Of a stretch of DNA of 64,000 bases, positions 1-64,000 are shown in pieces (the first letter of the stretch is position 1; each line of letters begins with the position of its first letter). Location: assembly GCA_020073385.1 (NCBI GenBank), contig JAIQFH010000009.1, forward strand, positions 62,001 to 126,000, in the 5' to 3' direction. The DNA comes from Terriglobia bacterium (GTDB lineage Bacteria; Acidobacteriota; Terriglobia; Terriglobales; Acidobacteriaceae). Below the pieces are notes generated by a model. It was given only the letters and a program-made list of their open reading frames with translations. It had not been told where the DNA came from and searched no databases. Position numbers and translations under genes: made by a program.

Positions 1-527
1 TTCCGGGAAGTATTCGGACGGGAGCTTTCCACGGCGGCGTCGTAGAGAGCGCGCAAGACTTTCGGCGTCAGGCACCACTGCAGCGTCCCGAAACTGCGCC
101 GCATTTCGACCTTCGCCACTGCGCCTTTCTTCAGTTCCACCGACGCTTCGCACCCTGAGTCGCTGATCACCGATCCAAGAAACTGGCTCAAGTTTGGATT
201 GTGACCCACAACCATGACCGCTTCTTGCCGCGAGTACTTTTCGAGGATTTTGCGGAAGTCGGCGAGGCCCGCCTCCGGGCGCAGTCCGGGATCCGTTTGC
301 AGCTTGCCTTCGTATCCTAACTCGTTTCCGACCAGTGCCGCGGTCTGCGTGCACCGTTTCAGCGGACTGGAGATGATTACATCCACCTGGACGTCGAGCG
401 CCGCCAACGCGCGGCCGATGTAACCGCACTGCTCGATGCCCTCCTTGTCGAGGGCACGCTTCTCATCTTTTTTCGGATTGGTTAAATGCTCGCCGGCGCT
501 CGCGTGGCGAAAAAAATAGAGGATCAT
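1..527 (-). CDS. sixA: SixA-type phosphohistidine phosphatase (3' end off window)
   Basis: The protein begins MILYFFRHASAGEH, which carries the RHG-type phosphohistidine signature (here RHA) of the histidine phosphatase superfamily. A later VVGHNPNLSQFL segment supplies the second catalytic His. The frame stays open to base 1, giving at least 175 residues; SixA proteins are usually about 160, so only a short tail should be missing. The ATG at 527 lies 7 bases after the ppk stop, so the two genes form one minus-strand operon. SixA removes phosphate from phosphohistidine on signalling proteins. Pairing with polyphosphate kinase, itself a phosphohistidine enzyme, is suggestive, but a functional link is inference. 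The family call is firm; the substrate is not known. Confidence 0.85.
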   Translation of the reverse strand, partial: MILYFFRHASAGEHLTNPKKDEKRALDKEGIEQCGYIGRALAALDVQVDVIISSPLKRCTQTAALVGNELGYEGKLQTDPGLRPEAGLADFRKILEKYSRQEAVMVVGHNPNLSQFLGSVISDSGCEASVELKKGAVAKVEMRRSFGTLQWCLTPKVLRALYDAAVESSRPNTSR

Positions 528-533
528 ATTGGG

Positions 534-2693
534 TTATCGTACTCTTCCCGTCAGGGCCTTGCGTTTGTTGGGTGCATCCAGCGCGGGAAACGCGGCCGGA
601 GCTTTACCCTCCGCGACGGTCATCAGAAAATCTTGTGCGCTGAACGCTGCGGCTCCGGTAGGCTGGCGCCGATTTCGCTTACCCCGAACCGGCTGCCAGG
701 CACGGATGTAGCTGGCATCCGGGAGCAGAATTCGCGCCTTGCGGTTGTCCGCGAGGTAGGCGTCAAGTATTTCGTGCTGCACGCGGTTGCGAAGCATCTC
801 ATCGCGCAGCGGCACCAGCACTTCCACGCGTTCGTATAGATTGCGGGGCATCCAGTCGGCACTGCCGATGTAAATCTCTTCTTCGCCCCCATTCGCGAAG
901 TAATAAATCCGGCTGTGCTCGAGGAAGCGTCCGACGATGCTGCGCACGCGGATATTCTCGCTCACACCGCGTACGCCGGGACGTAGCGCACAAATACCGC
1001 GCACGATCAGATCAATCTGAACTCCCGCCTGCGAAGCGCGATACAGGGCCTGCACAACGTTCTTGTCGAGCAGCGCATTCATCTTGGCGATGATGCGGGC
1101 CGGGGTTCCCTGCCGCGCGTGCTCGGCCTCACGGTCGATCAGAGCGATGGTCTTCTCCGCCAGATCGAGGGGAGAAACCAGCAGCGGCTCATAGCTGGGA
1201 TTCTCCGCGTAGGCGGTCAGGAAACTGAAGACATCGTGCACGGATCGCGTGATTTCCGGGTTGGCAGTGAACAAACTCAGATCGGTATAGATTCTCGCGG
1301 TGGTCGCGTTGTAGTTTCCGGTGCCGATATGGCAATAGCTGCGCGTCACTCCATCAGGATCCCGCCGTACGAGCAGCGATAGCTTGCAGTGCGTTTTCAG
1401 TCCGACCAGGCCATGGAAGACCTGCACTCCGGCATCCTCCAGATCGCGCGCCCAGCGGATATTCGAGGCTTCATCGAATCGCGCTTTCAATTCGATGACC
1501 GCGGTCACTTCCTTCCGCGACGCGGCTTCGATGAGCGCGGGGACAATCAGGGAGTGCTCGCTGGTGCGATAGAGTGTCTGCTTGATCGAGAGAACGTTTT
1601 CGTCTTCGGCCGCCGATTCGATGAAAGAAACCACTGCATCATACGAGTCGAACGGGTGATGTAGAAGGATGTCGTGCCCACGCAGCTCTTCGAAGAGATC
1701 CTTTGATTTCGAGGTCAAGCGGAGTTCGCGGGGCGAGAAGCTGCGGTATTTCAGATCGGCCCGCTTCACTTGCTCGTAAACATTAAACAGGCGGACGAGA
1801 TTCACGGGTCCGTTGACCGGAAAGACTTGCCAGGGATCGAGTTCAAAAACGGTGCGCAACCGCTCGATGATCTCGGGGTCAGCGTCAGCTTCAATTTCCA
1901 TGCGAACGGCGTCGCCCTTGCGGCGATTATGAAGTTCAGTGCGGACGGATTCCAGCAGGCTGCGTGCTTCTTCTTCGGCCAAATACAAGTTGCTGTTGCG
2001 GGTCACGCGGAAAGGCGCAGACGAGACAATGTCATAGCCGCGATACATGCGCACCGCGTGATGAGCCACGAGATCCGCCAGGAAGATGAAGTCGACAGTA
2101 TCGGTAGAGGGCAGGCGGATCAATCGCGGCAACACGCGCGGAACTGAAACCACTCCTGTATAAGTCAGCGCCGAACGACGGCGGCGCCGCAGCAGGAAAG
2201 CTACGCACAGCGCTTTGTTGATCACCCGGGGAAACGGATGCGCGGGGTCGACGGTCACCGGTGTCAGCAGTGGGTCGAGTTCTCTCTCGCAGTAGTCGTC
2301 GACAAAGCGCAGCGCCTCAGAGTCCAACTCATGCAGTCCAAGCACTCGGATCTCGTGCTCAGCGAGCGCCGGGCGCAAACGTGAGTTCCAGCAGTCGTAC
2401 TGATCGTCGACAAATTCGTGGGTCAGCTTGGCGAGAATGTCTCGTTTGGCGGTGAGCGTCAGGCCGTCAGGGCCGGATTCGTTGTAGCCGTCTTCGATCT
2501 GCTGCATCATGGCAGCCACGCGGACTTCGAAGAATTCGTCGAGATTGCTGGCAGAGATCGAGAGGAATTTCAGCCGCTCGAGAAGAGGATTACCTTCATC
2601 TTCGGCTTCCTCGAGCACACGACGATTAAATGCGAGCCAGGACGTGTCGCGGTTGAGAAAATATTGAGGGTTGTCGATTGAGATGCGAGCCAT
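534..2693 (-). CDS. ppk1: Polyphosphate kinase 1
   Basis: This 719-residue protein has the usual PPK1 length and all four domains. It makes polyphosphate from the gamma phosphate of ATP, reversibly. The N-terminal domain starts with NRDTSWLAFNRRVLEEA, a typical PPK1 opening. The autophosphorylated histidine is His435 in GLKTHCKL, followed by HIGTGNYN. The second conserved histidine is His593 in FLEHSRIYYF, followed by the IGSADWMPRNL motif. sixA starts 7 bases downstream, so co-transcription is likely. About 70 bases upstream of the start a minus-strand TATACT (2765-2770) could be a -10 box, but no good -35 was seen. The pstS/porin operon directly upstream suggests a shared phosphate theme. 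Confidence 0.97.
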   Translation of the reverse strand: MARISIDNPQYFLNRDTSWLAFNRRVLEEAEDEGNPLLERLKFLSISASNLDEFFEVRVAAMMQQIEDGYNESGPDGLTLTAKRDILAKLTHEFVDDQYDCWNSRLRPALAEHEIRVLGLHELDSEALRFVDDYCERELDPLLTPVTVDPAHPFPRVINKALCVAFLLRRRRRSALTYTGVVSVPRVLPRLIRLPSTDTVDFIFLADLVAHHAVRMYRGYDIVSSAPFRVTRNSNLYLAEEEARSLLESVRTELHNRRKGDAVRMEIEADADPEIIERLRTVFELDPWQVFPVNGPVNLVRLFNVYEQVKRADLKYRSFSPRELRLTSKSKDLFEELRGHDILLHHPFDSYDAVVSFIESAAEDENVLSIKQTLYRTSEHSLIVPALIEAASRKEVTAVIELKARFDEASNIRWARDLEDAGVQVFHGLVGLKTHCKLSLLVRRDPDGVTRSYCHIGTGNYNATTARIYTDLSLFTANPEITRSVHDVFSFLTAYAENPSYEPLLVSPLDLAEKTIALIDREAEHARQGTPARIIAKMNALLDKNVVQALYRASQAGVQIDLIVRGICALRPGVRGVSENIRVRSIVGRFLEHSRIYYFANGGEEEIYIGSADWMPRNLYERVEVLVPLRDEMLRNRVQHEILDAYLADNRKARILLPDASYIRAWQPVRGKRNRRQPTGAAAFSAQDFLMTVAEGKAPAAFPALDAPNKRKALTGRVR

Positions 2694-2810
2694 GGGACGC
2701 TTACGGGTTGATTCCGATCGGGTGGTCCGCTGCGCGAGCTTCCCGTCGTACGCTGCGGGACCATAGTATAAAGCATCTCACGGTGGCGGGGCGATTCCTG
2801 CCGTGCCTAA

Positions 2811-2844
2811 GAAAATCGGCACTCGGAATTCTCCGAGTGCCGAT
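2811..2844 (-). terminator. Rho-independent terminator of pstS-porin operon
   Basis: A perfect 13-bp stem (2815-2827 with 2832-2844) encloses a 4-base loop. On the minus strand the stem is followed by TTTTC. It lies 27 bases past the porin stop codon and before the ppk1 promoter region, so it separates the two phosphate-related operons. Confidence 0.88.
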
Positions 2845-2871
2845 ATCTTGTGGGCATGGATTCACGCCCGG

Positions 2872-4824
2872 TTACGGCAAATAATACCGGAACGAGGTCC
2901 AGACCATGTTATCCACGGCCTTGGGCGAAATGCCGCCCCCCGACCATCCGCTCCTCGTAAAGTAGGAGTACTGAATCCCCCAGCGAAGGCCGCCTTTGGG
3001 TCCCTGGGTCAGCTTGTTCCAGAACCCAAGCGTTCCCTCCATGATGATCCGAGTGTCTCCCGCACAGGTACCGCCGCCGGAAGGAGTGAGCTGGTTCGCC
3101 GGCGGGGCCTGAGTGCTGCAGCCCGAGTTGTTGGCGAACAGCGAGCCGTAGCCACCGATCCCGTTTGTTTTAATCGTAGTGGTCGTGGTTGCCGGAATCG
3201 CAGCCGTTGTCGCGTTGGCCGGGATCGCCGGGGTCTTCACGATGGCGATGCTATCGTACCCCGTAAAGGCCGTTCGCCAGCCGTACTCGCCGCCGAAGTC
3301 AGCGTAGATGTCCCATTTTGCATTGGGGTGCAACACCACCTCCGCAAGCGCATGCCCGGTGCGGATCATGGCTTGCGTCCCATCAGGACGCAGCGTTAAG
3401 TCGGCGATCTGCGCGCTCGCGTAGCGGCCGATGCCATCCCCGTAGGCTCCTTGGATGCCGAATTCAGCCTTCTTCCCGCCAACCGGGAACCGGAAGTTGC
3501 CGCCGAACCCGCCGCCGGACCGCGTGTCGTTATACGCTCCCAGAACGCTGGGTGTGAGAGAGCCGTCGATCAGGCAAGGAAGCGATGCTGTGCCAGGAGT
3601 GGTGTCGGTTGTGTTCGTGCCCACCACGGCGCATGGATACACGCGATTGCGGAAGGCGCTGTAAATTCCGTAGATCTCGTAATGGCCCCACTTGGGATCC
3701 GCCACTGCCTTGACGATAAAGTCCGGACTCTTGTTGAACGAATATCCGGTGGTGTCGGCGAAGTTAAGCAAGCCGCCGCCGGAACCCGGACCATCCACGA
3801 AAGCGTTGCCAATGGTGGTAACCGAGGCAGTTCCCTGGTTGGTGGTTGTAACGCTCGAAAACCCTCGTCCGCCGATCGTTGCCTGCGGCGCTTCCACCGA
3901 AAAACCCAGAGCAAACTTGCCACCGAAGTCTTTCACCACTCGGAAGCCATACTGCCGCGCCCAACCGAACCCCACCTGGTATTGCGGATCAATAGTCATG
4001 GGCAGGACTTCCGTGCGGTTAGCGATTCCTTTTCTTGTTTCCGTCACTAGCGACCACTGCTGGCCGCCCGTGAAGATCCAGCCACTATCCAGTGCAGCCT
4101 GCGCGTACAAAACCCGCTGGCGCATCACGTAGCTGTTACTCTGCCGATTGTTAGAAGTCACGCCCGCTCCCAGAAAATCAGCTTCCCAGTATCCTGTCAG
4201 TTTGGCAGCCCCAACCTTGCTTTCAGCAAGCAGCGCAAGGCGGCTCTGACGACCGGTGAAGCTGCTTTCATTAATGTGAGCTAGCGCATTCCCCTCATAT
4301 GGAATGCTGTTGAACGGAGTGTTAATGTCCGACTCATTCGCCCGTTGGCGGGTCACCGTTTCAGCCGCGATGAAACCACCCGGGGTAATGGTCACGCCTT
4401 TGTAATGAAGGGCTGCAGGAGACTCAGAGAAAGTCTTCTGTGCCTCCTGCAAATTCACAACCGTGCTAGCTACCGAGCTTTTCAAGTCCGTCACATCGCT
4501 CTTCAATTCGGTCACCGCAGCCTGCTGCTGCGTAGCAGCGGTTTTAGCGACATCGGCTTTTCCGGCGGCATCAGTAGCAGCGGTCTGCGCCTGCTGGACT
4601 ACCTGGTCCTTGCGCCGCAGTTCATCGCGCAATTCCTGGAGTTGTTGTTGTTGCTGGGCCAGCGCGGCCTGCTGCGATGCGATGGCGTCTTTGAGGGCCT
4701 GTACGTCAGCCGCAGTGATCGCGGGCGCCGCCGCCTTCTTGGTAGTCTTCGGCGCAGCGGTGGTTTGTGCAACCAATCCTGTCGCCAGCAGTAACGTCGC
4801 ACAGAATGTCCATGCGGACTTCAT
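2872..4824 (-). CDS. Outer-membrane porin with N-terminal coiled coil (DcaP-like)
   Basis: The likely start is the ATG at 4824, preceded by AAAGGAGAAGAAGAG; it gives 650 residues beginning MKSAWTFCATLLLATGLVAQ, a clean Sec signal peptide. The frame is open 33 codons further up, but that extension is very basic and lacks a signal. Residues about 38-125 are rich in Gln, Ala and Glu heptads (coiled coil). The rest has alternating polar/aromatic strands with glycines and ends in FRYYLP, a typical terminal beta-strand of an outer-membrane barrel. The plan of coiled coil followed by barrel resembles DcaP-type porins. It lies 61 bases downstream of pstS with no terminator between, so it is probably induced by phosphate starvation and may pass phosphate or organophosphates. 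Substrate is inference. Confidence 0.8.
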   Translation of the reverse strand: MKSAWTFCATLLLATGLVAQTTAAPKTTKKAAAPAITAADVQALKDAIASQQAALAQQQQQLQELRDELRRKDQVVQQAQTAATDAAGKADVAKTAATQQQAAVTELKSDVTDLKSSVASTVVNLQEAQKTFSESPAALHYKGVTITPGGFIAAETVTRQRANESDINTPFNSIPYEGNALAHINESSFTGRQSRLALLAESKVGAAKLTGYWEADFLGAGVTSNNRQSNSYVMRQRVLYAQAALDSGWIFTGGQQWSLVTETRKGIANRTEVLPMTIDPQYQVGFGWARQYGFRVVKDFGGKFALGFSVEAPQATIGGRGFSSVTTTNQGTASVTTIGNAFVDGPGSGGGLLNFADTTGYSFNKSPDFIVKAVADPKWGHYEIYGIYSAFRNRVYPCAVVGTNTTDTTPGTASLPCLIDGSLTPSVLGAYNDTRSGGGFGGNFRFPVGGKKAEFGIQGAYGDGIGRYASAQIADLTLRPDGTQAMIRTGHALAEVVLHPNAKWDIYADFGGEYGWRTAFTGYDSIAIVKTPAIPANATTAAIPATTTTTIKTNGIGGYGSLFANNSGCSTQAPPANQLTPSGGGTCAGDTRIIMEGTLGFWNKLTQGPKGGLRWGIQYSYFTRSGWSGGGISPKAVDNMVWTSFRYYLP

Positions 4825-4885
4825 TCTCTTCTTCTCCTTTTTCTTTTCGTCGAAAACCAATTTCCTGCTTCCCTGCTCTCCGCTT

Positions 4886-5890
4886 CTACTTGACCTGCTT
4901 GATAGCTTCTTTCTCTTTGGCAACCACGTTATCAGGCAACGGCGCGTAGGCTAGTGCAGTGGTCATCTGCTGGCCTTCGGTGACCATCCAGTTCAGAAAG
5001 TCGGCCAGAATCTTGGCATTGGCGGCATTCTTCGATTGCTGCGGAACAAGAAGCCAGGTAAAGCTGGAGATGGGATAGGCGTCTTTCCCCGGAGAATTGG
5101 TGATCGAGACCCGGAAGTCTGCCGGCATCTTTGGAGCAGAAGCTGCCGCTGCGGTTACGCTCTCCAGAGAGGCCTTCACGAACGCGCCCGCAGAATTCCG
5201 CACGCTGCCGTAGGGAATGTTGTTCTGCACGGCGTAAATCAGCTCGACGTATCCGATCGATCCCGACATCTGGCGAACCAACCCAGATACGCCTTCATTC
5301 CCCTTGGCACCCAAGCCGACGGGCCACTTGACCGACGTGTCGGCGCCCACGGAACCCTTCCACTCGGGACTGACCTTCGATAGATAGTCAGTCCAAATGA
5401 AGCTCGTGCCGCTGCCGTCGGAACGGTGAGCGACGATGATGTCCTTGTCGGGAAAGGTGACTCCAGGATTGACTGATGTGATCGCTTTGTCATTCCATTT
5501 GGATATCTTGCCAAGGAAGATTCCGGCCAAGGCATCGGGCGTGAACTTCACTTCGCCGGTCACTCCCGGGATGTTGTATGCAGGGACGACGGCGCCGAGT
5601 ACGGTCGGAAGATTCAGTATCTTGATCTTTGAGTCTTGCAATTGTTTGTCGGTCATCGGCATGTCACTGGCGCCGAAATCCACTGTGCCCGAGGTGACCT
5701 GGCGAATTCCGCCGCCGCTGCCAATCGACTGATAGTTGATCTGAATTCCTGAATGAGACTTGGCGTACTCGCTGAACCACTTCGAGTAGATGGGGTAAGG
5801 GAAGGTGGCACCGGCTCCATTAAGCGTGGTTTGCCCGAAAAGTGGCAGGGCCAGGAGCATGCTCACGACCAGAAGCACAAGTTTGCGCAT
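4886..5890 (-). CDS. pstS: Phosphate ABC transporter substrate-binding protein
   Basis: The 334-residue protein starts MRKLVLLVVSMLLALPLFGQ (signal peptide) and then GAGATFPYPIYSKWF, the diagnostic phosphate-binding segment of PstS. IGSGGGI and HRSDGSGTSF complete the ligand-binding loops. It captures inorganic phosphate in the periplasm for the Pst importer. The start is supported by AGGAGGAAC 10-15 bases upstream. The permease and ATPase genes (pstCAB) and phoU are not downstream; a porin gene follows instead, so the importer must be encoded elsewhere. Four 11-bp-spaced repeats upstream indicate PhoB/PhoP control. Confidence 0.96.
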   Translation of the reverse strand: MRKLVLLVVSMLLALPLFGQTTLNGAGATFPYPIYSKWFSEYAKSHSGIQINYQSIGSGGGIRQVTSGTVDFGASDMPMTDKQLQDSKIKILNLPTVLGAVVPAYNIPGVTGEVKFTPDALAGIFLGKISKWNDKAITSVNPGVTFPDKDIIVAHRSDGSGTSFIWTDYLSKVSPEWKGSVGADTSVKWPVGLGAKGNEGVSGLVRQMSGSIGYVELIYAVQNNIPYGSVRNSAGAFVKASLESVTAAAASAPKMPADFRVSITNSPGKDAYPISSFTWLLVPQQSKNAANAKILADFLNWMVTEGQQMTTALAYAPLPDNVVAKEKEAIKQVK

Positions 5891-5942
5891 CGCTAGATAG
5901 TTCCTCCTCTGTGGATGTATGGACTGGTTCTATCGGCGCTGT

Positions 5943-5980
5943 GTTAAAGGATGGTTACAAACGAGTGAATTTCTGGTGAA
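5943..5980 (-). promoter_or_regulatory. Pho box: four 11-bp-spaced direct repeats
   Basis: Read on the plus strand, GTTAA, GTTAC, GTGAA and GTGAA begin at 5943, 5954, 5965 and 5976, exactly 11 bp apart. On the minus strand (the pstS direction) they read TTCAC, TTCAC, GTAAC, TTAAC. Pho boxes are direct repeats with an 11-bp period, and two adjacent boxes give four half-sites. The nearest half-site ends 53 bases before the pstS ATG. The match in periodicity and position is strong; the regulator (PhoB/PhoP family) is inferred. Confidence 0.78.
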
Positions 5981-6028
5981 TGACCGCGGGGCAAAAATGA
6001 AGTCTGGGCGCGAGACGTGGAGTGTCGC

Positions 6029-6049
6029 ACTCCGGTTCGCAGCCGGAGT
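6029..6049 (-). terminator. Hairpin directly after the TPR-like gene
   Basis: ACTCCGG (6029-6035) pairs with CCGGAGT (6043-6049) around a 7-base loop, starting right after the stop codon of the 6050-6916 gene. No T-tract follows on the minus strand, so it may only stabilise the 3' end rather than terminate. Confidence 0.4.
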
Positions 6050-6916
6050 TCAGTGAGTAGAGCGCAGGTGTGCAATTTCGCGGGGAAACAACGTGTTACC
6101 GGGAAATTCGCGCTGTAATCCGGCTAGCAGTTCCAAGGCTCGCGCACGATTTTTCTCGCGCACGTAGGCAATCGACAGAAGGATGCGTGCGAACGGAGCC
6201 AAGTAGTGGCCATGCTCGGCCGTCGTTTGGAGATCAGCGATCCCGCCCTGCTTGTCGGCGGGAAGACCTCCCATGCGCAGAATCCAGCGCACGGGTGCTG
6301 ACATGCTGCCGATGATGTACTTGCTGAAGCCGGTGGCGAGCAGCGCGTCGTAACAGTCGTGGCAGACAGCGAGCAGATTCTGGGCTGAAGCGGAGGCCTG
6401 CTTGGTGAAATGCAACGAGGCCAGATTCCGTTTTTCGATCAAGGCCGCATAGTCGGCCTGCAATCCAGAAGAGAGCGTCAGGGCAAATAGAGCATCGCGG
6501 TCTTTGGGATCTTTGGCCAGTTTTGCATGTGCCAGGACCTCAGCCCGCTGGATCGCACTCTGAAAACGATTACGCAGGGCCGGGTCAGGAGTCAGCTTCG
6601 GGCGGTCGAAGAATGCCGCGTCGTTTTCATAGAACTGCGCTTCCAGAACTCCCAGGCGGTTGAACTCAGAAAACAGGAATCCCGCCGCTTCACTGACCGG
6701 GCCCATGGGATCGTCAGGATGCAGTCTCTGCCACGCCGTGAAGTCTTCCTGCGCCCCGCCAAAGTCGAGGTTGTAGAGGCCGGAGAAGCCGTGGTCCAGT
6801 GGAGACACCGCGGTGACTCCGGGAATGTCCTTCGCCTGCAGGGGGGGGCACAAAGCGCAGCAAGCTCCGAAGATTGCGGCCAACACCCAACCTCGAACAT
6901 CTATTGTTTTACGCAT
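6050..6916 (-). CDS. Secreted TPR-like hypothetical protein
   Basis: 288 residues. The N-terminus MRKTIDVRGWVLAAIFGACCALCPPLQA is a signal peptide, and AGGAAAC precedes the ATG. The mature part is alpha-helical with a repeated pattern of Ala/Leu-rich helices (for example LDFGGAQEDFTAWQRLHPDD and RALELLAGLQREFPGN) typical of tetratricopeptide-like repeats. A CHDC motif sits near the middle. No catalytic motif is visible. It probably acts as an exported scaffold or assembly protein; I do not recognise a named family. It is divergent from the glucoamylase gene; the 170 bases between them hold both promoters, but no box is clear enough to call. Confidence 0.7.
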   Translation of the reverse strand: MRKTIDVRGWVLAAIFGACCALCPPLQAKDIPGVTAVSPLDHGFSGLYNLDFGGAQEDFTAWQRLHPDDPMGPVSEAAGFLFSEFNRLGVLEAQFYENDAAFFDRPKLTPDPALRNRFQSAIQRAEVLAHAKLAKDPKDRDALFALTLSSGLQADYAALIEKRNLASLHFTKQASASAQNLLAVCHDCYDALLATGFSKYIIGSMSAPVRWILRMGGLPADKQGGIADLQTTAEHGHYLAPFARILLSIAYVREKNRARALELLAGLQREFPGNTLFPREIAHLRSTH

Positions 6917-7086
6917 GTTTCCTGCGCCTGCGCTGGTCTATTATCGTTCAACTCCGTTTAGTTGCAATCAAAAGCTTTTAGGGCACCTGTTACTTCGATG
7001 ACAGACGCAGCAGAAGATTTGGCCCCAGTTTGTAATTCTTCTGTCAAATCGGCCACAAAGGATGCTTGGTTTTAGGGATTAAGACT

Positions 7087-9486
7087 ATGTCTGAAATACG
7101 CTACGCACCCGGATGGCCGGGCATTCCACCGCGATGGACTTCAAGCGCCAAAACCGGTGTCGGCACGGCGCTCAATCAGCATAGCAAAGTCTGGTTCACG
7201 CTGAGCCACGGCATTCTCAACGAAGTCTATTTCCCGCGCGTGGATCAGGCCTGCACGCGCGATATGGGATTCATCGTGACACACGGGCACGAGTTCTTCT
7301 CGGAAGAAAAGCGGCATTGCACGTTTGAGAACCGTCCCTGCGAACCCGGCATCCCGGTGTACGAGTTGACCAACACCGATATTTCTGGCCGATACCGCAT
7401 CCACAAAGAAGTACTCACCGATCCCTATCGCAATGTCGTCCTGCAGAAAGTCCGCTTTGAGCCTTTGAAGGGTGCGTTTTCCGACTATCGATTGTTTGCC
7501 CTGCTCTCTCCCCATCTGGCCAATTGCGGATACGGCAACACGGGCTGGATCGGCGACTACAAGGGCTTCCCCATGTTTTTCGCCGAGCACGGTGGCGCAA
7601 CACTCAGCCTTGCTTCATCGGCGCCGTGGAAGAAGATGTCCGTCGGGTTTGTCGGCGCCTCCGATGGCTGGCAGGATGTTTCGCAGCATTTCCAGATGGA
7701 ATGGGAATACACGCGAGCCGAGAACGGCAACATCGCATGCACAGGAGAGATCGATCTTGCGGCTTGCAACGGTCAATTCGTTCTGGCGCTGGGCTTCGGA
7801 TCGATGTGGACGGAGGCGGGGCAACAAGCGCGATCCAGCCTGTTCGAGGACTACGGCGAGGTACGCGTCCACTATATCTCGCAGTGGAGGAATTGGCACG
7901 AAAAGCTGCTCAATCTGGATGATCCCCGGCGACAGCACGACCTCTATCGTACCTCGACTGCCGTGCTGCGCACCCACGAGTCGAAGGATTTCCTCGGCGG
8001 GATCATCGCCAGTCTTTCTATTCCCTGGGGGTTCAACAAGGGCGACGAGGATCTTGGCGGATATCACCTGGTGTGGCCGCGCGATCTGGTCGAAACCGCG
8101 GGTGCGTTACTGGCTGCCGGGGCGGTCACTGACGCGGTCCGGGTGCTGCGATATCTCGAAGCTACGCAAGAGGACGCCGGCAACTGGGCGCAGAACCTCT
8201 GGCTTGATGGGCGTCCGTATTGGAGCGGCATCCAGATGGACGAGACCGCCTTTCCAATTCTTCTGATCGATCTGATGCGGCGCGAAGCGCCGGAAGCTCT
8301 AGGGAAGCTCGATCGCTGGTGGCCGATGGTGCGTAAGGCGGCGAGCTTCATCATTCGCAACGGCCCAGTCACGCAGCAGGATCGATGGGAGGAGGACGCC
8401 GGTTATTCTCCGTTCACGCTGGCGGCGGAAATCTCCGCGCTGCTGGCGGGGGCGGACATCGCGGATCTTACCGGGCATTCCGACCAGGCGCAAACCATGC
8501 GCGACGCGGCCGACGCGTGGAATGACAATATCGAGCGCTGGACTTACGCTACCGGCGGCGACCTGGCGCAGCAGCTCGGGATCCCCGGATATTACGTGCG
8601 CATCGCTCCGCCGGATACCGATGGTGCAGCGTCGCCGACGCAGGGATTCGTTCCCATCAAGAACAAACCACCCGGGCAGGATGGACTATGTGCGTATCAC
8701 ATCATCAGCCCGGATGCGCTGGCGCTGGTGCGCTTCGGATTGCGCGCCGCCGACGATCCGCGGATTTTGAATACGCTCCGCGTGATTGACGCCTTGCTCG
8801 CCGTCGAACTGCCGCAGGGGCCCTGCTGGTATCGCTACAACGGCGACGGCTACGGCGAACATAAAGACGGATCGGCATTTGATGGCACGGGAATCGGGCG
8901 TCCCTGGCCTCTTTTGGCGGGCGAACGAGCACATTACGCTTTGGCGGGCGGACACCGGGATGAGGCTGAAGCGATGCTGACTGTCTTGGAGAATTCTACG
9001 CTGGGCAACGGTCGTCTACTTCCTGAGCAAGTTTGGGATGCGGCCGACATTCCGGCTCTCGAATTATTCCGGGGAAGGCCTACCGGTTCGGCTTGTCCGC
9101 TGGTCTGGGCACATTCGGAATACATCAAGCTGCGGCGCTCAATCCGCGATGGCAAGATCTTCGACCAGCCTCCGCAAACCGTGCAGCGATATCTGAAGGA
9201 GAAGCATGTCCGCCAGTTCTTCGGCTGGAGATTCAACAACAAGACGCGCAGCGTTCTGCGGAATAAAACTCTGCGGATCGTGCTGCTGTCACCGGGCCGC
9301 GTGCACTGGAGCATCGATAACTGGAAGACCGCGCACGACTCGGAGGCACGGGACACTGGGCTGGGAATTCACGTGCTCGATCTACCCACGGCTTCCCTGC
9401 CGCCGGGAGGAGAGGCCGTCTTCACCTTCTTCTGGCCAGGTGAGAACCGGTGGGAGGGGACGGATTATCGAGTAGTCGTAGAGTAG
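7087..9486 (+). CDS. GH15 glucoamylase/glucodextranase-like enzyme
   Basis: Glycoside hydrolase family 15 enzyme that should release glucose from alpha-glucans. The ATG at 7087 is preferred (799 residues, AGGG upstream); a TTG at 7066 is also in frame. The N-terminal 270 residues form the beta-sandwich typical of bacterial GH15 enzymes (GVGTALNQHSKVWFTLSHG). The (alpha/alpha)6 barrel contains HLVWPRDLVET, the probable acid Glu386 in IQMDETAFP and the base Glu647 in LLPEQVWDA. A beta domain closes the protein. No signal peptide is present, so the enzyme is cytoplasmic and more likely acts on glycogen, trehalose or imported oligosaccharides than on extracellular starch. It stands alone, with no maltose transport or glycogen genes beside it. 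Confidence 0.92.
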   Translation: MSEIRYAPGWPGIPPRWTSSAKTGVGTALNQHSKVWFTLSHGILNEVYFPRVDQACTRDMGFIVTHGHEFFSEEKRHCTFENRPCEPGIPVYELTNTDISGRYRIHKEVLTDPYRNVVLQKVRFEPLKGAFSDYRLFALLSPHLANCGYGNTGWIGDYKGFPMFFAEHGGATLSLASSAPWKKMSVGFVGASDGWQDVSQHFQMEWEYTRAENGNIACTGEIDLAACNGQFVLALGFGSMWTEAGQQARSSLFEDYGEVRVHYISQWRNWHEKLLNLDDPRRQHDLYRTSTAVLRTHESKDFLGGIIASLSIPWGFNKGDEDLGGYHLVWPRDLVETAGALLAAGAVTDAVRVLRYLEATQEDAGNWAQNLWLDGRPYWSGIQMDETAFPILLIDLMRREAPEALGKLDRWWPMVRKAASFIIRNGPVTQQDRWEEDAGYSPFTLAAEISALLAGADIADLTGHSDQAQTMRDAADAWNDNIERWTYATGGDLAQQLGIPGYYVRIAPPDTDGAASPTQGFVPIKNKPPGQDGLCAYHIISPDALALVRFGLRAADDPRILNTLRVIDALLAVELPQGPCWYRYNGDGYGEHKDGSAFDGTGIGRPWPLLAGERAHYALAGGHRDEAEAMLTVLENSTLGNGRLLPEQVWDAADIPALELFRGRPTGSACPLVWAHSEYIKLRRSIRDGKIFDQPPQTVQRYLKEKHVRQFFGWRFNNKTRSVLRNKTLRIVLLSPGRVHWSIDNWKTAHDSEARDTGLGIHVLDLPTASLPPGGEAVFTFFWPGENRWEGTDYRVVVE

Positions 9487-9522
9487 CGCTGCCCTCGCGA
9501 CGGCTCTCTGTGGGAAGCTCCA

Positions 9523-9551
9523 TTGACATGTGCAACACATGAAAATATGCT
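9523..9551 (+). promoter_or_regulatory. vapBC promoter with operator palindrome in its spacer
   Basis: TTGACA (9523-9528) and TATGCT (9546-9551) are separated by exactly 17 bases, a near-consensus sigma-70 promoter. The perfect palindrome CATGTG-CAA-CACATG (9527-9541) fills most of the spacer, the expected place for an autorepressor operator. A third ACACATG copy overlaps the vapB start. The predicted transcription start falls on or next to the A of the vapB ATG at 9558, and no ribosome binding site precedes that ATG, so the message would be leaderless. Confidence 0.8.
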
Positions 9552-9557
9552 AGACAC

Positions 9558-9788
9558 ATGGCCAAGATGATCCAACTTCGCAATGTACCGGATGCCCTGC
9601 ACCGACACTTGAAAGCCCGCGCTGCGATGGCGGGAATGTCTCTCTCCGATTATCTGTTATCGGAAATCAAGGAGATCGCGGAACGGCCTACTCTGGCCGA
9701 AATGCGCGAGCGTCTACATGAACGCGAACCAGTGTTGACGAAACTGGACAGCGCGCGCATGATTCGCGAGGAGCGGGACGCGCGGTGA
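9558..9788 (+). CDS. vapB: VapB/FitA-type ribbon-helix-helix antitoxin
   Basis: This 76-residue protein starts MAKMIQLRNVPDALHRHLKA, a ribbon-helix-helix strand and helix, followed by MAGMSLSDYLLSEIKEIA; together they form the DNA-binding dimer of FitA/VapB antitoxins. The charged tail (residues about 45-76) should wrap and inhibit the toxin. Its stop overlaps the vapC start by four bases (GTGA), so translation is coupled. It should repress its own promoter through the CATGTG/CACATG palindrome. The antitoxin role is inferred from the arrangement and fold. Confidence 0.9.
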   Translation: MAKMIQLRNVPDALHRHLKARAAMAGMSLSDYLLSEIKEIAERPTLAEMRERLHEREPVLTKLDSARMIREERDAR

Positions 9789-10177
9789 TCGTTCTCGACG
9801 CGTCCGCCGCGGTCGATTGGTTGCTTCAGACAAGCCCTGGCCTGCAGATAGAAAAACGAATCTATTCTCGAAACGAGTCCCTACACTCCCCTCACCTTCT
9901 TGATCTTGAGGTTGCCCAAGTGCTGCGACGTCTGGTACGGGAGGGAACGATATCAGTACGGCGCGGCGACGAAGCTCTTCAGGATCTGGCAGCCCTGAGG
10001 GTCTCTCGCTATCCGCATGTCGTATTTTTGCCGCAAATCTGGCAGCATCGTCACAACCTGTCGGCGTACGATGCTGCCTACGTTGTTCTTGCGGAAAGGC
10101 TCGGCGCACCCTTGGTCACACGTGATGCACGCCTTTCCAGCGCTTTCGGCCATGCGGCGCGAGTCGAGGTGTTCTGA
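9785..10177 (+). CDS. vapC: VapC-family PIN-domain ribonuclease toxin
   Basis: A 130-residue PIN domain of normal length. The acidic metal-binding residues are visible: Asp5 in VLDASA, Glu42 in LLDLEVAQVL, Asp96 in SAYDAAYV and Asp114 in LVTRDARL. VapC toxins cut tRNA or rRNA when freed from the antitoxin. It starts with GTG inside the vapB stop (GTGA overlap). The gene converges on the FHA phosphatase gene with only 11 bases between the stops. All catalytic residues are present, so the toxin looks active; its RNA target cannot be told. Confidence 0.92.
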   Translation: MIVLDASAAVDWLLQTSPGLQIEKRIYSRNESLHSPHLLDLEVAQVLRRLVREGTISVRRGDEALQDLAALRVSRYPHVVFLPQIWQHRHNLSAYDAAYVVLAERLGAPLVTRDARLSSAFGHAARVEVF

Positions 10178-10188
10178 TTAGACTGGCT

Positions 10189-11871
10189 TTAGGATTCCGC
10201 GCTGGCGTAGCACAACTCGACGACGGTGCAGTCGTCGCTCAGCGGATTCCCCGCGCAGAACTCCGTGACCGCCGAGAAGATTCCCTCCAGCGTCGGGGAT
10301 TTGGAGGCTGCCGCTTCCAGCCGGAAGTCTTCAAAGAAATCTCCCATGGCGTTCTCGGCTTCTGTGACACCGTCGGTCACCAGAATGAAACGGTCGCCGG
10401 ACTTCATCTGACAAGTCGCGCTTTCAAAAGTGGCATCGGCAAGCAGTCCGACCGGAACATTCCCATGCGTGGGACGGATGACCTCACCGGCGCAGACCAG
10501 CAACGGCGGGACATGGCCGCAATTCACATATTCGAGTTCGCCGTCGCGCCGCAACCGCACCAGCAGCACGGTGGCATACTTCTCGCCAACGAGTTTGTCG
10601 GTAAAGAAGCGATTCACAGCCGAAACCACGTCCAGCAGTGGCATGCCCGCGCTCAGATGCGAATAAATCATTCCCTGCAGCGTCGAAGCCAGCAACGCAG
10701 CGGACACGCCTTTGCCACTGACGTCGGCCAACACCACGGCCAGGCCCTCTTTAGTGTTCACCGCGTCAAAAAAGTCTCCACCGATTTCTTTGCAAGACAG
10801 GTTCCGGCCGCGTAGACGGGCGAAAGGAACCTCTGGGATCTTCACCTGCATCAACCGCTGCTGAATGCTGGCCGCGATGCTCAATTCCTGCTGATACCGG
10901 CGGGCTTCTTCTTCGGCCTGCACCAGCCGAGCGTTTTCTATCAGCGACGCAGCTTCTGTCGCGATCGCGTGCAATATGTCCCGGCTGATGTCGCTGATGT
11001 CGCGCGAGGCGAACCGGGAATCGACATAGAGAACACCCATGGCTTGCGCGGCGATGCCTGGCGCCGGAGTCTGGGCATCACGTGTCTGCTGCAGTTGCAG
11101 CTTGCGCAGCGGGATGCACACGACCGTCCGCAGATCGTAGGCAACGATGCTGTGTCGTCCCGAAAGATCGAGCGACTGGCTTGTATCGGTCAGCAGAAAC
11201 TCAGAATTTGATCGCATCGACTCTTCCAGGATCGAATGCGAAATTGTTTTGTCGTCGAGCAGTGGCTCTTTTTTGGAATTGCGCCCGGCTTTGAGACTGA
11301 GTTTGCCGTCCTCATCTTTCAGAAAAACGTAAGCGCGTTCGGCCTTGGTCAGCTCCAGGGTCACGTCGAGCATGGTGATCAGGATTTCGTCGAGAACACC
11401 CGCGGTGTTCAGCTTGCGCGCGGCTTCAAGGAACAGACGCAGTGTCTCCAGTTCCGTGGTCTCAGGCTTGATTCCGCCGATGACCGAGATCTGGCTTAGA
11501 AATTCGCGGGCCGTGTTGGAAGTCGCATGCGCAGGATTGAAGAGGATGTAGGCCGAATCGCGGGCGCCGAATTCAAGGCGATCGCCGCGCTCCAGCTTTT
11601 GGCGCTGGATGCGTTCCCCGTTCAAGAACGTGCCGTGTTTGCTGCCCAGGTCCTCGATGAAGAATTCCTGGCCCTCTTGCATGATCTGGGCGTGGTCGCG
11701 CGAGACTCGCGGATCGGCGATGACCAGGTCCTTATCTACCTTGCGGCCGACGGTAAACGGAGTGCGATTCAGGACGATGTTCTTCTGCTCGCTGCCCTGT
11801 ACAAAGACAAGGGCGGGAAACACTCCGGAACCGGAGCTGTGATGGCTCTGGCTGATTGTATTGAGGGCCAT
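10189..11871 (-). CDS. FHA-GAF-PP2C (SpoIIE/RsbU-type) serine phosphatase
   Basis: 560 residues with three domains. An FHA domain at about 25-100 (VGRKVDKDLVIADPRVSRDH, GSKHGTFLNG) binds phosphothreonine. A GAF domain at about 145-310 should sense a small ligand. A PP2C domain of the SpoIIE/RsbU type at about 340-555 carries GGDFFDAV, LADVSGKGVSAALLA and FVTDGV-like (ILVTDGVTEAEN) metal-binding motifs. Such proteins usually dephosphorylate an anti-sigma-factor antagonist in a partner-switching system. No anti-sigma or antagonist gene is nearby, so its partners are encoded elsewhere. The FHA domain suggests it is recruited by a Ser/Thr kinase substrate. Confidence 0.92.
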   Translation of the reverse strand: MALNTISQSHHSSGSGVFPALVFVQGSEQKNIVLNRTPFTVGRKVDKDLVIADPRVSRDHAQIMQEGQEFFIEDLGSKHGTFLNGERIQRQKLERGDRLEFGARDSAYILFNPAHATSNTAREFLSQISVIGGIKPETTELETLRLFLEAARKLNTAGVLDEILITMLDVTLELTKAERAYVFLKDEDGKLSLKAGRNSKKEPLLDDKTISHSILEESMRSNSEFLLTDTSQSLDLSGRHSIVAYDLRTVVCIPLRKLQLQQTRDAQTPAPGIAAQAMGVLYVDSRFASRDISDISRDILHAIATEAASLIENARLVQAEEEARRYQQELSIAASIQQRLMQVKIPEVPFARLRGRNLSCKEIGGDFFDAVNTKEGLAVVLADVSGKGVSAALLASTLQGMIYSHLSAGMPLLDVVSAVNRFFTDKLVGEKYATVLLVRLRRDGELEYVNCGHVPPLLVCAGEVIRPTHGNVPVGLLADATFESATCQMKSGDRFILVTDGVTEAENAMGDFFEDFRLEAAASKSPTLEGIFSAVTEFCAGNPLSDDCTVVELCYASAES

Positions 11872-12044
11872 GGGCTAGCGGGCAAAAAGCGTGCTCGCCG
11901 CGTCGTTCGCAGCAAACACGGGTCGCGTCCTACTCAGCCAACAGACTACTCTGACGCCGCGCCATGCCGCAAGCCGTGCAGAATATGCTAGCGAACTGGT
12001 TACGCAAGCGTGGTTTGGGGTTTACCTCGGCGTCCTTTGCGGAC

Positions 12045-12120
12045 TTTCTCAGCGATCTCTGCGGTAAGAAGCTCTTAACCGCCGAGATCGCGGAGAACAA
12101 CCGCAGAGGCCGCTGAGAAA
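12045..12120. repeat. Intergenic palindrome, CCGCCGAG family
   Basis: Arms 12045-12065 and 12100-12120 match as an inverted repeat at 19 of 21 bases (TTTCTCAGCG..TCTGCGGT). The loop contains ACCGCCGAGATCGCGGAG. It lies just downstream of the GT87 stop codon at 12131 on the minus strand. The same words recur at 45846-45931. The stretch 11872-12044 beside it shows no gene. Confidence 0.75.
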
Positions 12121-12130
12121 TACCCTTGGC

Positions 12131-13417
12131 TCACTGCAATGCAGCTCGATCCGGATCGAGTAAGACATTTCTGGAGACCAGCAGCAGGCCGTATGTTGTT
12201 ATGGGGATCGCGAAGCTCGGATAGAACGGCAGTCCCCAGGCTTTCTGAACGGTGGTGCCGGGCAGGAACGCCAGCGCGATCACCAGGCAGGCTGCGGCCA
12301 AAAATGGAAAGCCGATCGACCCCGCAGTCATGCAGGAAAAGAACTTCGAGAAGCGACTCGTCCGCCAGAGTTCGCGTCTCGTGCGCAGCGCCATCATTAC
12401 TCCAGGCAGGAGCAGCAACTGATTGTAGGGCGCGAACATCGGGATGACCAACAGAGTTGTTGCCAGGGTGAAACACAGCAACCACTGGAACGCGGGAGTT
12501 TCCTCACTGGCGTGCCGGTTCCGCCAGGCAAAGAAGAGGACCATGCCGACCAATACTACCGAGGCAACTCGTGCCCAGATGGGCGGGAGGAAGCCATTGA
12601 GCAACGAATTTCCACCGCCGGTGTAGTGATAGTAATCCTTCATGGCCGCGCGGAATTCCGTAATCCAGCCGGGCAGCAGCAATTCTCCGGCGACGACAAG
12701 AACCGCCATGCTGACCACAAGGCTCCACAGCACGCGCTGCCGCTCACGCCAATTGCCCAACAACCATATGCACAACCAAAGGATCAGCAAGAAGACCAGT
12801 TGCGGTTTAATCGAAGCCATCGCCAGCAATATGCCTGCCAGCGCAAATCGCCGGTGGGTAATCGCGTACATCGAACCTGCGATCAGGGCGACCACTAACA
12901 CCGTCAACTGCTGCAGCCTCAGCCCCTGGATCGCGGGAAAGCTACCCAGGGCCAGCAGGATCGCAGTAACCATCGCAGATCTTGAGAGTCGCCATCTGAG
13001 CGTGCCCAACCATAGCGGGACCGACATCGTCGTAAGAACGACGAACAGCCAGAAAACAATCCTGTGTACAGTCGGAAACGGCAGCATTACGGTGGGAGCC
13101 AGCATCAGGACCACATAAATTGGATAGGCAAAGCCCTGCTGGTCTATCGGATCGTTCGGACGCGTGGGGTCCAGAGGGCGTCCATAGTAACCGATCTGAA
13201 TTTCGCGAGTGATCTCGGCGGTATACGGATCCCGGTGGTGCACCAGCAATTCGCGCGCACCCAGCCAGCGGGGATAGAGATCAGAGAGATTACCCCGGGG
13301 AGCGCCACGCTCGGCCGACTTCGCCATTTGATGTGGCACCGCGATGCTCTGCACCCATATCCACATGGACGCGGAGAGCAGCAGCGCCCCGAAAACAAGA
13401 TAAGTCTGTCTAAGCAT
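12131..13417 (-). CDS. GT87 (DUF2029) membrane glycosyltransferase, second of pair
   Basis: 428 residues, about ten hydrophobic segments, starting with a membrane anchor. The first loop contains DLYPRWLGARELLVHHRDPY, the hallmark of GT87/DUF2029 polyprenyl-phosphate mannose-type glycosyltransferases (acidic D plus xxRDPY). Further loops (QQGFAYP, ASIKPQLV) also fit. These enzymes transfer a sugar from a polyprenyl-phosphate donor on the outer face of the membrane. The start ATG lies inside the end of the upstream GT87 gene (8-base overlap), so the pair is translationally coupled. Acceptor unknown; cell-envelope glycan or pilin glycosylation are possible. Confidence 0.8.
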   Translation of the reverse strand: MLRQTYLVFGALLLSASMWIWVQSIAVPHQMAKSAERGAPRGNLSDLYPRWLGARELLVHHRDPYTAEITREIQIGYYGRPLDPTRPNDPIDQQGFAYPIYVVLMLAPTVMLPFPTVHRIVFWLFVVLTTMSVPLWLGTLRWRLSRSAMVTAILLALGSFPAIQGLRLQQLTVLVVALIAGSMYAITHRRFALAGILLAMASIKPQLVFLLILWLCIWLLGNWRERQRVLWSLVVSMAVLVVAGELLLPGWITEFRAAMKDYYHYTGGGNSLLNGFLPPIWARVASVVLVGMVLFFAWRNRHASEETPAFQWLLCFTLATTLLVIPMFAPYNQLLLLPGVMMALRTRRELWRTSRFSKFFSCMTAGSIGFPFLAAACLVIALAFLPGTTVQKAWGLPFYPSFAIPITTYGLLLVSRNVLLDPDRAALQ

Positions 13418-14792
13418 TCGCGACCAGTGGCGACTTGGGAAACGGCTCTTCCTTGAGGCGATTCAAACGGTGAACCTCGGCCATCATGGCGAAAAGCCAC
13501 CACAAGAGAAACAGCGCCATTACGTTGATTCTCTGCCACCGCATCCAGAGAAAGAACCACAAAGGACTTACCAATAGCGGCAGGGCCGGTGCAAGAATTG
13601 CCTTCACCTCCGGCGGGTTTTCTAATCGGCGATTCGTGATCACCGCGACCGGCACGACTAGCAAGGAAAGGTCATAACTGTTGGTGCTGTATCCCACGAG
13701 AAGGGCTGCGATGATCGCGCTCGCGAAGCAGAGTCGGAACATCACTCCATGCTGTGCGTGCTTCCGCAGGCCTGCAACCATCGTCAGCAGTGCAGCAGAG
13801 CCTGCAGCCACGACAACATGCATCGCCGAGCCGATCTTGTGCGCGAAAGGCCAACCAGCGAGCAATCCGAATAAGCTGGGGAGTTGCCCGGGCGGTATGC
13901 CTCCAAACGCCGGCTGAGAAACCACATGCCACGCATAAATAGGATATTGCAGAGCGCCCTTCCAACCCACGATGCCTAACGAGATCAGCAGCACTGCTGA
14001 ACTCACTGACGCAAATCCGAGAATGAATTTTCTTCCGCGCCAAAGCGCGAGAATAACAGCTAGGGGAAGGATCAAATGGTATTTGAAGAGTCCAAAGGCG
14101 AGCCAGCATCCAGCAAGGAAGTCGGCATCGCGATCGAGAGCTCGAAAACTCAGTGCGACGACCAGCAGCAACAAGATCGCATCCTGGCCTTGATGAAAGT
14201 TCGCAAAAACAGGAAAAAATGCGAGACAGAGCAAGACCATCTGCCAGACCGGGATTCTTTGCAGAGACAGCAGGGACTTCTTCAGCAGCATAGCCACGCC
14301 AAAAAGCATCGCGAGGTTGATCAGGTTCCACGCTGCAAATGCCACTGGGTAGAGTAAGAACGTCAACGGCACGAAGAACAAGGCTTCAAAGGGCGGGTGG
14401 ATGTAAGGCAGGGGTCCGCGGCGAATATCGGAATTTCTGGCGAACTCCGCCTGGACAGCGAGTTGCGCGCGTGAGTCATAAAGCTGCGCTCCTTGTCCTT
14501 CACGCAGCATCTTGGCAGCGGTGTAGAAGACCGTGAAATCCGGGTCGCCGCGGGCAATCCGGTCGCGAACGCGCCATAAAAAGAAAACGTGGGTGGCGAT
14601 CATTGCGGCCACAAAGACCCACAGAAGCGCTTTTCGGCGCCTCCACAGCCTTGAGGTCGATTTTTGTTCAGTGATCAGGGCGGTAGAAGATTCTAACGCG
14701 CCCGCCGCTGCTATCGCTATGACTGCTGGGGCACTGCACGGCCGAAATAGACGACATTTCCCCGATTTCACAGGGTTTTCCCGGGTATCCAC
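13410..14792 (-). CDS. GT87 (DUF2029) membrane glycosyltransferase, first of pair
   Basis: 460 residues as listed; the first 50 residues are not membrane-like and the true start may lie further in. The polytopic core begins LLWVFVAAMIATHVFFLW. The loop GDPDFTVFYTAAKMLREGQG carries the conserved acidic residue of this GT-C family and is followed by YDSRAQLAVQ. PYIHPPFEALFFVPLT and FGLFKYHLILPLAV are family-like. It overlaps the second GT87 gene by 8 bases and is divergent from the Flp pilin gene, with 194 bases between. It may glycosylate envelope components; a link with the pilus is inference from position only. Confidence 0.78.
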   Translation of the reverse strand: MDTRENPVKSGKCRLFRPCSAPAVIAIAAAGALESSTALITEQKSTSRLWRRRKALLWVFVAAMIATHVFFLWRVRDRIARGDPDFTVFYTAAKMLREGQGAQLYDSRAQLAVQAEFARNSDIRRGPLPYIHPPFEALFFVPLTFLLYPVAFAAWNLINLAMLFGVAMLLKKSLLSLQRIPVWQMVLLCLAFFPVFANFHQGQDAILLLLVVALSFRALDRDADFLAGCWLAFGLFKYHLILPLAVILALWRGRKFILGFASVSSAVLLISLGIVGWKGALQYPIYAWHVVSQPAFGGIPPGQLPSLFGLLAGWPFAHKIGSAMHVVVAAGSAALLTMVAGLRKHAQHGVMFRLCFASAIIAALLVGYSTNSYDLSLLVVPVAVITNRRLENPPEVKAILAPALPLLVSPLWFFLWMRWQRINVMALFLLWWLFAMMAEVHRLNRLKEEPFPKSPLVANA

Positions 14793-14849
14793 CCAGAAGT
14801 GGGCAGCATACTTCCGGTTACTGGCGATTACCTCAGGATATGCAAGAAT

Positions 14850-14880
14850 TTGTCACTTTCGAGCCTGTTGCAGGTATGAT
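14850..14880 (+). promoter_or_regulatory. Possible promoter of the Tad operon
   Basis: TTGTCA (14850-14855) and TATGAT (14875-14880) are good hexamers, but the 19-base spacer is longer than ideal. They lie 106 bases before the pilin ATG. The leader between contains a small hairpin (GGAG-CCCAG with CTGGG-CTCC, 14912-14931). Confidence 0.3.
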
Positions 14881-14986
14881 TAGCCTAGTCGAGTGGTGGC
14901 CGATTCACGTAGGAGTCCCAGCCTGGGCTCCGAATAACCAATCCCCTATCGACCATTCAAAATAGCGCTGGCAGGAGAAAGGGACA

Positions 14987-15154
14987 ATGTTCAAACAGCT
15001 TGCGTTGAAGCTATGGTTCGACCAAGACGGGCAGGACATCGCTGAGTACGCAGTCATGTTGGCAGTGATTCTCGTTATCGTCGTCGGAACGATCCGTTTG
15101 ATCGGGTCCAATGCCAACAACGTGTTCTCCAACGTTGCTAGCTCGATACACTAG
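14987..15154 (+). CDS. flp: Flp-type type IVb pilin
   Basis: A 55-residue protein: MFKQLALKLWFDQDG, then QDIAEYAVMLAVILVIVV, then a short polar tail. This is the Flp prepilin plan: a Gly cleavage site (Gly15) with Glu at +5 and Tyr at +6 of the mature protein, inside a hydrophobic helix. It would be cut and assembled into the thin Tad pilus. AGGAGAAAGGG precedes the ATG. It is the first gene of the Tad operon and encodes its major subunit. Short length is normal for this family. Confidence 0.93.
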   Translation: MFKQLALKLWFDQDGQDIAEYAVMLAVILVIVVGTIRLIGSNANNVFSNVASSIH

Positions 15155-15232
15155 CGCAATCGATCTCGGTCGTGGAACCGGCATCGTTTGCCTGTCGACT
15201 GTCGATTGTAGGAGTCTGTCCCAGGAAGAAGC

Positions 15233-16090
15233 ATGAATCGCACACGCTTATTGATGATTGGAGTCTTGGCGCTCGCGGTCGGGTTCCTTGCGGCTGTTTA
15301 TGTCTACAGGAATCTGCAGCCGAAGAGTGGCATGCCTGCCGACATGGCGCAGGTTATGGTCGCGGCCAACGATCTGCAGGTAGGAGCCCGGGTTGAGGAT
15401 CATGACATCAAGATCATCCAGATTCCGAATACCGATATGCCACCCGGAGCGCCGCGAAAGAAAGCTGACGTTGTGGGGCATGGCGTCATCATCCCAATTT
15501 CCAAGGGAGAGTTCATTCTTCCCAATCGACTCGCGGGCGAGAATGCCGGCGCGGGACTGCCCGCGCTGATTCCGCCCGGCATGCGCGCCGTTTCGGTGCG
15601 AGTGAACGAAGTCGTCTCGGTCGCCGGATTCGTAACACCAGGTACGCGCGTGGATGTTTTGCTGACCGGAGCACCCGGCGGTTCGGGCGAGCAGCAAACC
15701 ACCACCGTGCTGCAGAACGTGGCGGTGCTGGCCTCGGGGCATACTCTGGAACGGACCTCCAGCGGTGAGGCGCAGAATACCGCCGTCATTACGCTGCTGG
15801 TCACGCCTGATGACGCCCAGCGCCTGACCCTTGCGAGCACCGAAGGGCACATCCAGCTAGCGTTGCGCAATCCGCTCGATACCAAACAGGACGAGGTGCC
15901 GGCCTCCAATTCGAGAGGCTTGTACCGCGGGTTGCCCATCCCAGCGGCTGTGCACACACCCGTTCGCCATGTTGTTCCTGCCAAACCCACGACCGCCCCC
16001 CCAGCGTCCACGGGCGTTAGCATCGAGGTATACCAGGGCGACAAGAAACAGGAAGTTAAATTTCCCGAAGAGGGCTCTGACACCAAGTGA
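15233..16090 (+). CDS. cpaB: Flp pilus assembly protein CpaB/RcpC
   Basis: 285 residues. The N-terminus (MNRTRLLMIGVLALAVGFLAAVYVY) is a membrane anchor or signal. A SAF domain follows at about 40-105 (VMVAANDLQVGARVEDHDI), then the RcpC/CpaB domain (GMRAVSVRVNEVVSVAGFV, PGTRVDVLLT). CpaB is a periplasmic partner of the Tad secretin. AGGAAGAAGC precedes the ATG. The stop overlaps a GTG (GTGA) in the cpaC frame. It lies 78 bases after flp. Confidence 0.93.
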   Translation: MNRTRLLMIGVLALAVGFLAAVYVYRNLQPKSGMPADMAQVMVAANDLQVGARVEDHDIKIIQIPNTDMPPGAPRKKADVVGHGVIIPISKGEFILPNRLAGENAGAGLPALIPPGMRAVSVRVNEVVSVAGFVTPGTRVDVLLTGAPGGSGEQQTTTVLQNVAVLASGHTLERTSSGEAQNTAVITLLVTPDDAQRLTLASTEGHIQLALRNPLDTKQDEVPASNSRGLYRGLPIPAAVHTPVRHVVPAKPTTAPPASTGVSIEVYQGDKKQEVKFPEEGSDTK

Positions 16091-16161
16091 TACCGAAGGG
16101 GCCCATTCTGAAAACCGCCTTGCTCGACCGGAAGTTTCCTCACACGGAGACCCATCGGAAC

Positions 16162-17571
16162 ATGAACGTCTGCAAGACTCTGCTCGGGACGCTGCTGCTC
16201 GCGGTCACATCGTTTGTGCCGGCTTATTCCGAAATCATGCAGCAGCCCGACAGCGGAGCACAGGCCCCGACTCCGCCTGCAAGCGGCACGCAAACCACGA
16301 CTCTGCCCGCACAAACTCCTGCGCCCGGTTCAGCACCCTTGCGCGTGATGGTCGGTAAGTCGCTGCTCATTAACACGACTGAGCGGTTGAAACGGATCGC
16401 ACTAACGGATCCCTCGATTGCCTGGGCCCAAGTGATTACCCCGACGCAGATTCTGGTTCACGGCAGGACACCGGGTGAGATTTCTCTGCTGATTTGGGAT
16501 GAACTCGAACGCTCGCGAAGCTTCGATCTGCGCGTCGATGTGGACGTCAGCGCCTGCGCGGAAGAGGAACATCGCGTGTTTCCCGATGAGCAGATCACGG
16601 TTACGCCTTCGCGAGCGGCGATCGTTCTCTCCGGCCATGTTTCCACCGAGGATGTCTCCAAGCGCGCCGGAGAACTGGCCAGCGCCTATTCGCCCAAAGT
16701 TGTGAACGTTCTGACGTTCGGGCCGGTGGGTGCGCAGGAAGTCCTGCTGCAGGTCAAGTTCGCCGAAGTCGACCGCACCGCGCTCACGCAGATGGGAGTG
16801 AACTTCCTCTCGACCGGTGGCGGCAATACCATCGGCACCGTCACCACGGGGCAGTTCGGGGGGTTTGGAACTCAGACCCTGACGCAAGGCCGGGGTGCTA
16901 CCGGCACAACGACTACAACGACTGGTGAAACGCTAAACAACGTCCTGAACCTGTTCCTGTTCCGTCCCGACATCAACTTCGGCGCAGTGATCGAGGCGCT
17001 CCAGACAAAGAATCTCCTGCAGATTCTGGCCGAGCCAAATCTGATCGCAGTGAACGGTAAGGAGGCCAGCTTCCTCGCAGGCGGCCAGTTCCCTTTCCCG
17101 ATCGTGCAACCAGGAAACGGTTTCACAGCAGTAACCATTTCGTTCAAGGAATTCGGTGTCCGTCTGCAATTTACGCCGGTGATCACACCCAACGGATATA
17201 TTCACTTGAAGGTCGCGCCCGAGGTCAGCACACTGGACTTCGCGAATGCGCTGACGATTTCCGGATTCACCGTGCCCGCGCTCAGTACGCGCCGCGCCGA
17301 AACAGAGTTCGAATTGCAGGACGGGCAGAGTTTCGTGATCGCCGGATTGATGGACAACCGAGTCACCGATATCTATAACAAGATTCCTGGGCTGGGGGAC
17401 ATTCCAATTCTGGGCAACTTCTTTCGCAGCAAGAGCTTGCAGAAGAGCAATTCCGAACTCATGGTGCTATGCACCGTGAGGCGGATCTCTCCCAGCAACG
17501 AACCGCCCCCGGGACCGAAGTTGCCGAAGCCGTATATGGATCCGGCGAAGTTCGACCAGAGCCGCAAGTAG
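16162..17571 (+). CDS. cpaC: Tad pilus secretin CpaC/RcpA
   Basis: Type II/III secretin family outer-membrane channel of the Tad pilus. The frame opens with a GTG overlapping the cpaB stop (16087), but the signal peptide MNVCKTLLGTLLLAVTSFVPAYSE begins at the ATG at 16162, which is chosen here (469 residues). An N-terminal pilus-formation domain (LRVMVGKSLLINTTERLKRI) is followed by a BON-like segment (VFPDEQITVTPSRAAIVLSG). The secretin domain spans about 240-440 (QILAEPNLIAVNGKEASFLAGG, RRAETEFELQDGQSFVIAGL, PGLGDIPILGNFFRS). The C-terminal tail is short and proline-rich. Confidence 0.95.
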   Translation: MNVCKTLLGTLLLAVTSFVPAYSEIMQQPDSGAQAPTPPASGTQTTTLPAQTPAPGSAPLRVMVGKSLLINTTERLKRIALTDPSIAWAQVITPTQILVHGRTPGEISLLIWDELERSRSFDLRVDVDVSACAEEEHRVFPDEQITVTPSRAAIVLSGHVSTEDVSKRAGELASAYSPKVVNVLTFGPVGAQEVLLQVKFAEVDRTALTQMGVNFLSTGGGNTIGTVTTGQFGGFGTQTLTQGRGATGTTTTTTGETLNNVLNLFLFRPDINFGAVIEALQTKNLLQILAEPNLIAVNGKEASFLAGGQFPFPIVQPGNGFTAVTISFKEFGVRLQFTPVITPNGYIHLKVAPEVSTLDFANALTISGFTVPALSTRRAETEFELQDGQSFVIAGLMDNRVTDIYNKIPGLGDIPILGNFFRSKSLQKSNSELMVLCTVRRISPSNEPPPGPKLPKPYMDPAKFDQSRK

Positions 17572-17609
17572 TTTGGGGACACGAGATTCTCGTGTAATGT
17601 CAGGCTGAC

Positions 17610-18782
17610 ATGCCAGAGCTATCCGTCGTCATTGTCGCAACCGATAACGAGCAGCGCGCGCTGCTGCAGGTGCTGGTGGATGGCACCAGCGTCGCGCGGA
17701 CGGCCCATACCTGCTCCACTTTCCCGGTAGCGGGCGCCGATCCGGTGACGCGTCGGGTGCGGGCGGCGAATCCGGATGTGACCTTGGTCGACATTCCAAC
17801 CGATAACACTCAATTCGCTCTGCGCGCGATTGAACTTCTGCACCAGGAGGTGCCCGAAAGCGCGATCTTCGCCATCGGCAACCTCAACCAGCCCCAGGTG
17901 ATTGTCAATGCCATGCGAGCTGGCGCGCGCGAATTCATCGAGCGGCCCACCAACACCACCGACCTGTTGGAAGCATTCGTCCGGCTGACGACGGCGCAAC
18001 GACGCAGCCGTCAGGAAGGATTGCGAGGAAAAGTCTTTTCCGTAATCAATGCCAAGGGTGGAAATGGCGCGACCACGGTAGCCGTCAACCTGGCTCTGGC
18101 TTTGCAGTCGGCGTACGGACAGACGGCGTTGGTGGATCTCGCACCGCTCGGCCACGCGGCGTTGCACATGAACCTGAAGCCGGCGTTCACCGTAGCGGAT
18201 GCGACCCGCAACCTGCATCGCATGGACTCTTCCCTGCTAGAAAGCTTCATGACCCGCCACAGCGGCGGGCTGCAACTGCTGGCGGGAACGAATATTCCGG
18301 CTGCGATGGATCCGTCGACCGCTGAATTCGTGCGGCTATTCGACATGCTGGTGACGCACTATCGCTATGTGGTCGTGGATTCCTCCTCGCGATTCGATGC
18401 TGCCACGCGGCTCATCGCCAGCCTTTCGGAAAACGTGCTGTTGGTGGCATGCAGCGATGTCGCTTCTCTTTGGAGCGCAGCCAGAGTGCAGCAGTATCTG
18501 GGAGAGACCGGCAGCCGGGAACGGGTTCGCCTGATCTTGAATCGCTTCCGCAAGGTTCCGGGATTCAGTGAGGCCGATGCCGAAACCGCAGTGGGGGCCA
18601 AGGTGTTGTGGCGGGTGCCGAATCAGTATTTCGCCATTTCCAGCGCCATCGATCGTGGCACGCCGGTAATGGATCAGCGGAATTCTGAGATCGCCCGCTG
18701 TTTCGCTGGATTGGCCCAGGAGTTAACCCGCAACGACGCCGACGTGAAGCGGGACGCATGGAAGTTATTCAGGTCGGTGTAG
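17610..18782 (+). CDS. cpaE: Tad localisation ATPase-like CpaE/TadZ
   Basis: 390 residues. The N-terminal about 130 residues resemble a receiver fold without clear phospho-acceptor chemistry. A MinD/ParA-type P-loop domain follows. Its deviant Walker A is KGGNGATT (Lys149 to Thr156): the signature Lys149 is kept but the P-loop Lys expected at 154 is Ala. The switch/Walker B region is YVVVDSSSRFDAAT. CpaE/TadZ localises the pilus machine at a pole. Loss of the P-loop lysine suggests weak or no ATP hydrolysis, as reported for some TadZ proteins. It lies 38 bases after cpaC and 13 before cpaF. Confidence 0.92.
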   Translation: MPELSVVIVATDNEQRALLQVLVDGTSVARTAHTCSTFPVAGADPVTRRVRAANPDVTLVDIPTDNTQFALRAIELLHQEVPESAIFAIGNLNQPQVIVNAMRAGAREFIERPTNTTDLLEAFVRLTTAQRRSRQEGLRGKVFSVINAKGGNGATTVAVNLALALQSAYGQTALVDLAPLGHAALHMNLKPAFTVADATRNLHRMDSSLLESFMTRHSGGLQLLAGTNIPAAMDPSTAEFVRLFDMLVTHYRYVVVDSSSRFDAATRLIASLSENVLLVACSDVASLWSAARVQQYLGETGSRERVRLILNRFRKVPGFSEADAETAVGAKVLWRVPNQYFAISSAIDRGTPVMDQRNSEIARCFAGLAQELTRNDADVKRDAWKLFRSV

Positions 18783-18795
18783 AGTGTAGTGTTCA

Positions 18796-20091
18796 ATGGC
18801 AAATCTTCAATCTTTTGAGCGGACCGAGCCCCAGCAGATCAAAGCCGATCTGCATCGCAAGGTCCTCGACCGTCTAGACCTGGAAAAGCTCGGCAAGACG
18901 TCGGGCGACGCGGCGCGCGATGAAGTGATGGTCATCATCCGCTCCGTCGTGAACGGCGAAGTCATACCCCTCAGCTTCGCCGAACGCGAGCGGCTTTCCC
19001 GGGAAATCCTCGACGAAATCTTCGGGCTGGGCCCGCTAGAGCAGTTGCTGAAAGACTCCACTGTCTCCGACATTCTGGTCAACCGCTACGACCGTGTCTA
19101 CGTCGAGAAGGCCGGGAAACTCGAGCTGACCACGCTGTCCTTTAAAGACAATATCCACTTGATGCAGATCATCGAGCGCATCGTTTCTCGGGTGGGCCGT
19201 CGTGTGGACGAATCGTCGCCGATGGTGGATGCGCGTCTGGCTGACGGCTCTCGTGTGAATGCGATTATTCCGCCGCTCGCCATCGATGGACCTTGTCTCT
19301 CCATTCGCCGCTTCGGACGCGATCCGGTCACAGCCCGACAGATGATCGAGAACCAGACCCTTACGGAGTCTATGCTGGAATTGCTTTCATCCATGGTAAA
19401 GGGCCGGTTGAACTTATTGGTGTCGGGCGGAACCGGCGCCGGAAAGACGACCCTGCTCAATGTCCTTTCTGGCTATATCCCTAACTCGGACCGCATCGTC
19501 ACTATCGAAGACGCGGCCGAACTCCAGTTGAAGCAGGAACACGTGGTGCGCCTGGAAACACGGCCGCCCAACATCGAAGGCAAAGGCGCAGTACGCCAGC
19601 GGCAGCTCGTGATCAACAGCTTACGTATGCGTCCTGACCGCATTGTGGTGGGTGAGGTGCGCGGCGAGGAAGCTTTCGACATGTTGCAGGCCATGAACAC
19701 CGGCCATGAAGGATCTCTCACCACGGTGCACGCGAACTCGCCCCGTGATGCCATGGCCCGTGTCGAGAACATGGTCTCGATGGCTAACCTTAATATTCCG
19801 GAGCGGGCGGTGCGGCATCAGATTGCTTCCGCGGTTCATGCAGTAGTCCAGATCGCGCGCCTTTCCGACGGCACGCGCAAGGTCGTCACCGTCTCGGAGA
19901 TTACGGGGATGGACGACGAGAGTATCGCGATGCAGGACATCTTCGTCTTTGACCGCACCGGCATCGACGAAAATGGCAAGGTTCGTGGCATGTTCCGGGC
20001 TACCGGCATTCGTCCCCAGTTCGCCGACCGGCTGGCGACCTCGGGAGCGCGCTTGCGGCCCGCCCTGTTTGAATCGAAGGCTGAGGTGTAG
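18796..20091 (+). CDS. cpaF: Tad secretion ATPase CpaF/TadA
   Basis: 431-residue GSPII_E-family motor. Walker A is GGTGAGKTT (Lys217). The Asp box and Walker B region is [19 protein letters not shown], and the His box is [19 protein letters not shown]. The N-terminal helical region and [13 protein letters not shown] are typical of TadA. It powers both extension and retraction of the Flp pilus from the cytoplasmic side. All catalytic motifs are intact. tadB follows after 9 bases. Confidence 0.96.
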
Positions 20092-20100
20092 GCTTCCGAT

Positions 20101-21072
20101 ATGGCTGCCAAGCTCATGGCGCTCGCGGTTCTGGTGATCGTCGCGGTGGCGACGTTCGCGGTGGCGTGGCTGCTCGACCGGCGCAACTCGCGCGCCCGCA
20201 TTATCAAAGATCGGTTAGCCGCCGAGCGCAAAGCCCCGGAGCGCGCCCCTGATGAAGAACTCGCCCTGCTGCGAGACGAGCACCTCAGCGAAATCCCGGC
20301 TCTCGACACCCTTCTGCGGCGTTCCACGCGAGTCTCGGACTTGCAGAAGATGCTGGCGCAGGCGGATATCTCCCTGCGCGTCAGCAATTTCCTGGGAATT
20401 TCCGCCGTGACTGGAGTCGTAGCCACGATCCTCGCCTATGTCATCGGCAAGCGCGTGGAGGTGGCCTGGATCGCACTGCTGGTCGGTTTTGTGCTGCCTT
20501 ACTCGTACGCATCGATCCGGCGCAACAAGCGCTTCGAGAAATTCGAAGAACTATTTCCGGAGGCCATTGATACTCTTGCGCGCGCAGTCCGCGCCGGACA
20601 CGCTTTCACTACTGCGCTAGAAATGATTACCGCTGAGGTCTCCGAGCCGGTAGCGGGAGAATTCCGCCAGCTCTACGAAGAACAGAAATTCGGCATGCCG
20701 GTGCGGGATGCGCTTCTGAACTTGACCGAACGTATGCCGCTGGTTGACGTGAAGTTTTTCGTCACGGCGGTGATGTTGCAGCGCGAAACCGGAGGCAATC
20801 TGGCGGAGATTCTCGACAATTTGTCCTACGTGATTCGTGAACGCTTCAAGATTCAGCGCCAAGTGCGCGTGTATACGGCGCAAGGCCGGCTCACCATGGC
20901 CTTGCTGATGGGAATGCCCCCCATCATCGTCACCGCCATGTTGCTGCTGAACCCGAGTTTCATTCGCCCTTTGTTTTCCGATCCCATCGGCCATTTCTTG
21001 CTGGTCGCGGGAATCACATTGCAGACGATTGGATATTTTGTGATCCGAAAGATTATCCGGATTCAGGTGTAG
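20101..21072 (+). CDS. tadB: Tad inner-membrane platform protein TadB
   Basis: 323 residues with one N-terminal membrane helix, a cytoplasmic region and a T2SF (GspF) domain at about 160-290. Conserved features are LFPEAIDTLARAVRAGHAF and FFVTAVMLQRETGGNLAEIL, followed by two C-terminal membrane helices. TadB and TadC form the platform on which CpaF acts. The gene is tightly packed between cpaF (9 bases) and tadC (7 bases). Confidence 0.94.
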   Translation: MAAKLMALAVLVIVAVATFAVAWLLDRRNSRARIIKDRLAAERKAPERAPDEELALLRDEHLSEIPALDTLLRRSTRVSDLQKMLAQADISLRVSNFLGISAVTGVVATILAYVIGKRVEVAWIALLVGFVLPYSYASIRRNKRFEKFEELFPEAIDTLARAVRAGHAFTTALEMITAEVSEPVAGEFRQLYEEQKFGMPVRDALLNLTERMPLVDVKFFVTAVMLQRETGGNLAEILDNLSYVIRERFKIQRQVRVYTAQGRLTMALLMGMPPIIVTAMLLLNPSFIRPLFSDPIGHFLLVAGITLQTIGYFVIRKIIRIQV

Positions 21073-21079
21073 CTCAGCT

Positions 21080-21994
21080 ATGACGCCGTTCTTAGCCCTG
21101 GTTATCGTCGTATTCCTGACCGTCGTGGCGGCAGTGTTCGCTTTCGGTGCGGCCGTGGTCACTCCCAGTTCGATGCTGGGTGCACGTCTGCGCGCTTTGG
21201 GAAGCCAGCAACCGCGTCAGGCTGAGAACAAACCGGCGATTCGCGAACGTATCGAGCAGGCCCTCGATCCGATTAGCAAGGCGATCCCGCTTTCGCCCGC
21301 CGACGTTACCCGCACTCGCCGCTGGCTGATTCAGGCCGGATTCCGCGATGCCATCGACGTCAACTACTACTTCGGTGCCCGAATCTTAACCGCGGCAATC
21401 GGATTCCTCGCAGTGGCGCTGACGATGGGATTCGACAATCCTGCGCTGCTCATCGGCATCACGGCGCTGGGATTTCTGCTGCCGCGCTTCATTTTGAAGC
21501 GCATGATTCGCGAACGTCAGAATCGCATTCGCCTGGGATTGCCGGACGCGCTCGACCTGACCGTCATCTGCGTCGAGGCCGGCCTGGCGCTCGATCAAGC
21601 GCTGATGCGGGTGGGTCAGGATCTGCATCACGCTCATCCCGATCTGAGCGACGAATTCCACTTTGTAAACCTCGAGATGCGGGCAGGCAAGCCCCGCGCT
21701 GAGGCGCTGCGTAATCTCGTGGATCGAACCGGGGTTGACGATATCCGATCCCTGGTTGGTACACTGATTCAGACGGATCGCTTCGGCACAAGCGTGGCTC
21801 AGGCCCTCCGGGTACATTCCGACTCCCTCCGTACGGAACGAAGGCAGCGCGCCGAAGAGCAAGCAGCTAAAACCACGATCAAGATGGTTCCCCCGCTGGT
21901 GATCTTTGTCCTGCCGTCGATTATTTTCGTCACGATCGGTCCCGCCGTCATCGAGCTCGTTAGGCAGTTGGGACCTATTTCGGGCGGCAAGTAG
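21080..21994 (+). CDS. tadC: Tad inner-membrane platform protein TadC
   Basis: 304 residues, second GspF-like platform protein. It has an N-terminal helix, two central helices (ILTAAIGFLAVALTMGF and the following segment), the T2SF motif region LPDALDLTVICVEAGLALDQ and a C-terminal helix (VPPLVIFVLPSIIFVTIG). It closes the recognisable Tad core. Pseudopilin genes (tadE/F/G), the prepilin peptidase (tadV) and tadD are not in the window, so the locus is incomplete here or split. Confidence 0.94.
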   Translation: MTPFLALVIVVFLTVVAAVFAFGAAVVTPSSMLGARLRALGSQQPRQAENKPAIRERIEQALDPISKAIPLSPADVTRTRRWLIQAGFRDAIDVNYYFGARILTAAIGFLAVALTMGFDNPALLIGITALGFLLPRFILKRMIRERQNRIRLGLPDALDLTVICVEAGLALDQALMRVGQDLHHAHPDLSDEFHFVNLEMRAGKPRAEALRNLVDRTGVDDIRSLVGTLIQTDRFGTSVAQALRVHSDSLRTERRQRAEEQAAKTTIKMVPPLVIFVLPSIIFVTIGPAVIELVRQLGPISGGK

Positions 21995-22028
21995 GCCGGG
22001 ATCGCAATCTGGAAGACACGGGGTATAG

Positions 22029-22427
22029 ATGGCTTTTTTCCCCGCCGACGGGAAGGCATTCAATCTGACTCGCCGGGCGCATCTGGCCACGGCTCTCGCC
22101 GTCGCCAACACGCACTGGACGCGTTTGCGTGGCCTGCTCGGCCTCGGTACCGATGACTTCCGTAACGGCTCGGGGCTCTGGATTGTCCCCTGCCATGGCG
22201 TTCACACTCTCGGTATGGGTTTTCCGATCGATGTCCTGTATCTGGATCATGGATTGAAGGTTGTAGGCATCCAATCTGAAGTGCGGCCCTGGCGTTTCAC
22301 TCCGGTTTTGCGCAAGGCCGCGTCAGTACTGGAACTCCCGTGCGGTACCGCAGCTGAAACAAAGACCGCCGTGGGCGATACAATTGAGATAACCCTCCCC
22401 AAGGATTGCACTCAGTTCCCTGCATGA
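22029..22427 (+). CDS. DUF192 family protein
   Basis: 132 residues. The core GLLGLGTDDFRNGSGLWIVP followed by CHGVHTLGMGFPIDVLYLD is the DUF192 signature; the family usually reads MP-C-H-T-GM-FPID-V-LD. Most DUF192 proteins are small, often exported, beta-rich proteins of unknown role; this one has no signal peptide. It follows tadC after 34 bases and its TGA overlaps the ATG of the TonB-like gene (ATGA), so the two are translationally coupled. The coupling, rather than the family, is the interesting point. Confidence 0.88.
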   Translation: MAFFPADGKAFNLTRRAHLATALAVANTHWTRLRGLLGLGTDDFRNGSGLWIVPCHGVHTLGMGFPIDVLYLDHGLKVVGIQSEVRPWRFTPVLRKAASVLELPCGTAAETKTAVGDTIEITLPKDCTQFPA

Positions 22428-24964
22428 GCCCGACTTTAGAACTCGAAGAAGCGGTCAAGGCCCGCGACGCAACGCCGAAGTTGCTCGTGAAATGGTCCTC
22501 GCGCTGGGAGGAGTTCGTCGGCTCCATCAAACCTGCTTTGACCCGGTCGGAAGCCCGGCTGGCCGGTGAGGCCCCCTTTGGGCTGATTCCCCTGCGGATC
22601 ATGGTTCCCTCCTACGTGCTGGAGGCTTTCCTGATCGCAGCCGCAATTTTCGTGAAGGTGAAGATCGACGAATTGCAGCCGTATGCGGCGCCCAGAATCT
22701 CCAGCCACGATGTGATCTATTACAGCGGCGACGAGCTGCCACGCACCCAGGATCTCGGCGGCGCTGAAGCGGGGCGCGCTGGAGAAGCCGGCGGCGAAGA
22801 GGCGCACCACCGTACGCAAACCATCAAAGTGGCGCGCGGAGGCTCGCTTGTACCCAAGGTGGTTGATGCCCCGAACTTGAAGCTGCCTTCCTCGCGGGAT
22901 GCGGTAGCCAACTTGTTGGCGATCAGGCCCGATCCCGGTCCGCCACCGTCCGAAGGGCTGCGCTCGACACGCTCTGCGCCGAATCTGACCGCGACTCTTG
23001 TCGCGCCTGCTCCGAACGTCATTCGTGACTACACGCGGAACGGAATCCGTCTTGATCCAGTGATTGCTCCCGCGCCATCCGTGACGCGCAACCAGCCTCT
23101 GACAGCGCCCAGTCTTAGCACGACATTGGTTCCGCCCGCGCCGAATGTCTCAAGCGATCACACGCTGGTCGCCCCAGCGCTTGCGGCGGCGGTAATTCCT
23201 CCCTCACCCGCTGTGTCGCGTGAGCATCCCCTGATTGCGCCGTCTTTGGATCCGTCCATCGCGCCGCCCGTTCAAAATGTCCAGCGCGACCCGTTCCGCG
23301 CCGCTCCAACGCTGGCCGCCAGCGTGGTACCTCCTCCGACTCCCGCTGCGGTAAGCCGGCAACTTTCCGCGGCACCGATTCAAACCATGGATCCCTCCGT
23401 AGTTCCTCCGCCAGTTTCCGCGCCGGAACGAGCGGATGTGCGACGTTCCAAGCTCAACTTGCCGTCGCCCGCTGTAGTCGCGCCGCCGACTTCGAGCGAT
23501 GTCACTGCCGATATGCGGCGCCTGACCGGCGCCACCGCTCCCGATCCTTCGAAGGCAATTGCGCCACCTCCTCCTTCGCCCTCGGCCAGCGGCTCGTACA
23601 TGGGCAACTTGATCGGCCGAATCTTCGGTCCGACGGAAGTGGTCGCGCCTCCGCCGACCTCTGTGAATGCGAAGGGGACGAGCAGCGGAACGCGGCCCAC
23701 GCTCGCTGACAACGTCGCGCCTCCGCCAGCTTCTGTATCTGCCGACGGTGGCGGCAGTCCACGCGGCAATCGCAACGGTACGGGCTCGTCGTTAGCCCCG
23801 AATGTTGTGGCTCCGCCGGCATCCGTCGGGTTAAACGGAGGCACGGGAACTTCCCGTACCGCAGCCGCACCATATGTTGGAAATCCCAGCGTTGTTGCAC
23901 CGCCGCCCGCGCTCGCTGGGGCGGGCGGGGGAATTGGAAAGACTGGCGGCGGCGCAGGAGCCGCTGGTGGACGACTGCTGGCCGATAACGTGGTACCTCC
24001 ACCCCCGTCGGTGGGAGGAGGGGCCAGTACTACGGGCTCGGGATTGGGGCGAAAGGGGCCCGGTCTTGGCGCGCCTCTCGATGCAGGATCAGGATTGACG
24101 CCGCCTGCGAACGGCGGCAGCGGCAAAGATGCCGGCACTGTGATGTCGAGCCAACCGGGCACAAAGCTTGGCATGCCGCCCGACCCGAAACCCGGGTCGC
24201 TTGCAATGTCTCCGGCTGGCGCCGATAAGCCCGGCATTGGCGGCGCGGGCGGAGGGACTGGCATCGGGCGCGGCAATGGCCCAGGCAGCGGAATGACGAG
24301 TTCTGGCACGGGCGCGGGCAAGACCGGTGCGGGACACGGCTCTGATCCCAACGCTCACGGCGGCATTTCTCCTGCGAACGGACCGGGTGGCGCAGGCAAT
24401 GCTCCCTCCGGCAACCCTCCGGTTCCCGGAGTGGATATCAGCGGCGGCAATGGCATTGTCACGCTTCCAAGCTTCGGGTCGGATCCGTCGGTCAACAGCC
24501 CGGCAACACCGGGGCGCTCGTCGGCAAACCAGCACAAGAAAACGCTCGATGTGACGATCGTTGCGACAGCCGGCTCCGCGGGGGCTTTCGAGCCTTACAA
24601 GAATCTTCTTCGCGGCGAGAAATACACGACCTATTTCGACACGACACTAGGCACGGTTGTGATGGAATTTTCGGACGAAGCGGATGTGACCCATGCCTTT
24701 GGTGGGACCCTCACTGCTCCTGCCGCGCTCCGCAGTGATCTTCCGGAGGGCCTGCCCCGCGGACGCATGGTCGTAACCTGCAAGGTAGACGCGTCGGGAA
24801 ATGTAAAGAATCCCCGTGTGCTCGAGCCCGGTCCCGCTCAAATGACCGCCAAGGTATTGGCCGCCCTTCGCAGTTGGAAATTCCAGCCTGCCACGCGAAA
24901 CAACCAGCCGCTAGAGGTAACCGCGATCATCGGCTTTGGCATTGATACGAGCGACCGCTTCTAA
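22424..24964 (+). CDS. Long proline/glycine-rich TonB-family protein
   Basis: 846 residues from the ATG that overlaps the DUF192 stop. Residues about 52-80 (IPLRIMVPSYVLEAFLIAAA) form one membrane segment after a cytoplasmic leader. From about residue 185 there is a low-complexity linker built from imperfect units of roughly 22 residues with the core AP-L----V-PP-P-V-R, seven fairly clear and then about seven reduced to VVAPP or VVPPP blocks. A long Gly/Ser/Thr stretch follows. The last 100 residues are a TonB C-terminal domain (RGRMVVTCKVDASGNVKNPRV, ALRSWKFQPATRNNQPLEV). This is a transenvelope energy-transducer design with an unusually long linker. No ExbBD genes are adjacent. Partner and cargo are unknown; a link to Tad is inferred from operon position. 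Confidence 0.82.
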   Translation: MSPTLELEEAVKARDATPKLLVKWSSRWEEFVGSIKPALTRSEARLAGEAPFGLIPLRIMVPSYVLEAFLIAAAIFVKVKIDELQPYAAPRISSHDVIYYSGDELPRTQDLGGAEAGRAGEAGGEEAHHRTQTIKVARGGSLVPKVVDAPNLKLPSSRDAVANLLAIRPDPGPPPSEGLRSTRSAPNLTATLVAPAPNVIRDYTRNGIRLDPVIAPAPSVTRNQPLTAPSLSTTLVPPAPNVSSDHTLVAPALAAAVIPPSPAVSREHPLIAPSLDPSIAPPVQNVQRDPFRAAPTLAASVVPPPTPAAVSRQLSAAPIQTMDPSVVPPPVSAPERADVRRSKLNLPSPAVVAPPTSSDVTADMRRLTGATAPDPSKAIAPPPPSPSASGSYMGNLIGRIFGPTEVVAPPPTSVNAKGTSSGTRPTLADNVAPPPASVSADGGGSPRGNRNGTGSSLAPNVVAPPASVGLNGGTGTSRTAAAPYVGNPSVVAPPPALAGAGGGIGKTGGGAGAAGGRLLADNVVPPPPSVGGGASTTGSGLGRKGPGLGAPLDAGSGLTPPANGGSGKDAGTVMSSQPGTKLGMPPDPKPGSLAMSPAGADKPGIGGAGGGTGIGRGNGPGSGMTSSGTGAGKTGAGHGSDPNAHGGISPANGPGGAGNAPSGNPPVPGVDISGGNGIVTLPSFGSDPSVNSPATPGRSSANQHKKTLDVTIVATAGSAGAFEPYKNLLRGEKYTTYFDTTLGTVVMEFSDEADVTHAFGGTLTAPAALRSDLPEGLPRGRMVVTCKVDASGNVKNPRVLEPGPAQMTAKVLAALRSWKFQPATRNNQPLEVTAIIGFGIDTSDRF
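22976..24030 (+). repeat. Coding tandem repeat, about 22-residue APxL..VPPxPxV units
   Basis: Within the TonB-like gene, units such as APSLSTTLVPPAPNVSSDH and APALAAAVIPPSPAVSREH follow each other from 22976 to about 23440. After that they decay to spaced VVAPPP/VVPPPP blocks up to about 24030. The repeat is seen at protein level; DNA identity between units is only moderate. Confidence 0.75.
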
Positions 24965-24975
24965 TCGGGTCATAA

Positions 24976-25067
24976 GGTTTGTCATTCCGAAGCCGGGCTT
25001 CATCAGGCGAGGAATCTGCTGTTTGCCGTCAGCAAGGAAACACAGATTCCTCACGGAATGACAAGCC
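24976..25067. repeat. Intergenic palindrome, GTCATTCC family
   Basis: Outer arms 24976-24989 and 25054-25067 match at 13 of 14 bases (GGTTTGTCATTCCG). Inner arms GAGGAATCTG (25009-25018) and CAGATTCCTC (25043-25052) match perfectly. It fills the gap between the convergent TonB-like and esterase genes and could stop transcription from both sides, though no T-tract is present. Confidence 0.8.
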
Positions 25068-25093
25068 TTAGTTCTTATCGCTGAGGAAAAGTC

Positions 25094-26038
25094 TTATCGC
25101 TGCCCTGCGGCTGCGCTTCCCAATCCTTTCACCTGTTCCCCCAGAAAGCGGCGCACAGCCTCCCATGCCTTCTGATTCTGTTCGAACGTGTATCCGCCGT
25201 GGTTCGCGCCCGGGACCGTATAGAGCTGGTTTGGAACTTTGGCCGCATCGAGTGCTTGGTGCAAACGCACCGCCTGGGTATACGGAACGAGTGCGTCTTT
25301 GTCTCCATGGATGGTGATGATCGGAGGCACATCGCTGGTCACGTAATTGATAGGGGACACACGCTTGGCGATTTCATCCGCATTGGCCTGATCGCCCAGC
25401 CAGACGACGGCATATCCCTTGGCGTTCGGTCCATGGAGTTCGTCGAGAACGTCCGTGATGCCAAACCAATTGACGATCGCAGCGACGCGAGGGTCTTTGC
25501 TCGTGCCCGGATTCTCGCTCCAATAGTTGTCCATAGGCCCGCGGCACTCCCGGTCGAACCCCGCCGCCGGCGTGAGCATCCCGGTCATGAGAGCCAGATG
25601 GCCTCCCGCGGAACCACCTTGGAGCACCACGCGAGTGGGGTCGAAGTTGTATTTCTTGGCATTCGCGAACACCCAGTGCAGTGCGCAACGGCAATCCTCT
25701 ACTGCGGCGGGAGCGAGCGAGATGCGTCCGAGGCGGTATTCAACGTTCACCGCGGCAAAGCCCATTTGCAGGTAAGGCATCATCTCGAGCACGCGCTCTT
25801 CCTTGGTGCCTTCGACCCAACCGCCACCGTGGATCACCACCACGACGGGTGTCGGCTGCGCAGCCGCGGCGGGTCTGTAAACGTCGAGTTTGTTCTGATA
25901 GTTGTTTGCTGTGTGATAGACGATGTTGGTTTCAACTTCGTAACGGAATAGCTCGGCAGCAAACGAAGCGGCATCCGTTTGCCCCAAGGACATCGAAGAA
26001 AGAATTGGGAGAAGGGCGGCCAGCAAGAGTTTTCGCAC
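25094..26038 (-). CDS. Secreted alpha/beta-hydrolase esterase
   Basis: The GTG at 26038, preceded by GAGGAAA, gives 314 residues starting with a signal peptide (VRKLLLAALLPILSSMSLGQ). An upstream ATG at 26077 is in frame but would bury the signal. Motifs of the BD-FAE/carboxylesterase branch: oxyanion HGGGW, nucleophile Ser in GGSAGGH, a late acid region (HGDKDALVP) and His in GANHGGYT. It should cut ester bonds, possibly acetyl or feruloyl groups on plant polysaccharides. It is monocistronic; substrate cannot be told. Confidence 0.85.
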   Translation of the reverse strand: MRKLLLAALLPILSSMSLGQTDAASFAAELFRYEVETNIVYHTANNYQNKLDVYRPAAAAQPTPVVVVIHGGGWVEGTKEERVLEMMPYLQMGFAAVNVEYRLGRISLAPAAVEDCRCALHWVFANAKKYNFDPTRVVLQGGSAGGHLALMTGMLTPAAGFDRECRGPMDNYWSENPGTSKDPRVAAIVNWFGITDVLDELHGPNAKGYAVVWLGDQANADEIAKRVSPINYVTSDVPPIITIHGDKDALVPYTQAVRLHQALDAAKVPNQLYTVPGANHGGYTFEQNQKAWEAVRRFLGEQVKGLGSAAAGQR

Positions 26039-26179
26039 AGTTTCCTCGAATGGATTGCGGGTTTGACTGCGACACAATCGCCCTCCGCGCCGTGCGGTGC
26101 AGAGGAACCCACGAGACTATAGTGCCCCCGATGCCCGCGCAACTGCCTCCCCGCGACTTTGTAGTCGCATACGCCTAAA

Positions 26180-26255
26180 GCTGAAACACGAAGTACCACG
26201 AAGGCCCAGCTTTCGGCTTTCCTTTGTGAACCTTCGTGTCCTTTGTGGTTAAAGC
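26180..26255. repeat. Intergenic imperfect palindrome, ACGAAGG family
   Basis: The arms around 26180-26204 and 26231-26255 are imperfectly inverted (shared ends GCTxxAA and ACACGAAGG / CCTTCGTGT). It lies between the esterase and BNR genes, just beyond the BNR stop codon. The composition CACGAAGG/CCTTTGTGG links it in style to the palindrome at 32285. Confidence 0.55.
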
Positions 26256-26266
26256 TCTTTGTTGCG

Positions 26267-27826
26267 CTATTTCGCGCTTCGTCGGGCTCGACGCCGAGAT
26301 GGCGGAATGATTCCTTTCTCCGGCACTTCTCTTTCAATCTTGTCCGAAAGCTTGTGCAATGGCTTGTCGTGCACGGAGGAAAGCTGGTGTGCTGATGCGG
26401 CTACGCTCAGCCCCTTGGCGGTATACATAGCTTCCTTGAAGGTAGGAGTCCCGCCAAAACCCACATTATTCTTCTGCGCGACGGCAAACACGCCATGCGG
26501 CACGCCGTTCAAAAATGCAGTGGCGATGTAGTCTCCTACCATCAACCCGTTCTGCGAAGTCGGCAGCCAACTCAGCGGCATCGGGGCAGCGGTCAGGGTT
26601 GTCGGAGTGTTCCAGGTTGCTCCGCCATTGGCCGACGAGATGTATCCCACGAAAAGCTGGCAGGTCGCTGCTGAGCAGCCGCTTTGCGGGTAGTAGTAGT
26701 AGTGCAGCGCTATGTAAGCGCTCGCTCCCGAGGTTGCCGGATCGATTCCAATCCCTGGAATGAAATGATCGACGGTACTCGAAGTATCATCAATCGGAAT
26801 GCGCGTGACCGCGCTCCAAGTCACTCCATCTGAGGACGTGCTGTAAACCAGATCGTTGGTTAAGCAGCCCGACCGGAAACGGCAATCTTCCCAAACGTTC
26901 CATATCGTTCCGCCACCATCGACAGCAGCGGAAGGCAACGGGCCGCTGCGAATCCCTCCTGCGTCGGCATGGAATTGAATGTTCGAGATCGTGACCGGAG
27001 CGGTCCAACTCGCGCCGCCATTTGTCGAAACGAATGCTTCCATAATCGGACTTTGAGTAGATTCAATCGGCACAACGACAGTTCCGTTCGGCTGCACGAG
27101 CGGTTGGCCGCCGATGCCGTCGGCTGAATTCACCGTCGGAGTTGCACCACCCCACGTCAGCCCGCCGTCCGTTGATGTGCTCATCAGGATCTCGTCGTTG
27201 TTGAAGGGATCGTCCCACTCCATGTAGCAGTTCCCGTAGTGCGGGCTGCTCGGCCATGAATCGCAAACGATCCAGTTCTTGTCGGAACTTACTGAAGCGG
27301 AATCAACGGCGATCGGGTTTCCCCAATTCAGCCCATCGGTGGAGCGACTGACGACAACCGCCGGTGTTTGCGACGCGCTCACGGGCAGCGACGCGATCAT
27401 CCACACATTGTGCTTGGCATCGAAGGCGACCGCCGGATCGCTGGCCGCGTCGTAGGGGCCGGTTCCCACCCCGGTGGTCAGGCCCGGCAGCGAACCTTGC
27501 GTCCAGGTCACGCCGCCGTCCGTCGAGGTGGCCCAGCCAATATCGGTCGCGCCGCCAGTCTGGATCTGGGAAGGCATTCGTCCTACCTGGAACGTGGCCA
27601 CCATCGTGGAGCCATTCGACAGCAGGTGCGGTTCGACCTCAGTCGCGTGCTGACCGGGTGCAACGGTGAACGGATCGGAGCTCACCTGGATCAGATTCGG
27701 TCCCACAGGATTTCCCTGTTGCGTGGACGTGGACGAAGAACCGCCGCAGGCACTCAGCGCGAGCGTGAAGGCAAAGATGGCGCACAGGGTCCACCCATTG
27801 GAGTTGAATACGACTGGTTTCGTCAT
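26267..27826 (-). CDS. Lipoprotein with BNR/sialidase-like repeats
   Basis: 519 residues. The N-terminus ends in LALSACGG, a lipobox with lipidation expected at the Cys. The body repeats the Asp-box pattern S-x-D-G-G-x-T-W (STDGGVTWTQG, STDGGLTWGGA, STNGGASWTAP, SANGGATWNTP), which marks a BNR six-bladed propeller of the sialidase superfamily. Clear catalytic sialidase residues (an FRIP arginine, a nucleophile Tyr) were not identified, so it may be a binding protein or other exo-hydrolase. The last 60 residues are polar and basic. It is anchored at the cell surface or outer membrane. Confidence 0.8.
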   Translation of the reverse strand: MTKPVVFNSNGWTLCAIFAFTLALSACGGSSSTSTQQGNPVGPNLIQVSSDPFTVAPGQHATEVEPHLLSNGSTMVATFQVGRMPSQIQTGGATDIGWATSTDGGVTWTQGSLPGLTTGVGTGPYDAASDPAVAFDAKHNVWMIASLPVSASQTPAVVVSRSTDGLNWGNPIAVDSASVSSDKNWIVCDSWPSSPHYGNCYMEWDDPFNNDEILMSTSTDGGLTWGGATPTVNSADGIGGQPLVQPNGTVVVPIESTQSPIMEAFVSTNGGASWTAPVTISNIQFHADAGGIRSGPLPSAAVDGGGTIWNVWEDCRFRSGCLTNDLVYSTSSDGVTWSAVTRIPIDDTSSTVDHFIPGIGIDPATSGASAYIALHYYYYPQSGCSAATCQLFVGYISSANGGATWNTPTTLTAAPMPLSWLPTSQNGLMVGDYIATAFLNGVPHGVFAVAQKNNVGFGGTPTFKEAMYTAKGLSVAASAHQLSSVHDKPLHKLSDKIEREVPEKGIIPPSRRRARRSAK

Positions 27827-27894
27827 ACGATGCGATGTAGAGCTTCTGGGACTGCTCCCATCATCTGCGGAATTGGATGCGGGCGCAATTGAAT

Positions 27895-29478
27895 TTAGTG
27901 GTCCGCAACACGATCTCGATCCGCTTCGATTTCGCTTCGAACAAACACGATCGCCACGTCATCGGAATAAACAGGTTTCCATTCCGGCATTTTGCTGAGG
28001 ACGGCAGACAGCGCGGCACTTCTCGGCAGCACCAGGCAAGAACTGCGCCACTTGATGAAATCTTCCCAGTCCGGTTCCACATGCATCGTAGTCAGATACG
28101 AGCGGAGGAATGGCTCCCCGTAGAAGTCATGCCGATCATCGATCACAACCTTATTGCGCGGATACAGGCGGTAAATCAAATAACCACCCCAGTAGTCGGG
28201 ACTGAGCACCGGACTGCGTACGCCGCTCTGTGCGACAAAGCTGACGGCATCGACGGGCATTCTGCGTGCATCAAAGTTTGCCTCCATCAAAGGCGTTGAG
28301 CCGACGTGCCCACCGTTGAGAGCGATCATCAAGGTCGCAACTGTGGCTACGATTGGCCATAGATGACCGCGCCGGGTCGAGTCCATCACGCCCATTCTTT
28401 GCACGAATCTCCGAGTGCCTGGCAAAGAGATTAGCGGTCCGACAATTGCTGCCAGAAAGATGGAAGAGATCGGAATGTTGCGCGAGGAGTACAGCGCCGC
28501 GTACACCGCGAACAGCGCGAGCAGAATATGACTGAGTCTCAGGCTGCCGCCGCGAGCAGCCAACGCAGCAACTGCAATCAGCAGAAGCACAAGAAAGCAT
28601 CTCTGCGCGATGCCATGGAAGTTGGGCGACTGGAACTCATCAATGTGATCCATGAAGAAGCGGTTGGAGAGATAGGAATAGATGTGCACGTGCAGATGCC
28701 ATCCGTACGGATTCACGAGACTCGCGACCGCTGAAGCCAGCCCTACCAGCGTTAGTTGCCGCACCCGCTTCCCGGCTGCGATCTTCTGAAGCGATTCCTC
28801 GATGCGTGACTCCCTCAACCGCAACCACGTCCACGCAGATGCCAGCCAGAAAATTCCCAGAAGCACAAAACCGAGAGGAAACGCTCCGTGCACGTTGACC
28901 CAAATCGGCATCAGAAGCGGCAGCAGCCAAAGACGCCTACGTCCATGGCGCTCTTCAGCTTCCACCGAGTCAAGGATCCGGTACCAGACGAGAACGAACA
29001 ACCAGCTCAACACGTGCGGTCGGGCCAGAAAGTGGATTGTCGAGGCTGACATGGCAAGCAAGGTCATGAACAGCGCGACCAGAACGTCGGCCCCGCGCTT
29101 GACCAGCAACCGAAACACCACCGCAAATACGGAGGCGATCGCGAGAGCTGTAAACCAGACCACTCCATTCAGACCGGCTGAGCGTTCCAGGCGGCCCATG
29201 ACAACGTCATACAGCCATTCCCAGGCGATCCAAGGCTTGCGGATTTGCGCAGAGAAGGGATCGACGTGCGGAACCGCGTGCGTCTCGAGAATTAACTGTC
29301 CGGTGCGAATGTGCCAGCCGATCCCTGCATCCCCTAACAACTTCACGGACAGCGGAGTGAATAGCAACGTGGCCAGGAGCGCGACAAAAATCAGGTCCGC
29401 CACGGACGGCATCAGCCAGGGCAGTAATGCGTTTTCCTGAGTACCTGTGAGCGAAGAACTTCTGGAACCGTCTGCCAT
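27895..29478 (-). CDS. Polytopic membrane protein, GT-C-like
   Basis: 527 residues with about ten hydrophobic segments. The first loop contains DAGIGWHIRTGQLILETHAVP and PWIAWEWLYD, a pattern shared by a family of large membrane proteins with a glycosyltransferase-C-like fold in Acidobacteriota and related phyla. The soluble tail contains KVVIDDRHDFYGEPF. A sugar-transfer role on lipid-linked donors is possible but unproven. It is divergent from ndh with about 54 bases between, so the two share a short promoter region. Confidence 0.65.
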   Translation of the reverse strand: MADGSRSSSLTGTQENALLPWLMPSVADLIFVALLATLLFTPLSVKLLGDAGIGWHIRTGQLILETHAVPHVDPFSAQIRKPWIAWEWLYDVVMGRLERSAGLNGVVWFTALAIASVFAVVFRLLVKRGADVLVALFMTLLAMSASTIHFLARPHVLSWLFVLVWYRILDSVEAEERHGRRRLWLLPLLMPIWVNVHGAFPLGFVLLGIFWLASAWTWLRLRESRIEESLQKIAAGKRVRQLTLVGLASAVASLVNPYGWHLHVHIYSYLSNRFFMDHIDEFQSPNFHGIAQRCFLVLLLIAVAALAARGGSLRLSHILLALFAVYAALYSSRNIPISSIFLAAIVGPLISLPGTRRFVQRMGVMDSTRRGHLWPIVATVATLMIALNGGHVGSTPLMEANFDARRMPVDAVSFVAQSGVRSPVLSPDYWGGYLIYRLYPRNKVVIDDRHDFYGEPFLRSYLTTMHVEPDWEDFIKWRSSCLVLPRSAALSAVLSKMPEWKPVYSDDVAIVFVRSEIEADRDRVADH

Positions 29479-29532
29479 CGCGTGAATCTTATATATGTAA
29501 GGCCGCGTGCAGCAAGGTGACGGAGCAGGAAC

Positions 29533-30897
29533 ATGACTAGCAAGGCTCGAGTTGTAATTGTAGGTGCAGGTTTTGGTGGCCTGAACGCCGCCCGTACTTT
29601 AGGCAAGGCCGGACTGCGGATCACCGTAATCGATCGCAAGAACTTTCATACCTTTCAGCCGCTTCTCTATCAGGTCGCGACCGCCGGGCTTTCCCCTGGT
29701 GAGATCGCAGCGCCGATCCGCTCGATCCTTCGTTCTCACAAGAATGTGGAGGTGCTGATGGGCGAGGTCACGGGATTCGATCTCGAGCGACGGATCGTGC
29801 AAATTCCGGACGCGGAAATTCCCTACGATTACCTGATCATCGCGGCAGGTGCAACTCACTCATATTTCGGGCATGAGGACTGGGAGCCTTTCGCCCCCGG
29901 GCTCAAGACCATTGAAGACGCGCTGGAGATCCGGAGGCGCGTGCTGCTGGCGTTCGAACTGGCGGAACGCCAAGCGGCGGCCGGACAATCGGAATTACCC
30001 CTGAACTTCGTCGTTGTCGGTGGAGGCCCTACCGGCGTGGAGCTTGCTGGCACCCTCGCCGAGATCAGCCGTCACGCCCTGGCTCATGAATTCCGTTCCA
30101 TCGATCCGAGGCGAACGCACATCCTGCTGATCGAAGGCGGGGCGAGGGTTTTGCCGACTTATCCCGAAGATCTTTCGCGCAGCGCGGAAGAGCAACTGCG
30201 CGGACTCGGAGTGGAATGTCGGACTTCAGCGATCGTGACCCAGATTGAACCAGGAGCGGTTGACATCGGCGAAACCCGCCTGCCCGCGACAGTCGTGCTC
30301 TGGGCTGCCGGTGTCGCTGCGTCTCCGCTCGGCAAGAAACTGGGCGCTGCCTGCGATCGAGCAGGAAGAGTACCAGTCCAAGCTGATTTGAGCCTGCCTG
30401 GACATCCGGAGGTTTTTGTCATCGGTGATCTCGCGGCCGCCAAGGACGAGCAAGGCAAAATGCTCCCCGGCGTCGCGCCGGTCGCCATTCAAGAGGGAAA
30501 GTTCGTTGCAAAGCTGATTCGAGAAGAGGTGCGGCGATCTGGCTCCAAGCCTGTTGGACATGGATCGTCTCAAAGAATGGCCTTCCACTACTGGGACAAA
30601 GGCAGCCTCGCCACTATCGGACGAGCCGCTGCCGTCGCGCAATTCGGGAAGATTCATATTTCTGGATTCGTCGCCTGGCTGTCATGGCTCTTCGTGCATA
30701 TCCTTTTCCTGATCGGCTTCCGGAACCGTCTGCTGGTATTCATTCAGTGGGCCTGGTCCTATGTTACGTACGAACGCGGCGCCCGGTTGATCACAGGCAG
30801 CACGTATTTGCCGGGATGGACGGCATCGAGCCCCGGATCGACAGTTACCTCCGAGCAGCACGTGGTGCAAGAAATTCACTCCGGCACGCCAAAATAG
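29533..30897 (+). CDS. ndh: Type II NADH dehydrogenase
   Basis: 454 residues with two dinucleotide-binding motifs: VIVGAGFGGLNAARTLG (FAD) at residues about 6-22 and VVVGGGPTGVELAGTLAE (NADH) near 160. PLLYQVATAGLSPGEIA is typical of NDH-2, and VFVIGDLAAAKDEQG closes the FAD site. A C-terminal hydrophobic/amphipathic region (WLSWLFVHILFLIGF) attaches it to the membrane. It passes electrons from NADH to quinone without pumping protons. nfeD follows 13 bases later, probably in the same operon. Confidence 0.95.
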   Translation: MTSKARVVIVGAGFGGLNAARTLGKAGLRITVIDRKNFHTFQPLLYQVATAGLSPGEIAAPIRSILRSHKNVEVLMGEVTGFDLERRIVQIPDAEIPYDYLIIAAGATHSYFGHEDWEPFAPGLKTIEDALEIRRRVLLAFELAERQAAAGQSELPLNFVVVGGGPTGVELAGTLAEISRHALAHEFRSIDPRRTHILLIEGGARVLPTYPEDLSRSAEEQLRGLGVECRTSAIVTQIEPGAVDIGETRLPATVVLWAAGVAASPLGKKLGAACDRAGRVPVQADLSLPGHPEVFVIGDLAAAKDEQGKMLPGVAPVAIQEGKFVAKLIREEVRRSGSKPVGHGSSQRMAFHYWDKGSLATIGRAAAVAQFGKIHISGFVAWLSWLFVHILFLIGFRNRLLVFIQWAWSYVTYERGARLITGSTYLPGWTASSPGSTVTSEQHVVQEIHSGTPK

Positions 30898-30910
30898 GTG
30901 GACAATAATA

Positions 30911-32284
30911 GTGAGCGCCCTCAGTGAGCCGGGATTCGGCGCGTGTGACGCCATGAAGAAACTTGCCATCATCAGCGCGTTCGTTTGCTCAATCCTGTTA
31001 GTCGTCTGTTCCTCGTTTGCGTCGGCTGAGGTCCTCAAGGTCGTCGTGAACGACACGATTCAGCCCATCAGCGGGGAATACATCGCGCGCGCCATCGCCG
31101 AGGCTGCGCGCCGCAACGATCAGGCCGTACTGATCGAGATGAATACTCCGGGAGGCATGGTCAGTTCGACCCGGGAGATCATCGAAAAGATCTCTACCTC
31201 ACCGGTTCCGGTGATTGTGTATGTAACCCCCACGGGCGGGCACGCAGGCTCGGCAGGCATTTTCATTCTCGTGTCCGCTGACATAGCGGCCATGGCGCCC
31301 GGCACGGCCGCTGGTGCCGCGCATCCCGTAATTCTGATTGGTCCAATACAACTCAAGCCCGACGAGGAAATGAACCGCAAGATCGAGAACGACGCGGCCG
31401 CGCTAATTCGCTCCGTGGCCTCAAAGCGCGGTCGCAATATCGAGGCCGCAGAGGGAGCGGTACGCGAGTCGAAGTCATTTTCTGACCAGGAAGCGATGGC
31501 GCAGCATCTGATCGACTATGTCGCCTCGAGTCCCGAAGATCTGTTCCGGCAGATGAAAGGAAAATCGTTTAAGCGCTTCAACGGCGAGTCGGCGACGCTT
31601 GACCTCGAAGGACAGCCGATTGTTCCTTTCAATATGACGTTAAAGGAGCGAATCCTCGACGCGCTCATGGAGCCAGATCTGGCCTTCCTGCTTCTCGCCA
31701 TTGGAGCTCTGGCCCTGTACATCGAGTTCAATCATCCGGGCGCAGTCATTCCGGGGACGGTGGGCGTGGTCTTCATCCTGGTCGCCGCATTCGCGCTCAA
31801 CCTGCTGCCAACCCGCTTTGCCGCCCTTGGCCTGATACTCGGCGCGTTCGCGTTGTTTGCCGCGGAAGCCAAGTTCGTTTCTCACGGAGTGCTCACAGCA
31901 GGAGGCATCGTACTGCTCACACTCGGCGGGCTTCTTCTGGTGGACGCGCCCATCCCAGAAATGCGCGTGCACTTGGCAACGGCGCTGGCCGTAAGCGTTC
32001 CTCTGGGGATTATTACTGCATTCCTGATGAGCATTGCTTTGAAAGCGCGGCGCAACAAAGTTGTCACGGGAGAACAAGGCCTGGTTGGCGAAACCGGCGT
32101 CGCGCAGACTGCACTCTCGCCGCAAGGAAAGGTTTTCGTGCACGGCGAACTCTGGGATGCGATCGCACCAACTCCCGTACCGATTGGGCAGTTGGTAGTC
32201 GTGCGCCGAATCGATGGCCTCACGCTGCAGGTTGAACCGCTGGCCGTCCCGTCATCACCACCCGAGCATCACGTATTGGCTTGA
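30911..32284 (+). CDS. nfeD: NfeD-family membrane serine protease
   Basis: 457 residues from a GTG with AGGTGG upstream. An in-frame ATG at 30953 would start directly at the signal peptide MKKLAIISAFVCSILLVV and is equally plausible. A ClpP-like protease domain (NTPGGMVSSTREIIEKI, and Ser in GGHAGSAGIF) is followed by four to five membrane helices and a C-terminal NfeD OB-fold (GLVGETGVAQTALSPQGKV). This long form of NfeD pairs with stomatin-like proteins in membrane quality control; no stomatin gene is adjacent. It ends at a palindrome that separates it from the convergent SIMPL gene. Confidence 0.92.
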   Translation: MSALSEPGFGACDAMKKLAIISAFVCSILLVVCSSFASAEVLKVVVNDTIQPISGEYIARAIAEAARRNDQAVLIEMNTPGGMVSSTREIIEKISTSPVPVIVYVTPTGGHAGSAGIFILVSADIAAMAPGTAAGAAHPVILIGPIQLKPDEEMNRKIENDAAALIRSVASKRGRNIEAAEGAVRESKSFSDQEAMAQHLIDYVASSPEDLFRQMKGKSFKRFNGESATLDLEGQPIVPFNMTLKERILDALMEPDLAFLLLAIGALALYIEFNHPGAVIPGTVGVVFILVAAFALNLLPTRFAALGLILGAFALFAAEAKFVSHGVLTAGGIVLLTLGGLLLVDAPIPEMRVHLATALAVSVPLGIITAFLMSIALKARRNKVVTGEQGLVGETGVAQTALSPQGKVFVHGELWDAIAPTPVPIGQLVVVRRIDGLTLQVEPLAVPSSPPEHHVLA

Positions 32285-32352
32285 TTCACCACAGAGGACA
32301 CAGGGGCACACAGAGGAATTTCTCTGTGTGCCTCAGTGCCTTCTGTGGTGAG
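32285..32352. repeat. Intergenic palindrome, CACCACAGAGG family
   Basis: The two 34-base arms (32285-32318 and 32319-32352) are inverted repeats with about 28 of 34 matches and no loop (TTCACCACAGAGG.. / ..TTCTGTGGTGAG). It sits exactly between the convergent nfeD and SIMPL genes, so it may act as a two-way terminator; TTTT follows on the plus strand. Confidence 0.8.
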
Positions 32353-32360
32353 TGTTTTAC

Positions 32361-33083
32361 CTACTTCAAATTAAACAGCGCATTCACGTGCGCCGTGACG
32401 GTCACGGTCTGCGGTGTGAAATCTTCCGTCGGGGCGGGAGGGGCTGCATTGGGCGAGGCAGCGGACATGGCACGCGCCATCCGCGGCATCACGATGCGCG
32501 GATTCTCGAAAGTGTCTACCGAAGCATAGGAAAGATCGCCCAAAGCCCTTCCGCTGGCGCGGGCCACGGTTTCAGCGGAGTTCCGCGCCCGCCGGTAGGC
32601 GTCTTCCACCGCGTGATTCTTGGCTTCGTCCATATTTTCCAGAACGTAGTTTAGCGTTTGGGTTTCACTGACGTTAGCTTCGGCGAGCTGCTGCGTAATG
32701 GGCCCGATCTTGGAAAAGTCTCTGAGTTTGAGTGTGACGTCGGTCGTGACGCGATAGCCAATGACCCGCTGCTTCGGTTTCCACTCGTAGATCGGTTGCA
32801 CGGAGAGGAATCCAACTGTAGCAAGCTTTGTATCCAGCCCATTGGCGCGCAAAACCTGCCGCACCTGATCTACATTTTTCGATGCGCGCTGATACGCCGC
32901 CTGCGGGCTGTCATCCTGCACCGAGAGGTTCATTTGGACGTGTGCGGTATCCGGAGCGGCTTCGAACTTTCCGTCAGCCCCCACATAAACGGTGTTAGGC
33001 TGCGCCGTGACCGCCGGGTGCTCCTGCGCAAACATTCCAATGGAAAAGACGAGAATTGCGGAAAGAACGAATGCAGATTTCAT
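32361..33083 (-). CDS. Periplasmic SIMPL (DUF541) protein
   Basis: The ATG at 33083 has GAGGAACGCC upstream and gives 240 residues starting MKSAFVLSAILVFSIGMFAQ, a signal peptide; longer in-frame starts lack a ribosome site. The SIMPL domain spans nearly all of the mature protein (VYVGADGKFEAAPDTAHVQM, YEWKPKQRVIGYRVTTDVTL, ARASGRALGDL). Members are periplasmic or outer-membrane, and some have been linked to oxidative stress, but there is no common biochemical role. Monocistronic. Confidence 0.9.
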   Translation of the reverse strand: MKSAFVLSAILVFSIGMFAQEHPAVTAQPNTVYVGADGKFEAAPDTAHVQMNLSVQDDSPQAAYQRASKNVDQVRQVLRANGLDTKLATVGFLSVQPIYEWKPKQRVIGYRVTTDVTLKLRDFSKIGPITQQLAEANVSETQTLNYVLENMDEAKNHAVEDAYRRARNSAETVARASGRALGDLSYASVDTFENPRIVMPRMARAMSAASPNAAPPAPTEDFTPQTVTVTAHVNALFNLK

Positions 33084-33196
33084 GGCGTTCCTCATAGACA
33101 GGATTATCGGACATGGGAATGAATTCCCCAAGCCGTCCCTTCAGAAGAACGCCTGCTGAGACTGATCTTGCGCGTTGAGGACTAGCCTCTCTCGAA

Positions 33197-33832
33197 TCAG
33201 GGAATCATCAAACTGCGATCCAGCCTGATTTCGAGGGCGGTCCCTTTGTCGAGGACTAGATCGTGACCGGTCTCAAACGCCGTGTACGCCGAGTTCGCAG
33301 CGCCGTTACCAGCTCCAGCGGCCGCACCTTTCTTGCCTCCTGAATGCATTCCTGCTGCCGCGCCTTCGCCCGCACCAATCACCACCGCTTCAGCGATCTC
33401 CTCTTTCGTCATTCCCTTGCGTCCGATCTCTCCTTCTTCTCCTATCTGCTTCAGTCCGTGTTCTCCGGGAACGCCCGTCACCGTCGCGATGAGAGGCAGC
33501 CATCCATGCGCGGTCTCGATCTCGTCAAAGCTCAGAAGCAGTCGGGTGTGCAGGCCCGGTTCGACCGCGCTGACGTGTCCTTTGATCTTGCGCCCGACCT
33601 CAACCGTCATTCCATTCGACGCCATCAAAGCTTCTGCCAACCGAGCATGAAAGTGATCACCAGCTTTCACAGTGCGAGTGTCGAGCCGGTCAGTCAACTG
33701 GATCAGGCCGGTCGTGCCTTGTACCACGGCATTGGCTGGGATGGAAGGCGCATCCTGCCCGAACGTCGTCGCGCAGAAACCAATGAGCAGCACGGAAATC
33801 AAACCTGTGATGCGGAGCATGCGTTTGGACAT
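33197..33832 (-). CDS. Secreted hypothetical protein with glycine-rich segment
   Basis: 211 residues. MSKRMLRITGLISVLLIGFCATTFGQ is a signal peptide. The mature protein has a beta-rich part (IQLTDRLDTRTVKAGDHFHARL, VGRKIKGHVSAVEP), then an Ala/Gly-rich helix-breaking stretch (GAGEGAAAGMHSGGKKGAAA) like a glycine-zipper, then GTALEIRLDRSLMIP. The last segment and the two-part beta pattern recall the C-terminal beta-barrel of VirB10/TrbI proteins, but similarity is weak. I do not recognise a family with certainty. The glycine-rich part may insert in a membrane. Confidence 0.65.
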   Translation of the reverse strand: MSKRMLRITGLISVLLIGFCATTFGQDAPSIPANAVVQGTTGLIQLTDRLDTRTVKAGDHFHARLAEALMASNGMTVEVGRKIKGHVSAVEPGLHTRLLLSFDEIETAHGWLPLIATVTGVPGEHGLKQIGEEGEIGRKGMTKEEIAEAVVIGAGEGAAAGMHSGGKKGAAAGAGNGAANSAYTAFETGHDLVLDKGTALEIRLDRSLMIP

Positions 33833-33928
33833 AGATATCCCTCTCTCGACGGAACGTCGCTAGGCGATTTGGATGCGGGGCAACCTTGAATTTACTGCCC
33901 GCAGATAAGATCCTGTTTTTGCCTTAGT

Positions 33929-35587
33929 TTACGACTGAATCGTCGAATGAGGACCGGCCACGGCGAGTACATCGATGCCCAGGGGCGAGGAGTGCGACCT
34001 GGCAACCGTGGTGGCGGGAGAGTTTCCCTTCGCCGGCGACATCCCGACCGCACAATTTTTGCCTGCCTGTTTCGCGCGATTCAATCCGCGATCTGCAATG
34101 GTCAAAACCTCTTCGTAGCTCACCGCACGCGGATCGTCGGGAAACCAGGGAAACGCCGCCCAGCCCATTGAACAAGTTCGTCGCATGGTCTGTCCACTCG
34201 GTCCCAGGCTGAATGGAGTGTCAGCAACTGCCGAGAGAACGCGCTGCGCCAGCAACTCGGCCTCCGCGCGATCGGTGTAACGGGAAACGATCAGGAACTC
34301 TTCTCCACCCCAGCGTACGAGCACGTCAGAGTGACGAACCGAAGAACTCAGACGCCGCGCCATCTCGACCAGTACGGTGTCGCCGACATCATGGCCATAC
34401 TCGTCGTTCACTTCCTTGAAGTTGTCAGCATCGATCAGGTAGAAAACCAGATCGCGTGTGTGCCGGTCGTGATTGTCGGCGTGCGAGCGGAGGGCCTGGC
34501 CCACGTCCGCATCAATCGTCGCCGAAAAATAACGCCGGTTGCGAAGGCCGGTGAGGGGATCGGTGAGCGAAGCCTCCTGCAGCACGACGTTGGTGAGGCT
34601 TAACTCCCGGTTCAGCTTGCGATGCTGGATGAAGATCAGAAAGGCCATCAGAAATATGGTGGCTAACGTAACCAGCACGCGGAAGTTCGAGGCCTGATGG
34701 GGAAGCCGCGGATCGAGCAGCGCAGCCAGCGCTATGATGGGCAACGACAGAACCGCCATCATCGCCAGGTTCGCCATCCGCGACCCATAGGATTCGTCTC
34801 CCGCGGTCTCCGGTATCGCCGTTAGTCCGTGGCCACCGAGCGCCACGACCGTATAAACCGCAAAAGACCCGCAATAGATTATGTCGTAGGTACTGCCGGT
34901 GTAATACAGTCCCTGCCCGAGAGCGCGGTTAATCAGGAAAAACGCGACCGCATTGAAAATCGCCGCGCCACAAAAGAAAGCATAGAACCGCTTCCAAGCT
35001 CCCGGGCTCTCCCGCCAGAACAGGAGCAAAACCCCAATCATCACGATGGACCCTGCTTCGGAAAGGAGATCAAAGTTCCGGCTGTAGTTGGCCACGTTCG
35101 GCGACGGATACTGCCAGCACACGACGAACGAAACATACAGATCAAGCCACCAGAGAACTAGTAGGAGGAAGTCCAGCAGTCCGAACCGTATGCTCCGCGA
35201 TGACGGCTGCCGGTGTGGACGGAGCAGCAGGCCACCCACCATCGGCGCGCCGGCCAGGAAAAGCAAAGCGTCGGCCGGATACATATCCGGGAGCCTTCTC
35301 CGGATCACAAGATCCCAGTAATCCCAAACCATCTGATCGGCCAGCCACAGCGCCCAGCCCGCGGCTTGCAGCATCCAGAACCACCGCACCCGCCCTTTCG
35401 CAGCCCGGGCGTTCCAGGAAAAGGCCAGCATGGCGCATACGATCAGCAATGTGCCGAACGTGTCGCTTACCACGACGGCCGTCATACCTCGAGGCAGCAA
35501 CAGACAGCCCGCCGTAAGCAGCGCCGTGAACACTACCGTGACCCAAAATAGAAGTTTTAAGTGATTGCGGCCCTGCACCTGTGCCAC
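33929..35587 (-). CDS. Membrane diguanylate cyclase (GGDEF)
   Basis: 552 residues. Nine or so hydrophobic segments fill residues 10-325; a GGDEF domain follows at about 338-510. The active site is GGEEF (427-431) and the product-inhibition I-site RxxD is present (Arg418-Asp421, five residues before), so it should make c-di-GMP with feedback control. LIDADNFKEVNDEYGHDVGD supplies the metal-binding Asp. It is the second gene of an operon: the REC-HD-GYP gene ends 14 bases upstream. Synthesis and breakdown of c-di-GMP are thus encoded together. Confidence 0.93.
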   Translation of the reverse strand: MAQVQGRNHLKLLFWVTVVFTALLTAGCLLLPRGMTAVVVSDTFGTLLIVCAMLAFSWNARAAKGRVRWFWMLQAAGWALWLADQMVWDYWDLVIRRRLPDMYPADALLFLAGAPMVGGLLLRPHRQPSSRSIRFGLLDFLLLVLWWLDLYVSFVVCWQYPSPNVANYSRNFDLLSEAGSIVMIGVLLLFWRESPGAWKRFYAFFCGAAIFNAVAFFLINRALGQGLYYTGSTYDIIYCGSFAVYTVVALGGHGLTAIPETAGDESYGSRMANLAMMAVLSLPIIALAALLDPRLPHQASNFRVLVTLATIFLMAFLIFIQHRKLNRELSLTNVVLQEASLTDPLTGLRNRRYFSATIDADVGQALRSHADNHDRHTRDLVFYLIDADNFKEVNDEYGHDVGDTVLVEMARRLSSSVRHSDVLVRWGGEEFLIVSRYTDRAEAELLAQRVLSAVADTPFSLGPSGQTMRRTCSMGWAAFPWFPDDPRAVSYEEVLTIADRGLNRAKQAGKNCAVGMSPAKGNSPATTVARSHSSPLGIDVLAVAGPHSTIQS

Positions 35588-35601
35588 CTTCGCGAGCGGA
35601 G

Positions 35602-36690
35602 TTAGCCTTTGGCCCCTGCGGAATATGCGATGCGTGAAATCTGCGAATCTATGTCTTTTCGCAAACGATCCCAGATATCTTCCGGTATCTCGACAAAAGC
35701 TCTGACTACCTCTGGATCAAATTGCCTGCCGCTCCAGCGGATGATTTCCTCCCGCGCCGCCTGATAAGGCTGCGCCGGTCGATAGACACGGTCCACGGTC
35801 ATTGCATCCAGCGTGTCAGCGACCGAAAAGATTCGTGCTCCCAGTGGAATTTCCTCGCCCTTCAATCTCCGGGGATAGCCGGTTCCGTCGTAACGCTCCT
35901 GGTGGGAGTAGACGATGTCACAGGCCTCGACCAGGAAAGGGATCTTTTTCACAATCTGGTATCCCTTAAAGCAGTGCTCCTGCATGATGGCCATCTCATC
36001 CGGAGTTAGTTTGCCAGGCTTTCGAAGAATCGCGTCTGGGATCGCCAGCTTACCGATGTCATGGAGAAACGCGCCGCGCGCGATGGTCGGAATCTGCTCC
36101 GGCGGCAGTCCCATAGCCTTGGCAATCACGATCGTGAAGGCGGTGACTCGCCGTGAATGGCCTTCGGTTTCGGCATCCTTCATGTCCAGCGCGTCGCCCA
36201 AGGCCTCGAGCGTCATGTCATAGGAGCGCTCCAACTCACGCACGGTCGCCTGCAGTTGCTCGGTGCGCGCCTTGACCAGGGATTCAAGATTCGTCTGATA
36301 ATTCCGGTTTTCTACTTTTAGTCGCCGGTTCTCAAGCGCCCGGCTGACGGTGTTGAGCAGTTGCTCGCGCTCAAATGGCTTCAGCAGGTAGTCATAGGCA
36401 CCGTTCCGGATGGCTGCCAGCGCGACCGAGATGTCGTGCACGGCGGTAACCATCACAACCGGCATGTCGGGGTATTTTTCCTTGGTGCGCTCCAGCAGTC
36501 CGATGCCATCCAGATCGGCCATCATCAGGTCGGAAAGCATCAGTTCAAAGTCTTCTCCGGAGTTCAGAACGGCGAGCGCCTCCATGCCCGAACTGGCTTG
36601 TTTGCAGGCATATCCGGCGGTCCCGAGCATGGACGCGACGATTTCCCGAATCGGCTCTTCGTCGTCAACAACAAGAATTCGATCTGGCAT
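35602..36690 (-). CDS. Response regulator with HD-GYP c-di-GMP phosphodiesterase domain
   Basis: 362 residues from the ATG at 36690 (a GTG three codons earlier is also in frame). A receiver domain (residues about 3-118) has the acidic pair in VVDDEEP, phospho-acceptor Asp54 in MLSDLMM and Lys in YLLKPFE. A coiled linker leads to an HD-GYP domain with His210-Asp211 in FLHDIGK, SHQERYDG and Gly271-Tyr-Pro. This RpfG-like design degrades c-di-GMP under phosphorelay control. The obvious partner kinase is the hybrid kinase gene starting 137 bases away on the other strand. Confidence 0.94.
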   Translation of the reverse strand: MPDRILVVDDEEPIREIVASMLGTAGYACKQASSGMEALAVLNSGEDFELMLSDLMMADLDGIGLLERTKEKYPDMPVVMVTAVHDISVALAAIRNGAYDYLLKPFEREQLLNTVSRALENRRLKVENRNYQTNLESLVKARTEQLQATVRELERSYDMTLEALGDALDMKDAETEGHSRRVTAFTIVIAKAMGLPPEQIPTIARGAFLHDIGKLAIPDAILRKPGKLTPDEMAIMQEHCFKGYQIVKKIPFLVEACDIVYSHQERYDGTGYPRRLKGEEIPLGARIFSVADTLDAMTVDRVYRPAQPYQAAREEIIRWSGRQFDPEVVRAFVEIPEDIWDRLRKDIDSQISRIAYSAGAKG

Positions 36691-36826
36691 GGTCTGCACG
36701 AAAGGCTATCGGCGATTGTACCCTTTCGGCGAGATACCGAAAGTAATCATTGAGGGTCGGAAACTCCATCGAGATTGCGGCCCTCCATGATATTCAGAAA
36801 CGAGGACTCCGTACGCCCGGAACGCG

Positions 36827-39800
36827 ATGAGCGATTTCCTCTTATCAGTTTGGAACGCGGTAGGGAGGCTGGGACTGGCCCGGCCCTCGGCCACGGAATG
36901 GACGCTGCTGATTCTGCTGGCGGCGTCGGTCCTCGCGCTTCGCGCGTTTCGCGAGAGTTACTTCAAGCTCTGGGTCCTGGGCTGGGCGACGTTTGTCGTT
37001 TCGCGTTTCTCCGAGCATTGCTTTGCACCCAAGATTCCCGCGCCCTTCGATTTGGTAGTGGTGCAGGCAACCTTTGTCCTCGCTGTTGGACTTCTGGCCG
37101 GAGCAGTTCTGCTGTATGCGCGCGTTCGCGATCTGATCATTCCGCTCATGGTGATCACGCCGGTGCTGGTCGGTTTCGCTGGCGCACGGGTGCTGTTGTG
37201 GTCCGAATCACTGCCACTGCGCTTCGCTTTGGAAGTCGGCTATCGCGTGGTGTTGCTGGTTGCGGCAATTGCCCTGTTGCGCGCTCGCCGCGGCCGCTGG
37301 CAGGCCTCGGCCTGGCTGCTGGCTTTGTGCCTGCTGGCGCTGCATCTTTCCTGGGCTCCGCTGACCGGGCAGGTTCCGGCCGTAGCGCTCATCGCGTCAG
37401 AAATTGCCCTGCCGATCACGATGTTGCTGCTGGTACTCGGCGAAATGCGCGCCCGGACCCGCAGGTTGCAGGCCATGCAGGCGATTACCGAAAGCATCGC
37501 CAGCGCCCAGCAATACGGGAGTGTGGTGCAGTGCGCTGTCGAAGAACTGCAGCGCGTTGCCGGCGTCCGCGCCTGCTGGTTCCGCCTCAGTGAAGGCGGC
37601 CATCTCGTCGCCACGCACGCAGCCGGCCTTTCTGCGGAGTTCCTGCGCGACGCCGGCTTTGCTCAGATCACAGACGACGTCTCGAAACTATGGGAAAAAC
37701 GTGCCCCCAAAACGCAGAGAGCGGAAAACGCCGCCACTGAGCCCGCCGAGTGTCTCGCTGTCGAGAAGATTCGCCAGTTCGTGATCGCACCGGTCGTGGG
37801 CAACAAATCCCCGGTCGGACTGCTGATGATCGGCCATTCCAGCAGCCGCCAGTGGACCACTGACGAACTCCATTTCCTGCAAAGCTGCGCCCGGCAACTC
37901 GCCTTGGCCGTCGAAAACTTCCGCCTGCTCGAGCAGGTGCTGCGTTCGCAGCGCCAGTGGATGAATACCTTCGACTCCATCCACGATGTCATCCTCGCCC
38001 ACGACTCCGACTTTCGCATTATCAAGGCGAACCAGGTCTTGCTGGAACAGATTGGCCAGGCCCCGGCCGACGTCATCGGCAGCACCTGCGAGTCCGCGTT
38101 GCCGCATACGTATGGCGAGTGGACCGGTTGCCCGTACTGCGCCATGGGCGGTGACGAGGAATTCACGGAAGGAGCCGACCCCTGCTTTGGCGGATTCTCG
38201 GTCGTTTCGACCTCCTCTTACACCGATCAGGGCACGCAGCAAAAAGGCACGATTCACGTTGTTCGCGACATCACGGACCGTCACTCCGCCGAAGAACGTT
38301 ATCGGCTGCTCTTTGAACAGGTGCAGGAAGGCGTTTACGTCGCTGATCCGACGGGCCGCCTCATCGACTGCAACGATGCCTTCGTCCACATGCTCGGCTA
38401 TAGCAACCGCGACGAACTGCTGGTACTGAATCTGGACAAGGAAATCTGCGTTGATCCCAACCAGCGTGAGACTTTCCGGCACGAGATCGAAACCCACAAC
38501 TACGTTCGCAATTTCGAAGTCACGCTGCGCCGCCGGGATGGCACGCTGCTGCTTGCGGTCGAGAGCAGCTTCGCGACGCGCGATGCCACAGGCGCGGTGG
38601 AGCGCTACCAGGGATTCGTTCTCGACATGACGGAAAAGCGGCGCGCGGAAGATGAGATGCAGCGCCGCAATCGCGAATTGAATGCGCTGAATGCGATGGC
38701 TGTGGTGGCGGCGCAATCGTTCGACCTGGACGAGATTCTCAACCTGACCCTGCGGCAGGTGGTGACTCTGTTTGCCGCCGAGAGCGGAACGGTCTATCTC
38801 TCGGACATCGACAGCCCGACCTATCGCCGGCGGGCCGCATGGGGACCGCGTAGCCGCGACAAGGGACGTCCTTCAGAAATTTCCTTCCCTGAGGGCTTTG
38901 GCGATTTGGTGATCCGCTCACGCGCCGAGGTCGTTACTACCGAATATCTGCCGCACCTGCCTCCCAAGGTTGCCGAGTTCTTGCGATCGGAATCCGATCG
39001 CTCCTGGATCTGGGTGCTGTTCTGGGCTAAGGATTCGCCGGTCGGTCTGATGGGGTTGTGCAGCCATCTCGGATATCAATACTCGTCGAATGACGAAAAC
39101 TTGCTGGTCGCCATCAGCCGCCAATTGGCCACGACCATCGAAAAGGTCCGGCTGTATGAAGAAACCTGCCGCGCCTATGAAGATCTGCGCAAGACGCAGG
39201 AGCAGTTACTGCAAAGTGAGAAGATGTCAGCGGTCGGGCAGTTAATCGCCGGCGTTGCCCATGAGCTCAACAACCCGCTGACTGCCATTCTCGGCTACGC
39301 GCAACTTCTCGAGACCGAAGGACTGAACCCACGCGCCCAGGATTTCGTCACCAAGCTCTTCAAGCAGGCGCAGCGGACCCATCGAGTCGTTCAGAACCTG
39401 CTTTCCTTCGCGCGTCAGCGCAAGCCGCAGCGGGATGAGGTCGATATCCGCAAGGTGCTCGAAGAAACGCTCACCCTGCGCGACTACGATCTCAAGATCA
39501 ATAACATCAAGGTCGAGCGTGACGTTCCGTCGGAAGCTGCGATGGTCGTTGCCGATCCGCATCAACTGGAGCAGGTTTTCCTGAACATCATCAATAACGC
39601 CGTCGATGCCATTCTAGAGACGGGACACACCGGGACGTTGAAGATTCGTATAAGCTCCCTTGGCGGAAACATCTGTACACAATTCTCTGACGATGGCGCG
39701 GGAATCAAAGATCCCAAACGCATCTTCGATCCTTTCTACACCACCAAGAGTGTTGGCAAAGGAACCGGCCTTGGACTCAGCATCTGCTATGGGATTGTGA

Positions 39801-40339
39801 AGGAACACGGCGGAGACATCCTCGCCAGTAACAATCCGGAGGGCGGCGCAACCATCGAGGTCAAGCTGCCGGCGGCAGTCGCTGCCGCAGCCGAACCCGA
39901 AGCCGTGAAGCCCGCGCCCCGCCTGCACGAAGGCGCTGTTCACGGACGTGTCTTACTGGTCGAAGAAGAAGAAGCTGTTCTTGAATTCGAGCGCGACGTG
40001 CTCGCTGGCGCTGGCGCTGCGGTGGTTACAGCGAAGACGGCGCAGGATGTCAAAACTCGCCTCCTCTCTGAACCGTTTGACGCCGTCATCATGAGCGGCA
40101 AGATGGCGAACCAGTGGACTGCCAAAGAATCCTACCCGTGGCTCAAAGAAAACTGTCCTGGGATGGAAGCTCACGTGTTGTATACGTTCTCCAACAGTGT
40201 GGAACCGGGCGATGGACGCACCTTCCTGCAGGAGAATAGCATTCCCTACTTGGTGAAGCCCTTCGAAGTGGCCGAACTCATCAGCCAGGCCCGCAAACTG
40301 TTGCAGAAGGCGCAGGCGGCGGGCGCGGGCGCAGACTAG
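36827..40339 (+). CDS. Multi-sensor hybrid histidine kinase with degenerate receiver
   Basis: 1170 residues. About seven membrane helices at 20-210; a GAF-like domain at about 220-365; two PAS domains at about 375-490 and 495-610 (the first with an unusual TGCPYC motif); a second GAF at about 630-780; HisKA with the phospho-acceptor His in GVAHELNNPLT; HATPase with QVFLNIINNAVDAI, DDGAGI and GKGTGLGLSICYG. A receiver-like domain closes the protein from about 1040, but where the phospho-acceptor Asp should be there is Ser1090 (FDAVIMSGKM), and the usual DD pair reads EEEE (1046-1049). Lys1144 is kept. Kinase parts look intact; the receiver should not be phosphorylated. It is divergent from the REC-HD-GYP/GGDEF operon. 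Confidence 0.93.
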   Translation: MSDFLLSVWNAVGRLGLARPSATEWTLLILLAASVLALRAFRESYFKLWVLGWATFVVSRFSEHCFAPKIPAPFDLVVVQATFVLAVGLLAGAVLLYARVRDLIIPLMVITPVLVGFAGARVLLWSESLPLRFALEVGYRVVLLVAAIALLRARRGRWQASAWLLALCLLALHLSWAPLTGQVPAVALIASEIALPITMLLLVLGEMRARTRRLQAMQAITESIASAQQYGSVVQCAVEELQRVAGVRACWFRLSEGGHLVATHAAGLSAEFLRDAGFAQITDDVSKLWEKRAPKTQRAENAATEPAECLAVEKIRQFVIAPVVGNKSPVGLLMIGHSSSRQWTTDELHFLQSCARQLALAVENFRLLEQVLRSQRQWMNTFDSIHDVILAHDSDFRIIKANQVLLEQIGQAPADVIGSTCESALPHTYGEWTGCPYCAMGGDEEFTEGADPCFGGFSVVSTSSYTDQGTQQKGTIHVVRDITDRHSAEERYRLLFEQVQEGVYVADPTGRLIDCNDAFVHMLGYSNRDELLVLNLDKEICVDPNQRETFRHEIETHNYVRNFEVTLRRRDGTLLLAVESSFATRDATGAVERYQGFVLDMTEKRRAEDEMQRRNRELNALNAMAVVAAQSFDLDEILNLTLRQVVTLFAAESGTVYLSDIDSPTYRRRAAWGPRSRDKGRPSEISFPEGFGDLVIRSRAEVVTTEYLPHLPPKVAEFLRSESDRSWIWVLFWAKDSPVGLMGLCSHLGYQYSSNDENLLVAISRQLATTIEKVRLYEETCRAYEDLRKTQEQLLQSEKMSAVGQLIAGVAHELNNPLTAILGYAQLLETEGLNPRAQDFVTKLFKQAQRTHRVVQNLLSFARQRKPQRDEVDIRKVLEETLTLRDYDLKINNIKVERDVPSEAAMVVADPHQLEQVFLNIINNAVDAILETGHTGTLKIRISSLGGNICTQFSDDGAGIKDPKRIFDPFYTTKSVGKGTGLGLSICYGIVKEHGGDILASNNPEGGATIEVKLPAAVAAAAEPEAVKPAPRLHEGAVHGRVLLVEEEEAVLEFERDVLAGAGAAVVTAKTAQDVKTRLLSEPFDAVIMSGKMANQWTAKESYPWLKENCPGMEAHVLYTFSNSVEPGDGRTFLQENSIPYLVKPFEVAELISQARKLLQKAQAAGAGAD

Positions 40340-40499
40340 TCTCCTCACTGACGTAACCCTCTCTTTCGAACCCCTGGGACCAACCACTCTGGAAAGAGTC
40401 CTAGCTTGCTCAGTTTCCAATTCGATCGTGGTGACGATCTTTGGCATGGCCACGCATCTCGTGTATGCTAGCCCCGCTTTGCCCTCCGGAGGGCCGATC

Positions 40500-41186
40500 A
40501 TGCAATGGGTGACGAGATTTTGTGCCTCGTTGGCAGCGGTGTTCGTCGTTTCGCTGATGTCACCGGTTTGGCTGTGCGCTCAGTCAAACTCGCACTTGCC
40601 TTCGTTCGGCGTCTGCAAGCCAGTCAGCGAGCGCACGACCGAGATGGGATGTTGGATCCTGGTCGACCAACCCGTGGGGCGGATCGACCAAGGACAAATC
40701 TTCTGGCATTTGGATGTTTATCCAACGCGTTCAACCGCGGAGAAGGCGAAGGGACCACGTGGGACCGTCATCGAATCACTGGGAAAGGTGTGGTTGCTGA
40801 CGATCGAAAAGGCGGGATGGTGACCGGACGTTAAAGGGGAACGCATCGCCGAAATCGGTCCGCTTCCAGTAACCGCCGGGGAACAATACTCGGCGTTGTT
40901 TATGGAGGCGGTCACTAATCCCGGGATGACCTCTGCCATTCATGTTCACTCGGGACCCGAAGCCTGGTACACCTTGGCCGGAGAGACGTGTCTGGAAACT
41001 CCAGACGGCAAACTGGTGGGATCAGCAGGAGGCGCGCCAGTGATCGTGCCTGGAGGCCCGCCCATGTTGCTCACAGCCACCGGCACGGAACAGCGCCGAG
41101 CGCTGACGCTCATTCTTCACGAATCGTCGAAGCCTCCTACTACTGTGATCCACGATTGGACTCCGAAAGGTTTGTGTCACCCCTGA
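40500..41186 (+). pseudogene. Secreted cupin protein interrupted by one in-frame TGA
   Basis: GGAGGG precedes an ATG at 40500 that starts a signal peptide (MQWVTRFCASLAAVFVVSL). The frame stops at a TGA (40821-40823) after VWLLTIEKAGW. The same frame then continues without a break as PDVKGERIAEIGPLPVTAGE and a cupin core (AIHVHSGPEAWYTLAGETC, PVIVPGGPPMLL) to a TGA at 41186. The two halves read as one 228-codon gene with a single nonsense codon; CGA (Arg) to TGA is the simplest change. It may be a recent pseudogene, a sequencing error or a readthrough site. Function of the intact form is unknown. Confidence 0.75.
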
Positions 41187-41302
41187 TAAGTGGTGGCAAG
41201 GCCGACGCCATATCAAGGTATCTTCTGAAGTTTTCTGCCCTGAAACGCACAGCCATCCACACCTTTCCTCCATCGCCTTTGCGTTAGACTACGGACAGAC
41301 CC

Positions 41303-44300
41303 ATGTCCCAATTCGTCCATCTGCACCTGCACACCGACTACTCCCTGCTCGATGGCGCTTGTGATGTCGAAAAGCTCTGCGAGCATGTGAGCAAGCTGGG
41401 CATGCCGGCCGTGGCCATGACCGACCACGGCAACATTTTCGGCACCGTGCACTTCGTGAATGCGGCGTACAAGCACGGGGTGAAACCGATCGTCGGTTGC
41501 GAACTCTACATCTGCAAAAAGGACGACCACCGCGCCGCGCCCGAAGGCGACACCTACAACCACTTGCTGGTGCTGGCCGAAAATGAAGAGGGCTACCGCA
41601 ACCTCGTCAAGATCACCTCCGAGGCTTCGCTGCATGGCTTCTATTACAAGCCGCGTGTGAGCAAGAAATTTCTGGCGGAGCATTCACGAGGCCTGATCGG
41701 TCTCTCCGGATGCCTGAAGGGTGAAGTCGCCGAGCGCTTGATGGAGAATAACTACGACGCCGCGCGTGCCGCCGCCGGCACCTTCGCCGACATCTTCGGC
41801 AAAGGCAACTTCTTCCTCGAAATCCAGGATCAGGGCCTGGAGATGGAGCACCGCATCCATCCTGGCCTGTTCAAGCTGGAACAAGATCTCGGGCTCCCGC
41901 TGGTGGCAACGAACGACAGCCACTATCTGTGCGAAGACGACGCCCATGCGCAAGACGTGATGGTCTGCATTCAGACCGGCAAGTCGATTCGCGACACCGC
42001 GCGCATGAAGTTCGAGGGTTCGCAGTTCTTCGTCAAGAACGCGGACGAAATGTATCGCGTCTTCAAGGATTCGCCGGACGTTCTCACGCGAACACTCGAC
42101 ATCGCCGAGCGCTGCAGCCTGCGATTGGAAAAGGTGGCCAATCCGTTCCCGCAGTTCGAAGTTCCATCCGGATATACGATTGACAGCTACTTTGTGCACG
42201 TCACCCGTGAGGGTTTCGCCCGCCGATTGGAATCGCTGCGCCCGCTGCATGAACAAGGCAAGCTGAAGCATTCACTCACCGATTACGAGCAGCGCCTGGA
42301 GCGCGAACTAGGCATCATTCAGCAGATGAAATTTCCCGGATACTTCCTCATCGTCTGGGACTTCATCCGCTACGCCAAAGAGCGCGGCATTCCGGTTGGT
42401 CCAGGCCGCGGATCGGCCGCGGGATCGCTCGTCTCGTACGCGCTCGGCATCACTGACATCGACCCGCTGCAGCATGAGTTGCTCTTCGAGCGCTTCCTGA
42501 ATCCCGAACGCGTGTCGATGCCTGATATCGACATAGACTTCTGCATGAACCGGCGCGGCGAGGTCATCGACTACGTCACCCAGAAATACGGCCGCGACAA
42601 CGTTGCGCAGATCATCACCTTCGGCACCATGGCCGCGAAGGCCGCGATCAAAGACGTCGGGCGCGCGATGGATATCCCGTACGCCGACGTCGACCGGATC
42701 GCCAAGATGGTACCAACCCAGCTGAACATAACACTGGAACAGGCGATTGAAGACTCTCCGCAATTGCGCGAGGCGATCGAAAAAGACGGTCAGATTCGCG
42801 AGTTGTTTCAAACCGCCAAGAAACTAGAAGGCTTGGTCCGCAACTCTGGCGTGCACGCCGCCGGCGTAGTGATCTCTCCGCGGCCGCTCACCGACCTTGT
42901 CCCGCTGCACCGCACCAAGAACGATGAAATCGTGACCGCCTTCGACATGGTCGCCATCGAAAAGATGGGCCTGCTGAAGATGGACTTCCTCGGCCTGACC
43001 ACGCTCACGATTCTCACCGACGCGATGAAGCTGATCGAACAGACGCGGAGCACGCCGCTCACGCTAGAACAGATTCCGCTGCAGGACGCCGAAACATACG
43101 AGAAGGTCTTCCACAAGGGACTGACCTCGGGCGTCTTCCAGTTTGAATCGCACGGCATGCGCGACGTGCTGCGCAAATACCAGCCGAATTCGATCGAGGA
43201 CCTCACGGCGCTGAATGCGCTCTACCGTCCCGGTCCAATCCAGGGCGGCATGATCGACGATTTTGTCGACCGCAAGCATGGACGCAAGAAGGTCGAGTAC
43301 GAACTGCCGGAATTGCAGGAGATTCTGCAAGAGACGCTGGGCGTGATCGTGTATCAGGAGCAGGTGATGCAGATTGCGAACCGCCTGGCTGGATACTCGC
43401 TGGGTGAAGCTGACCTGCTCCGCCGCGCCATGGGCAAGAAAAAAGCGGAGGAGATGGCGCAGCAGCGCGAGCGCTTCGTCGAGGGCGCAGCGCAGCGCAA
43501 GTATCCGCCCAAGAAGATCGAGAAGATCTTCGATCTAATGGCGCAGTTCGCCGGGTACGGCTTCAATAAATCGCACTCAGCGGCCTACGCGCTGCTCGCG
43601 TATCACACGGCATATCTGAAGACCCACTATCCAGTCGAATTCATGGCGGCGCTGCTGACGTCGGTTACAGGATCCACCGACGACGTGGTCAAGTACATCA
43701 ACGAATGCCGGGAGATGGGCATTGCCGTTGAGGCACCGGACATCAACGTCTCTGACGCAAACTTCACACCTCACGGCGAAAACATCCGCTTCGGATTGGC
43801 TGCGGTGAAGAACGTCGGCGGCAATGCCATCGAATCGATTGTTGCGGCGCGAAAAAAGCTTGGCCGCTTCAAATCGATCTTCGAATTCTGCGAAAATGTC
43901 GACCTTCGCCTGCTCAACAAGCGCGTACTGGAGTCGCTGATCAAGAGCGGTGCCATGGATTCGCTCGGCCGCCGTGCCCAACTCATGGCCGTTCTCGACA
44001 AGGCTATGGAGCAGGCGCAGAAGACTCAACGCGACGCCGAATCCGGCCAACACGGCCTGTTTGGCGTGTTCCAGCAGGAAGAGCCAGAGACTTCCAACGA
44101 TCGCCTGCCCAACATCCCCGACTGGGACGAGCACACGCGCCTCACAGCTGAGAAGGAAATCCTTGGATTCTTCATCACAGGACACCCGCTGGAAAAATAC
44201 AAAGACAAGTTGCAGGATCTGCAGGCATTGAGCGTGGAAGAGATCGCTGCGATGACGAAGTCCACCGGAAAAGACGAGACCATCGTCACGGCCGGGATCA

Positions 44301-44776
44301 TCAGCAACGTGCGCGTGCTGAAGTCAAAGAAGGGCGACTTCTACGCGCAGGCCAACCTCGAAGATATGTCTGGATCGATCGACATGATCGTCTTCCCCGA
44401 GGCCTACAAACGCATCGGTGAGAAGGTGAAGCTCGAGGTTCCGGTACTGGTCAAGGCGGGAGTTCGTATCGAAGAAGGCGCGAACCCCAAGATCACGGCG
44501 GCCGAGATCATGCCGCTCGAAGACGCCAAGGTTCCGCTGCCCCGCGCCATTCGCGTCCGCATTCCGCTCGAATCTTCGGGCGAAGCGACAATCGACAGCC
44601 TGCACAATCTGTTTTTGGAGCGCAAAGGTGAGGCCAAAGTGTTATTTGACGTGGAACGCCAAGGGGATTTCATGGTGGTGATGGAGGCGGAAGGCTATAA
44701 TGTCGTTCCAGACCGAAGTTTCATCGCCCGGGTCGAACAGTTGTGCGGGCGCGGCAGCGTCCGCATCATCAGCTGA
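41303..44776 (+). CDS. dnaE: DNA polymerase III alpha subunit
   Basis: 1157 residues, the normal length of DnaE1. The N-terminal PHP domain starts FVHLHLHTDYSLLDGA and keeps AMTDHGN and TNDSHYL metal ligands. The polymerase active site includes GPGRGSAAGSLVSYALGITD and the catalytic aspartates in PDIDIDF. Further conserved parts are SGVHAAGVVIS, LYRPGPIQGGMIDDF, GYGFNKSHSAAYALLAYHTA and a C-terminal OB domain (ISNVRVLKSKKGDFYAQANL). It replicates the chromosome. accA follows about 94 bases downstream, a pairing seen in many bacteria. Confidence 0.98.
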   Translation: MSQFVHLHLHTDYSLLDGACDVEKLCEHVSKLGMPAVAMTDHGNIFGTVHFVNAAYKHGVKPIVGCELYICKKDDHRAAPEGDTYNHLLVLAENEEGYRNLVKITSEASLHGFYYKPRVSKKFLAEHSRGLIGLSGCLKGEVAERLMENNYDAARAAAGTFADIFGKGNFFLEIQDQGLEMEHRIHPGLFKLEQDLGLPLVATNDSHYLCEDDAHAQDVMVCIQTGKSIRDTARMKFEGSQFFVKNADEMYRVFKDSPDVLTRTLDIAERCSLRLEKVANPFPQFEVPSGYTIDSYFVHVTREGFARRLESLRPLHEQGKLKHSLTDYEQRLERELGIIQQMKFPGYFLIVWDFIRYAKERGIPVGPGRGSAAGSLVSYALGITDIDPLQHELLFERFLNPERVSMPDIDIDFCMNRRGEVIDYVTQKYGRDNVAQIITFGTMAAKAAIKDVGRAMDIPYADVDRIAKMVPTQLNITLEQAIEDSPQLREAIEKDGQIRELFQTAKKLEGLVRNSGVHAAGVVISPRPLTDLVPLHRTKNDEIVTAFDMVAIEKMGLLKMDFLGLTTLTILTDAMKLIEQTRSTPLTLEQIPLQDAETYEKVFHKGLTSGVFQFESHGMRDVLRKYQPNSIEDLTALNALYRPGPIQGGMIDDFVDRKHGRKKVEYELPELQEILQETLGVIVYQEQVMQIANRLAGYSLGEADLLRRAMGKKKAEEMAQQRERFVEGAAQRKYPPKKIEKIFDLMAQFAGYGFNKSHSAAYALLAYHTAYLKTHYPVEFMAALLTSVTGSTDDVVKYINECREMGIAVEAPDINVSDANFTPHGENIRFGLAAVKNVGGNAIESIVAARKKLGRFKSIFEFCENVDLRLLNKRVLESLIKSGAMDSLGRRAQLMAVLDKAMEQAQKTQRDAESGQHGLFGVFQQEEPETSNDRLPNIPDWDEHTRLTAEKEILGFFITGHPLEKYKDKLQDLQALSVEEIAAMTKSTGKDETIVTAGIISNVRVLKSKKGDFYAQANLEDMSGSIDMIVFPEAYKRIGEKVKLEVPVLVKAGVRIEEGANPKITAAEIMPLEDAKVPLPRAIRVRIPLESSGEATIDSLHNLFLERKGEAKVLFDVERQGDFMVVMEAEGYNVVPDRSFIARVEQLCGRGSVRIIS

Positions 44777-44870
44777 ATAAGCTGGCGCAAGGCCGTTTTG
44801 AAAGGGTGCGGCTTCAACCGTGCCGTCAAGGTCAGGAAACAGACGCGCCTTTAGCGCCGATTTGCCGACA

Positions 44871-45827
44871 ATGGCAGCCACCGAAAAAGCACAGCAGGAA
44901 CTGGAACAGATCGAGCGGCAAGTCGCCGAGATGGAAGCCGGTGAAACTGACGACGCCACCCGCCGTCAGATTGCCAAACTGCAGGACCGTATTGATATCC
45001 TTCGCCGCGAGATGAACGCCCCCCTCACAGCCTGGCAAAAGACCGAACTGGCGCGGCATCCGCAGCGTCCGCAGTCGCTTGATTACATCGAGCGCGTCTT
45101 CACCGATTTCAGCGAGATTCATGGCGACCGGGGCTTCGGCGACGATGCCGCCATCGTCTGCGGCATGGCCCGCTTCCACGGTGAAGAGGTGCTCGTCGTC
45201 GGCACGCAAAAGGGCCGCGATATGAAGCAACGTGTCTTCCGCAACTTCGGCACGCCGCATCCAGAAGGCTACCGCAAAGCGATTCGTGTGATGCAGGTTG
45301 CCGAGAAGTTTCACCGCCCGATCTTCACGCTGGTTGACACCGACGGTGCTTATCCCGGTATCAACGCGGAAGAGCGCGGACAAGCCGAGGCGATCGCGTA
45401 TAACCTGCGTGAGATGGCGCGACTGGAAGTCCCGATCATCGCCACCGTAATTGGCGTTGGGGGCAGCGGCGGCGCTTTGGCCATCGCGGTCGCCGATCGC
45501 GTTCTGATGATGGAAAACTCTATCTACTCTGTGATCTCGCCCGAAGGCTGCGCCGCCATCATGTGGCGCGATGCCAGCAAGAAAGAACTGGCGGCCGAGG
45601 CCATGCGCATTACTGCGACCGACCTGAGCGAACTGGGTTGCATCGACGACATTGTTCCAGAACCCGAAGGCGGAGCGCATCGCGATCACGAGGCTGCCGC
45701 GAATCTGCTCGATGCCAGCTTGCAGAAGCACTTCGCCGAACTGAAGAAAATCCCCCCGGCAGAATTGGTCGCATCACGATATAATAAGTTCCGGACCATC
45801 GCCCAGTTCTTCAAGACCGAATCGTGA
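44871..45827 (+). CDS. accA: Acetyl-CoA carboxylase carboxyltransferase alpha subunit
   Basis: 318 residues from the ATG at 44871 (a GTG at 44820 in the same frame adds a basic, non-homologous leader). The helical N-terminus (QQELEQIERQVAEMEA) and the crotonase-like core are typical: IHGDRGFGDDAAIV, THE core GTQKGRDMKQRVFRNFG, FTLVDTDGAYPGINAEERGQ and GVGGSGGALAIAVADRVLM. With AccD it transfers the carboxyl group from biotin to acetyl-CoA, the first step of fatty-acid synthesis. AccD is not in the window. Confidence 0.97.
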   Translation: MAATEKAQQELEQIERQVAEMEAGETDDATRRQIAKLQDRIDILRREMNAPLTAWQKTELARHPQRPQSLDYIERVFTDFSEIHGDRGFGDDAAIVCGMARFHGEEVLVVGTQKGRDMKQRVFRNFGTPHPEGYRKAIRVMQVAEKFHRPIFTLVDTDGAYPGINAEERGQAEAIAYNLREMARLEVPIIATVIGVGGSGGALAIAVADRVLMMENSIYSVISPEGCAAIMWRDASKKELAAEAMRITATDLSELGCIDDIVPEPEGGAHRDHEAAANLLDASLQKHFAELKKIPPAELVASRYNKFRTIAQFFKTES

Positions 45828-45845
45828 GCTTGTCGGCACACTCCC

Positions 45846-45931
45846 CTCTGCGTTCTCCGCGAGGCCGTTCTCGGCGAACCCTGCGGTCAAAATCGTAAAC
45901 CGCCGAGCGCGCCGAGGATTCGCACGCAGAG
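45846..45931. repeat. Intergenic palindrome, CCGCCGAG family
   Basis: CTCTGCGT (45846-45853) and ACGCAGAG (45924-45931) form the ends; inside, TTCTCGGCG..CTGCGGT faces ACCGCCGAG. The same words make up the 12045-12120 element. It lies in the 259-base gap between accA and korA, which shows no gene. Confidence 0.65.
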
Positions 45932-46086
45932 AAAGCGTGGCACAAGGACCATGTCAGCCACTAGGAGGAAAGGGCGAAAGGCCGCACGCGTGGCCCATGC
46001 CGCCGTATAATTGAAATGGTTTCCTCCTCGCAATCCACAAGACAGGGCGACAGCGTTCGGCCCGTTGACCAAAGGAAGGTGTTGGG

Positions 46087-47925
46087 ATGGCCACATCGGA
46101 TGTCGTGCCCCGGGAATCCGCCGGAGGCATGAACAAGCAGCGCATCGTCAATGACATGAGCATTCAGGTCGCGACGGTGAACGGCTCGGGTTCGCAGAGT
46201 TCAAATACAGTTTTGCTGCGCAGCATTTTTCAGATGGGCGTGCCCGTCTCGGGCAAGAATATGTTCCCGTCGAACATCGCAGGATTGCCTACCTGGTACA
46301 CGATCCGCGCCAATAAGAACGGCTACATCGGCCGCAAAAAGGAAATTGACTTCCTCGTGGCCATGAATCCGGAGACAGCGACCGAAGATACGATGTCGTT
46401 GGCGCCGGGCGCATCAGTGCTTTACGACGAGCCTCTCGCGCTCCACAAACTGCGAAACGACCTTATCTTCTACTCCGTTCCCTACGACAAGATCGTCGCC
46501 CCGGTTTGCCCGGAAGCCAAGCTGCGGAAACTGGTCAAGAACATGGTTTACGTCGGCGTGGTGGCCTCTCTGCTCACCATCGATATGGCCGAGGTGGAGA
46601 AGGCGATCCGCAAGCAGTTCGCAAAGAAAGTAAAAGCCGCCAACCTGAACCTGGCGGCGGCGCAGGCCGGATTCGAATACGCGAAAGCGAACCTCGAGAA
46701 GCGTGGGGTGTTCTACATCGAGCGCATGGACAAGACTGCCGGCAAGATCATCATCGATGGCAACTCCGCCGCCGCGCTCGGCTGCATGTTCGCGGGATGC
46801 ACGGTTGTGACGTGGTATCCGATCACGCCCTCGTCGTCGCTGGTCGAGACGATGATCGAATACATGAAGGAATACCGGATTGGCCCCGACGGCAAGGCAA
46901 CGTTTGCCATTGTTCAAGCCGAAGATGAACTCGCCGCAATCGGCATGGTAATCGGCGCAGGGTGGGCAGGCGCGCGCAGCATGACCGCCACCGCCGGGCC
47001 CGGCATCTCACTTATGTCCGAGTTTGCCGGACTCGCGTATTACGTCGAGGTTCCGGGCGTGATCTGGGACATCCAGCGCGTTGGTCCTTCAACCGGGCTT
47101 CCTACCCGTACTTCACAAGGCGATATTCTTTCGACCGCCGTCTTATCGCACGGAGACACGAAGCACATCATGTTGATTCCCTGCTCCGTCGAGGAATGCT
47201 TCACGATGGCGACCGATGCATTCAATCTTGCGGAACAATTCCAGACTCTGGTTTTCGTCATGTCCGATCTCGATCTCGGCATGAATAACTGGATGTCCGA
47301 CCCGTTCCCCTATCCCACAACACCGATCAAGCGCGGCAAAGTGCTGAGCAAGGAAAACCTCGACCGCCTCGGCGGATTCGCGCGCTACAAGGACATCGAT
47401 GGCGATGGCATTGGTCACCGTACGCTGCCCGGCACGCCGCACCCTGCAGCCGCTTACTTCGCGCGTGGCAGCGGCCACAACGAAAGAGCTCAGTACAGTG
47501 AGCGCGCTGATGATTTCGAGAACAACATGGAGCGTCTGAACCGCAAGTTCGAAACCGCGCGTTCATTCGTTCCGCGGCCCGAGATCACAAAGGGCAACAA
47601 TGCCAAGATCGGCATCATCGGCTACGGCACCTCGCACTGGGGCATCACCGAGAGCCGCGATCAACTCCGCGCCGAGTATGGCATTGAGACCGACTATCTG
47701 CGCCTCCGCGCCTATCCTTTCACCCGCGAGGTTCACGAGTTCGTCGAGCAGCATGAGCACGTTTACTTGGTGGAGCAGAACCGCGACGCACAGATGCTCA
47801 GCCTGCTGAAGCTCGATTTGAAACCTGAGTTGACGCCGCGCCTGCGCAGCATTGCCCACATCACCGGACTGCCTCTCGATGCGCGGTCCATCACCGACGA
47901 ACTGACCAGCATGGAGGGCAAGTAG
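46087..47925 (+). CDS. korA: 2-oxoacid:ferredoxin oxidoreductase, fused gamma-alpha subunit
   Basis: 612 residues. The first about 190 residues are the gamma domain (GSGSQSSNTVLLRSIFQMGV, YTIRANKNGYIGRKKEIDF). The alpha domain follows with the thiamine-pyrimidine motif WYPITPSSSLVE, then QAEDELAAIGMVIGAGWAGA, TATAGPGISLMSEFAGLAYY and domain II (IGIIGYGTSHWGITES). With the beta subunit it decarboxylates 2-oxoglutarate (or another 2-oxoacid) to the acyl-CoA, reducing ferredoxin. AAGGAAGG lies 8 bases before the ATG. korB starts at the base after its stop. The exact 2-oxoacid is inferred from the usual role of this two-gene form. Confidence 0.93.
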   Translation: MATSDVVPRESAGGMNKQRIVNDMSIQVATVNGSGSQSSNTVLLRSIFQMGVPVSGKNMFPSNIAGLPTWYTIRANKNGYIGRKKEIDFLVAMNPETATEDTMSLAPGASVLYDEPLALHKLRNDLIFYSVPYDKIVAPVCPEAKLRKLVKNMVYVGVVASLLTIDMAEVEKAIRKQFAKKVKAANLNLAAAQAGFEYAKANLEKRGVFYIERMDKTAGKIIIDGNSAAALGCMFAGCTVVTWYPITPSSSLVETMIEYMKEYRIGPDGKATFAIVQAEDELAAIGMVIGAGWAGARSMTATAGPGISLMSEFAGLAYYVEVPGVIWDIQRVGPSTGLPTRTSQGDILSTAVLSHGDTKHIMLIPCSVEECFTMATDAFNLAEQFQTLVFVMSDLDLGMNNWMSDPFPYPTTPIKRGKVLSKENLDRLGGFARYKDIDGDGIGHRTLPGTPHPAAAYFARGSGHNERAQYSERADDFENNMERLNRKFETARSFVPRPEITKGNNAKIGIIGYGTSHWGITESRDQLRAEYGIETDYLRLRAYPFTREVHEFVEQHEHVYLVEQNRDAQMLSLLKLDLKPELTPRLRSIAHITGLPLDARSITDELTSMEGK

Positions 47926-48984
47926 ATGGGAACCACCAGTGTTGAGCCCGGCGCAGCCGCACCGGGACCAAAGACAAACCGCATCGGCCTCACCGTCATC
48001 GACTATAAGGGCGGCAAGACGACCCTGTGCGCAGGCTGCGGCCACAATGCGATCTCCGAGCGCATCATCGAGGCCATGTTCGAGATGGGCGTTGAGCCTG
48101 AGTTCGTGATCAAGCCTAGCGGTATCGGGTGCTCGTCGAAAACGCCTGCATATTTCATGAGCCGTTCGCACAGTTTCAATGCTGTGCACGGCCGTATGCC
48201 GTCCGTGGCAACTGGCGCGCTCCTTGCCAATCGCAAGCTGATCTGCATTGGGGTTAGCGGCGACGGCGACACCGCCTCCATCGGTATCGGCCAGTTCGTG
48301 CACCTCATGCGCCGCAATCTACCGGTCATCTACATCATCGAGGACAACGGCGTTTACGGGCTTACCAAGGGCCAGTTCTCCGCGACAGCCGATTTGGGCT
48401 CGAAGCTGAAGACCGGCGTGGTCAATGATCTTCCTCCGATCGACACCTGCGCGCTTGCGATCCAACTTGGCGCCACGCTCGTCGGACGCTCCTTCTCGGG
48501 TGACAAGCGCCAACTCAGCGCCATGTTGAAGGCCGCCATTGCGCACAAGGGTACGGTCATGCTCGACGTGGTTTCGCCCTGCGTGACCTTCAATGATCAC
48601 GAGGGGTCGACCAAGTCCTACAAGTACGTGAAGGAACACGAAGAGACGCTGCAGGATGTGAGCTTCATCCCGCACTTTGAGGACATCAACGTGGAATACG
48701 ACCCGGGCTCGACCATCCAGGTCACCATGCATGACGGATCGCGTCTGCACCTCCGTAAGCTGGAGGAGGACTACGATCCCACAAACAAGATTCGAGCCCT
48801 TACTCGTCTCACCGAAGCTCACGAGAAAGGTGAAGTGCTGACTGGATTGTTCTACGTGAATCCCGAGGCACCGAATTTCATTGAGATGCTGAATGTCGTC
48901 GACCAGCCGCTGGCGACGCTGCCTGATTCGGTGACGCGCCCGCCGAAAGAAGTGCTCGACGCGTGCATGGAAGAGCTGCGCTAA
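47926..48984 (+). CDS. korB: 2-oxoacid:ferredoxin oxidoreductase beta subunit
   Basis: 352 residues. The thiamine-diphosphate motif is GDGDTASIGIG (111-122) followed by NLPVIYIIEDNGVYGLTKG. Candidate [4Fe-4S] ligands are Cys35 and Cys38 (CAGCGH), Cys69 (GIGCSS) and Cys219 (VSPCVTF), as in other beta subunits. It is translated directly after korA and closed by a terminator, so the operon is just korAB. No ferredoxin gene is adjacent. Confidence 0.94.
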   Translation: MGTTSVEPGAAAPGPKTNRIGLTVIDYKGGKTTLCAGCGHNAISERIIEAMFEMGVEPEFVIKPSGIGCSSKTPAYFMSRSHSFNAVHGRMPSVATGALLANRKLICIGVSGDGDTASIGIGQFVHLMRRNLPVIYIIEDNGVYGLTKGQFSATADLGSKLKTGVVNDLPPIDTCALAIQLGATLVGRSFSGDKRQLSAMLKAAIAHKGTVMLDVVSPCVTFNDHEGSTKSYKYVKEHEETLQDVSFIPHFEDINVEYDPGSTIQVTMHDGSRLHLRKLEEDYDPTNKIRALTRLTEAHEKGEVLTGLFYVNPEAPNFIEMLNVVDQPLATLPDSVTRPPKEVLDACMEELR

Positions 48985-49000
48985 TTTCTTTGTTAAAGAA

Positions 49001-49036
49001 AAGAGGGCCTCGAATCGAGGCCCTTTCATTTTTTCA
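49001..49036 (+). terminator. Rho-independent terminator of korAB
   Basis: AGGGCCTCG (49004-49012) and CGAGGCCCT (49016-49024) form a perfect 9-bp stem with a 3-base loop; a T-rich run (TTTCATTTTTTC) follows. It lies 20 bases after the korB stop. Confidence 0.92.
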
Positions 49037-49048
49037 TTGCTGATCTGC

Positions 49049-49249
49049 TTACGCCGTCTTTAACTCCGGCTCCCCGCTATGCTCTGGGTTCTCGCCGGGC
49101 TCGGGGAAATCGGTATCCGCATCCTTGATCATCGGGTCCTGATCCCGATGTCCGAGTTGCAACTGCAAGCCAATATTGCCCGGAATCTTATGATCCTCGG
49201 TTTCCGTCGCGCCCTTCGCTGTATCCTGGTCAACCTTGTTCTCTGTCAT
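49049..49249 (-). CDS. Small acidic hypothetical protein
   Basis: 66 residues from the ATG at 49249, which has GAAGGCGG upstream; the frame is open to 49324 but the upstream part has no ribosome site. The sequence (MTENKVDQDTAKGATETEDH, then DADTDFPEPGENPEHSGEPE) is strongly acidic, proline-containing and probably disordered. No family recognised. It is divergent from the histidine-rich gene with 117 bases between, and ends about 12 bases past the korAB terminator. It may be real because of its ribosome site and biased composition, but evidence is limited. Confidence 0.5.
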   Translation of the reverse strand: MTENKVDQDTAKGATETEDHKIPGNIGLQLQLGHRDQDPMIKDADTDFPEPGENPEHSGEPELKTA

Positions 49250-49366
49250 GAGTCCGCCTTCTTGCAATGATTGGGACATGGCCGGAGAAGAGCCGCCCCT
49301 TAAAAGTAAGTCTATTCCTGGCAAACCTCGAATAGAATAGTTTTCTTAAAGGAAGGTTGTCGGAGT

Positions 49367-49546
49367 ATGAAAAAGATTCTCTTCTCTCTGATGATGTGCT
49401 GCTTGTTCAGCATACTTGCCTTGGCCGACGTGCCCCAAGCCTCGCTGACTTCGGTGAATCACCGTGATCGTCATCACCACGCCAGCCACCATGCCAGCCG
49501 CGCTGCCAAGCACCACGCCCGCCACAGGCACTACCGGTCGGTATAG
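49367..49546 (+). CDS. Small secreted histidine-rich protein
   Basis: 59 residues. MKKILFSLMMCCLFSILALA is a textbook signal peptide. The mature part is about 39 residues and contains ten histidines within about 27 residues (NHRDRHHHASHHASRAAKHH and on), together with many Arg/Lys. CGGAG lies close to the ATG and AAGGAAGG further up. Such exported His-rich peptides can bind Ni, Zn, Cu or Co, or interact with acidic polymers. No family is recognised. It stands alone between the acidic small gene and cpoB. Confidence 0.65.
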   Translation: MKKILFSLMMCCLFSILALADVPQASLTSVNHRDRHHHASHHASRAAKHHARHRHYRSV

Positions 49547-49571
49547 TCGGACTTAAGATCGATCGGCGAAT

Positions 49572-50411
49572 CTATCGACCCGAACTGCTCACTCCGGCCT
49601 TCCGCAGCCGCTCCCGCGCCTGTAGCGCTTCCGGCGAGTGCGGATACCGCTGGATCAAATGCCGCAACTCGCTCACTCCTTCGTCCTGCTTGCCGAGTTC
49701 AAGCAGAGCGAATCCCTTTTTCAACTGTGCTGAAGCCGCTTTGTTCCCACTGGGAAAATTCTGCAGAACCTGGTCGTAGCTCTGCACCGCCTGCTGGTAA
49801 TTTGCCTGCTTGAACTGCAACTCGCCCAGATAATAGTAGGAATTTCCGGCGAGATCGGTGTTGGGATAGAACTTGATGTAATCCGAGAATTCCTGCGTGG
49901 CCAGATCGTTCTTGCCGCCGTTGTAGTCGCGCAGGCCATTGTTATATAGCACGTCGGGTGGCGGCGCCGAGGCCATTTGCTGCTGCTGCGCTTGTGTCGT
50001 CGCCTGCTGCGCGGCAAAACTCTGCTGCGCCGCCTGCATGTCTTCCAACTGCTTCGTCACCTTCGCCAGGCGCACCTTGATCTCGTCCATAGTGTCGTTC
50101 AGCGCCTGGATCTGGCCGGAAAGCTGGTCGGACTTTGAACCCTCGCCTTCCTGCTGTTTCTGCAGGGTTGTCTGCAGGTTGTTCAGGGCAGTGGCAAGCT
50201 TGTTAACCGTGTCGGTGTCCTTTTCGACAAGGTTCTTCATGACGCCCATGCGCTCGTCGAAGCTGCGCTGCATGGCGGTCATCTGCTCCTGCAGTTGCTG
50301 TACTTGCGTCTGCAACTGCACCATTTCCTTGTTTACTCCGAAAGCCGGAGCCACGCTCAACCAAAGGATCAGAAATAACGCCACAAGCGCCGAAATACGG
50401 TGTGTTTTCAT
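49572..50411 (-). CDS. cpoB: Tol-Pal coordinator CpoB (YbgF)
   Basis: The ATG at 50411 (AGGGAA upstream) gives 279 residues starting with a signal peptide (MKTHRISALVALFLILWLSV). An N-terminal trimeric coiled coil (EMVQLQTQVQQLQEQMTAMQ on to about 150) is followed by a Gln-rich hinge and three TPR units (LYNNGLRDYNGGKNDLATQE, YYYLGELQFKQANYQQAVQS, GFALLELGKQDEGVSEL). CpoB links outer-membrane constriction with peptidoglycan synthesis. It is downstream of pal but separated by a terminator, so it may also have its own promoter. Confidence 0.94.
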   Translation of the reverse strand: MKTHRISALVALFLILWLSVAPAFGVNKEMVQLQTQVQQLQEQMTAMQRSFDERMGVMKNLVEKDTDTVNKLATALNNLQTTLQKQQEGEGSKSDQLSGQIQALNDTMDEIKVRLAKVTKQLEDMQAAQQSFAAQQATTQAQQQQMASAPPPDVLYNNGLRDYNGGKNDLATQEFSDYIKFYPNTDLAGNSYYYLGELQFKQANYQQAVQSYDQVLQNFPSGNKAASAQLKKGFALLELGKQDEGVSELRHLIQRYPHSPEALQARERLRKAGVSSSGR

Positions 50412-50565
50412 AGCATGTTTCCCTGGATACGCATTCTTAGATGCTTTGATTGTCCCACAGGGCTGGGGGGATTCGACATCCGAAAGGGCTGTGGGAACCG
50501 GAAGATTCAACTGGCGCCAAGCAACCGCAGGACTGGTCACGGTCGGCGCAAGCAGGTCACAACGT

Positions 50566-50599
50566 CAGAAAGAAACGGGGGACGTCGAAACGTCCCCCG
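50566..50599 (-). terminator. Rho-independent terminator after pal (UUCG-capped)
   Basis: CGGGGGACGT (50576-50585) and ACGTCCCCCG (50590-50599) pair perfectly. On the minus strand the loop is TTCG, an extra-stable tetraloop, and TTTCTTTCT follows. It lies 9 bases past the pal stop and should end most tolQRAB-pal transcripts before cpoB. Confidence 0.9.
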
Positions 50600-50607
50600 C
50601 ATGAACG

Positions 50608-51345
50608 CTACTTCTGGTACACGAAATGCCCGCGGCGATTCTGCTGCCAGCAAGCTTCGTTACTCTCGCTGCAGAACGGCTTCTCTTTGCCGTAGCTGAT
50701 TGTCTTGATGCGGCTGGCATTCACACCCGCCGCGACGAGAGCGCTTTTCACGGCACTTGCGCGCTGATCGCCCAAGGCCAGGTTGTAGTCAGTCGATCCA
50801 CGCTCGTCGCAGTGCCCCTCGATGGTGATGTTGATATTCGTGTGCTGCGCGAGGAACTGCGAATCTGCCTGCACCGAAGACTGCTGATCGCCACGAATGT
50901 CGGACTTGTCATAATCGAAGTACACGTCCTTAATATTCTGGCTGAACAAGTCTTCATCGGTCACTGTCGGCGTCGGAGGTGGCGGCGGTGGTGGCGGCTG
51001 CGTCACCGTCAACCGAGCCGTAGCTTCCTGCGTGCCGCCGGCACCTTTCGCGGTGAGGTGATACGTCGTCGAATCCGTCGGAGAGACGCTTTGTGAGCCG
51101 TTCGGCTGCACCGCGCCAACGCCGTCGATCGACACGTCAGTGGCATTGCTGGTCTGCCACGTTAAGGTACCAGACTGTCCGGCCTGAATGGTTGCCGGCG
51201 CCACCGAAATGGAGGCCGTCGGAGCCGGTGGCGGTGGCGGAGGTGGTGGCGGCGGCGGAGCGGCTTTCTTCTTGCACGCACCGAGCATCAGGAGAGCGCT
51301 AAGAGCAAAGATCAGCACAACCCACTTCATACTTGATTGCTTCAC
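50608..51345 (-). CDS. pal: Peptidoglycan-associated lipoprotein with Ig-like insert
   Basis: 245 residues. The lipobox is LGAC with lipidation at Cys24. Two polyproline runs (11 and 8 Pro) flank about 80 residues of beta-rich, Ig-like sequence (ATIQAGQSGTLTWQTSNATD, STTYHLTAKGAGGT). The C-terminal OmpA domain has DVYFDYDKSDIR, the peptidoglycan-binding region EGHCDERGSTDYNLALGDQRA and KPFCSESNEACWQQNRRGHF. It tethers the outer membrane to peptidoglycan and binds TolB. Canonical Pal lacks the Ig-like block. It is the last gene before the operon terminator. Confidence 0.92.
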   Translation of the reverse strand: MKQSSMKWVVLIFALSALLMLGACKKKAAPPPPPPPPPPPAPTASISVAPATIQAGQSGTLTWQTSNATDVSIDGVGAVQPNGSQSVSPTDSTTYHLTAKGAGGTQEATARLTVTQPPPPPPPPTPTVTDEDLFSQNIKDVYFDYDKSDIRGDQQSSVQADSQFLAQHTNINITIEGHCDERGSTDYNLALGDQRASAVKSALVAAGVNASRIKTISYGKEKPFCSESNEACWQQNRRGHFVYQK

Positions 51346-51390
51346 TTGTTTCCTCCTACGACCCCAAAAAGGGCCAGACGAAGTTATGTA

Positions 51391-52860
51391 CTATTTCCAA
51401 CTCCAATTAGGCTGCGTATTACGTCCGGTAAAAGTCAACTGCTGAAGTTTTGTGCCGTCCGCCAGCATGCTCCAGATCTGCAAACTTCCGGAACGGTTCG
51501 ACTGAAACACTATATGCCGTCCGTCGGGCGACCACGATGGAAAATCGTTCTTCCCGCCGTCATGGGTAAGCTGGACCCATTGCTTGCTGGCAATGTCCAT
51601 CAGGTACAGATCGAGCGCCCCAGGATCTCCTGGCCCATATTTGCGGACCCAGGCGAACGTCAGGAATTGTCCGTTGGGCGACCAGTTCGGCGAAACCGCA
51701 TATCCCTGGTCGGTCATGCGCTGCTGATTGGTGCCGTCGGCTTCCATCGTGTAAATCTGCGGCAAACCCGTACGGCCGCTGACGAACCCAATCTGCCCGT
51801 TGGTCTTCCGATTCCATACGGGGGAGACATCCGGCCCCTTGTCAGTCGTCAGTCGACGGGAATTCCCACCCGAGGCATCCCCCACGTAAATCTCGGATTC
51901 CCCTGACCGCGACGACGAAAATGCCATCTTCGTCCCATCTGCCGACCACGCCGGCGAGAGGTTCGTCCCGCCAAAATGCGGGAACCCCACTGCCCGGTTC
52001 AGGTCGAGGGAATACATCATAATCTCCCATCCGGTTTTCGTCAGTGCGCTGAATGCGAGCCGCGACCCGTCGGGTGAAATCCGCGGCGACAGCGCGATCG
52101 AACCCAGATGCGTAATCTGGTGCTGATTCGAGCCGTCGTAATCCATCGCCCAAATTTCCTTGTGACCGCTCCGGTCGCTCACAAAATAAATCTGAGTCTC
52201 GGCGATACCCTGAATGCCGCCGCCCAGGCGGAAGATGATTTCGTCGGCGAACTTGTGGGCCATCACCCGCGCCGCAGCGTCGCTCGCGGCATCAGAGTAC
52301 TGTTTGCCGAGAATCTGCGGCGATTGGATGTTCTTGACGTCGAACAGCCAGCCTTGCACGGTCAGCCTGCCACCGGCTACACCCAGGTTTCCAAACGCCA
52401 GCATCGCCGCATTCGGAGGAGGCGCATTCCACGCCAGGAAGTTCACCTCCGGCGGCTGCCCGGGAACTTGCAGCGGATAAAAGCTCTTCGATACCAGCTC
52501 GACCACACCGGACACATCCAGATCGTTCCACAGCGTGTCGTTGAATGTCTTGAGCAGCGCGGCGTTCGCCGGATCGTTCGTGGCGGGCTTGAAGTCGGCG
52601 ACCGCAAGGCGGACTTGTGCCACTCCCAGGCTCGTACCGGTTTTCACCCAATCCTGCGCCCCGGCAACCGAGGAAACCAGGCAGCAGGCAAGGAGAACGA
52701 ATGCATGCGCGAAACCGCCACTTCTGGCAGCCTGTCGCCCACCTGCTCTAGCAGGCTTGTCCATTCGCTTCAGGAGGAAAGATTTCGTATGTGCCAACAT
52801 CGTAGCCCGATATGTATTGCTGCGCAAGAATTCGTATGTGGATAAACCGGTTCCCTTCAT
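51391..52860 (-). CDS. tolB: Tol-Pal translocation protein TolB
   Basis: 489 residues from an ATG with AGGGA upstream; in-frame ATGs at 52800 and 52764 would shorten a leader that precedes the signal peptide (FVLLACCLVSSVAGAQ). The N-terminal TolB domain (VRLAVADFKPATNDPANAAL) is followed by a six-bladed propeller of repeated G-x-x-P-x-W-S-P-D-G units (LSPRISPDGSRLAFSAL, LSPAWSADGTKMAFSSS, VSPNWSPNGQFLTFAWV, DFPSWSPDGRHIVFQSN). It is periplasmic and mediates Pal recycling. Confidence 0.95.
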   Translation of the reverse strand: MKGTGLSTYEFLRSNTYRATMLAHTKSFLLKRMDKPARAGGRQAARSGGFAHAFVLLACCLVSSVAGAQDWVKTGTSLGVAQVRLAVADFKPATNDPANAALLKTFNDTLWNDLDVSGVVELVSKSFYPLQVPGQPPEVNFLAWNAPPPNAAMLAFGNLGVAGGRLTVQGWLFDVKNIQSPQILGKQYSDAASDAAARVMAHKFADEIIFRLGGGIQGIAETQIYFVSDRSGHKEIWAMDYDGSNQHQITHLGSIALSPRISPDGSRLAFSALTKTGWEIMMYSLDLNRAVGFPHFGGTNLSPAWSADGTKMAFSSSRSGESEIYVGDASGGNSRRLTTDKGPDVSPVWNRKTNGQIGFVSGRTGLPQIYTMEADGTNQQRMTDQGYAVSPNWSPNGQFLTFAWVRKYGPGDPGALDLYLMDIASKQWVQLTHDGGKNDFPSWSPDGRHIVFQSNRSGSLQIWSMLADGTKLQQLTFTGRNTQPNWSWK

Positions 52861-52941
52861 TCAATTGTCCCTATTCTCCGCTCTTTTCCGCTCCCGTCCC
52901 ATGAGGTACCGGGTTGATTACGGACCAGAGGTACATCTGAT

Positions 52942-53713
52942 TTACCTCTTATAGTCGAACCAATACTCGACAGAAATTTTGCTTCCCGGATAATCCGGGG
53001 GTAATGGACCGAATGTGTCGATCCGCTGCAGCGCGCGCGCCGCCGAGATGTCCAGCGACGGAACACCGCTCGACTGCTCTACCCGAACATTGGTCGGGTG
53101 CCCATCTCGCGCCACGTCAAATGTGATGTAAACCCGCTGGGCAGAGGTAATCCTCGGATCCACCTCGTACTTCAGCCAGTTCTCCGAGACTTTTCGCTGG
53201 ATGACCTGTACGTACCAGGCGTATTTGGTGCCGAAATCGCCGCCACCCCCGGTGATTCCGAATCCACCCTTTGCTCCGGCCGCGCTGAATGTTCCATAAG
53301 GACCGCTCACCGGACCGCCTTCGCCGAACGCCACTTGATTCTCCTCTGGTTCTGGCGCGGACTGCGGTTTCGACTTCGATTCGGTGATCTGCTTTTTCTG
53401 CGGCTTGATCTTCTTGTTCTTGCCCGCGATCTCGATCGCGTCGGGCTCTTTCTGTTCGATCTTCGGCTGCGACTGAGTGATACCTTTCGACTCGTTGGCC
53501 AGAACATTCTGCGTCTGCGTAGGGCTGGCCGGCAGCGGAACTGTGCTCACGAGAGTAGCGCCGATGGCTTCCCCACCTCCGCCTGAGCCCCACGTGTCGC
53601 CACTGCCTCGCGTCACGAAGGCGGTATAAACCAGTAGCGCCACAGTGATTCCCACATGGAGCCCCGCCGACCACGCCAGCGCGCGTCCCCAGCGGTCGTG
53701 CTCGAAATAGATC

Positions 53714-53736
<23 letters not shown>
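52942..53736 (-). CDS. tolA: TolA-like energy-transducing protein
   Basis: 264 residues. One membrane helix (ALAWSAGLHVGITVALLVYT) near the N-terminus, a Lys/Gln/Glu-rich linker (IEIAGKNKKIKPQKKQITES), then a C-terminal TonB/TolA domain (YVQVIQRKVSENWLKYEVDP, VYITFDVARDGHPTNVRVEQ). Shorter than enterobacterial TolA, but its place between tolR and tolB fixes the role: it carries the proton-motive-force signal to TolB-Pal. The start overlaps the tolR 3' end by about 20 bases. Confidence 0.9.
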
Positions 53737-54141
<405 letters not shown>

Positions 54142-54142
<1 letters not shown>

Positions 54143-54861
54143 CAGCGCCTCGCGTCCGCGGCGACCGCGGCAGAACTCTGCGGCTGGTTGTGCTCGACGG
54201 CGTTCATAAATTCGAGCGAGAAGTCGTCGCAGCGAGCTGCAAATTCGCGGATCGAGGCGCCGATCAGGTTATAGGCGATGACCGCGGGAATCGCAGCTGC
54301 CAACCCGGCAGCAGTAGTGATGAGCGCTTCGGAAATACCGGGCGCCACTGCACGCAGCGTCGCGGCGCCGGCGGTTCCGAGCCCATGAAACGCGTCAATG
54401 ATGCCCCACACCGTACCGAACAACCCGATAAAGGGAGTCGCCGCAGCTGTGATCGCCAGCCACGGTACGTTGCGCTCGAGCCGCGTGATCTCCTCTGACG
54501 ATCCGATTTGCATGCCGCGCTGAATCGGGACCATGCTCCGCAGCCCGCCCGAAGACGCGACCTGGCGGCGATATTCCTCGTATCCACCTTCAAACACGCC
54601 CACCAGCGGGCTGGGCTTGAACTGATCGGCCACCGCAACAATATCCTGCAAGCGCTGCGCCTTGCGGAAGGCGCGCACAAAGCGTCCGCTCTGCGCTTTA
54701 GCTCGCCGCAGAAGGCTCCATTTGGTCAGAATGATCGCCCAGGAGATCAGGCTGAATGCGAGGAGCGTGAGCAAAACCAGCTTCGCCACCGCGCCCGTGT
54801 TGGAAAGCATGTCGACGATTTCGCCGCCGACGAACACTGCTGGCAAGGGAAAAAAATGCAT
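54142..54861 (-). CDS. tolQ: TolQ/ExbB proton-channel subunit
   Basis: 239 residues from the ATG at 54861; a longer frame reaches 54930 and MLSNTGAVAK (54807) is an alternative. Three membrane helices: VAKLVLLTLLAFSLISWAII, the pore helix AITAAATPFIGLFGTVWGII with its conserved Thr, and TTAAGLAAAIPAVIAYNLIG. First gene of the tol operon. It lies 84 bases after hpnG, without a visible terminator, so the hopanoid and tol operons may run together. Confidence 0.94.
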
Positions 54862-54945
54862 CGTTTTTGGGAGAACGCCTCTTTTAATTATAGATGAATA
54901 GTGGGCTTTACTTTTCCACGCGAACCCCATCCGACAACCAAAAGT

Positions 54946-55614
54946 TCATGCTGTGATGGTGCCCAAATACGCGCATAAGGCACGCGAAGCCCGGCTACTG
55001 TTGAGCGCCAGGCGCGTCACCCGCGGCCAGAGCCAGGGTCTGATCGCTGCGTAGCAGGCGAAGCGTCCCTGTGAGAACTCACCTTCGGCGTCAACGAAAC
55101 GCTCCATCGCGGGGAACTCGAAATCCATTTCATCCGAAACGGCTTTTACGGCCGTGAACAGTTTGCCTCGGACCTCGGCCGCGCGGGCCACAGTGGCAGC
55201 CTCCATGTCCACCGCTTCTGCGCCGTACGACTCGCGCAACTTGCGCTTCTGCGCCGGACTGGCAACCGATCCAAAGCTGACGAGTACTCCCTCGCCACCA
55301 TCTACAACCGTTCTGCTGCTGTCGCCCGCATTGATTACCGTGCTCGGCCGGATCAGGTCCCCAACTTTCAGTCTGGAATCAAGTGCGCCAGCAAAACCCG
55401 CCGAGCAGAGAACCTTCGGATCGAAGATTGCGATCACCGCTTCCGAGGCCCTGCGAGCGGCCACTGCGCCTATTCCGCCGCAGACCACGACGATATCCCC
55501 GTTTTCGAAAAAGCGGAAGCGCCGCCCATCGTACTCTTTCTCGGTGATGCGCCAACTCTTCACCAGCGGCCTCACTTCGCGTTCCAAGGCGGCCACGATC
55601 GCGAGTCTAGGCAT
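54946..55614 (-). CDS. hpnG: Hopanoid-associated phosphorylase HpnG
   Basis: 222 residues from the ATG that overlaps the hpnA stop by 8 bases (ATGCCTAG). Nucleoside phosphorylase/MTA-SAH nucleosidase fold: MPRLAIVAALEREVRPLVKS, VVVCGGIGAVAARRASEAVI, GFAGALDSRLKVGDLIRPST and the purine-binding AVDMEAATVARAAEVRGKLF. In hopanoid operons HpnG removes adenine from adenosylhopane. The overlap with hpnA and the nearby cyclase favour this over a general MTA/SAH nucleosidase. Confidence 0.9.
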   Translation of the reverse strand: MPRLAIVAALEREVRPLVKSWRITEKEYDGRRFRFFENGDIVVVCGGIGAVAARRASEAVIAIFDPKVLCSAGFAGALDSRLKVGDLIRPSTVINAGDSSRTVVDGGEGVLVSFGSVASPAQKRKLRESYGAEAVDMEAATVARAAEVRGKLFTAVKAVSDEMDFEFPAMERFVDAEGEFSQGRFACYAAIRPWLWPRVTRLALNSSRASRALCAYLGTITA

Positions 55615-56593
55615 ACCCGTTCGCCCGAAACCATTCCACCGCCCGCCGTAGCGCGCTATCGATCGGCACAATCTTCCATCCCAGTTCTCGCTGAGCCTTG
55701 GCGGAACTGGCGAACATCTTTTTCTTGCCCATGCGCACGGTGTCCACCGTTGCGCGCGGTTCGCGCCGCAATAGCAGGCCGGTCACCGCCTCGTCGACTA
55801 CCCCGGCAGCGAAAGCAAAGATGTAAGGCAACTTGATTCTTGGCGACGGCAGCCCGGTAATCTGGCCAAGTTTGTCGAGAATTTGTTTCAAGGTCAGATC
55901 TTCTCCGCCAAGAATGTAGCGGTCCCCTGACTTCCCTTTTTCGAGAGCGGCGACGTGTCCCTGCGCGCACTCTCTTACGTCGACAAGGTTGAGCCCGGTC
56001 TCGACGTAGGCGGGAAATTTCCGCTTGAGAAAATCGACTACGATTCGCCCGGTCGGGGTCGGCTTCACGTCCTGCTCGCCGATGGGAGTCGTCGGGTTCA
56101 CGGTCACCACGTGCATCCCGCTGCGCCCGGCTTCCATCGCGACTTGTTCGGCCATGAACTTCGACCGCTTGTAGTGTCCGATCATATCGGCGAGAGATAC
56201 AGGGGACTCCTCGTCGGCGGGACACCCGTCGCTCGTAAATCCAACAGTCGCCACACTGGAGGTGTACACCACGCGCTGGACACCGTTCTTTCGAGCCGCC
56301 TCCAGCAACCCCCGAGTCCCATCGACGTTCGAACGATACATCTCGTTCGGATCCCGCACCCAGAGCCGGTAATCCGCCGCGACATGAAACACGGTGTCGC
56401 AACCGGACATGGCTTTCTCCAGAGAAGCGGCGTCGCGCAGATCACCCGTTACAGTCTCAGCCTTGAGCCCCTCAAGATTCTTCAGATTGCTGGTAGGACG
56501 AACCAGCAGCCGCAGGTCCGCGCCCTGGTCGGCCAGAACACGCGCGACGTGGGAGCCCAGAAATCCGGTTGCGCCGGTAACGAACGCTTTCAA
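55607..56593 (-). CDS. hpnA: Hopanoid-associated sugar epimerase HpnA
   Basis: 328 residues, short-chain (extended) dehydrogenase fold. NAD-binding MKAFVTGATGFLGSHVARVL, DTVFHVAADYRLW and YTSSVATVG; catalytic Tyr and Lys in HYKRSKFMAEQV. VTVNPTTPIGEQDVKPTPTG is typical of HpnA. It is thought to act on a sugar moiety of hopanoid side chains. Its stop overlaps hpnG, and the cupin gene ends 56 bases upstream. Confidence 0.92.
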   Translation of the reverse strand: MKAFVTGATGFLGSHVARVLADQGADLRLLVRPTSNLKNLEGLKAETVTGDLRDAASLEKAMSGCDTVFHVAADYRLWVRDPNEMYRSNVDGTRGLLEAARKNGVQRVVYTSSVATVGFTSDGCPADEESPVSLADMIGHYKRSKFMAEQVAMEAGRSGMHVVTVNPTTPIGEQDVKPTPTGRIVVDFLKRKFPAYVETGLNLVDVRECAQGHVAALEKGKSGDRYILGGEDLTLKQILDKLGQITGLPSPRIKLPYIFAFAAGVVDEAVTGLLLRREPRATVDTVRMGKKKMFASSAKAQRELGWKIVPIDSALRRAVEWFRANGYA

Positions 56594-56649
56594 CGTTGGT
56601 CTCAGTTCTTCAGTTCGGTTGCACGATCCCCAGACTGCCCGTCCGTATC

Positions 56650-57012
56650 CTACTTGCTGGCGTAGTGGGCAGCTCCGAGAAAATGGAGCGAAACGTAGGG
56701 CTCATTGCCCACCACCCAACTGTCGTGACCGGGAGGCCCGGGTGGAATGTAGAAGAGCATTCCTGCGCGAAGTTCGTGGATCGTGCCGTCTTCCATTGCG
56801 GCTGTGGCGCAGCCCGAGAGCACCATCCCGACATGCTCCACGTTGCACCGCGGGGCACCAACGCCGGGGCCAACGTGCAGCGACCACTTCCACCCCGGCT
56901 GATAGGTGGCACGTCCGATCGTCATGCCGCCGATGTGAACGACTTCGAACTTTCCCTTTTCGAATGTGCGAACTTCGTCGGGCTCCTCGAAGCGCTTTAG
57001 GATCGTTTCCAT
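56650..57012 (-). CDS. Cupin-domain protein in hopanoid locus
   Basis: 120 residues, a single cupin barrel. Motif 1 (PGWKWSLHVGPGVGAPRCNVEHVGMVLSG in part: HVGP..EHVG) and motif 2 (AGMLFYIPPGPPGHDSWVVG) are present with metal-binding His candidates. No signal peptide. It sits between squalene-hopene cyclase and hpnA on the same strand, with gaps of 85 and 56 bases, so it is probably co-transcribed. Cupins are not a standard member of hpn operons. The enzymatic activity, if any, is unknown. Confidence 0.85.
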   Translation of the reverse strand: METILKRFEEPDEVRTFEKGKFEVVHIGGMTIGRATYQPGWKWSLHVGPGVGAPRCNVEHVGMVLSGCATAAMEDGTIHELRAGMLFYIPPGPPGHDSWVVGNEPYVSLHFLGAAHYASK

Positions 57013-57097
57013 CGTCGGTATAGAGAATCCATCTCCGATAGAAATTGAGGACCCGGCCAGCCTGGCCAGTTTTCGGTTCGCAGTGAAGCTCTCAGCG

Positions 57098-59080
57098 CTA
57101 GTTTCCGTTCTTCTCCATCACCTTCGCATACGTCGTCAGCGCCAGCAGCGGGAAGTACTGCCGGTACAGGTGATACATCAAGTAGAACACCCGCGGGAAG
57201 CCGGTTCCGGTGCAGAACTTCTCATCCCACGAGCCATCTTTCCTCTGCGTGCGCATCAGGTGGGCAATACCGCGCGCAACCGAATCGCTGCGCGTATCAC
57301 CAGCAGCCAGCAATCCAAGAATCGCCCAAGCCGTCTGGGAAGGTGTGCTGTCGCCTTGTCCGCGCAGAGTGGGGTCATCATAGGAACCCACGGTCTCGCC
57401 CCATCCGCCATCGGAATTCTGCACCATGCGCAGCCACTCGGCCCCCTGCTGGATGCAAGGCTCATGCAAATCCATGCCGATCGCTTCCAGCCCGCGCAGC
57501 ACCAGCGCCGTGCCGTAGATATAGTTCACGCCCCAGCGTCCGAACCAGCTTCCGTCCGGTTCTTGCTCGTTCCGCACGAACTTGATCGCCTTCCTCACCG
57601 CTGGATGGTTCTTGTCGTACCCGTAGGTAGCAAGCATCTCAAGAATCCGCCCGGTGATGTCAACCGTGGGCGGATCGAGCATTGCATTGTGATCGGCAAA
57701 CGGAACGTATTGGAACACCATGCGGTCGTTGTCTTTATCGAACGAGGCCCAGCCGCCGTTCTTGCACTGCATCGAGAAGATCCAGTCGATCGCCCGCTGC
57801 ACCGATTCCCGCTGGTAGCGCCCATTGGGATGCTCCACGCGGCTTAGCGCCAGACAAACCATCGCGCTGTCATCTACATCGGGATAAAACTCATTGTTGA
57901 ACTCGAAGTACCAGCCGCCCGGCTGCCCATTCTTGTTCTTTACCTTCCAGTCGCCGACGTTGCGCACCTGCTTCTGCAGGATCCAGTCTGCGCACTTCAC
58001 CATCCTGGGATCATTAGCTGGGACTCCCGACTCGCCCAGTGCGAACAGCGCGTAAGCCGTATCCCATACCGGAGACATGCAGGGCTGCATGCGGAAGGTC
58101 TCTTCCTCCTCGATCCCGAGTTTCTCGAACTCATCCATCGCGCGGATGACCTGCGGATCGTCGAGCGAGTATCCGAGACAGCGCAGAGCGATGATCGAGT
58201 TCATGATCGATGGATAAATTGCGGCCACGCCGTCGCTCATCTCGAAACGTTCGAGCACCCACTTTTCCGCTTTCCGCAAAGCGATTGAGCGCAACGGCCG
58301 CACGTGCACGCGCTCGAACCAGTGCGTGACGCGGTCGATGACCAGGAAGAAATTTCGCCAGGAGACTAGCTTCTTCGCCCAGTGCAGGTGCATGCGCGAC
58401 TTGTGCATGCCGCCGACGAATAGTTCCTCGACGCCCATCTCGCGGGGGATCTTCTTAAAAGGCTTCTTGGCATAGCAGATGGAAAGCGGCACCAGGATGG
58501 CGCGCGACCACGACGAAATCTCGTAGATGTTAAACCAGAACCAGTTGGGAAACAGCACGATTTCGGGCGGAATCGCCGGAACAGCATCGTAGTCGTATTG
58601 CCCGAAGAAGCACAGATAGATCTTGGTGAATGTGTTGACCTCGGTGACCCCACCCATGGCCAGAATCTTCTTGCGTGCGCGCTCCAGCGCAGGATGCTCG
58701 GCCGGGTACCCCGCCAATTTCAGTCCGAAATAGGCCTTCACCGAGACACTGATGTTCGACGGACTCCCAACGGAGATACTCCATCCGCCGTCTTCGTTTT
58801 GATGGCGGAGGATCCAGTTGGCTGCCTTCTGGAAACGTTCCGCATTCCCGGTTCCGAGCAGCGTGTGGAGCAGAATGTAGTCCGACTCAAGAGTAGTGTC
58901 GGCCTCGAGTTCCCCGCACCAGTACCCCTCTCCAGTCTGCTGCGAAAAAAGGTACTTTCGCGCCGCTGCGATCGCCGCGCTGACATGCGCGCCAAGTTCC
59001 TCGATCTTGCCGAAACGAAGCTGCGGATTCGAACCCGGAAGAGCCTCTGCTAAGTGGGAATCGGGGGAGTTGTTATCCAT
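57098..59080 (-). CDS. shc: Squalene-hopene cyclase
   Basis: 660 residues, normal length. The protonating acid motif is DVDDSAM (Asp401-Asp404). Several QW repeats are visible (QNEDGGWSIS, QCKNGGWASF, EQEPDGSWFGRWG, QNSDGGWGET, QRKDGSWDEKF). It cyclises squalene into hopene at the membrane, the key step for hopanoids. Squalene synthesis genes (hpnCDE) are not in the window. ispH lies directly upstream, hpnA and hpnG downstream. Confidence 0.97.
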   Translation of the reverse strand: MDNNSPDSHLAEALPGSNPQLRFGKIEELGAHVSAAIAAARKYLFSQQTGEGYWCGELEADTTLESDYILLHTLLGTGNAERFQKAANWILRHQNEDGGWSISVGSPSNISVSVKAYFGLKLAGYPAEHPALERARKKILAMGGVTEVNTFTKIYLCFFGQYDYDAVPAIPPEIVLFPNWFWFNIYEISSWSRAILVPLSICYAKKPFKKIPREMGVEELFVGGMHKSRMHLHWAKKLVSWRNFFLVIDRVTHWFERVHVRPLRSIALRKAEKWVLERFEMSDGVAAIYPSIMNSIIALRCLGYSLDDPQVIRAMDEFEKLGIEEEETFRMQPCMSPVWDTAYALFALGESGVPANDPRMVKCADWILQKQVRNVGDWKVKNKNGQPGGWYFEFNNEFYPDVDDSAMVCLALSRVEHPNGRYQRESVQRAIDWIFSMQCKNGGWASFDKDNDRMVFQYVPFADHNAMLDPPTVDITGRILEMLATYGYDKNHPAVRKAIKFVRNEQEPDGSWFGRWGVNYIYGTALVLRGLEAIGMDLHEPCIQQGAEWLRMVQNSDGGWGETVGSYDDPTLRGQGDSTPSQTAWAILGLLAAGDTRSDSVARGIAHLMRTQRKDGSWDEKFCTGTGFPRVFYLMYHLYRQYFPLLALTTYAKVMEKNGN

Positions 59081-59109
59081 TCATCTACTCCAATACCTTC
59101 ACATCTATC

Positions 59110-59137
59110 GTAGAGACGTGGCTTGCTACGTCTCTAC
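59110..59137. repeat. Intergenic hairpin, GTAGAGACGT family
   Basis: GTAGAGACGT (59110-59119) and ACGTCTCTAC (59128-59137) form a perfect 10-bp stem around an 8-base loop, in the 114-base gap between ispH and shc. No T-tract follows on the minus strand, so read-through into shc is likely. Confidence 0.8.
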
Positions 59138-59194
59138 TCACCAAGAGCACATGTGCCTGCGGCGGCAACGACGCGGCAAGCAAGGTCTCAACGA

Positions 59195-60190
59195 TTAATT
59201 TGCCGGAGCCGATGCTATTGCCTCAACGATCTCCGGCGGCAGTCCGAAGCGCACGTTTTCCGGCATCACTTCCAGTTCCTGAACGTTGTTAAAACCTTTT
59301 CCGCGCAGGAAGGTGATCGTTTCCTCGACCAGATGCTCGGGAGCCGACGCCCCAGCAGTCAAGGCGATGGTCTTTACGCCCTTCAACCAATCCGTTTCAA
59401 TGTCATTGCAGCTGTCGATGAGATGCGCGTTTGTGCCCAGATTGCGCGCCACCTCGACCAGTCGATTCGAGTTCGAACTGTTCTCCGAGCCCACGACGAG
59501 CAGCAAATCCGACTCGGAAGCGACCTGCTTCACCGCGACCTGCCGGTTTTCGGTCGCATAGCAGATATCCTGTGCCGCCGGTCCTTTGATATTCGGAAAC
59601 TTCTGCTTTAAGGCCGCGATGATGTCTTTCGTCTCGTCGAGGCTCAACGTCGTTTGCGTCAGATATGCCACGCGATTCGGATCCGGGACCTGCAGCGATG
59701 CTACCTGCTCCGGCGACCCCACCACCTGGGTTACGCGTGGAGCTTCGCCCAGGGTTCCAATTACCTCGTCGTGATCGCGATGACCGATCAGGATCAGCGA
59801 ATACCCTTCCTTGGCGAACTTCACGGCTTCTACGTGGACTTTGGTCACCAGCGGGCAGGTCGCATCAATTACGCGCAGCCCACGCCGGGCGCTGTGCTCG
59901 CGCACTTCGGGGGATACCCCGTGCGCGCTATAAATAATGCGCTCGCCGTTGGGCACCTCATCTTCGCTATCGACGAAAACCGCCCCCTTGCCGCGCAGTT
60001 CCTCCACCACAAAGCTGTTGTGGACGATTTCCTTGCGGACATAGATCGGCGGCCCAAATGCCTCCAGCGCGATGCGCACCACGTCGATGGCGCGAACCAC
60101 GCCCGCGCAGAATCCACGAGGCTTCAACAGCAGCAAGGTCTTTCCGTCACTTTTCGCTAGAATTCCAGCCACGATATTGGCTTCTCCCAT
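59195..60190 (-). CDS. ispH: 4-hydroxy-3-methylbut-2-enyl diphosphate reductase
   Basis: 331 residues from the ATG at 60190 (GGAAA upstream); a longer frame to 60253 runs through a palindrome and is unlikely. The three iron-sulfur cysteines are in PRGFCAGV, IDATCPLV and LIDSCNDI, with YSAHGVSP, GHRDHDEVIGT and TLSLDET around the active site. It makes IPP and DMAPP in the last MEP-pathway step. Position upstream of shc places precursor supply next to hopanoid synthesis. Confidence 0.96.
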   Translation of the reverse strand: MGEANIVAGILAKSDGKTLLLLKPRGFCAGVVRAIDVVRIALEAFGPPIYVRKEIVHNSFVVEELRGKGAVFVDSEDEVPNGERIIYSAHGVSPEVREHSARRGLRVIDATCPLVTKVHVEAVKFAKEGYSLILIGHRDHDEVIGTLGEAPRVTQVVGSPEQVASLQVPDPNRVAYLTQTTLSLDETKDIIAALKQKFPNIKGPAAQDICYATENRQVAVKQVASESDLLLVVGSENSSNSNRLVEVARNLGTNAHLIDSCNDIETDWLKGVKTIALTAGASAPEHLVEETITFLRGKGFNNVQELEVMPENVRFGLPPEIVEAIASAPAN

Positions 60191-60196
60191 TTTCCG

Positions 60197-60352
60197 TTTG
60201 TCATCCCGGCGCGACGCGGCGCCGAAGGACTCTGGGCATCCCGGCATCAACACCGTTCAGATGCAATCCGACCACAAACCCCGTAGCCTTAGGGTACACG
60301 AACCCCATTGTGGCGATGCTATAAAGTTACCGGAAAGTGCCGGGATGGTCAA
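60197..60352. repeat. Intergenic imperfect palindrome, GTCATCCC type
   Basis: TTTGTCATCCCGGC (60197-60210) and GCCGGGATGGTCAA (60339-60352) are inverted at 11 of 14 bases. It lies in the 254-base gap between adk and ispH and starts only 7 bases before the ispH ATG, so it would be part of the ispH leader. No gene is visible in this gap. Confidence 0.5.
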
Positions 60353-60444
60353 CGTAAGCCACAGAAATGGCTAGGATTAGCAGCGAATGGAAGATTCAGG
60401 CATTCCAACGGGTTGGCACACATTCATGCCGACGACACACTTAC

Positions 60445-61254
60445 TCAGAGTCCTGAACGCCGATTCTCCGCCGCCGCCCACATACGCTCAGCGAACTGAG
60501 ACAGGCGCCGCATCTCCAAGTCGGCAACCGTCCGATCATAGATTTCTGCTGGCGTTCCCGCAGCCGAGACCTGCAATAAAAGCCCCGCCTTCCGGTAGAA
60601 CTCGATCAGCGGCGCGGTGCTGCGGTCGTAAGCCTCGAGCCGAACTTTGATCGACTCCGGCTTGTCGTCTTCGCGCTGAAACAGCACGCCATCGCAGCGG
60701 TCGCAGTGGCCTTCGACTTTCGAAGGCCGCTCCGTGATGTGATAGACAGCTTTGCACTTCTCGCACGTTCTACGGCCGCCTAGCCGAGCCACGATCTCGC
60801 TGGCGGGTAGTTCATAGTTCACCACGGCGGTCAGCCCCAGCCCGTCCTGGTCCAGGAACTGCTTCAGCGATACCGCTTGCGTCAGGGTTCGCGGAAATCC
60901 ATCGAGGATGAACCCTCCAGCGCAATGGAGGCATTCTCCGCGTTCCCGAACCATGTCCCACACAGTTGCATCCGGCACAAGCTCACCGCGACGCATGTAT
61001 CCCAATGCTTCCTTCATGGCAGGCGTCTGCTCGCCCTCGCCTTGCGTTGCCGCCGCACGAAAAACATCGCCGGTGGACAGATGACATGCCAGCAAGCGCT
61101 GGTTCAGCAAATCGGCCTGGGTTCCCTTGCCAACGCCGGGTGCGCCCAGCAGGACGATCCTCCAGGGCAGGAATTGGCCGTTGGGGACGGTTTCGCATCG
61201 GGCAGAGGGACCTTGCAGCCATGCAGCACGGGATGGCTTGTTGGGGACAGTCAT
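60445..61254 (-). CDS. adk: Adenylate kinase with zinc-type lid and extra N-terminus
   Basis: 269 residues, about 50 longer than usual. The P-loop is LLGAPGVGKGTQ at about 35-46, preceded by an unusual 32-residue leader (no better start is visible). STGDVFRAA, RGELVPDATVWDMVRER and GFILDGFPRTL are typical. The lid has RTCEKCKAVYHI and HCDRCDGVL, a four-cysteine zinc site. A second, non-canonical CLHC pair sits just before GGFILDGFPRT. It balances ATP, ADP and AMP. The gene is not in a ribosomal-protein operon here, so it may be a second copy. Confidence 0.93.
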   Translation of the reverse strand: MTVPNKPSRAAWLQGPSARCETVPNGQFLPWRIVLLGAPGVGKGTQADLLNQRLLACHLSTGDVFRAAATQGEGEQTPAMKEALGYMRRGELVPDATVWDMVRERGECLHCAGGFILDGFPRTLTQAVSLKQFLDQDGLGLTAVVNYELPASEIVARLGGRRTCEKCKAVYHITERPSKVEGHCDRCDGVLFQREDDKPESIKVRLEAYDRSTAPLIEFYRKAGLLLQVSAAGTPAEIYDRTVADLEMRRLSQFAERMWAAAENRRSGL

Positions 61255-61443
61255 GCCCTGACTGTAGGACCCACCCGCAGGGCTAGGCTGTGATGCGAAT
61301 CACAGCCAGACGCTCCTGAGAGCACACATAGCACCCTATGGCCCAGTCGTGCCCCCTCCTCCCCGCCCCGTGCCATTGTTGTTCTGGGCAGTTTATTGCA
61401 CCATGATTGCGACTTCTCGCAGACTCCCAGGTCAGCGAACAAA

Positions 61444-62286
61444 ATGATGGAATTAAGCCAAAGTCGGACCATGGCCCCCCGGGCTCCAATCGCCCCGGCC
61501 AATCAGCAATCCCGGTTGGTGATCGCGCTGGTCCTGTTGCTGGTCGCACTGGCCGCAGTCCTGATTAAGGACCGCCAGTTCTGGTTTGGCTCCGAATCCA
61601 CCATCGTTGACGCCGACTACGTCCAGCCGACGGCAGCACCCCAAGCGGTACCTGCGGCCACGACCCAGGCGGCAACCCAGTCTCCGACCAAACCGGCGGT
61701 AACGACGACGACTCCTTCTGCTGCCCATGCCGCCAAGAAGCAGGTTGCAGCCGCAGGTCCCTCGATTCAGACGAAACCCGCCGATGCTCCGGCGGTGGTC
61801 TCTAACCGCACCGTGTTGCCTCCACTGGACGTGGAAGTGGTCGCCGGCGACTCACATCACAAGGTTCACCCGGGAAGCAACAGCAAGAAGCTTGAGATTA
61901 CGAATCCGGCCGCTTCAGTAGCCCGGCAAGCCGCCCCGGTAGCAGCACCCGCCACTAACGCCGCAGAGCGTGAGCGCCTGGCCGAGGCCATCCCGCCGTC
62001 CTACCCGCCCTTGGCGCAGCACATGAATGTGCAGGGATCGGTTGTTCTTGAGGCGTTGATCGGGGCCGATGGATATGTCCAGAATCTACGCAAACTGAGC
62101 GGACCTGCGATCCTCTCGACAGCCGCGGAGCAAGCCGTCCGCGGATGGAAGTTCAAGCCTGTCTACCAGAATGGGCAGGCAGTCGAAACCCGCGCCACGA
62201 TCACGGTCAACTTCACGATAAAGGTATCCGACAGCGTACCCAATACCACGCTGGCCGAGAACAACGACGTAACTATCAGCCAATAA
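61444..62286 (+). CDS. TonB-family protein with single membrane anchor
   Basis: 280 residues from the ATG at 61444. One helix (LVIALVLLLVALAAVLI) near residue 25, a Thr/Pro/Ala-rich linker of about 110 residues, then a C-terminal TonB domain (IPPSYPPLAQHMNVQGSVVL, AVRGWKFKPVYQNGQAVETR). It should span the periplasm and transmit force from an ExbBD motor, or act as a structural linker. It is divergent from adk and convergent with recN. Partners are not encoded beside it. Confidence 0.82.
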   Translation: MMELSQSRTMAPRAPIAPANQQSRLVIALVLLLVALAAVLIKDRQFWFGSESTIVDADYVQPTAAPQAVPAATTQAATQSPTKPAVTTTTPSAAHAAKKQVAAAGPSIQTKPADAPAVVSNRTVLPPLDVEVVAGDSHHKVHPGSNSKKLEITNPAASVARQAAPVAAPATNAAERERLAEAIPPSYPPLAQHMNVQGSVVLEALIGADGYVQNLRKLSGPAILSTAAEQAVRGWKFKPVYQNGQAVETRATITVNFTIKVSDSVPNTTLAENNDVTISQ

Positions 62287-62330
62287 CGTTTCTTAGCCTT
62301 TAGGTCGTCAAAGTTTGAGTGGTGAAGTGT

Positions 62331-62412
62331 GAGCCATGAGTTGTGAGCATTGAGCGGCGAGTACTAAGCGGTGACTCCCAAAGTTTTACTCATTGCTCAC
62401 TACTCATGGCTC
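62331..62412. repeat. Intergenic palindrome, GAGCCATGAG family
   Basis: Arms 62331-62354 and 62389-62412 match at 22 of 24 bases. It is built of TGAGC/GCTCA words and lies between the convergent TonB-like and recN genes. Confidence 0.8.
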
Positions 62413-62440
62413 GTTGTTTATTGCTCATCACTGACGATGA

Positions 62441-64000
62441 TCAGGCATTGGCCTTGATCATCTGCTCGGCGTGCTTGCGCGAGGTTTCGGTGAGTTTGGC
62501 TCCGCTGAGCATGCGGGCAACTTCCTCGGTACGCTCTTCGCCAGTCACAGGACGAATGCTGGTCCGGGTGCGCCCGCCATGTTCTTTCTTTTCGATCACA
62601 AAATGCTGATCGCCGAAGGTGGCGATCTGCGGCAGATGCGTCACGCAAAGCACTTGATTCGAGCGGGCCAGCGACTTCAGCTTCTTTCCGACCGCCTCAG
62701 CCGCTCGCCCGCCAATCCCGGTATCGATCTCATCGAACACCAAAGTCTTCTGGGTGCCCCATCCTTGTCGCGTTTTTTGCAGAGACAGGGCCGCCCTGAG
62801 CGAAGTCGAAGGGGTGGGGGTTTTGACTTCCTTCCCGCCCTCCACGCATGCCTTCAGCGCCAGCATCACCCGGGATAACTCCCCACCGGAAGCAATGTGC
62901 TCCAGTTGGCGCATCGGCTCACCCGGATTGGTCGAAATCATGTACACGACCTGGTCGATCCCCGACGCCGTCCATTCCCGCTCTTCTTCCGACGTCGTTT
63001 TCTGAATGCGGAATGTCGACTTCATCGCCAGATCGTTGATCTCAGCTTCGACGAGTTTCTCCAATTTGCGCGCAGCATCGGCTCGCTTCTTCGAGAGCGT
63101 TCTCGCGGCCTTCAGATACTCGTTTGCCGCCTCAGCCAACTCACCCTGCAGTTGCCGCAGGATTTCGTCCTTGTTCTCAACCTCGGCAAGCTTGCGGGAA
63201 ACATCCGCGCCAAATTGAATTACCTCGTCAAGCGTTGGCCCATACTTCCGCTTCAACCGATCGAGCAAAGCCAGCCGGTCCTCCACTTGCGCCAGATGCT
63301 CCGGTGAGGCCTGAATTCCTCCAGCGTAATCGCGCAGCGTGGCGCCCACATCTTCCACACTGATGCGCGCTGACTCCAGCGCGGCCAACGCATCCTGAAA
63401 CTTGGGCTCGTAGCGCGCTAACTCCTCGACCTGCTTCTGTGCCCCGCGCAGCGAAGTCGCCGTCGAACCATTGCCTTCGTATAGCAGATCAAAGGCATTC
63501 ATCGCCGCGCTGTAAATCTTCTCGGCATTGGCGAGCACGCGCTTCTCGGCTTCCAGCCGCTCGTCTTCCCCGCTCTGCAGCCGGGCCTCTTCAATCTCAC
63601 GCTTCTGGAAGGTCCACAAGTCGACCAGCCGCAATTTGTCTTGCTCGCCGCGCTCCAGTTCCTCGATGCGCGTGCGAATCTCCTTCCACGCGGCGTAAGC
63701 GGCCGACACCGACTCGATCTCGCTGCCGGCGAATGCATCCAGCAACTCCAGCCGCGCCGGTCCGTCAAACGAAAGGATGGATTCGTTTTGTGCGTGGATG
63801 ATTGCCAAGTGAGGCGCCAGCAGTTTCAGCACCGACACGGTGGCGGGCTGATTATTGACGAACACTCGCCCCTTGCCACCCGACGCGATCTCGCGCCGCA
63901 GAATCAGCGAGCCGTCATCCGACTCATCCAATCCGTTGGCGTCGAGGATCTTCTCGAGCGCTTTCTCGGCTTTGCCTTCCGCCTCGAAAACGGCAGCGAT
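62441..64000 (-). CDS. recN: DNA repair ATPase RecN (N-terminus off window)
   Basis: The frame runs to the window edge, giving about 519 residues; the Walker A region is missing. LILRREIASGGKGRVFVN and HLAIIHAQNES are typical of RecN, followed by a long coiled coil. The ABC signature is HIASGGELSRVMLALK, Walker B is TLVFDEIDTGIGG, and the end is VLCVTHLPQIA. RecN is an SMC-like protein that holds broken ends during recombinational repair. Between ALKACVEGGKEV and KTLVFDEID there is an insert of about 25 residues not normal for the family (see 62750-62824). The catalytic parts visible appear intact. Confidence 0.95.
   Translation of the reverse strand: MAAVFEAEGKAEKALEKILDANGLDESDDGSLILRREIASGGKGRVFVNNQPATVSVLKLLAPHLAIIHAQNESILSFDGPARLELLDAFAGSEIESVSAAYAAWKEIRTRIEELERGEQDKLRLVDLWTFQKREIEEARLQSGEDERLEAEKRVLANAEKIYSAAMNAFDLLYEGNGSTATSLRGAQKQVEELARYEPKFQDALAALESARISVEDVGATLRDYAGGIQASPEHLAQVEDRLALLDRLKRKYGPTLDEVIQFGADVSRKLAEVENKDEILRQLQGELAEAANEYLKAARTLSKKRADAARKLEKLVEAEINDLAMKSTFRIQKTTSEEEREWTASGIDQVVYMISTNPGEPMRQLEHIASGGELSRVMLALKACVEGGKEVKTPTPSTSLRAALSLQKTRQGWGTQKTLVFDEIDTGIGGRAAEAVGKKLKSLARSNQVLCVTHLPQIATFGDQHFVIEKKEHGGRTRTSIRPVTGEERTEEVARMLSGAKLTETSRKHAEQMIKANA
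62750..62824 (-). mobile_element. Small palindromic element inserted in frame in recN
   Basis: About 75 bases encode KTPTPSTSLRAALSLQKT and RQGWGTQ between the ABC signature and Walker B of RecN. On the minus strand the stretch begins CCCCACCCCTTCGACTTCGC and ends ACAAGGATGGGG, so its ends are an imperfect inverted repeat (CCCCACCCCTT / AAGGATGGGG). Inside is the palindrome GGGCGGCCC region. The length is a multiple of three and no stop is introduced. The mobile nature is inferred from the repeat-like ends and its absence in typical RecN. Confidence 0.6.

What the first reader, a model, noticed from the sequence alone, without database searches (positions are those of the whole stretch)
62750..62824. 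Palindromic mini-element inserted in frame within recN
A stretch of about 25 codons separates the ABC signature from Walker B, where RecN normally has a short link. Its DNA has imperfect inverted ends (CCCCACCCCTT / AAGGATGGGG), a length divisible by three and no stop codon. It looks like a small mobile palindrome that has entered a coding region and is tolerated, comparable in idea to the palindromic elements found inside Rickettsia proteins.
Basis: partly seen in the sequence, partly recalled or inferred. Interest (0 to 1): 0.7.

Follow-up and report, generated by a model that had tools for sequence, protein, structure and literature searches.

The report
Hairpin DNA repeats inside RecN loop
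A small hairpin-shaped repeat has inserted in frame into a flexible loop of the DNA-repair protein RecN, and related soil bacteria carry other such repeats at the same place, so the loop looks like a recurrent, tolerated landing site for tiny mobile DNA.

Summary
Window 62752-62829 (minus strand) is a 78-bp in-frame insert between the RecN ABC signature and Walker B. It is a dispersed repeat: 41 further matches in its own genome, while the other 1101 bp of recN searched have none below E=0.09. It is composite: hairpin element A with unit B (24 bp) nested inside. In 30 of 30 readable same-genus genomes the linker is long (43-82 residues; usual 33) and in frame; 21 of 30 match at least one of four repeat units (A, B, D, E) better than 1000 shuffles, against 1 of 46 outside the genus. 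Y1/RAYT-type transposase genes are flanked by A-, D- and E-type repeats. recN outside the linker is under strong purifying selection, and the insert is the only stretch below pLDDT 50 in a model of a relative's RecN. Best reading: RAYT-type palindromes land repeatedly in one permissive loop. REPs inside genes, including repair genes, are known (PMC3733652); my searches found no report of this RecN site.

The parts
62441..64000 (-). recN (DNA repair ATPase), 5' part cut by the window edge
   Evidence: ORF list; Pfam SMC_N and AAA_23 on the full ORF in L051; matches D. radiodurans RecN structures
62870..62890 (-). ABC signature SGGELSR
   Evidence: translation read against the sequence
62752..62829 (-). 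composite repeat A(B), 78 bp, in frame
   Evidence: 9 near-full-length copies in the genome counting itself; rest of recN is not repeated; A(B) copies aligned by eye
62813..62829 (-). 5' part of element A (AAGTCAAAACCCCCACC)
   Evidence: comparison with A copies without B such as L016
62789..62812 (-). unit B, 24 bp (25 bp in intergenic A(B) copies read), nested in A
   Evidence: 69 pattern matches against 0 in control; junction by eye; A without B at this site in L054
62752..62788 (-). 3' part of element A (inner arms decayed, ends GGATGGGGCACCC)
   Evidence: half copies matching query 51-89
62723..62743 (-). Walker B strand LVFDEID
   Evidence: translation; aligned to 4ad8

Best explanation
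The insert is a palindromic element of the REP/RAYT (or TIR) type, element A, with a second small repeat B nested in it. The likely route: a Y1 (HUH) transposase that recognises A placed a copy into the part of recN that codes for a flexible loop between the ABC signature helix and the Walker B strand. It was kept because it preserves the frame, adds no stop, and the loop tolerates extra residues. In this genus (by its named relatives, Acidobacteriaceae of the SbA1 / Candidatus Sulfotelmatobacter kind) the loop has been occupied more than once, by at least three unrelated palindrome families (A, D, E), which are inherited for a time, decay, and are replaced or nested by others. Shown: dispersed-repeat identity, nesting, different families at one site, open frame, purifying selection on the rest of recN, loop position in a model, transposase genes flanked by A-, D- and E-type repeats. 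Inferred: that these transposases moved the elements, that the loop is translated as predicted, that tolerance rather than benefit keeps the inserts, and that insertion rather than conversion made each change.
For: Repeat status with control. Nesting of B in A, C and other repeats. 21 of 30 genus linkers match A, B, D or E against 1 of 46 outside. Linker is the only strongly length-variable place in 27 aligned RecN: 22 lengths, 3-42 residues, 565 other columns always filled. A(B), D and E are dispersed in 40, 40 and 33 of 41 genus genomes. 7 Y1_Tnp genes; D on both sides of one, C on both sides of another, A-type near others; E around a Y1_Tnp ORF in G015. dN/dS 0.037-0.103 outside the linker in six pairs. 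pLDDT below 50 only at 471-495 of L115 RecN. Same repeats in frame in Lhr, ImuB, WecB and others.
Against: 9 of 30 genus linkers match no unit. L120, a named relative 73% identical in RecN, has a 40-aa linker with no match. Family labels follow the tree in part: minimum 3 changes for 17 strict rows, 6 for 23 rows labelled by eye, against 6.3 and 10.0 for shuffled labels, so much is inheritance. Many forks of that tree are weak (13 of 28 starred). A copies in RecN that I read all lie in one orientation and frame, which fits common descent as well as repeated insertion. A flanks at L103 score only just above shuffles (16 against 14 and 13). No transposase was found for B. No protein evidence.
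Confidence: 0.8

Rival explanations
1. One old insertion at the base of the genus that has since only drifted; the apparent families are one element diverged.
For: A copies share orientation and frame; labels cluster on the tree more than shuffled ones; D in RecN of G003, G015 and G033 is 90% alike or more over 63 bp; compensated stems could arise by drift under pairing.
Against: A, D and E have no common sequence and each is a separate dispersed family; at least 3 label changes are needed on every one of 500 bootstrap trees; sisters L064 and L066 differ in the linker (dS 1.44 over 15 codons) while the rest of recN is at dS 0.16; B is present in L053 and absent in its sister L054.
Confidence: 0.1
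2. The inserts are selected: the loop sequence or the hairpin in recN does something useful, for example tuning RecN activity or recN mRNA.
For: 30 of 30 genus genomes read have a long linker; paired arms of A inside recN are compensated, 13 both-side changes, 0 of 500 shuffles; PMC3733652 speculates that REPs in repair genes change their activity.
Against: Unrelated sequences of 43-82 residues total length fill the place; several are decayed; the compensation is also expected if different A subfamilies landed or were converted there; the window's own copy no longer folds well; many unrelated proteins carry the same repeats.
Confidence: 0.07
3. An ordinary disordered linker that lengthened by drift, with chance likeness to repeats.
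For: Sister genera and the sister family have somewhat longer linkers too (39-56 aa) without repeat matches.
Against: Near-full-length DNA copies elsewhere in the genome at E down to 2e-20, none for the rest of recN; 21 of 30 against 1 of 46.
Confidence: 0.01
4. The stretch is removed or bypassed at the RNA level or during translation, so RecN protein does not contain it.
For: Nothing here excludes it; no protein data.
Against: The signature-to-Walker B frame is open in 30 of 30 genus copies; B is one base shorter in the three RecN A(B) copies read than in intergenic ones; no Rfam match at the site.
Confidence: 0.02

Closest known systems
Rickettsia palindromic elements (RPEs); PMC10969869 passages, PMC3733652 section 15
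   Same: Palindromic repeats of several families inserted in frame in unrelated protein-coding genes, adding about 20-50 residues.
   Different: Here the host is a free-living acidobacterial group, the elements are 25-80 bp, relatives of the same families flank Y1 transposase genes, and one position of one protein is used by several families across a genus. No sequence comparison with RPEs was made.
REP elements and RAYT transposases, GTAG/CGTC families; TIRYT transposases of Acidobacteria; PMC3733652 (section 15 and passages)
   Same: Short palindromes, many copies, around Y1 transposase genes. In-gene copies are described, many in DNA synthesis and repair genes, and different REPs at about the same site of recB in two Xanthomonas species. 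Acidobacteria transposases flanked by inverted repeats not of the GTAG kind are described there.
   Different: No GTAG tag seen at the ends of A, D or E copies read. recN does not occur in that paper's main text. Genus-wide change of occupant at one site is not in the passages I read.
MITEs
   Same: Small non-autonomous elements that can fuse in frame to genes (PMC10969869).
   Different: Terminal inverted repeats and target-site duplications were not tested.

Membership tests
RAYT-associated REP/TIR palindromes | Short palindromic unit able to form a hairpin | tested here: met
   A in RecN: 90.3% of pair cells standard, 13 both-side changes, 0 of 500 shuffles, on 12 segments I cut around the hairpin, which leans towards pairing; further pair types are not above shuffles (243 of 500). 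The window copy itself does not fold well.
RAYT-associated REP/TIR palindromes | Many interspersed copies | tested here: met
   with controls
RAYT-associated REP/TIR palindromes | Cognate Y1 transposase gene flanked by the element in the same genome | tested here: inconclusive
   Met for D (L105 both sides) in this genome and for E in G015 (Y1_Tnp 25.0 bits, cut-off 23). For A, copies lie on both sides of L103 by eye but score only 16 against shuffle maxima of 14 and 13; A also lies downstream of L101 and L104. None for B.
RAYT-associated REP/TIR palindromes | GTAG or CGTC tag at one end | tested here: not met
   Read by eye on the A, D and E copies printed: no GTAG at the ends of the units as I define them. 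So not filed as a GTAG REP; nearer the TIR type.
RAYT-associated REP/TIR palindromes | Mobilisation by the transposase | not testable with these tools
   needs bench work
Rickettsia palindromic elements | In-frame insertion in conserved protein genes | tested here: met
   RecN plus 7 further places among 43 distinct places read
Rickettsia palindromic elements | Sequence kinship with known RPE families | not tested
   no RPE sequence was fetched
MITE | Terminal inverted repeats and target-site duplication | not tested
   no base-level empty site was aligned

The most novel reading that the evidence does not exclude
The RecN loop is not merely permissive but a preferred docking site: resident palindromes act as targets for further palindromes (B nested in A, C and E), so several transposase-repeat systems keep rewriting one loop of a repair ATPase, and loop length and charge become a fast-changing, lineage-specific trait of RecN.
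Probability: 0.2. Interest if true: 0.85.

Novelty: new variant of a known kind. Interest (0 to 1): 0.6.

Why it matters
In-frame palindromes are usually reported gene by gene. Here some thirty related species form a natural series in which one position of one protein, between the ABC signature and Walker B, is filled by unrelated mobile hairpins while the rest of the protein stays under strong constraint. That makes it testable whether such inserts are neutral or functional, how fast they turn over, and whether hairpins serve as landing sites for other hairpins. It also warns annotators that peptides such as PSTSLRA, ALSEVEG or CPERSRR in these genomes come from repeats, not from domains.

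Tried and rejected
Folding energy: the window copy gave no signal (z=+1.5); with mononucleotide shuffles 5 of 30 genus linkers lay at z -2.7 or lower, and so did 3 linkers outside the genus (L082, L133, L160). Repeat homology, not folding energy, carries the case.

Elements built to be readable in every frame: rejected. Mean open frames per copy against dinucleotide shuffles: A 4.92 and 4.43, B 4.92 and 4.85, D 4.75 and 5.29, E 6.00 and 5.68.

B always landing in hairpin loops: not established. Flank complementarity 5.84 against 5.03 for re-paired flanks (highest of 300: 5.71), but 1 of 31 copies exceeds the 99th percentile of random positions.

Long RecN spans (G133, G115, G152 and others): I read nine linkers. 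G133 is normal at the linker; G115 and G152 have 47 and 46 aa without a repeat that I recognised; they were not scored against the repeat references.

In-gene share: among loci L001-L050 there are 43 distinct places (7 pairs coincide); 8 lie in ORFs with Pfam support: RecN, Lhr twice, HGSNAT/OpgC-like, WecB, M28/TFR, ImuB, GluQ. ORFs for one search were chosen by eye; 20 more ORFs gave no Pfam family. Alternative frames at the same places and ORFs under 140 aa were not scanned, and matches without a locus were not examined, so 8 of 43 is a lower bound for those read.

Rows dropped: genus genomes without RecN match (G002, G006, G013, G023, G027) or without linker in the contig (G005, G024); duplicates L108, L112 and L237-L238; outgroup loci L088, L089, L090, L099 and L265, in which my expression found no linker, before the count of 46. 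L146, which carries B, and L120, L133, L148, L160, L164 were scored only and are not in the 46. RecN of G031 (L078) is split between two frames upstream of the linker; its linker is in frame with both motifs.

Full report
What is in the sequence. The recN ORF occupies 62441-64000 on the minus strand. Between SGGELSRVMLALKACVEGG and QKTLVFDEIDTG lies a 78-bp stretch, 62752-62829, without a stop in frame. D. radiodurans RecN (4ad8) has 6 residues between aligned blocks where the window has 33.

It is a dispersed repeat. A 101-base query with the insert has 42 matches in its genome counting itself; 9 (itself included) are near full length at 81-100% identity, most others cover one half. A core pattern has 69 matches and none in the reversed control. 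The other 1101 bp of recN give no second match below E=0.09. In the genus, 40 of 41 genomes searched have matches.

It is two nested elements. Copies printed show element A alone (for instance AGTCAAAATCCCCACCCTGTCGCACAAAACGCGACAAGGGTGGGGCACCC in L016) and A with a 25-bp unit B at one junction (TCCCCACC^CTGTCGC). Of 31 distinct B copies listed, by eye 8 lie in A, 8 in palindromes of the GGACAGCC...GGCTGTCC kind (C) and 4 in CACAGAGG-type repeats. In RecN of the window, G034 and G004 the B unit is 24 bp by my reading, which fits a need to keep frame.

The site is unusual within the genus. Of 36 same-genus genomes, 5 had no RecN match and 2 lacked the linker; with the window's genome 30 linkers are readable, all open between the two motifs, 43-82 residues from SGGELSR to DxG. 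In G031 the gene is split between two frames upstream of the linker. In 27 aligned RecN, 565 columns are filled in every row, while the linker takes 22 lengths. Among 80 named-genome loci 77 linkers were readable and 44 are exactly 33. Other genera of the same family have 39-46; family f2 of the same order has 33-56 in the loci read. L120, a named relative at 73% identity, has 40 and no repeat match. The names of the nearest records (SbA1, gp1 AA131, a Candidatus Sulfotelmatobacter MAG) are my basis for placing the group.

Different repeats fill the site. With references checked to lie outside RecN loci and 1000 shuffles per linker, 21 of 30 genus linkers match at least one unit (A 11, B 8, D 5, E 2; some two); of 46 outside the genus 1 does, D in L118, possibly chance. 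9 of 30 match none; by eye several look like decayed A or E. D has matches in 40 of 41 genus genomes and E in 33 of 41 with control 0; G001, whose RecN carries E, has 36. Outside the genus L146, an acidobacterium, has B in the linker, and L160, labelled Nitrospirae, a stretch that looks to me like another repeat.

Transposases. The genome has 7 Y1_Tnp genes, with palindromes near them in the printed flanks. By score D lies on both sides of L105, C on both sides of L107 (C references composed by me), A downstream of L101 and L104; A on both sides of L103 is plain to the eye but scores 16 against shuffle maxima of 14 and 13; L102 matches none of the five; L101 and L106 have weak D matches. In G015 inverted copies of E enclose an ORF with a Y1_Tnp match of E=2.3e-5, 25.0 bits against a cut-off of 23. 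No transposase was found for B.

History. On a RecN tree built without the linker (13 of 28 inner branches well supported), family labels need at least 3 changes for 17 strictly tested rows and 6 for 23 rows labelled by eye (3-4 and 5-8 over 500 bootstraps); shuffled labels need 6.3 and 10.0 on average. So elements are inherited for a while and exchanged more than once. Sisters L064 and L066 have dS 0.16 outside and 1.44 inside the linker (15 codons, rough). Between L062 and L069 the D-bearing linker is more alike at synonymous sites (pS 0.28, 23 codons) than the rest (0.62), which hints at conversion or re-insertion; L062 and L076 do not show this (0.60 and 0.62). L053 and its sister L054 differ by B. 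The inner stems of 12 hand-cut RecN copies of A are compensated (13 both-side changes, 0 of 500 shuffles), as expected if different A subfamilies landed or were converted there; this alone does not show selection for a hairpin.

RecN is kept. dN/dS outside the linker is 0.037-0.103 in six pairs. A model of L115 RecN (75-residue linker) has mean pLDDT 89.6, and the only segment below 50 is 471-495, between a helix ending at 467 and a strand at 501-505. I infer a disordered, exposed loop.

Not only RecN. In this genome the same repeats are in frame in an Lhr-type helicase (two places), ImuB, WecB, an M28/TFR-type peptidase, an HGSNAT/OpgC-like protein and GluQ. In ImuB the first insert is absent from all nine same-genus loci aligned over it (two further loci are second pieces of these genomes), and the second differs or is absent in the eight that reach it; the two Lhr sites hold other stretches or little in relatives, C-like ones in L214 and L218.

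Prior work. PMC3733652 (section 15 whole, other passages) describes REPs inside genes, many in repair genes, cites in-frame RPEs, and describes Acidobacteria transposases flanked by inverted repeats; recN does not occur in its main text. PMC10969869 (passages) reviews in-frame RPEs. PMC6006769 was seen in passages only. Searches that showed no report of this RecN site: (listings; for only part of the hits was listed). The library lacks most subscription journals.

Verdict. A new variant of a known kind: in-frame palindromic repeats, here with one loop of a repair protein occupied in turn by several families, A, D and E of them linked to transposase genes, across a genus.

Noticed in passing
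window 62310-62440: Intergenic tract between the TonB-like gene and recN made of gagc/tgag-rich near-repeats whose halves look inverted (gagcggtgactccc ... actcattgctcactactcatggctc); a similar stretch lies beside the A copy in L012.
   Followed up: no
L009 (G000:C13:170125-173201): Lhr-type helicase with two repeat insertions, A(B) and another B-bearing repeat; in relatives the same two places hold other stretches, some repeat-like.
   Followed up: partly
L048 / L193 (G000:C59): ImuB-like protein with two repeat-coded inserts that relatives lack or replace.
   Followed up: partly
L146 RecN linker: Acidobacterium RIFCSPLOWO2_12_FULL_67_14b has unit B (ALSGVEG) at the same RecN place, so the loop takes inserts outside the genus too.
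   Followed up: partly
L160 RecN linker: A Nitrospirae-labelled RecN has a 51-aa linker with KLITHNSEL, coded by AACTCATAACTCATAACTC, which looks like a dispersed repeat; copies elsewhere in that genome were not searched.
   Followed up: no
L101-L107 (G000): Seven Y1_Tnp genes, each with palindromes close by and several different palindrome families; a set of transposase-repeat pairs in one genome.
   Followed up: partly
L076 RecN linker (G003): Besides D the linker holds a small direct duplication (AGGGCAAATCGCTGC twice).
   Followed up: no
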